Below are positions 1-20,334 of a stretch of 20,334 nt of DNA, one piece after another (the stretch's first letter is position 1; every line of letters begins with the position of its first letter). Origin of the DNA: Acidobacteriota bacterium (lineage in GTDB: Bacteria; Acidobacteriota; Vicinamibacteria; Vicinamibacterales; UBA8438); the NCBI GenBank assembly GCA_011523485.1, contig WTGR01000184.1:1-20334 (forward strand). Reading direction: 5' to 3'. Made by a program: the position numbers and the translations under genes. The notes below the pieces were generated by a model. It was not told the DNA's origin. It searched no databases and saw only the letters and a list, made by a program, of their open reading frames with translations.

Positions 1-286
1 GAGCCCGTGACACCCCAGCAGGCTGGATGCGCTCACGGCCGCGAAGCTCCGCTCGGGCCGTTCACGCGGCTCCGCAACGGAATCGACTCGCCGGCCGTCG
101 CGTCTTCGCCTCGAAGTGGCCCTGACTCGACGGCCGTGCGCCGACGGCCCCACCGCGCGCTCTGCTCGTGGGCCCCCTGCCCCGCGTTGAGCAGGGTCCC
201 AGGTCGACTTTGAAGCTCTGAGCGGCGCCGTTCCCCATCGTTACGGGGCTCGGATCTTCTGCGGCCAACGTGCTAGTGTCCGCGGC

Positions 287-715
287 GTGAGCTCGGAAAC
301 CGCTGCGAGACCACGACCGCTCCGCCTGACGCAGGCCCGCATCGGCGACACGCTGTACGACGCCAACAGCACCCGGGTGGAGATCGTCAACGCCTTCACG
401 ACCCTGAATCCCGAGACCGAGGTTACCGTCCGCGGGGTCGACTACCATGTCGTCGGTGCGGCGGCTCCCGACCAGTTCCGCGTGTACTCGGACGACGAGC
501 GCGGCGTCGCCCGCTGGTGGCGCGTCGAGACGCCGCAGAACCGTGACGCCGGATCAGTCTGGACGCGTCGTACCCGAGCACGGCGCCCACGTCACCTCCG
601 ACCGGTTCAAGGCCGGCCTCGCCGAGGGGCGAGCCGAATAGCTGGTCTCGACACGCGGCTCTCGATGGAGATCGCCGGCGTGCGAACCGAGATCCTTCAG
701 CGCCGGCTCCGATAA
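287..715 (+). CDS. Hypothetical protein, possibly frameshifted
   Basis: A GTG-started frame of 142 codons. Residues 20 to 88 look protein-like: alternating hydrophobic and charged residues, with segments such as DTLYDANSTRVEIVNAF and WWRVETPQNRDAG. After about nucleotide 545 the composition turns arginine- and proline-rich. The neighbouring +3 frame then reads sensibly (VTSDRFKAGLAEGRAE) to a stop at 639-641, so the original gene may have ended there and carry a one-base shift near 545-560. No family is recognised, no strong ribosome site precedes the GTG, and no partner gene is adjacent. It could equally be a chance frame in GC-rich DNA. Confidence 0.3.
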   Translation: MSSETAARPRPLRLTQARIGDTLYDANSTRVEIVNAFTTLNPETEVTVRGVDYHVVGAAAPDQFRVYSDDERGVARWWRVETPQNRDAGSVWTRRTRARRPRHLRPVQGRPRRGASRIAGLDTRLSMEIAGVRTEILQRRLR

Positions 716-1843
716 GGATTCCGACGGTGAGGTCGCCGAGGCAAATGACGGGGGCGCCGCACCAGGTCCGAGCAGGACTCCGCGAGGGGCACGGGGATCC
801 TCCTCGACGGCGGGAGCACCGACGCGATCACCGCAACCGACTGGAACAGCGGCCAACCTCGAGGACGCGCTGACTCGCGCCCCGACTTGTGGGGCAATTG
901 CGTGGGATACGTCGCGACGTCATCCGCAAGTAGTGACCAAGGGGCTCGTGGACACGGGGGACACCCGCCCGACGCCGCTCTGCGTGCCGAAGGCCCTGGT
1001 CACGCGGCTGCACGGCGTTGCGGTCACTGTGCGAGGCGCCGTACGGCGCCAGCGTGCGGCGCGGCGGCACAAAACGGCGAGCGCCGCCAGCCGCGGTTCG
1101 CTCCGGTGCGGTGGGTATCTCGGTGGCCGATGGGCCGGCGAGCTGGGCGTCCGAGGGATACCGCAGACGAGGGACGCTTGGGACCGGTGATCCCGACCGT
1201 TCGATGGCCGGCCGTCATTCCTGACGACGTAGCTGTACGGGCCCGGGCGACTCCGCCTCGGGTGTATACTGGCAGCGCCACAACACGCGGTCGCGGATCG
1301 ACGCTGACTCACGTCCGTCTGACGTCGGGTCGTCCACCCGATACAAGACCCGCCGCTCGGCGGGGAAACGGTGGGACCCTGCACTCGGACGTGAGGCGTG
1401 TTGTGGCAAACCGGCCCGGCGACCCCATCTTCGGGGCACGCCGGGTACTCCCGAGGGAGACGGAGCCATGGACGCCGCCCTGTCGAGCCCGGCCGTCCCG
1501 CGTATCGCGTACTCTGCTCGCCGGGTTGATCGCCTGCTGGCCGCCAACTCGTCGACTCGGAGCCGCCCTCGCGACCGCGCCCTCGCTGTAGCGGTGCTCC
1601 CGCCATCCGCGTCTCCGCAACACGTGCCGCCTTTCTCGTTGCCTCTGATGACCGGCGCGGTCGAGGGCGCGAGCCAGTGTCCGCACCGGTTCCGTTCCTT
1701 CCTCGGAGCAACGTCATCACGCTGCGAGTGTCGAGCCGCTGCGTCGCCCGATGGTGTGCTCCGCGATGGTCACATCCCGGCACGGCATGCCGCAGCCCGT
1801 CGAGCCGCCACGTCGCGCAGCCCGTCGAGGAGTTCACGCTGAT
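716..1843. other. Gene-poor stretch before the chaperone operon
   Basis: No convincing gene is seen on either strand, apart from the protease scrap annotated separately at 900-1030. Several long open frames exist, including one of 481 codons on the minus strand that runs into the GrpE-like gene. All are arginine/proline-rich and look like GC-driven shadows. The promoter of the chaperone operon presumably lies in the last few hundred bases, but I cannot point to a clear -35/-10 pair. Confidence 0.5.
900..1030 (+). pseudogene. Fragment of a retropepsin-like (clan AA) aspartic protease
   Basis: The frame around 927-1013 reads VVTKGLVDTGDTRPTPLC followed by VPKALVTRL. This matches the active-site segment of small bacterial retropepsin-like proteases, in which a hydrophobic-hydrophobic-DTG-A/D motif is followed by a short strand and a LP..LV.RLGL segment. 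The sequence degenerates on both sides, leaving only about 30 recognisable residues. The same segment occurs on the minus strand at about 19683-19765 with high nucleotide identity, so these are two relics of one gene family. The DTG triad is intact here, but without a flap or second half the piece cannot be a working enzyme. Confidence 0.5.
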
Positions 1844-2434
1844 ATGGCTGACGACCACCACGAGGCAGAACACGACGCGACCGAGGGCGACGAGCGCTCC
1901 GAAGCGTCGCCCGCGCACGCCGATATTGCATCCAGAATCGACGACGCTGTCGACCGAATCCTCGCGGCGTTCGAGGAGAAGCTGAAGTACGACGCCGCGA
2001 AGCAGCAGACCGTGGACCGGCTCTACTCGGAACTGCAGGGGCACCGCAGCGGGCTCGTTGCACAGGCGGCCCGTCCGTTCATCTTCGGCATGATCCGCCA
2101 CCACGCCGAGATCGGCAAGCTCCTCGCGGCAGTCCGCGACGCGCCTGCCGACGCGACGTCGCCGGCCAAGTTCTGTCAACTCCTCGAGAGCCTGCAGGAG
2201 GACGTCGAGGAGGTGCTCGGTGAGAACGGCGTCGCCGCCTACCGCGCCGGAGTCTCGGACCCGTTCGACCCGGTGCGCCAGACAGTGGTGGGAAGAGCCA
2301 TGCCGACGACCGAAGAAGACCGCTCCGGCACCGTTGCCGCGTGCCTCGGCCCGGGCTTCGAACACGACGGCAGGATTCTCGTCAAGGCCCGCGTGACCGC
2401 CTACAGATTCGACCCGCCGTCGCCCGACTCCTGA
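1844..2434 (+). CDS. GrpE-like nucleotide exchange factor for Hsp70
   Basis: A 196-residue protein. In the cytoplasm GrpE proteins dimerise and drive ADP release from Hsp70. Visible features are an acidic, disordered N-terminus (residues 1-25) and a long amphipathic helix (about 28-70) containing the GrpE-type segment DRLYSELQGHRSGLVAQAAR. Next comes FIFGMIRHHAEIGKLL, the usual position of the four-helix-bundle part, and a compact C-terminal region ending in a beta-like stretch (GRILVKARVTAYRFDPP) where the GrpE beta-wing lies. The ATG at 1844 is chosen because a GAGGAG-like ribosome site sits at 1827-1832 and the upstream residues are low-complexity. It lies 50 bp before the Hsp70 gene on the same strand, the expected partner. 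It belongs to a divergent GrpE branch, not housekeeping GrpE, so no symbol is given. Confidence 0.8.
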   Translation: MADDHHEAEHDATEGDERSEASPAHADIASRIDDAVDRILAAFEEKLKYDAAKQQTVDRLYSELQGHRSGLVAQAARPFIFGMIRHHAEIGKLLAAVRDAPADATSPAKFCQLLESLQEDVEEVLGENGVAAYRAGVSDPFDPVRQTVVGRAMPTTEEDRSGTVAACLGPGFEHDGRILVKARVTAYRFDPPSPDS

Positions 2435-2484
2435 TCGGCGGCGCGGCCGCTACTCATCGGATATCGAACCGGAGGAGACGACGG

Positions 2485-2844
2485 ATGGCGAGCAACGACC
2501 AGAAGAACCGCATCTTCGGAATCGACCTGGGCACCACGTATTCCTGCATCGCGTACGTCAACGACGTGGGCAAGACGGAGGTCGTCCCCAACAGCGACGG
2601 CGACCTCACCACGCCTTCGGTGGTCTATTTCGAGGATTCCCACAACGTCGTCGTCGGCAAGACGGCCAAGGAGGAGCTGAAGACGAGTCCGGAGCGGGTC
2701 ATCTCCCTGGTCAACAGAAGCATGGGCGGTAGGGTCGAGAGCTGGCGCGCCGCCGGTAGGGGGCCGGTGGATGCTCCGTCGCTTTCGCTCCGGGCCGCAG
2801 TCCGGCTCCCGTGGACACGTTTCCAGCTCCCGCCTCGTCAGTAG
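2485..2844 (+). pseudogene. Hsp70 (DnaK-like) 5' part, cut off by antisense group II intron
   Basis: The ATG at 2485 follows a strong GGAGGAG ribosome site (2471-2477). Residues 10-20 (IFGIDLGTTYS) are the phosphate-1 loop of the Hsp70 ATPase domain, followed by the usual VPNSDGDLTTPSVVYF strand and VVVGKTAKEEL. Native sequence ends in VNRSMG at nucleotide 2727 plus the first base of codon 82 (2728). From 2729 the frame runs into intron sequence and stops at 2842-2844, giving about 120 residues, the last 38 foreign. The intron lies on the opposite strand to the gene, so it cannot be removed from the Hsp70 mRNA by splicing. The fragment lacks most of the nucleotide-binding domain and cannot act as a chaperone alone. 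The 3' part resumes at 5539. Confidence 0.9.
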
Positions 2845-2951
2845 GGTCGGGAGCTGGCGCGCCGCCGGTAGGGGCCGGTGGATGCTCCGGCGCTTTCGCG
2901 CCGGGCCGCAGTCCGGCTCCCGTGGGCACGTCTCCAGCTCCCGCCTCGTCA
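2729..2951 (-). repeat. Tandem 111/112-nt repeat: the 3' (domain VI) segments of introns A and B
   Basis: Copy 1 (2729-2840) and copy 2 (2841-2951) differ by five substitutions and one indel. They look like a simple tandem duplication but are the 3' end segments of introns A and B, brought side by side by nesting. Each forms a long stem in RNA: GGGAGCTGG pairs with CCAGCTCCC at the base (a G-to-A change, GAGAGC on the plus strand, weakens the outer pairs in A). The hairpin at the tip is a perfect seven-pair stem closed by GAAA in B. In A the two middle pairs have become adjacent G/A oppositions. The probable branch-point adenosine is the A seven nucleotides from the 3' end (GACCCTAC). Confidence 0.85.
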
Positions 2952-2983
2952 AACCCAGCATGCCGCTTTACGGCACTGGGCTT
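2952..2983 (-). ncRNA. Domain V of group II intron B
   Basis: On the minus strand the RNA folds as AGCCCAG paired with CUGGGUU, then UGCCG paired with CGGCA, with a two-nucleotide UG bulge on the 3' side and a terminal loop UAAAG. The AGC triad at the 5' base and the two-base 3' bulge are the catalytic hallmarks of domain V. It runs directly into the domain VI segment without interruption, which shows what the corresponding junction in intron A looked like before insertion. Confidence 0.88.
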
Positions 2984-3006
2984 TCCTGTTGGCTTCGTCC
3001 CAAGGT

Positions 3007-3153
3007 TTATGTGACCGTTCGAGCCGGGAGCGCTTTCGACAGGTCGCCCCGCCTACTCCACCTCTTCCGGCTGAACCCCAGTCGCCTGGAGCAGCCTTCC
3101 CCTCGAGATAAAGTCTCCTTCTCAGGTCTTGCACCGCTGGACGTCTTTATCAT
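3007..3153 (-). pseudogene. Deletion relic of the reverse transcriptase ORF in intron B
   Basis: The start codon context at 3153 is the same as that of the intact protein in intron A, and the relic begins MIKTSSG where A has MTKTSIG. After about 18 out-of-frame residues it reads RKRWSRR and ends KALPARTVT, matching the C-terminus of A (QRWSRR, then KALPA). About 390 codons containing the whole polymerase core are gone. The remaining 48-codon frame is a deletion scar with no expected function. It shows that B descends from an ORF-bearing copy. Confidence 0.8.
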
Positions 3154-3445
3154 CCCGTCCTTGCCTTCCGTGTTGTCGGAGACCCGCCAACAGCAGGGCG
3201 CCTTCGCTCCACGGGCATTACCCCGCCTCCACGCTACTACTCGCCCATCCGCCACCCTCTCGCCTTCGGCCCACTTCCCGGTGTTGCCGGTTATAGGGCC
3301 TACCTTGCTCCGGTGATTTCGCACCGGGGCGAGGAGGGCTTCTCCAGTTGCTCGGCCCGTCCTTGTCATCGTGCTGCCGCTATCACCCCGCCGAAGTGGG
3401 TCCGCCGTCTCAATCAGTTTTCGGCTGCCCATGCTGCCTTCGCCC

Positions 3446-3452
3446 CCGGGTT
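3446..3452 (-). other. Candidate exon-binding site 1 (EBS1) of intron B
   Basis: Minus-strand AACCCGG lies in domain I of intron B at the place where the otherwise near-identical copies A and B differ. It pairs over seven positions, one of them a G-U wobble, with CUGGGUU, the seven bases immediately upstream of B's insertion point (the 3' strand of A's domain V). A candidate EBS2, GUGU at 3473-3476, can pair with GCAC further upstream in the same target. Confidence 0.7.
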
Positions 3453-3663
3453 GCGGGCTCGGCCTTCGGAATACACTGTCGAGGCCACCTGTGCGTTCAC
3501 TTGCGTTACGGCCCGATGACTCGCAATCTCCCCAAGGGAGACCTTGTCGATAGGCTTCAGAAATTCGGTTTCCCTCCTCCCTGCTATCCAAGCTACGGGG
3601 CTCCTGACTCTTACCCCGGCGGGACTGTCTCCCGCTGAACAGACCAGCCTTCGCTGGACACAC

Positions 3664-3695
3664 AACCCAGCGTGCCGATTTCCGGCACTGGGCTT
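3664..3695 (-). ncRNA. Domain V of group II intron A (insertion target of intron B)
   Basis: On the minus strand AGCCCAG pairs with CUGGGUU and UGCCG with CGGCA, with a two-nucleotide CG bulge and a GAAAU loop. The AGC triad and bulge are as in functional domain V hairpins. Its last bases, GGGTT, abut the first base of intron B (GTGTG at 3663), so B sits at the boundary between domain V and the domain V-VI linker of A. Confidence 0.88.
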
Positions 3696-3730
3696 TCCTG
3701 TTGCCTTCGTCGCAAGGGTTATGCGGCCGT

Positions 3731-5026
3731 TCAGGCCGGGAGTGCTTTCGGCCGGTAGACGACCTGGTACTGTGAGAACAGCCCGAGCCGCGCATACAGC
3801 CACCGCCTACTCCACCTCTGCCAGCCGAAACCCGGGCGACCGCGCTGGTGCATCAAGTGTCGCCTCACCTTCTTCTCGACCCAGTCCTTCACGTAACCGA
3901 AGCAGCGGCTCGACTGTCCTATGCGGAAGTAGTTCGTCCAACCGCGCAGGATGGGGTTGATGAGCCGAACGACCCTCTCAACCGGTTGCGAGCGGTGCCG
4001 GCGAAACACCTCCTTGAGCCGACCGAGGAGGTTGGTGCGCGCCTTGGTTTTGGGCACACATGCAACTCCCCACTTGCCTCGCCGCGTTCTGGTGCGGCGA
4101 ATGTCGAACCCGAGGAAGGTGAAGCTGCCGCCATCCGCGAGATTCACGCGGCGCGTCTTGTCACGATTGAGTTCCACATCGAGTTTGGCCAATTCTTCCA
4201 GAAGCCGCGTGTATACGGCCTTTTCGAGCCACCGCCACCGGCGGTAACCGTCAACCAGGATCACCAGATCATCGGCGAAGCGAGCATACTCGATGTAGTA
4301 GTAGCGTCCCTGTCGGGTGACCTCTTTCGCCCGCTCCAGCATCTTGTCTACCTCGTTGAGATAGAGATTACTAAGCAACGGTGAAATTACCCCACCCTGG
4401 GGAACGCCCCGCTTGCCGCCGGCCTTGAGGATGAGCTTCAGCAGTCGAAGAACCTCGTCGTCATTCACGCGGGCCGCCACTTTTCCAAGCAGGATGTCGT
4501 GTCGAACCGTGTCGAAGTACGACGCCAAATCCACGTCTATCACCGTGGTCTTGTTCTTGACGACTGCGGTCGTCACCCGGTGCACCGCCTGATGGGCCGT
4601 GCGTTGGGGCCGGTACCCATATGAACCTTCCTGAAAGTCGGCCTCGAAGACAGGCTCCAGTATCAGCTTCAGCGCCCCCTGTACCACGCGGTCCCGGATG
4701 GTGGGAATTCCGAGGATGCGGACCTTGCCCTCATCCTTTGGTATCTCCACTTGCCGGTTCCCCGAGGGCCGGTAGGTCCGGGAAACCAGTTCGTCACGGA
4801 TGCCCGCCAGGAACGTCTCCAGGCCGGCATCCTCGATTGCCGCGAACGTCACACCGTCAATGCCCGCGGCACCGCCGTTGCGTCGCGCCATCTCGTAAGC
4901 CTCCCGGAGTGTCTCCGGTTTGCACACATGGACGTACAGCCCCCAGAAGCGCCAGTCCGGGTCAGCCTTCGCCTTGCGATATATTCTCCTTCTCAGGTCC
5001 TGCAAACCGATGGACGTCTTTGTCAT
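3731..5026 (-). CDS. ltrA: Group II intron reverse transcriptase/maturase
   Basis: A 431-residue intron-encoded protein that binds its intron RNA, helps it splice and copies it into DNA at the target. The reverse transcriptase blocks are visible: GIDGVT near 55, RPLGIP-like RILGIPTIRDRVVQ near 103-116, the first catalytic aspartate in VIDVDLASYFD (D166), GVPQGGVISPLLSNL near 208-221, and the active-site box YARFADDLVI with FADD at 250-253. The maturase (X) domain follows, with LINPILRGWTNYFR near 350-365. The protein ends at KALPA without an HNH endonuclease domain, so insertion would rely on a nicked or replicating target. The ATG at 5026 has AAGGA upstream. The frame is intact and all catalytic residues are present, so the protein may be active. 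It could also mobilise the ORF-less intron B. Confidence 0.96.
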   Translation of the reverse strand: MTKTSIGLQDLRRRIYRKAKADPDWRFWGLYVHVCKPETLREAYEMARRNGGAAGIDGVTFAAIEDAGLETFLAGIRDELVSRTYRPSGNRQVEIPKDEGKVRILGIPTIRDRVVQGALKLILEPVFEADFQEGSYGYRPQRTAHQAVHRVTTAVVKNKTTVIDVDLASYFDTVRHDILLGKVAARVNDDEVLRLLKLILKAGGKRGVPQGGVISPLLSNLYLNEVDKMLERAKEVTRQGRYYYIEYARFADDLVILVDGYRRWRWLEKAVYTRLLEELAKLDVELNRDKTRRVNLADGGSFTFLGFDIRRTRTRRGKWGVACVPKTKARTNLLGRLKEVFRRHRSQPVERVVRLINPILRGWTNYFRIGQSSRCFGYVKDWVEKKVRRHLMHQRGRPGFGWQRWSRRWLYARLGLFSQYQVVYRPKALPA

Positions 5027-5316
5027 CCCGTCCTTGCCTCCCGTGTTGTCGGAGAATCGTCAACAGCAGGGCGCCTTCGCTCCGCGGGCATTGCCCCGCT
5101 TCCGCGCTACTACACGCCCCTCCGCCACCCTCTCGCCTTCGGTTCACTTCCCGGTGTCGCCGGTTATAGAACCTACCTTGCTCCGACGATTTCGCGCCGG
5201 GGCGAGGAGGGCTTCTCCAGTTGCTCGGCCCGTCCTTGTCATCGTGCCGCCGCTGCCACCCCGCCGAAGTGGGTCGGCCGTCTCAATCAGGCTTCGACCA
5301 CCCATGCTGCCTTCGC

Positions 5317-5325
5317 CGTCCGGTT
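5317..5325 (-). other. Candidate exon-binding site 1 (EBS1) of intron A
   Basis: Minus-strand AACCGGACG lies in domain I of intron A at the position equivalent to the EBS1 of B. It pairs at eight of nine positions with CGUCCGGCU, the bases immediately upstream of the A insertion point in the Hsp70 gene (5547-5539 on the minus strand). A candidate EBS2, GUGCG at 5351-5347, is complementary to CGCAC just upstream in the exon. Confidence 0.7.
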
Positions 5326-5538
5326 GAGGGCTCGGCCTTCGGAATACGCACTCTCGAGGCCACTTGCGCGTTCATTTGCATTGCGGCCCGATGACTCGCG
5401 GTCTCCCCAAGGGAGACTTTGTCGATAGGCTTCAGAAATTCGGTTTCCCTCCTCCCTGCTATCCAAGCTACGGGGTTCCTGATTGTTGCCCCGGCGGGAC
5501 TGTCTCCCGCTGAACAGGCCAGCCTTCGCTGGACACAC

Positions 5539-6989
5539 AGCCGGACGTGCGGTTCTCCGGAGTCGCCGACTCCCCGCTGTCGCCGCAGGAGGTCTCGGCG
5601 CACATTCTGCGGAAGCTGGTCAAGGACGCGCAGGACTACACCCGGCAGGAGGAACCGATCAAGGACGTCGTCATCACCTGCCCCGCCTACTTCGGCTTCT
5701 CGCAGAAGGAGGCCACTCGCCAGGCCGGCGAGCTCGCCGGCCTGAACGTGCGGTACGTGATACCCGAACCGACGGCCGCCGCCATCTTCTACGGCATGGC
5801 CGAGGACACCTCCCGCGACCAGACGGTGCTCGTGTACGACCTCGGCGGCGGCACGTTCGACGTCACCGTCATCGAAGTCAACGCGGGCAACATCGAGGTG
5901 ATCTGCGTCGACGGCGACCACAACCTGGGCGGCGCCAACTGGGACGAGGACGTCGCCACCTGGCTTGCCGAGAAGTTCTCGGAAGAGCACGGCACGAAGT
6001 CGGGCGAGCTGATGGACTCGGACGAGACGTGGCAAGAGCTGCTCTACCTCGCGGAAACAGCCAAGCGATCACTGAGCTCCAAGACGAAACACTCGATCCG
6101 GGTGACGTACGGCACGGATCGTTCACGAATAGAGATGACCCGCGAGGACTTCGACACGATTACGAACGCCCGCCTCGAGAACACCATCATGCTCACGAGG
6201 AACGTCCTCGACAAGGCGAAAGCGAAGGGCCGGCACAGGGTCGACAAGATACTGCTGGTGGGCGGCTCGACCTACATGCCGCAGGTCCAGGAACGCCTGG
6301 AGAAGGAGTTTCCCTCCATCACCGACATCGGCCTGCTCGACCCCAACCAGGCCGTGGCCAAGGGGGCGGCGGTGTTCGGCTACAAGTGCTACCTCGACGA
6401 CGAAGTGATGAAGAAAGTGGCGGAGCAGACCGGCAGGGACACCTCGGGCGAGACCGCTGACGCGATTCCCGACGCGGTGCGGCAACGCGCCGAGGCGAGC
6501 GTCGCACTCGACCAGGGGCTGCAACTCACGCAGATGCAGAGCCTGACCCGCAAGACGATCCAGAACGTCACCTCGAAGAGCTTCGGCGTCGTAGCGGTGG
6601 ACGCGGCCGGCAGGGAGCACGTCGCCAACCTGATCGTCGTGGACGCGAAAGTCCCGGCCGACGTCACGGAGAAGTTCAGCACGGTAGCCGAGGGCCAGAC
6701 CAGCGTCAACGTGCGTCTCATGGAGAACATCGTGCGCCAGACCGGCTACGTCGACCTCGACGCGTCCGCGGAGATCGGCAACGCGGAGCTGCGATTCTCC
6801 CGGCCTCTGCCCAAGGGGTCCCCGCTCGAGTTCCGTTTCGCTCTGTCGGAAGACGGGCTCCTCTCGGTGCACGCGACGGACTTGACGACCGGAGGGGAGG
6901 TCGACATCCGGATCGAGACCGCCGCGATCCTGACGGCGGACGAGATCGAGAAGAAGAAGGCCCGGAGCACGGCCATCACGGTGACATGA
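5539..6989 (+). pseudogene. Hsp70 (DnaK-like) 3' part, severed from its start by the intron
   Basis: Resumes codon 82 (G+AG) after the intron and continues PDVRFSGVADSPLSPQEVSA. Joined to 2485-2728 it gives a 564-residue Hsp70. The region has the ADP-binding loop VYDLGGGTFDVTV (DLGGGT at 182-187 of the joined protein), the EPTAAAIFYG connector, the adenosine motif LLVGGSTYMPQVQERL (about 320-335) and a beta-sandwich substrate domain. It ends at AITVT soon after that domain, so the helical lid is essentially missing, as in several short bacterial Hsp70 paralogues. Alone it could start only at an internal GTG (5547) and would lack the phosphate-1 loop, so no ATPase activity is expected. The reading frame is otherwise undamaged, suggesting the insertion is recent. 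The J-like/TonB gene starts 52 bp after its stop. Confidence 0.9.
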
Positions 6990-7041
6990 GTCAACCGGCC
7001 GGGACCCAGGGCTGTCTGAACTTGCGCTCGAGGTGCAACAG

Positions 7042-8844
7042 ATGCTGCCGCCAAAGCTGAACCAACTGCTCGCAATTGTCGACTGCGTGGATCTCTATGA
7101 CTTTCTGAAGCTCGATCGGAGCTCTGGGCCGGCGGAGCTGAGCGCGGCGGCGCAAAAGGAATTCGACAGGATACAGAACAAGGGTCTGAGGGACGCCAGG
7201 TCGACCGCCAGGAAGGAGTTGACCGGGCTCTGCAAGTCGATCTTCAGGAACACGAGAACCAAGGCGGAGTACGACCGCGCGCTGGAAGAAGCCGAGGCGC
7301 GGCAAGAGGCCGGCGGCGGAGCCGGGCCCGCTCACCGGTTCGACGAGGCGACAGCCTTGCTCGAGAGCGGCTGGGCATTGCTGACGCAAGGACGGACTGA
7401 CGAGGCTCTCGCGGTTGCCAAGCGTCTCACCGGCGACCATCCAGACTACTCCAGGTTCCGGAGCAGATTGGCGGAGCTCCTGATAGCCGGCAGGAACTAC
7501 ATCGATGCCGTCGATTTCCTCTACTTGTGCGAGAACGAAGAGCCGGGCAACGACCAGTACAAGGCAATGCTGGGCACGGCCTTCGCCAGGGGCGGAACCG
7601 AGACATGGACGACACGCGACCAAGTGGTTTACGCGACGGCCGCCGAGCACGTCGCCGAGGCCAGGCAATGCCTGGTTCGCGCGCGCGAATGTGCGGAAGC
7701 TCTTGGCCGCCGTGACGAGGGGCTTTCTCAGGAGATCGCAACGCTGGACGAGAACATCAGAATTGCGACGCGAAGGAAATGGGATGGAAACGCGTTGGCG
7801 GCAATCGGGGGTCTCATCGTTCCCCAGATTCTCTTCGGCCTTCCAGACGGGTCCGCGGATGGGATGGCTCCTCTTCCATTCGATCTGTGGGGGTACTTGA
7901 TGCTGGCGTCGACACCGGTCTACGTGGTCTCCTCAATGGAGCCGCAATGGAAGTTCAACGACCGGGCGCTGCGCGGACCGCAAGTCCAGCAGGCGGAGGG
8001 GTGCCTGTGGTATCTGGTGAAGTCCTACCTGACCTGCATGCTTCTTCCGGCAGTTGCGGCGTGGAAGTTCTGTACAAACATCTTGCCTGCCTTGACGGAC
8101 CGCCGTCCGGATACGTCGGCGCAGGATGGAAAGCCGGACGCTGAGCCCCTGGGCCGCGGCAGCGCGACCCTCGTTCTGATCAGCCTTGCCGTAGTCGTAG
8201 CGGTGGTCGTGTACAGCCTTGTGTCGGTACCCAGTGAGCCAACCGGCGCAACCGGGGCTCCACGAGAGTCGTCGCGCGATTCCGGCGACATCTCGAATGG
8301 AGTCCAGCCGGAGAGTGGCGAACCACCATCGAGATCAGAGAACCGGCCTCCGGAGCCATCGACGGACCGGGAAGGCACGCAACCTTCTCCCGCCGGCGAT
8401 GCCGACCGGACAGCGGCGACTGCGGATGGCCCGGAACCGGGCAGAAGCACTACCGCCCCGCCGACGGCGCCGGTACCGGAAGATTCGAGTGCCGACGGAG
8501 CGGATTCGCTCGCACCAGCACTCTCGGCGACTGCTACCCAGCCGCAGGTTCCGCAGGAGCCCGTCCGCGTGGGCGGCAACGTGACGGCGCCGACCAAGGT
8601 ACGCCACGTGCCTCCGGTCTATCCGGCGGCGGCGCGACAGATGCGGGCACAGGGCGTGGTGATTCTCGAGGCAGTCATCGGAACCACGGGAGAAGTCGAG
8701 ACGGTGAGAGTGATCCGCTCGGTGCCCCTGCTCGACGATGCGGCGATCGCCGCGGTGCGGCAGTGGCGGTACACGCCCACATTGCTGAACAACGTGCCGG
8801 TGCCGGTGGTCATGAGCGTCACCGTCAACTTCACGCTGCAGTAG
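7042..8844 (+). CDS. J-like/TPR membrane protein with TonB C-terminal domain
   Basis: A 600-residue mosaic. Residues 13-85 resemble a J domain (DLYDFLKLDRSSGPAELSAA, later TKAEYDRAL), but the HPD loop that stimulates Hsp70 is absent. Residues 90-230 form helical TPR-like pairs (ALLESGWALLTQGRTDEALA). Hydrophobic segments lie near 250-270, 281-300 and 326-345, with a strong membrane helix at 375-397. A 110-residue Pro/Ser/Glu-rich spacer leads to a TonB C-terminal domain (507-600: PPVYPAAARQMRAQGVVILE, then AIAAVRQWRYTPTLLNNVPV). TonB domains contact outer-membrane partners from the periplasm, so the J/TPR part should face the cytoplasm. The ATG at 7042 is preferred because GAGG lies eight bases upstream. 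An in-frame GTG at 7033 is the alternative. It follows the Hsp70 gene by 52 bp, which suggests it tethers or senses that chaperone. Its function is inference. Confidence 0.85.
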   Translation: MLPPKLNQLLAIVDCVDLYDFLKLDRSSGPAELSAAAQKEFDRIQNKGLRDARSTARKELTGLCKSIFRNTRTKAEYDRALEEAEARQEAGGGAGPAHRFDEATALLESGWALLTQGRTDEALAVAKRLTGDHPDYSRFRSRLAELLIAGRNYIDAVDFLYLCENEEPGNDQYKAMLGTAFARGGTETWTTRDQVVYATAAEHVAEARQCLVRARECAEALGRRDEGLSQEIATLDENIRIATRRKWDGNALAAIGGLIVPQILFGLPDGSADGMAPLPFDLWGYLMLASTPVYVVSSMEPQWKFNDRALRGPQVQQAEGCLWYLVKSYLTCMLLPAVAAWKFCTNILPALTDRRPDTSAQDGKPDAEPLGRGSATLVLISLAVVVAVVVYSLVSVPSEPTGATGAPRESSRDSGDISNGVQPESGEPPSRSENRPPEPSTDREGTQPSPAGDADRTAATADGPEPGRSTTAPPTAPVPEDSSADGADSLAPALSATATQPQVPQEPVRVGGNVTAPTKVRHVPPVYPAAARQMRAQGVVILEAVIGTTGEVETVRVIRSVPLLDDAAIAAVRQWRYTPTLLNNVPVPVVMSVTVNFTLQ

Positions 8845-8877
8845 CGAGGCCGTGCGCGGAAGAAGGGAGACCATGAG

Positions 8878-9213
8878 ATGTCCGAACTGCGGAACATGCC
8901 CGTCATCCGGTGGATCGAGTCGACACCGGTCGACAAGGCACTGATTCTCACCGGCAAGACCCTCGTTTACGTGGGCATCGTCGCCGGTCTCTACGCGCTG
9001 TGGAGTATGTCGATCCCCAGAGCGGGGTTCTTCGGGATCGGATCTCGGGGGGCCGGCATCACGCTCGGCGGCCTCCTTGTATCAGCCTATGTCGTGGTCT
9101 ACCACGCCGCCCTGGGGTTCCTCTGCCAGGGGATCGGGAAAGGGATTCAGGCGCTGGAGGCGATGCGTCCACCTGCGGCTGCCGATCCCGAGCCGAGCGA
9201 AGAGGAGAACTGA
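8878..9213 (+). CDS. Small two-helix membrane protein, last gene of the chaperone operon
   Basis: A 111-residue protein with two clear hydrophobic segments, about 20-44 (LILTGKTLVYVGIVAGLYAL) and about 58-83 (GITLGGLLVSAYVVVYHAAL). It has a short hydrophilic N-terminus and an acidic tail (PEPSEEEN). A strong AGAAGGGAG ribosome site (8861-8869) ends eight bases before the ATG. A nearer ATG at 8873 opens only a short unrelated frame. It begins 33 bp after the J-like/TonB gene and so is probably co-transcribed with it. It may be a membrane partner of that protein. The family is not recognised. Confidence 0.75.
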   Translation: MSELRNMPVIRWIESTPVDKALILTGKTLVYVGIVAGLYALWSMSIPRAGFFGIGSRGAGITLGGLLVSAYVVVYHAALGFLCQGIGKGIQALEAMRPPAAADPEPSEEEN

Positions 9214-9703
9214 GTGGTCCTCGTTGGGGCAAGAGTACTCGTGCTCAAGCAAGTCACCGCCGCCGAGCGCCTCGCGGGAACGATCGAACAGCGCCGCGCG
9301 GAGCTTGAACAGGGGCTCCCAGGGGCACTTGACCGGCGGGTCGAACGAGGTCCGTCCCAACAAGCTCTCATGCCGCAGGCTTTCTCCACGCCGCGGGCAA
9401 AGACCAGGGTGGTGTCCAGTAGGCGCAGGGCCATCGCAGGTGTCGACGCCGGCACCGCGGCAGCAGTTTCGGCCGCTTCTCAAGGGCGCACCGTGCCCAA
9501 GCCTGGCAGCGCTCCCGGCCTCCCGATGTCAACAACCGTCGCAGGACGGCGGCTCGGGCAACCGCCCATCCGATCGGAACGGAACGAACGGGAGCCCGGA
9601 AGACCACCGACGCACCGACGCGCCCGCCCCGCGCGAACGAGAGCACCCGCCGAACGGACTCTCGGTGGTGCCGTCCGGAGCGCTCAAGGTCCAGCGCCGA
9701 TGC

Positions 9704-9740
9704 TAGCCGCGCCGGTGTCGAACCGGCACCGACCCGGCTA
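9704..9740. repeat. Long imperfect hairpin
   Basis: TAGCCG at 9704-9709 pairs with CGGCTA at 9735-9740, and inside it CGGTG pairs with CACCG around a nine-base loop. On the minus strand the inner part looks like a tRNA T-arm (GGTTCGA). However, no D-arm, anticodon arm or matching acceptor is present, and no T tract follows. It could be a structured RNA end or a repeat. Its role is unknown. Confidence 0.3.
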
Positions 9741-9879
9741 CTTGGCCGAAACCGCCAGATGCAGTTCATCAAGGGAGGAGGTGGGCTCGGAAGCCTCGTT
9801 CGCGAACCGGACTGTAGCTCCGACGTCGAGTCCGCCGATCGGTTCGGGGCCGAGATGCTGGAACCGATGGACGGTCGGG

Positions 9880-10125
9880 TACGGCCCGCCGATCGCTGCG
9901 GACGACGACACAAGCCTCATCGTCGTGGTCGACGAGATCGCGTACGGGCGTGGCGGCCGGCTGTAGTGCCACGTCTCGCCGCAAGGCGAGATCCGGTCCG
10001 GCGAGTACGCCGACTGGTCATACGACGAAGGTGCCGTGTGGACCGAACTCGAGCCGGGCCTGTGGCGCCGCATCGACGGCGGCGAAGAATGGCGTGCAGA
10101 CGCCCCCGGGGCTCGTGGCACCTGA
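9880..10125 (+). pseudogene. Remnant of an unknown protein gene with an in-frame stop
   Basis: The frame reads GYGPPIAADDDTSLIVVVDE and, after an in-frame TAG at 9964-9966, continues in the same frame. It resumes CHVSPQGEIRSGEYADWSYD, then EGAVWTELEPGLWRRIDGG, ending at a TGA at 10123-10125. The acidic/aromatic composition on both sides of the TAG is far more protein-like than the flanking sequence. This suggests the 3' end of a gene inactivated by one nonsense change and an eroded 5' end. No family is recognised. Confidence 0.3.
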
Positions 10126-10308
10126 AGGAGACGGTTGAGCATTGGCGACACCAGTGATGCTGGTTCTCAGTTCAACTCGTCTCGGCCGCGCGTTTTGGAC
10201 CTGCGCCGGCGTGGGGTGTCATCCAAGTGGATACGTGATGGCCGCCGGCACGCGCCGCCGAGTTCGCAGCGGTGGCGGTCGGGATGAACCGCGAAAGGAG
10301 GACAAGAC

Positions 10309-10992
10309 ATGAGGAGCGGACGATGGATTGCGGCCGTGCTGATCGTGGCGGCTTGCGGGTCGCCGATGGACGACGCCAACGCGGTGATCGATGCGGTGAT
10401 CGAGCGCCACGAGGTCCTGAACGAGGACCTCATCGCCGAGGCCCAGGGCATCCGCGAACGCCAGATGGAACACGAGGTGTGTCGACAGGTGCCGGGAACC
10501 GAACCGGTGTGGTGGGGCATGCGCGGGGAGGTCGCGCTGTCGCCAGAGGACACCTTGATCGCGCGGAACCTGTTCCAGCGGCAGCGGGCCGCGGCACGGC
10601 GGTGCGCAATGGCCTTCGCAGAGATCAGTCGGTTGATCAACGACGTCTCCAACATGGCGAGGACAGTGGACCCGGACGTAGCGAGAGCCGACGCCGTCAA
10701 CGTTCGGCGGAGGCTGGCGGTATCCGATCCGGACCGCATCGCGCAGGCGCTGGAGGCGGCCGACACCCTGCTGGAACGCTTCGAGGGACTCCTGCTGGTG
10801 CTCGATCCGACGATAGTGTTGCGGGCCGACGGCGGCGTGCTCGCGCGCAACTTCGAGGACTACGAGGGGGCGCGAAGCGAACGCGAGGAGGCGACCGACG
10901 CGTCGCTCGCCGAACTGGAGGCCGCGCTCGCGGAGTACAACGAGACCGGCAGCGAGCTGCTGAGGATGCGGGAGGCGGCTCTCGTCCGGTAG
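10309..10992 (+). CDS. Putative lipoprotein, helical, unknown function
   Basis: A 227-residue protein with a classical lipoprotein signal: a short basic N-terminus, the hydrophobic core WIAAVLIVA and a lipobox ending at C16 (VAAC followed by GSP). It should be lipidated and held on the periplasmic side. The mature part is almost entirely predicted helix, rich in Glu, Arg and Ala (NAVIDAVIERHEVLNEDLI; ARSEREEATDASLAELEAAL), so a coiled coil or helical bundle is likely. AAGGAGGA lies about eight bases before the ATG at 10309, a strong start. A second lipoprotein gene follows 52 bp downstream and may be co-transcribed. No known family is recognised. Confidence 0.8.
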   Translation: MRSGRWIAAVLIVAACGSPMDDANAVIDAVIERHEVLNEDLIAEAQGIRERQMEHEVCRQVPGTEPVWWGMRGEVALSPEDTLIARNLFQRQRAAARRCAMAFAEISRLINDVSNMARTVDPDVARADAVNVRRRLAVSDPDRIAQALEAADTLLERFEGLLLVLDPTIVLRADGGVLARNFEDYEGARSEREEATDASLAELEAALAEYNETGSELLRMREAALVR

Positions 10993-11044
10993 CAGCAAGT
11001 GAAACGAACGGCGCTCGAGCGCTGCCTGGCCCGAGGCGTGCAAA

Positions 11045-11584
11045 ATGACGAAGCGGAATTTCGCGGCGGCGATCCTGGCGATAGCGGCCGGGGCATGCGG
11101 CGACGGGCCGTCCACGCCGGTCGGGCCGACCTCGCAGATGCCGGTCCCGGTGCGACCGCCGGTCACCGGACCGGCCTACCCGGAAGTCCACGGGATGTAC
11201 GACGGGTACATCAGGGAGCGCAACTACCTGGCGGGGAAGGCGATCCCGTGGCAGACGCGGGAGGTCTACCACTGCGATGTCGTCGAGCAGGTCGACGATC
11301 TGGTGCGGTTCGCGTGGTACGGCATCGAGGGCCGAATAGGCGACGACGGGGTCGTCAGGGACATGGCATTCACGCCGGGGCGCGCGCCGGAGACGCCGCA
11401 ATGCGGCATCCACGACCTCAGCCGCGCGGAGGCGCGGTTCACCGACGGGGCGGTTGAGATCGACATCGAGACAAGCGCGCGAGGCACCGGGCCGGGCTGC
11501 GGGAGGCAGCGTCACGACGGAACGATGACGGCGACCGAACGTCCGAGCGAACACGTGACCGACATGCACCCGTGCGAGCGCTGA
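11045..11584 (+). CDS. Putative lipoprotein, unknown function
   Basis: A 179-residue protein with a lipoprotein signal: MTKRN, then a hydrophobic stretch and AIAAGAC with the lipidated cysteine at C18. A proline-rich linker follows (about 20-50). The mature domain is rich in charged and aromatic residues, with cysteines at DC (CDVVEQ), QCGIHD, GCGR and HPCE that could form two disulfides in the periplasm. GAGG at 11033-11036 is eight bases from the ATG. It is probably in an operon with the preceding lipoprotein. The segment FTDGAVEIDIETSARGTG suggests a small beta-rich fold. No family is recognised. Confidence 0.7.
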   Translation: MTKRNFAAAILAIAAGACGDGPSTPVGPTSQMPVPVRPPVTGPAYPEVHGMYDGYIRERNYLAGKAIPWQTREVYHCDVVEQVDDLVRFAWYGIEGRIGDDGVVRDMAFTPGRAPETPQCGIHDLSRAEARFTDGAVEIDIETSARGTGPGCGRQRHDGTMTATERPSEHVTDMHPCER

Positions 11585-12252
11585 GAGATCCGCGAGCTCG
11601 CCAGGGCCGCCTTCCGATTCGAAGGCCCGAAAGCGGCACACAGTCGTCGTCCGACCCGGCCGTCCGATCCGCCAGGCTGCTCGCTAGGCGCGACCTCGCG
11701 GTCGAGAACACGGGGTACAAGGCCGCTGAGACTGCAGGCAGTCCTGCCCGAGGCGGACGATTCGCCTCGCGCGGCCGCTGTCCCGAAGGCGAGGCGGCCT
11801 CGCGGGCGCGGGGCGAGGTTGGCGCCGTCGTGCGCGAGCCTGCGACGGACCAGAGCATCCCGCGTGAGTGGGCGGATGGGGACCTGCCCCAGCGGGTCTT
11901 GGAGCGTCCGGTCGATCCCCGCGCGCGCGGGGCGGCTGGCGTCAGTCCGAACTGGCATCGAATCAGGATCGGTAGATCCCCGGTGCGGCGGGGCTCGGAT
12001 GGGCGGTTTCTACTTCCTGATTTGGTCTTCAGGTCGATCCGTGCGCTCGCGGGGCAGACTAGTTCCCAGCTTGGTCGATCGGCTGGCCGGACTCGGGTCG
12101 CCACCGCGCGGGCCGGCCGTACAATAACGCTATCTGCCCGCACCGGATTCTGCCGGGTGGCTTGTTGCCGCTGACGTGCCTCACTTCGTGGCGTTGCACT
12201 CGCTTCCTTCCCGCGCATCCGCTGGCGGTCCCTGTTCGTGTGGCCTGTTTTC
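11585..12252. other. Non-coding stretch containing a possible CRISPR remnant
   Basis: No supported gene on either strand. A 259-codon minus-strand frame (12218-11439) is Arg/Ser/Pro-rich and overlaps the lipoprotein gene, so it is treated as a shadow. The only structure seen is the 61-bp periodic palindromic repeat described separately. The interval separates the plus-strand lipoprotein genes from the convergent nucleotidyltransferase operon. No terminator with a T tract was found. Confidence 0.5.
11909..12059. CRISPR. Possible degenerate type I-E-like CRISPR remnant (three repeats, two 32-bp spacers)
   Basis: Three palindromic units start at 11909, 11970 and 12031, exactly 61 bp apart, equal to the 29-bp repeat plus 32-bp spacer of type I-E arrays. 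Unit 1 contains GGTCGATCCCCGCGCGCGC then GGGG. Compared over 25 positions, unit 2 matches unit 1 at 19 and unit 3 at 21. All keep a GGTNGATCC start and a CGGGGC end, like the I-E repeat core GGTTCATCCCCGCG-NNN-CGGGG. The intervening 32-bp segments are unrelated to each other and less GC-rich. Weaker look-alikes lie upstream with their GGGC ends at about 11870 and 11811 (spacings 60 and 59). No cas gene is present in the window. The repeats have drifted, so an active array is unlikely. Confidence 0.42.
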
Positions 12253-12948
12253 TCATCGGCGCAAGGCTGTTGGTCGGGGCAACCGTCGCTTGGCCGGGGA
12301 ACCGTGTTGTTTTTCGAGTAGTTCGGCCGGCCTCGCTGGTCGATTCGCAGGCTGTGGAGCGCCGACCTTATCGGGAGGGTCTGCCCTTCCGATACTTGAC
12401 GGCGCTTGGCGCGGCGTCTCTTCTTCGGGCGGCCGCCGCGCGGCGTAGCGTGTCGGCCGGGTGACGTTTCGGAAGTGCTCGATGGCCCGGCTTCCGAGCT
12501 GCCGCCGTGCTGCTCGTTGGAACAGGCCCTCGAGGTCGTCGCCGGTTTCGACGCCGATCTCGTCGGCGATTTCGGCCAGGACCTCCGACCGTATCCACTC
12601 GGGGTGCTCGAAGACGGTCACGAGGCGTTCCGGGCTCATCACCTCGGTGACGACCAGGTGCGGCCGATGCCAGACGGTCGCGGGCTTGGGGACGCCGGGT
12701 GGTTCGGCGCCCCGCAGACCACCGAACCAGGTGGCCGCGTCGGCCGTCTCGTCGCGCAACGCCGTGCGCAGGTGGTTGCGCACCGGGCGCTCGCCGATGT
12801 TGTACCGGCAGTTGTGCCCGCGCATCGTGGTCAGGGCGAAGGCGATGACGGCTCCGCTGGGCAGCAGAAAGACGCATGCCTCCAGGGCGTCGCGCTCGAG
12901 CGCGTGCTCGATCTGCTCCAGCGTCTTGCGCACAGCCTCGGTGATCAC
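12253..12948 (-). CDS. Hypothetical protein, fourth gene of the nucleotidyltransferase operon
   Basis: A 231-residue protein. The GTG start at 12948 overlaps the stop of the upstream nucleotidyltransferase gene (GTGA), and AAGGA lies about eight bases before it, so it is translationally coupled. An open frame continues upstream without a stop but would overlap the neighbour, so the GTG is chosen. Residues 1-150 look globular: a helix at the start (AVRKTLEQIEHALERDALEA), a beta hairpin (CVFLLPSGAVIAFALTT), then WHRPHLVVTEVMSPERLVTV and a helical segment with HPEWIRSEVLAEIADEIG. The last 80 residues are Arg/Pro-rich and may be disordered or read past an eroded stop. No family is recognised. It belongs to whatever unit the operon forms. 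Confidence 0.6.
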   Translation of the reverse strand: MITEAVRKTLEQIEHALERDALEACVFLLPSGAVIAFALTTMRGHNCRYNIGERPVRNHLRTALRDETADAATWFGGLRGAEPPGVPKPATVWHRPHLVVTEVMSPERLVTVFEHPEWIRSEVLAEIADEIGVETGDDLEGLFQRAARRQLGSRAIEHFRNVTRPTRYAARRPPEEETPRQAPSSIGRADPPDKVGAPQPANRPARPAELLEKQHGSPAKRRLPRPTALRR

Positions 12949-13592
12949 CGTTCCGGTCCTTGTCGTTCCGGTGGCGTCGGCTCTGGCGCCCGCCGGCCTG
13001 CTTCGAGTTTGCCGCGTTCGGCGGCCGCGCGCGCCGGCTCGGTCAGCAGCGCCTTGACGTTCTTGCGCCGCTCTTCTCCTAGCCGATGTCCCGGGAACGC
13101 CCGCTGGTGGATGGCCACGACCTCCTCGATCGTCTTCGTTCCGGTTTCCTTGAGCAGGCGTGCGATGTCGCCGGCGTCCTTCTCGCGGCCAGCTTCGATC
13201 TTCATGGCCAGCAGCCATTCGGCTCCGGCGCTCTTGACGCGGATGCGGGACCCCTCGTACGACGTCCGCTCGTCGGGGTCTGCTGCCGTCGGCAGGTTGT
13301 TGTGCGCGTTCGCCGTCTGGTTCAGCCAGCCCGGCCCGAGGTCGGGGTTTTCCGCGGCGATCGCCTCGGCGGCGGCGAGCACCTCGCTCTCGTAGCGCCG
13401 TATCACGGCGTCGATGTCTTCGGTCTGCCGGGCCGGGTCGTACTCGAGGGCCATCGCGGCCCCGCCGATCACGTAGATGTCCGCCGGCGTCGGCACCGGC
13501 GGCATCCTCTCGTTCAGCTTGTCGAGCAGCTCGTAGCACCGCTGGCGGTCGAGCAGTCCTCGCCTTTCGCTGCTCCAGTCGATTTCATCCAT
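12945..13592 (-). CDS. DUF6036-like nucleotidyltransferase
   Basis: A 215-residue protein with a nucleotidyltransferase fold signature: ADIYVIGGAAMALEY (GGAAM at 43-47) followed by the metal-binding pair in TEDIDAVI (D59, D61). Further on, AEWLLAMKIEAGREKDAGDI is the helix with conserved Lys and Asp typical of DUF6036 and related toxin-like transferases. The C-terminal 35 residues are Pro/Arg-rich. Relatives, including mycobacterial MenT-type proteins, transfer nucleotides to tRNA or other targets and are usually encoded beside an antitoxin. The start overlaps the upstream stop by eight bases (ATGGATGA), indicating coupled translation. That this is a toxin is inference from the fold and operon layout. 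A different nucleotidyl transfer role is possible. Confidence 0.75.
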   Translation of the reverse strand: MDEIDWSSERRGLLDRQRCYELLDKLNERMPPVPTPADIYVIGGAAMALEYDPARQTEDIDAVIRRYESEVLAAAEAIAAENPDLGPGWLNQTANAHNNLPTAADPDERTSYEGSRIRVKSAGAEWLLAMKIEAGREKDAGDIARLLKETGTKTIEEVVAIHQRAFPGHRLGEERRKNVKALLTEPARAAAERGKLEAGRRAPEPTPPERQGPER

Positions 13593-14070
13593 TGGCGAGG
13601 GCCCTGTCGAGTTCGTCGATCGTCTCGTCGCTCAGCGGCTCTCCGAACAGCACGGCTTGCAGTTCGCTTACGGCGCTGCCGTCTGCGCAGCCTGCGAGGC
13701 TTGCCAGGTGCCGCATGACCGCCCCTCTGTGTTGCCGTGACTGGCGTGCCGCCATCGCCAGGGCGTGAGCGGCGCTGGTGCCGGTCACCAGCAGGTGCGG
13801 GCTGTTCCATGTCACCCCGGCGATTTCTCCGTTGCCCTTTGCGCCGAGTTCGGCTGGCGTCGGCGGCCGGCCCCCGGCCGCCCGGATTTGTTCCCAGGCC
13901 TCTGCCACCGGCTCGGGTCCCAGGTCGGTGGTGTTCTCGCCGTTCCTCTCGGCGCCCGTTGCGAAGCTGATTGTCGTCTCCTGGTCGACTACCAGGATGT
14001 GCGCGCGACGCCGGTTGCGCCGCATCAGGCTCTCCAGCTGTCGCAGCGCCTCGGCGGTCCGTGCCGTCAT
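13585..14070 (-). CDS. Hypothetical protein, second gene of the nucleotidyltransferase operon
   Basis: A 161-residue protein. Its ATG at 14070 overlaps the stop of the preceding gene (ATGA), and its own stop overlaps the next start. The N-terminus is a basic helix (TARTAEALRQLESLMRRNRR) followed by a strand-like stretch (RAHILVVDQETTISFATGA). A central segment contains GVTWNSPHLLVTGTSAAHAL and the C-terminus is acidic helical (SDETIDELDRALANG). Size and position immediately upstream of the nucleotidyltransferase make it a candidate partner or antitoxin, but no known domain is recognised. The frame has good codon structure and no interruptions. Confidence 0.65.
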   Translation of the reverse strand: MTARTAEALRQLESLMRRNRRRAHILVVDQETTISFATGAERNGENTTDLGPEPVAEAWEQIRAAGGRPPTPAELGAKGNGEIAGVTWNSPHLLVTGTSAAHALAMAARQSRQHRGAVMRHLASLAGCADGSAVSELQAVLFGEPLSDETIDELDRALANG

Positions 14071-14594
14071 GGTCCCTGGCTCCAGTTGATCAGTTCGCCG
14101 CCCCGCTCATCGAGGTCCCGCGGGTCTGCGATGATCCCGTGGCGGAGGAATGCAGCCGGCGCCTTCCCGATCCGCTCCATCACGCTATTGGTGTCGAGCT
14201 TGCGGTACATCGCGATTGGCCGCGGCGGTATCCAGAATCGTTCCGGTTCGCTTACCCACTCCGGGGGCTGATAGCCGTGCAGTGCGGCGACGTGCTCGAC
14301 CACGGCGGCGATCAGCGCGTCCCACGCCGTTGCGGTCAGCACCGGCCGCGTGGCGAGCATCTGTCGTCTCGTTTCCTCGCCGGCGTGCCGGAAGTGTCGG
14401 GCGATGCCCGACATGGTCAGCTTGTAGAGCTCGCGGTCGGTCCATCCGTCGCGGATCCCCGCGACGATCTGGTTCACCATCGTGTCGTTCGCCGGTCTGT
14501 CGTCGGGATCGGGGAGGTCTGCTGTCCGTGGGGATGGATTGGTGGCGGTGCCGACCTCGTCGGCTGCGGTGCTGATCTGGTGCTCGACTCTCAT
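14067..14594 (-). CDS. Putative antitoxin-like partner, first gene of the nucleotidyltransferase operon
   Basis: A 175-residue protein. Residues 1-38 are polar and possibly disordered. From ATG codon 39 the protein reads VNQIVAGIRDGWTDRELYKL and is mostly helical. The C-terminal part has a recognisable pattern (WDALIAAVVEHVAALHGYQP, PEWVSEPERFW, APAAFLRHGIIADPRDL). From memory it resembles small proteins encoded beside DUF6036-type transferases in actinobacteria. The 14594 ATG has no good ribosome site, so a start at 14480 is an alternative. It opens the minus-strand operon, 187 bp from the divergent MNT-HEPN gene, and could regulate one or both. The antitoxin role is inference. Confidence 0.6.
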   Translation of the reverse strand: MRVEHQISTAADEVGTATNPSPRTADLPDPDDRPANDTMVNQIVAGIRDGWTDRELYKLTMSGIARHFRHAGEETRRQMLATRPVLTATAWDALIAAVVEHVAALHGYQPPEWVSEPERFWIPPRPIAMYRKLDTNSVMERIGKAPAAFLRHGIIADPRDLDERGGELINWSQGP

Positions 14595-14781
14595 GGCGTG
14601 GATGGTAGGCGATTCCGCACTCTCCCACTGCGTGGCCCGAAACCGCGGGGTCGATCCCGCAGCCGCAGGGCAGCACGGTCAAGGCCCCGCAACCGCCCGG
14701 GTCGACCCCGGATCAACGGCTTCATCAAGCAGTTGCAGGCGGCTACCCCGCGCACGCGGGGCTTCATGCGAACATTCCGAT
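14595..14781. promoter_or_regulatory. Divergent intergenic region with palindromes
   Basis: This 187-bp interval separates two divergent nucleotidyltransferase loci and must hold both promoters. It contains a perfect 16-base palindrome-like hairpin, CCCCGCGCACGCGGGG (14746-14761). It also holds a direct repeat about 50 bp apart (AACCGC..GGGTCGA.CCC at 14641 and 14691). Such repeats are plausible operators for an autoregulating antitoxin. The 16-base element also resembles the core of a type I-E CRISPR repeat, so a shared origin with the repeats at 11909-12059 cannot be excluded. No clear -10/-35 boxes are seen. Confidence 0.4.
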
Positions 14782-15834
14782 ATGCCAGACGCCGACCCAG
14801 AAGCGCTGGAGTGGGCCGGCGCCGGTCCCGACGGCCGCCCGCGGCCGGACGTTCTCGAGCGGGTGACGGCCGCGCTGGTCGAGGCCGTCGCTCCGGGGCG
14901 GATCGTTCTCTACGGCTCCGGTGCCCGCGGCGAGATGACGCCGGACAGCGACATCGATCTGCTGCTCGTGCTCGAGACCGACGACCCACGCCGAGTCGAG
15001 CGACTCGCGGAGAAGAGTGTTCGCGACGAGACCTGCACCCTGCAGCTGCTGGTGGCGACCGAGGCGGACCTGGCCGCGCGTGCGTACAAGCCGTACGACA
15101 TCCTGTACGCGGCTCTCGACGATGGCGTCACGCTGCACGATGTGCGCCCGCCGGGCGAGCGGGTCGCCGGCCCGCGGCGCGGGCAGGTTTCCGCCGCCGA
15201 GCGTCTCCGCGACGCCCGGGCCTGGGTTGAGGCGGCCGCCAGTTGGCTGTGGCTGACCGAGGATCCGACGCGTCGCCGCTGCATCGTGTGCGAGGAGTCC
15301 GCGCGGATCGTCCGGGTTGGCCTCAAGGCCGCCGCGATCGCGGCCGGCGGGTGTCACCATTCGCAGCGGACCATTGCCGTGTTGCGGCTCGAGGTCGAGC
15401 GTCTCGGCGTCGATCCGTGTGTCGATGCGGCCCTGGCGGCCGAGCTCGACGGCTACAAGGACTATTGCGGTCTGGACGATGAGGTCGAGGTAGCCACCTG
15501 CGAGCGCGTCGCGCTGGCTGCCCGTTGCGTCCTGGCCCGCGCCGCGGCCGTGATCGGTGTTCCAGCGGCGGACATCGAGGAGCTGCTGCCGCGATCACCG
15601 GCACGGCACCGCCAGAGAGTTGCGCGGCGGAGGCTCCGGCCGTTTCGCGACCGTGTTGAGGTTGCGGATGCGCTCCCAGCAGGCGACGCCGCTGTTCGCG
15701 ACCGCCGGCGCGAGCATCCGCCAGACTGTAGGCCCGCTCGGTCCAGGCAAGCAGCCAGTGCCGCTCGGTCGCTTCGATCACCTATGCCTGCGGGAGGTGC
15801 TGCTGCCTCTCGTTCGGCTCCGGCGCCCGCATAG
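14782..15834 (+). CDS. Fused MNT-HEPN protein (nucleotidyltransferase plus HEPN domain)
   Basis: A 350-residue protein. Residues 22-125 are a minimal nucleotidyltransferase (MNT) domain: IVLYGSGARGEMTPDSDIDL with GSGARG at 45-50 and metal-binding D57 and D59. Residues 145-275 are a helical HEPN domain (CEESARIVRVGLKAAAIAAG, then CHHSQRTIAVL at the position of the usual R/P-THDL motif). In two-gene MNT/HEPN modules the HEPN protein is an RNase toxin, and the MNT protein neutralises it by adding nucleotides. Here both are one chain. The ATG at 14782 is the first in-frame start after the palindromic region, but no good ribosome site is visible. After about residue 275 the sequence becomes low-complexity Arg/Pro/Ala, suggesting the native stop was lost and the frame runs on. 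It is divergent from the minus-strand nucleotidyltransferase operon. Confidence 0.82.
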   Translation: MPDADPEALEWAGAGPDGRPRPDVLERVTAALVEAVAPGRIVLYGSGARGEMTPDSDIDLLLVLETDDPRRVERLAEKSVRDETCTLQLLVATEADLAARAYKPYDILYAALDDGVTLHDVRPPGERVAGPRRGQVSAAERLRDARAWVEAAASWLWLTEDPTRRRCIVCEESARIVRVGLKAAAIAAGGCHHSQRTIAVLRLEVERLGVDPCVDAALAAELDGYKDYCGLDDEVEVATCERVALAARCVLARAAAVIGVPAADIEELLPRSPARHRQRVARRRLRPFRDRVEVADALPAGDAAVRDRRREHPPDCRPARSRQAASAARSLRSPMPAGGAAASRSAPAPA

Positions 15835-16201
15835 CGTCGTACAACTCGCCCGCCCCGGCGGCTCCACGTAGCCGCAGCAGCGCGACATGAACGCGCCCTC
15901 CCACCAAGTGCCGCCTGGCTGCGGGGCGCTCGCGTGCGGCTTGCGCGGGTCGCCGCCCGCCGCGGCGAGCCGCGGTTCCATTGGTGCTCGCTCGTCGACG
16001 CGCTCGAGCGGGTCGCCGGCGACCGTCCAGTGGCGCGGCACCGAGGAGCTACGCAATTGTTATGCGGGACGGAACGTGGAGCCGGTCCCGTGAGAGACCA
16101 AGAAAGGCCGAAGAATCAACACATTACAGGCGCGGGCGTAGAAGCGGAAATCGCACGGGGCCGGCCCGGGCCTCGGGGCGGCCGGCGGGAGCATCCCCGG
16201 T
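15835..16201. other. Stretch without a supported gene
   Basis: Short frames occur on both strands but none has a recognisable product or ribosome site. The interval contains the first copy of a 31-bp imperfect repeat (16117-16147) just upstream of the autotransporter barrel relic. A GGGAG ribosome-site-like motif lies at 16187-16191. Confidence 0.45.
16117..16147 (+). repeat. 31-bp interspersed repeat, copy 1
   Basis: The sequence is CAACA-CA-TTACAG, then a variable hexamer, then GCGTAGAAGCGG. It matches copy 2 (19106-19136, same strand) at 24 of 31 positions, with nearly all differences in the two-base gap and the variable hexamer. Blocks conserved around a variable core suggest a recognition site or a structured repeat. 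The function is unknown. Confidence 0.5.
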
Positions 16202-17625
16202 ATGCCGGGTGCGCTGGGTGCGTCGGGTGCGCCGGGGATGGCGGCCATGACGGGCTCGTACCAGCCGATGAGCGGCGCGAGCGCGATGGGTGCGGTCCCG
16301 ATGGGCGCGCACCTGTCGGGCCACGGCGCACCGGGCATGACGGGCATGGCGGTCCCGCAGCCGCCGATGGGCGGCGGGAGCGCAACCGGCCACGGGCCGG
16401 CAGGCCACATGCACCGCGGCGGGGTGTTCGGCTCGATGCTGACCGGCGGCGACCCGTTCGCGAGCTCCGAGTTCGAGCTGAACCGCGAGCAGCGCGGCGG
16501 TGTCCTCTCGGTCTGGAGCCGCAGCTCGCGCTCGTACTTCAGCGGCATGGAGGACGCGCTGTCGCTGAACGGCGACGTACGCACGACGATGCTCGGAGCC
16601 GACTACGCTCGTGGTCCGCTCACGGTCGGCCTTTCGGTGGGCCGCACCGTTGGGCTGGGCGGCTACGGCGGGCAGAGCGCCGGGCAGATGACGACGTCGA
16701 TGACCGGCATCTACCCGTGGCTCCGGTCCCAGGTCAACGACCGCGTCTCGGTGTGGGGCGTGACCGGCTACGGCACGGGCGCATTGAGCCTGACCCCGGA
16801 CGGGCAGGGCGCGCTCGAGACGGGCGTGTCGATGGCGATGTCGGCCGTCGGGACGCGTGGCGAGCTCGTCGGCTCGCGGGCGACCGGAGGCTTTGCGCTG
16901 GCGTTCAAGGCCGACGCGCTGTGGGTCGGCGCGTCATCGGACCTGCTCGACAGCCCGGGCGGCCGGCTGAACGCATCGGAGACCGGGTTGACGCGGCTGC
17001 GGACCGCGCTGGAGGGATCGCGGGGCTTCCCCCTCGGTACCCGGCTGTCGCTGACGCCGAGCGTCGAGGTCGGTCTGTGCAGGACGGCGGCGACGCCGAG
17101 ACCGGCGCCGGCATGGACATAGGCGGCGGGCTCGTGTTCACGGACACGGCGACCGGGCTGTCGCTGGACGTGCGCGTGCGCACGCTGCTGGTGCACCAGG
17201 CCGAGGGCTTCAAGGACCGGGGGATGTCGCTGTCGTTCGGCTGGGACCCGTCGCCGTCGAGCCCGCTGGGGCTGACCGCGAAGGTCTCTCCGTCGTGGAG
17301 CCGCTCTGCTTCGGGCGGGGCCGAGGCGCTCTGGGGCAGCCAGATGGCGTATGGCGCCGGGTCCCACCGGATGTACGGCGCCGGCGGGCAGGTCAACGCC
17401 GAGGTGGGCTACGGGCTGCCGGTGGGCGTCCGTTTCGTCGGGACGCCGCGGGTCGGGTTCGGCTCGTCCGGCTACGGACGCGACTACCGCGTGGGCTACG
17501 CCCTCGGCGTGCTCGACCAAGGCGGTCTCCAGATCGAGCTGGGCTTCGACGCGCAACGGCGCGAGAACACGATGGCCGGCGGCGCCGACAACGGGGTACT
17601 GGCCAAGGCCGGGATCGGCTGGTAG
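16202..17625 (+). pseudogene. Autotransporter-type outer-membrane beta-barrel, frameshifted
   Basis: The first frame (16202-17122) starts with a Met/Gly/Pro-rich leader of about 75 residues. It then gives amphipathic strands of a barrel: GGVLSVWSRSSRSYFSGMED, TTMLGADYARGPLTVGLSVG, GVTGYGTGALSLTP and GTRLSLTPSVEVGL. At about 17076-17084 one base is lost, and the frame continues as GGDAETGAGMDIGGGLVFTD to a TAG at 17623-17625. That part includes SLSFGWDPSPSSPLGLTAKV and ends GVLAKAGIGW, with the terminal aromatic residue typical of outer-membrane barrels. Repaired, it is about 474 residues. Such barrels normally sit at the C-terminus of large surface proteins. Here there is no signal peptide or passenger, so it is probably the remnant of a larger gene, or a pseudogene captured without its 5' end. 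A sequencing error at the shift is possible. Confidence 0.8.
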
Positions 17626-17644
17626 GCACACAGGCGCCGGCCGG

Positions 17645-17664
17645 CGACGCGCGCGATCGCGTCG
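17645..17664 (+). terminator. Possible terminator hairpin after the barrel gene
   Basis: CGACGCG (17645-17651) and CGCGTCG (17658-17664) form a perfect seven-pair stem with a six-base loop, 19 bases after the barrel stop codon. No T tract follows, so intrinsic termination is uncertain. Confidence 0.35.
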
Positions 17665-17671
17665 TAACACT

Positions 17672-18133
17672 ATGGCGCATCAGAACCTGCGGGTTCCGCC
17701 GTGCCCACGGCGGGCGAGCGGGCACGTGTGGAGGCTCGCACGCGACCGCTCGACACCCGACTGCCAGGCGGACGCATGCGACGCCTGCGCGCTGGTGCGG
17801 ATGACGTCGTACCGCACCGGCCAGGTCGTCAGGTACCAGGAAGCCGACAATCCCGCCGCCAGGGCGCCGGGGACGCTGCGGCAGGACCACGAACCGCCCT
17901 CCGGGGAACACCAGGCGTCCGGCGTGCACGAGCTGCCGTCAGTGGCGATGACGACCAAGTTCCTGGCCCTGTGCCAGGAATACGGTGCCGAACGGCTTGC
18001 AGTGAGCGTCGTCGCCGCCGGGCGCAGCGCCGGGGCGCCCGGGTTGCCGCAAAGCGACGACTGGACGGCGTGGGACGCCGATCAGATGCGGGCGGCGGTC
18101 GACTACCTGGAGCGGAAACGCACAGGTCGATAG
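17672..18133 (+). CDS. Hypothetical protein
   Basis: A 153-residue frame starting at ATG 17672, the first start after the barrel stop and hairpin. No ribosome site is evident. The N-terminal half is Arg/Cys-rich (CQADACDACALVRMTSY, with a CxxC-like cluster). The C-terminal half is more convincing as protein: MTTKFLALCQEYGAERLAVS and QSDDWTAWDADQMRAAVDYL. An internal start at MTTKFL (17948) would give a 61-residue protein. The family is not recognised, and it could be a remnant in this decayed area. Confidence 0.35.
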   Translation: MAHQNLRVPPCPRRASGHVWRLARDRSTPDCQADACDACALVRMTSYRTGQVVRYQEADNPAARAPGTLRQDHEPPSGEHQASGVHELPSVAMTTKFLALCQEYGAERLAVSVVAAGRSAGAPGLPQSDDWTAWDADQMRAAVDYLERKRTGR

Positions 18134-18174
18134 GAGGTGCCGGAGATATTGCGCGGTTCGCGCGGCCGCAGTCC

Positions 18175-18192
18175 AGGGGGCCTGGGCCCCCT
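18175..18192. terminator. Perfect GC hairpin downstream of the hypothetical gene
   Basis: AGGGGGCC (18175-18182) and GGCCCCCT (18185-18192) are exact inverted repeats, about 40 bp after the stop at 18133. The lack of a T tract leaves it open whether this is a terminator, a protein-binding site or a repeat. Confidence 0.3.
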
Positions 18193-18254
18193 CGTCGTCG
18201 ACGACGTCGTCTGTAAGAGGGGCCGCCTTGCCGCGGCGAGTGTCCACCAGGGAG

Positions 18255-18520
18255 GGTCGGCCGGTGAAGACGAGCTGTACGGCGGGGCCGGGGACGATCT
18301 GCTTTGCGGGAGGGCGACGACCTGCTCGACGGTGGCGGCGACGATGCATCCATTGGTGGGCCCAGCGCCGACGCCCTGATCGGCGGGCCCGGTGTCGACA
18401 CGGCGGACTCCAGCAGCGGGCCGCCGACACGTTCCGCGGCGAGGTGGTCAATACGACGTTGGCCACGGTCACGCAGGTGCGGGTCGAGATCCATCTGTCG
18501 AACGGCGGGGAACTCAGGCG
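18255..18520 (+). pseudogene. Remnant of an RTX-type calcium-binding surface protein
   Basis: Nonapeptide repeats of the hemolysin type (GGxGxDxLx) are spread over shifted frames: DELYGGAGDDLLCG in frame 2, then EGDDLLDGGGDD and ADALIGGPGVDTAD in frame 1. From about 18420, frame 3 reads FRGEVVNTTLATVTQVRVEI, a beta-sandwich-like segment (FxLYD type is my guess), and dissolves after HLSNGGEL. At least two frameshifts and missing ends make this a pseudogene. Intact relatives are secreted calcium-binding proteins, in keeping with the autotransporter relic upstream. Both may come from one decayed surface-protein locus. Confidence 0.6.
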
Positions 18521-18651
18521 TCGAGCGTCGCGACCAGCACCAATCGGCGCAGTATCCCGGCCGCCGGCTGGAAGGCGTGGTCCGCCGGTAGACGAAGGAG
18601 CGACGCCGCGGGCTGTGGGGCGCAGTGACAGAGGGACACGGCCGCCGCGGT

Positions 18652-18790
18652 GCCGGCGCCCTGATCATCCGCGGTCCCCTGCCACCGCCGAGCGGGACCG
18701 GGGCTACAAGCGCGAGCTCTACGGCAGACACGGCGTGGCCGAATACTGGCTGGTCGACCCGATGGCGGAGACCGTTTCGGTCCATCGACA
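18652..18790 (+). pseudogene. Remnant of a Uma2-family (DUF820) nuclease-fold protein
   Basis: Frame 3 reads SPATAERDRGYKRELYG, then RHGVAEYWLVDPMAETVSVH, the core of Uma2 proteins (SPST..RD...K...Y...GV.EYW.VDP....V.V). The preceding strand (ALIIRG, cf. LVIEVL) is in frame 1, so one shift lies near 18670. The catalytic-looking EYWLVDP region is preserved, but the N-terminal half and the end are missing. Full proteins are about 180-200 residues with a PD-(D/E)XK-like fold. This piece is about 45 residues. Confidence 0.6.
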
Positions 18791-19105
18791 GCGCGCCGGC
18801 GGACAACGGGGCCGAGACAGCCGCGAAAGCCAAGCAGGCCCCGAAGGGTCCGGAAGGAGCCGAGCAGGGCGGAACAGCGGACGGCAGGAGCGATTTCGCC
18901 GTCGCGCGGCGCCGGACCCGCCCGAACGGGCAGCCGAGAGGCGGTAACCGAGGAACACAGAAATCAAGGCCGACCGGCCAGACCACCAACGATCGGAATG
19001 CCGCCTGCGACCCCGGGGGCCCAGGCAAGCAAGCCCACCAACAGCGACGCAATAGGCGATCGAATGTGGAGGGGTGCGGCCCCGAAACCACAAGTTCCGG
19101 TATTG

Positions 19106-19136
19106 CAACAAGTTACAGAGACCCGCGTAGAAGCGG
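19106..19136 (+). repeat. 31-bp interspersed repeat, copy 2
   Basis: Reads CAACA-AG-TTACAG, a variable hexamer, and GCGTAGAAGCGG. Here the hexamer plus flank creates a hairpin, CCCGC pairing with GCGGG around GTAGAA, which copy 1 lacks. It lies 2989 bp from copy 1 on the same strand, and the two bracket the barrel, hypothetical, RTX and Uma2 relics. Confidence 0.5.
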
Positions 19137-19472
19137 GGATGGACCATGGACACTCGAAGCGCGCTGCGCTCAGGAACTGGTGGCCCCGCGCCGCGCGCGC
19201 CGGGGTGGCCCCGGACAGGCTGCCGCCCTCCTCGCCCCCTTGTTTGGTGGCGGCAGGCGGACGGCGGACAGTGCTCGCGCGGCGCCCGCGATGCGCTGCT
19301 CGACCTGCGCCGAGGGACCATCGGGGGAATGAGCGGTCCGGATCTCGTGGTCTGCTCGTGCTCGGCGTGCTCGTGCAGGTCGCCTTCCGACTCGACTGAG
19401 CCCTCCCCCGCGTCCTTGTGCCCGTCGACCGCAGCCGGGTCAGTTCTCTTGCCCCGGGAAGCCGGAGCCGCA

Positions 19473-19864
19473 TCAGACCCGGATTCCGGTGCTCGGCCGC
19501 AGCGTGCGAGTGACGGGATCCGGGACCATATCGAGAACGCGCAGCGTCATGGAGGCGATGCGGACGGGACTGCCGGGCGGTCCAACCACGCACTCGCCGA
19601 AGGTGCGTCGGCCGCGGATCCGGGTTGTGACGGGGCCGGCGCAGCGCCGTTCGTCCCACCGCCGATCCCGCTCCCGCAGTCGCAGCCGCGTGACCAGGTC
19701 CTCCGGCACGCGGAGAGGCGTCGGTCGGCTGTCGCCCATGTCCATGAGCCCTCGGTCACTACTCGGGGGACGCCGGCCGCGCAAGCGCGGCCGAGCCGAG
19801 CCGTCACCGCCTCGTCGGCAGCGTTCTCAAGGACCACGCTGACGCGGATTGTTTCGCTCATCAC
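19473..19864 (-). pseudogene. Retropepsin-like (clan AA) aspartic protease, frameshifted
   Basis: Begins MMSETIRVSVVLENAADEAV in one frame up to RVVTEG. One base is then missing (GGGCTC where the copy at 933 has GGGGCTC, near 19746-19752). The next frame continues LMDMGDSRPTPLRVPEDLVT, then GRRTFGECVVGPPGSPV and MTLRVLDMVPDPVTRTLRP to a stop at 19473. This is the whole layout of the small bacterial protease family: N-terminal strand, active-site loop, LP..LV.RL helix, the VGPP segment and a C-terminal LDLVPD motif. The catalytic DTG has become DMG, so the enzyme is probably dead regardless of the shift. Repaired length is about 130 residues. It resembles the scrap at 900-1030 on the opposite strand. 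Confidence 0.65.
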
Positions 19865-20334
19865 GGTTCATGTTCCCGGGACTGGAGCACGTTCCGGATC
19901 GCTCATTCCCCCGATTGCCCCACACTACGCGGTAGAGGTTTGGTGTCTACCCTCGGACCAGGAAGTGCGCGAGCGGCGAGGGCGAGCACCAGATCGAGGA
20001 GATGCCGAACGCCGGGCCCGGTCGACCAGCGGAATCTTCGCTGTGGGGTTCACTTCGTCGAACAGCGTCGCGCGCGGCCGGCCGCCGGCCCGCCGTTGCT
20101 CTCGGCGGCATCGATGACGTCGGCGTGCAGTCCGGAGGCGGCGGAACGAGTCGCCGGTTTATCGGGCCCGAAGGCCGTGCTGCCGAGACGGCGAAGTACC
20201 GATGGTCTGTGCGTTCCTGGCGTGCTTCCTTTCTGGGGCGCCGCCCTTCTCTTCGGGGTTGCTGCCGCCGCACCTGTTGCACAGCCGCGGGCTCTTCGGG
20301 AGCGCCGACGCATAGCGCAGGCCGCAGGACTGAC
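19865..20334. other. Right end of window without a supported gene
   Basis: Frames on both strands are short and Arg/Pro-rich. No ribosome site, RNA gene or repeat is recognised. The sequence may contain the eroded neighbour of the protease relic. Confidence 0.4.

Follow-up and report, generated by a model that had tools for sequence, protein, structure and literature searches.

The window analysed here, a stretch of 20,334 nucleotides from an Acidobacteriota bacterium, raises the question of how one group II intron came to lie at a domain boundary of a sibling intron that itself sits in an Hsp70-like gene. The explanation that we consider, as a whole, very probable is that this twintron stems from a mobile lineage within the group II introns that favours the 3' strand of other introns' domain V as its DNA target. 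At the sequence level, this explanation is supported by the intron boundaries, the nesting, the fit between EBS and IBS, recurrence in other genomes, and uninterrupted sites. The features are collected in Table 1.

Table 1. Features of the nested introns and of the interrupted gene (positions in the window)
Feature	Position	Strand	Description
Hsp70-like gene, 5' part	2485..2728	+	Pfam HSP70, E 7.9e-17 for 2485-2727
Hsp70-like gene, 3' part	5539..6989	+	Pfam HSP70, E 1.7e-80 for 5547-6989
Outer group II intron	2729..5538	-	2810 nt, of which 1987 nt are its own; GTGTG...TAC ends, RF02003, RT ORF, D5, D6
5' target of outer intron in hsp70	5539..5552	-	CCGCACGTCCGGCT; domain V look-alike
EBS2 of outer intron	5347..5352	-	AGTGCG; GTGCG pairs with target CGCAC
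EBS1 of outer intron	5320..5325	-	AACCGG; covariation across the family
Reverse transcriptase/maturase of outer intron	3731..5026	-	Intact, 431 aa; TIGR04416; Pfam RVT_1, GIIM
Domain V of outer intron	3664..3694	-	31-nt hairpin ending at the insertion point; 12 pairs kept in 22/22 family rows
Domain VI of outer intron	2729..2840	-	Bulged A at 2735; separated from its own domain V by the inner intron; from fold
Inner group II intron	2841..3663	-	823 nt, RT deleted; RF02003, 125.7 bits
EBS1 of inner intron	3447..3452	-	AACCCG
Domain V of inner intron	2952..2982	-	Hairpin; from fold
Domain VI of inner intron	2841..2951	-	Bulged A at 2847; from fold

A group II intron of 823 nt (minus strand, 3663-2841) is nested in a sibling that encodes a reverse transcriptase (RT; 5538-2729), the pair forming a twintron in the sense of a complete intron within another intron. 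As the initial annotation had noticed, the two elements share their start (GTGTGTCC, at 5538 and 3663) and their end (CCCTAC, at 2729 and 2841), and the inner one exactly divides the outer sequence GCTGGGTT/TGACGAGG, the undivided form of which is present within the inner intron, in its own 3' end. Its reading of the pair as a sibling twintron with the inner member at the domain V edge holds and can be sharpened, the insertion point lying directly after the 31-nt domain V hairpin of the outer intron (3694-3664) and before its domain VI (2840-2729), at the exact base of the boundary. The apparent 111/112-nt tandem repeat, which had been put down to the nesting, consists of the inner domain VI (2951-2841, 111 nt) followed by the outer one (112 nt). 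The two introns align colinearly with gaps in domain IV only; their sequence identity is 90.1% across the first 576 aligned positions and 90.7% across the last 205. A chance origin of the nested arrangement is excluded.

Each member carries the hallmarks of a group II intron in its own right. The covariance-model check that had been proposed returned, for both copies, matches to Rfam family RF02003 (group II D1-D4) far above the 49-bit cut-off (inner intron, 3637-3501, 125.7 bits; outer intron, 5512-5376, 121.0 bits), with domains V and VI placed by fold; RF02003 was the sole family to reach its gathering score in the Rfam scan of 2600-5700, in which the domain VI extension had no known-RNA match. 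Both introns have GTGTG...AC ends, agreeing with the GUGYG start and AY end of the class, a 31-nt domain V hairpin with the AGC triad and a 2-nt bulge, and, in the folds, a domain VI whose bulged A lies 7 nt from the 3' end (7-8 nt being expected). Across 22 distinct family rows, inner and outer copies included, the 12 pairs of domain V are formed in 264 of 264 cells, with double changes at 9 of the 12. Against 200 shuffles each, the folds of the inner domains V and VI together (z -6.45) and of the outer domain V alone (z -3.65) had no equal, and that of the outer domain VI alone (z -2.97) was matched by two. A large hairpin within domain VI, considered as a candidate for domain V, was dropped, the canonical hairpins lying at 3694-3664 and 2982-2952; a circularly permuted intron (cf. 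PMC8637638) was rejected because the complete 5'-to-3' domain order is present. The RT/maturase of the outer intron lies in domain IV and scores 371.5 bits with TIGR04416 (cut-off 300), and Pfam found RVT_1 and GIIM as its only domains, with no endonuclease domain. The inner intron has lost the RT from its domain IV, which does not disqualify it as a group II intron, since ORF-less members of the class are already known (PMC2882425).

The two parts of the Hsp70-like gene, when joined, form a single frame (...RSMG/EPDVRF...), and homologues run uninterrupted across the junction, one matching at 89% over the full length (P0001) and another at 98% over 70% of the length (P0041). The intron pair lies antisense to this gene, and splicing therefore cannot restore the Hsp70-like mRNA. 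The target that the outer intron occupies in the gene differs by one base from the domain V end (CCGCACGTCCGGTT) and is identical to the 14 nt that precede the insert at a related locus (L076). EBS1 of the outer intron is complementary to a domain V ending in CCGGTT and forms 5/6 pairs, with one mismatch, at the hsp70 site CCGGCT, while its EBS2 forms 5/5 pairs in the best register. EBS1 of the inner intron forms 6/6 pairs (one of them G-U) with the TGGGTT end of its sibling's domain V, and its EBS2 reaches 4/5 pairs at best register. A retrohomed pair of which neither intron still splices, leaving a broken hsp70 as the only consequence, would be in keeping with the antisense position and with the loss of the inner RT; we nevertheless regard such a dead fossil as unlikely, given the intact outer RT, the 12 pairs kept in both domains V, the bulged A kept in both domains VI, and EBS1 and EBS2 sequences that still fit their sites in both introns.

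Related loci indicate how general this landing site is. Of 80 loci fetched, 52 had a placeable 5' end, and a complete domain V hairpin stands directly before the intron start in 24 of these, plus the window's inner copy, against a background of 317 in 39,936 random positions passing the same threshold. For another 27 of the 52, and for the window's outer copy, no domain V was recognised at the insertion site (L001 being truncated), and the domain V target is thus a preference and no obligation. Upstream of the insert, the RT ORF of another intron ends 25-68 nt away in 13 of the 24 domain V loci and 362 nt away in a 14th, and group II D1-D4 models were found in 10 of the 16 that were scanned. 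Downstream, 20 of the domain V sites were tested for an orphan domain VI, which was recognised by rule at 12 (against 70 of 5,987 random stretches), by eye only at six further sites, and not at the remaining two (L049 and L076). Among complete circular plasmid records, ten fetched loci had a placed 5' end, and eight of them follow a domain V as judged by eye, seven of the eight with a domain VI-like 3' flank. The D5/D6 insertion thereby recurs in complete circular plasmids of Caballeronia, Paraburkholderia phymatum, Cupriavidus necator and Bradyrhizobium, which, together with the break at the exact D5/D6 base and the full fit of the inner EBS1, speaks against an assembly or recombination artefact in which neighbouring introns were joined to look nested; the long repeats would favour such an event, which we hold to be extremely improbable. 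Sites free of the intron are represented by three empty sites (L095 and L097 from the phylum samples, and L121) and, for the hsp70 site, where such a search had been suggested as a check, by the uninterrupted homologues.

Wider searches bear on this distribution. The junction pattern was sought in two phylum samples, each of 395 genomes, and occurred in only 6 and 2 genomes, with 3 and 2 for the reversed control; only 2 of 7 new matches were judged by eye to be true cases. Among 18 introns from host families, none showed a D5-shaped sequence ahead of a candidate start (best score 6; 5' ends not independently placed, and three of the 18 without a candidate start). Viral contigs yielded no match to the full domain V pattern and two stretches with the short junction pattern (L101 and L102), in neither of which an intron start was placed by rule; in protein scans of viral contigs, relatives of the window's RT were absent or too few for a control. 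On an RT tree that excludes the window's own protein, whose row ended in a stop, the domain V label is weakly clustered, with 10 changes against a shuffled mean of 13.0 (22 of 500 shuffles as low); a single origin of domain V homing, with 10 changes needed, is unsupported by this tree. To judge from the genomes compared, landing at a D5/D6 junction recurs in this intron lineage and is no one-off. The occupation of this junction in many other host introns also weakens another reading of the locus, namely an alternative splicing array in which tandem domains VI and a second domain V offer the outer D1-D4 a choice of 3' ends. Such an array has a precedent in C.te.I1 of Clostridium tetani, in which repeated DV/VI units yield several 3' splice sites (PMC4424553), and the window does hold two tandem D6 units, its two D5-D6 units, inner and outer, being almost the same in sequence; they are separated, however, by a second, complete D1-D4 that has a start of its own, and an unsystematic look identified no minus-strand coding frame to diversify, and we deem the array very unlikely.

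EBS1 covaries with the target site. In 36 distinct combinations from across the family, EBS1 and IBS1 form 200 of 216 pairs, compared with 119.0 +- 6.3 (highest 143) in 10,000 shuffles, a control that ignores the relatedness of the rows. Over 18 distinct introns, EBS1 fits the actual site at 5.6/6 and the intron's own domain V at 3.3/6; a 6/6 fit to the own domain V is found only in L019 and in the window's inner copy, both of them self-nested. We lean, with some reserve, towards reading these data as a cross-phylum group II lineage that is parasitic on other group II introns via their catalytic domain V, the part whose alteration would cost them most. Its own domain V would carry flipped base pairs that keep the hairpin and spoil the match to its EBS1, and would thus protect the lineage from itself. 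As part of this same reading, EBS1 would have been retuned in L019 and in the window, whereby self-exclusion was broken and the lineage's own kind invaded.

A mechanism consistent with these observations can be put forward. Through EBS1 and EBS2, spliced intron RNA would pair with a domain V in its 3' half (of the type CGCAC-GT-ACGGTT) and reverse-splice precisely between host domains V and VI, so that the insert is flanked by the host domain V on its 5' side and by an orphan domain VI on its 3' side. The outer copy would have landed in the Hsp70-like gene, antisense to it, where the sequence would resemble the domain V target by chance, and the gene would have been broken as a result. An RT-less sibling, whose EBS1 fits the family's own recoded domain V, would then have entered the outer copy at the D5/D6 junction, presumably served in trans by the enzyme of the outer or another copy. 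If the elements are presently active, the inner intron would leave the minus-strand RNA first, rejoining D5 and D6, and the outer one would splice by the branching route; that it can do so only after the departure of the inner intron we infer with good reason.

Several known systems invite comparison. The targets of the nested introns of Methanosarcina acetivorans are reportedly intron ORFs, whereas the target of the window's lineage is the catalytic domain V. Both cases involve repeated site-specific homing into other group II introns (PMC4424553, PMC2882425). In the TeI3-in-TeI4 twintrons of Thermosynechococcus elongatus, as here, an ORF-less intron, its ORF lost from domain IV, lies within a related ORF-bearing intron, and in T. 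elongatus the TeI4c protein splices and mobilises both outer and inner introns; the insertion there falls within domain IV, between the ORF's first two ATGs (PMC2882425). The window's inner intron occupies the D5/D6 junction, and sites of this kind are found again in host introns that belong to other families and to several phyla. Trichodesmium erythraeum also has a bacterial group II twintron, for which sequential splicing was shown; its inner intron occupies domain I of the host and its splicing yields a putatively functional mRNA, whereas the window's pair is inserted at D5/D6 and antisense to its gene (PMC4649490). For c-Ha.de.I1 of Hamiltonella defensa, three copies have each entered another copy of that intron at one specific position, the domain of which is unstated in the account consulted (PMC3522654). 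The plastid twintrons of euglenids are likewise introns within introns that are removed successively, but they are organellar and degenerate, and the parts of the sources consulted do not describe domain V homing by EBS pairing (PMC5572947, PMC3534033).

In the open literature that was searched, as far as its texts were accessible, we found no description of domain V homing or of bacterial insertion at the D5/D6 junction, which does not establish its absence from print. Domain V is a highly conserved catalytic piece of group II introns (PMC4028801, PMC4424553), and an element that lands on it would therefore have targets wherever group II introns live, in a sequence that hosts cannot easily change. 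For annotation, D5/D6 insertions part the host domain V from the host domain VI, and, according to PMC8919778, the outer member of a nested pair could not be found by the pipeline used there. The lineage would represent a natural case of a parasite on a selfish RNA, and may reveal a rule by which such a parasite is kept from entering its own copies; the window's twintron offers a directly testable model of ordered splicing in bacteria.

One group II intron lies nested within a sibling in the window, an arrangement that the initial annotation had claimed and that is here confirmed and sharpened (see the table below): both introns match a D1–D4 core (Rfam RF02003), and the outer one carries an intact reverse transcriptase/maturase ORF of 431 aa, in which no endonuclease domain was found. 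The inner intron is colinear with the outer, about 90% identical to it, and missing the reverse transcriptase, with its blocks 1-572, 585-618, and 620-823 aligning with positions 1-576, 1706-1740, and 1783-1987 of the outer intron minus the inner; given this divergence, it is a sibling of the outer intron and not a fresh copy of it. Across 22 distinct family members, which include both of these introns together with related introns at fetched loci (designated L followed by a number), the domain V model is paired in 264 of 264 cells, and 9 of its 12 pairs show double changes. This conserved pairing, combined with the placement of domains V and VI, sets the insertion, previously assigned to the edge of domain V, exactly to the base at the junction of domains V and VI (D5/D6), and the 111/112-nt tandem repeat is, as had been proposed, explained by the nesting, its two units being the two domains VI. 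Domain VI bears a long distal insert, of which at least two sequence types are common to distant loci: the first, GGGAGCCGGACTG.GGCCC, occurs in both domains VI of the window and at L066 (1873-2045), and the second at L002, L020, and L024, with L006 similar; no Rfam family matched the window's insert at gathering score. A 70-nt inverted repeat, 87% complementary, lies close to both window ends.

Features of the nested introns and their surroundings in the window
Feature	Position	Strand	Detail
Outer group II intron	5538-2729	minus
Inner group II intron	3663-2841	minus	inside outer
Outer domain V	3694-3664	minus	31-nt hairpin; final base abuts inner
Outer domain VI	2840-2729	minus	bulged A at 2735, seven bases from end
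Inner domain V	2982-2952	minus
Inner domain VI	2951-2841	minus	bulged A at 2847, seven bases from end
Outer EBS1	5325-5320	minus	intron position 214; AACCGG
Inner EBS1	3452-3447	minus	intron position 212; AACCCG
GrpE-like ORF; TPR/TonB C-terminal domain protein	1751-2434; 7033-8844		on either side of the Hsp70-like gene
Inverted repeat	942-1011 / 19682-19751

The lineage to which this pair belongs appears, on strong sequence evidence, to land preferentially at the catalytic domain V of other group II introns. The species-level genome collection was scanned with the outer reverse transcriptase, and among the best 80 of 86 relatives the intron 5' end was placed at the chosen cut in 52 loci, the remaining 28 being excluded from the counts. 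A domain V architecture stands directly before the intron start in 24 of the 52, as well as before the window's inner copy, and 317 of 39,936 random positions reach the same score; the phyla represented among the 24 loci include Pseudomonadota, Thermodesulfobacteriota, Myxococcota, Bacteroidota, Chlorobiota, Chloroflexota, and Patescibacteria. L001, with six bases of upstream sequence, permits no domain V call, and 27 loci have no recognised domain V before the start. Eight of these 27 (L026, L027, L028, L036, L040, L050, L053, and L055) are copies within one Bradyrhizobium erythrophlei genome, with identical upstream sequence at a single site that ends in ATATGGAT and with which their EBS1, ATCCAT, pairs 6/6.

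Pairing between EBS1, located by covariation, and the last six bases of the 5' exon holds at 200 of 216 positions (36 distinct combinations), versus 119.0 (SD 6.3, maximum 143) in 10,000 shuffles of the EBS1 partners, which ignore kinship. The fit holds for both domain V and non-domain-V exons, and in many family members EBS2 matches the CGCAC-type segment within domain V. The inner intron of the window pairs 6/6 through EBS1 with its sibling's domain V end, TGGGTT, and 4/5 through EBS2 in the best register. The outer EBS1 complements a domain V ending in CCGGTT and pairs 5/6 with CCGGCT in the hsp70 site; that 14-base site is one base off a domain V ending in CCGGTT and is identical to the end of the host domain V at L076, and the hsp70 target of the outer intron can be read as a domain V look-alike.

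Compared with the domains V of its hosts, the introns that its members invade, the domain V of the family itself has flipped pairs at the positions that EBS1 would read, with pairing retained; the consensus ends in GCTGCGTT in 22 own rows versus GTACGGTT in 15 host rows. From 25 domain V-targeting copies, 18 distinct members were compared after seven had been dropped for an absent or poor own domain V (L048, L052, L057, L069, and L076) or merged as identical rows (L037, and L024, which equals the non-domain-V L023). EBS1 pairing among them is 5.6/6 with the actual site versus 3.3/6 with the own domain V, and the latter amounts to at most four pairs in 16 of the 18. The exceptions, pairing 6/6 with their own domain V, are L019 and the window's inner intron, the two that sit inside a family-type domain V. 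Because these exceptions stem partly from how they were inserted, that the family may avoid its own domain V is offered only as a hypothesis.

The hosts are real introns. At 13 of the 24 domain V loci, 25-68 nt separate the insert from the end of an upstream reverse transcriptase ORF that belongs to a different group II intron; at a fourteenth the distance is 362 nt. A same-strand upstream reverse transcriptase was found at none of 28 other testable starts (27 loci plus the outer intron), some of which have little upstream DNA. An Rfam scan upstream of the inserts at 16 of the 24 recovered a D1–D4 core in 10, namely RF01999 (L017, L020, L034, L037, L042, and L051), RF02003 (L018 and L021), RF02001 (L011 and L051), and RF02005 (L057), with none at the gathering cut-off at L002, L006, L019, L048, L049, and L052. 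After the intron 3' end, a structural rule that passes 70 of 5,987 random stretches finds the host's orphan domain VI at 12 of the 20 domain V sites where the sequence is long enough; six more were recognised by eye (L011, L020, L033, L034, L044, and L051), and neither rule nor eye recognised it at L049 and L076. The rule was also passed at 5 of 23 other sites: L001 is without upstream sequence beyond its six bases, in L004 domain V is limited to its 3' part, neither L014 nor L071 has a recognised one, and L046 lies at the threshold.

Nesting may go deeper. At L019 (150-3600), which is probably nested three deep, a family intron that carries a reverse transcriptase (739 bits) contains a second family intron after its family-type domain V. 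The domain VI downstream is of a different type, as if recombination had removed one of two tandem domains VI. At L057 (1017-4117), the match to the invader's own reverse transcriptase ends after residue 253 and is followed by an RF01999-type core with a reverse transcriptase ORF, so the invader itself seems to have been invaded.

The nested D5/D6 arrangement is not an artefact, being found in complete circular plasmids. Of relatives at E up to 1e-100, 26 records were listed; 11 loci were fetched from 10 named complete circular plasmid records, and by eye 8 of the 10 loci with a placed 5' end sit after domain V (Cupriavidus necator C39, Paraburkholderia phymatum STM815, Caballeronia sp. SBC2, three in Bradyrhizobium barranii, B. 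japonicum S06B-BJ, and B. diazoefficiens NK6); L110 and L111 lie outside domain V, and L112 has no placed start. The 3' flank is domain VI-like in seven of the eight; at the exception, L106, GTGTGTCCAGG stands immediately 3' of the intron end and resembles the start of another family intron or fragment. Five Bradyrhizobium loci sharing one EBS1 are housed in four different host domains V, and the 280-kb Bradyrhizobium japonicum plasmid NZ_CP066353.1 (L108, L126, L130, and L132), conjugative by typing, has insertions at three D5/D6 junctions that differ in host intron and host domain V. Uninterrupted D5-D6 of the same host kind occur at L095, L097, and L121, the reverse transcriptase of L121 being 73% identical to that of the L021 host. 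A domain V shape before a candidate start was found in none of 18 host-family introns (best score 6), a set in which 5' ends lacked independent placement and three introns yielded no candidate start. Two phylum samples, each comprising 395 genomes, have matches to the junction pattern in 6 and 2 genomes, versus 3 and 2 for the reversed pattern; by eye, seven new matches comprise two true family junctions (L096 and L099), two uninterrupted D5-D6 (L095 and L097), and three unrelated sequences.

The intron pair interrupts a plus-strand Hsp70-like gene, the two flanking parts of which, when joined, form a single open frame. Two homologues are uninterrupted across the junction: P0001, with 89% identity over the full length, and P0041, with 98% identity over 70% of the length and a diverging C-terminal part. 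Since the introns are antisense to the gene, splicing cannot mend the Hsp70-like mRNA, and from the near-identical allele that has no insertion we infer that the insertion was recent. With a GrpE-like ORF on one side and a TPR/TonB C-terminal domain protein on the other, the gene may be part of a small chaperone gene cluster.

Bacterial twintrons are known from Thermosynechococcus, in domain IV (PMC2882425), and Trichodesmium, in domain I (PMC4649490), sites that differ from the D5/D6 position of the window's inner intron; nested introns also occur in the archaeon Methanosarcina (reviewed in PMC4424553), and the Hamiltonella intron c-Ha.de.I1 forms self-nested copies at a specific position (PMC3522654). 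We found no description of homing to domain V in these sources for any of the four, and such homing is unreported within the open literature searched, a claim confined to that literature. The lineage behind the nested pair is more surprising than the nesting itself.
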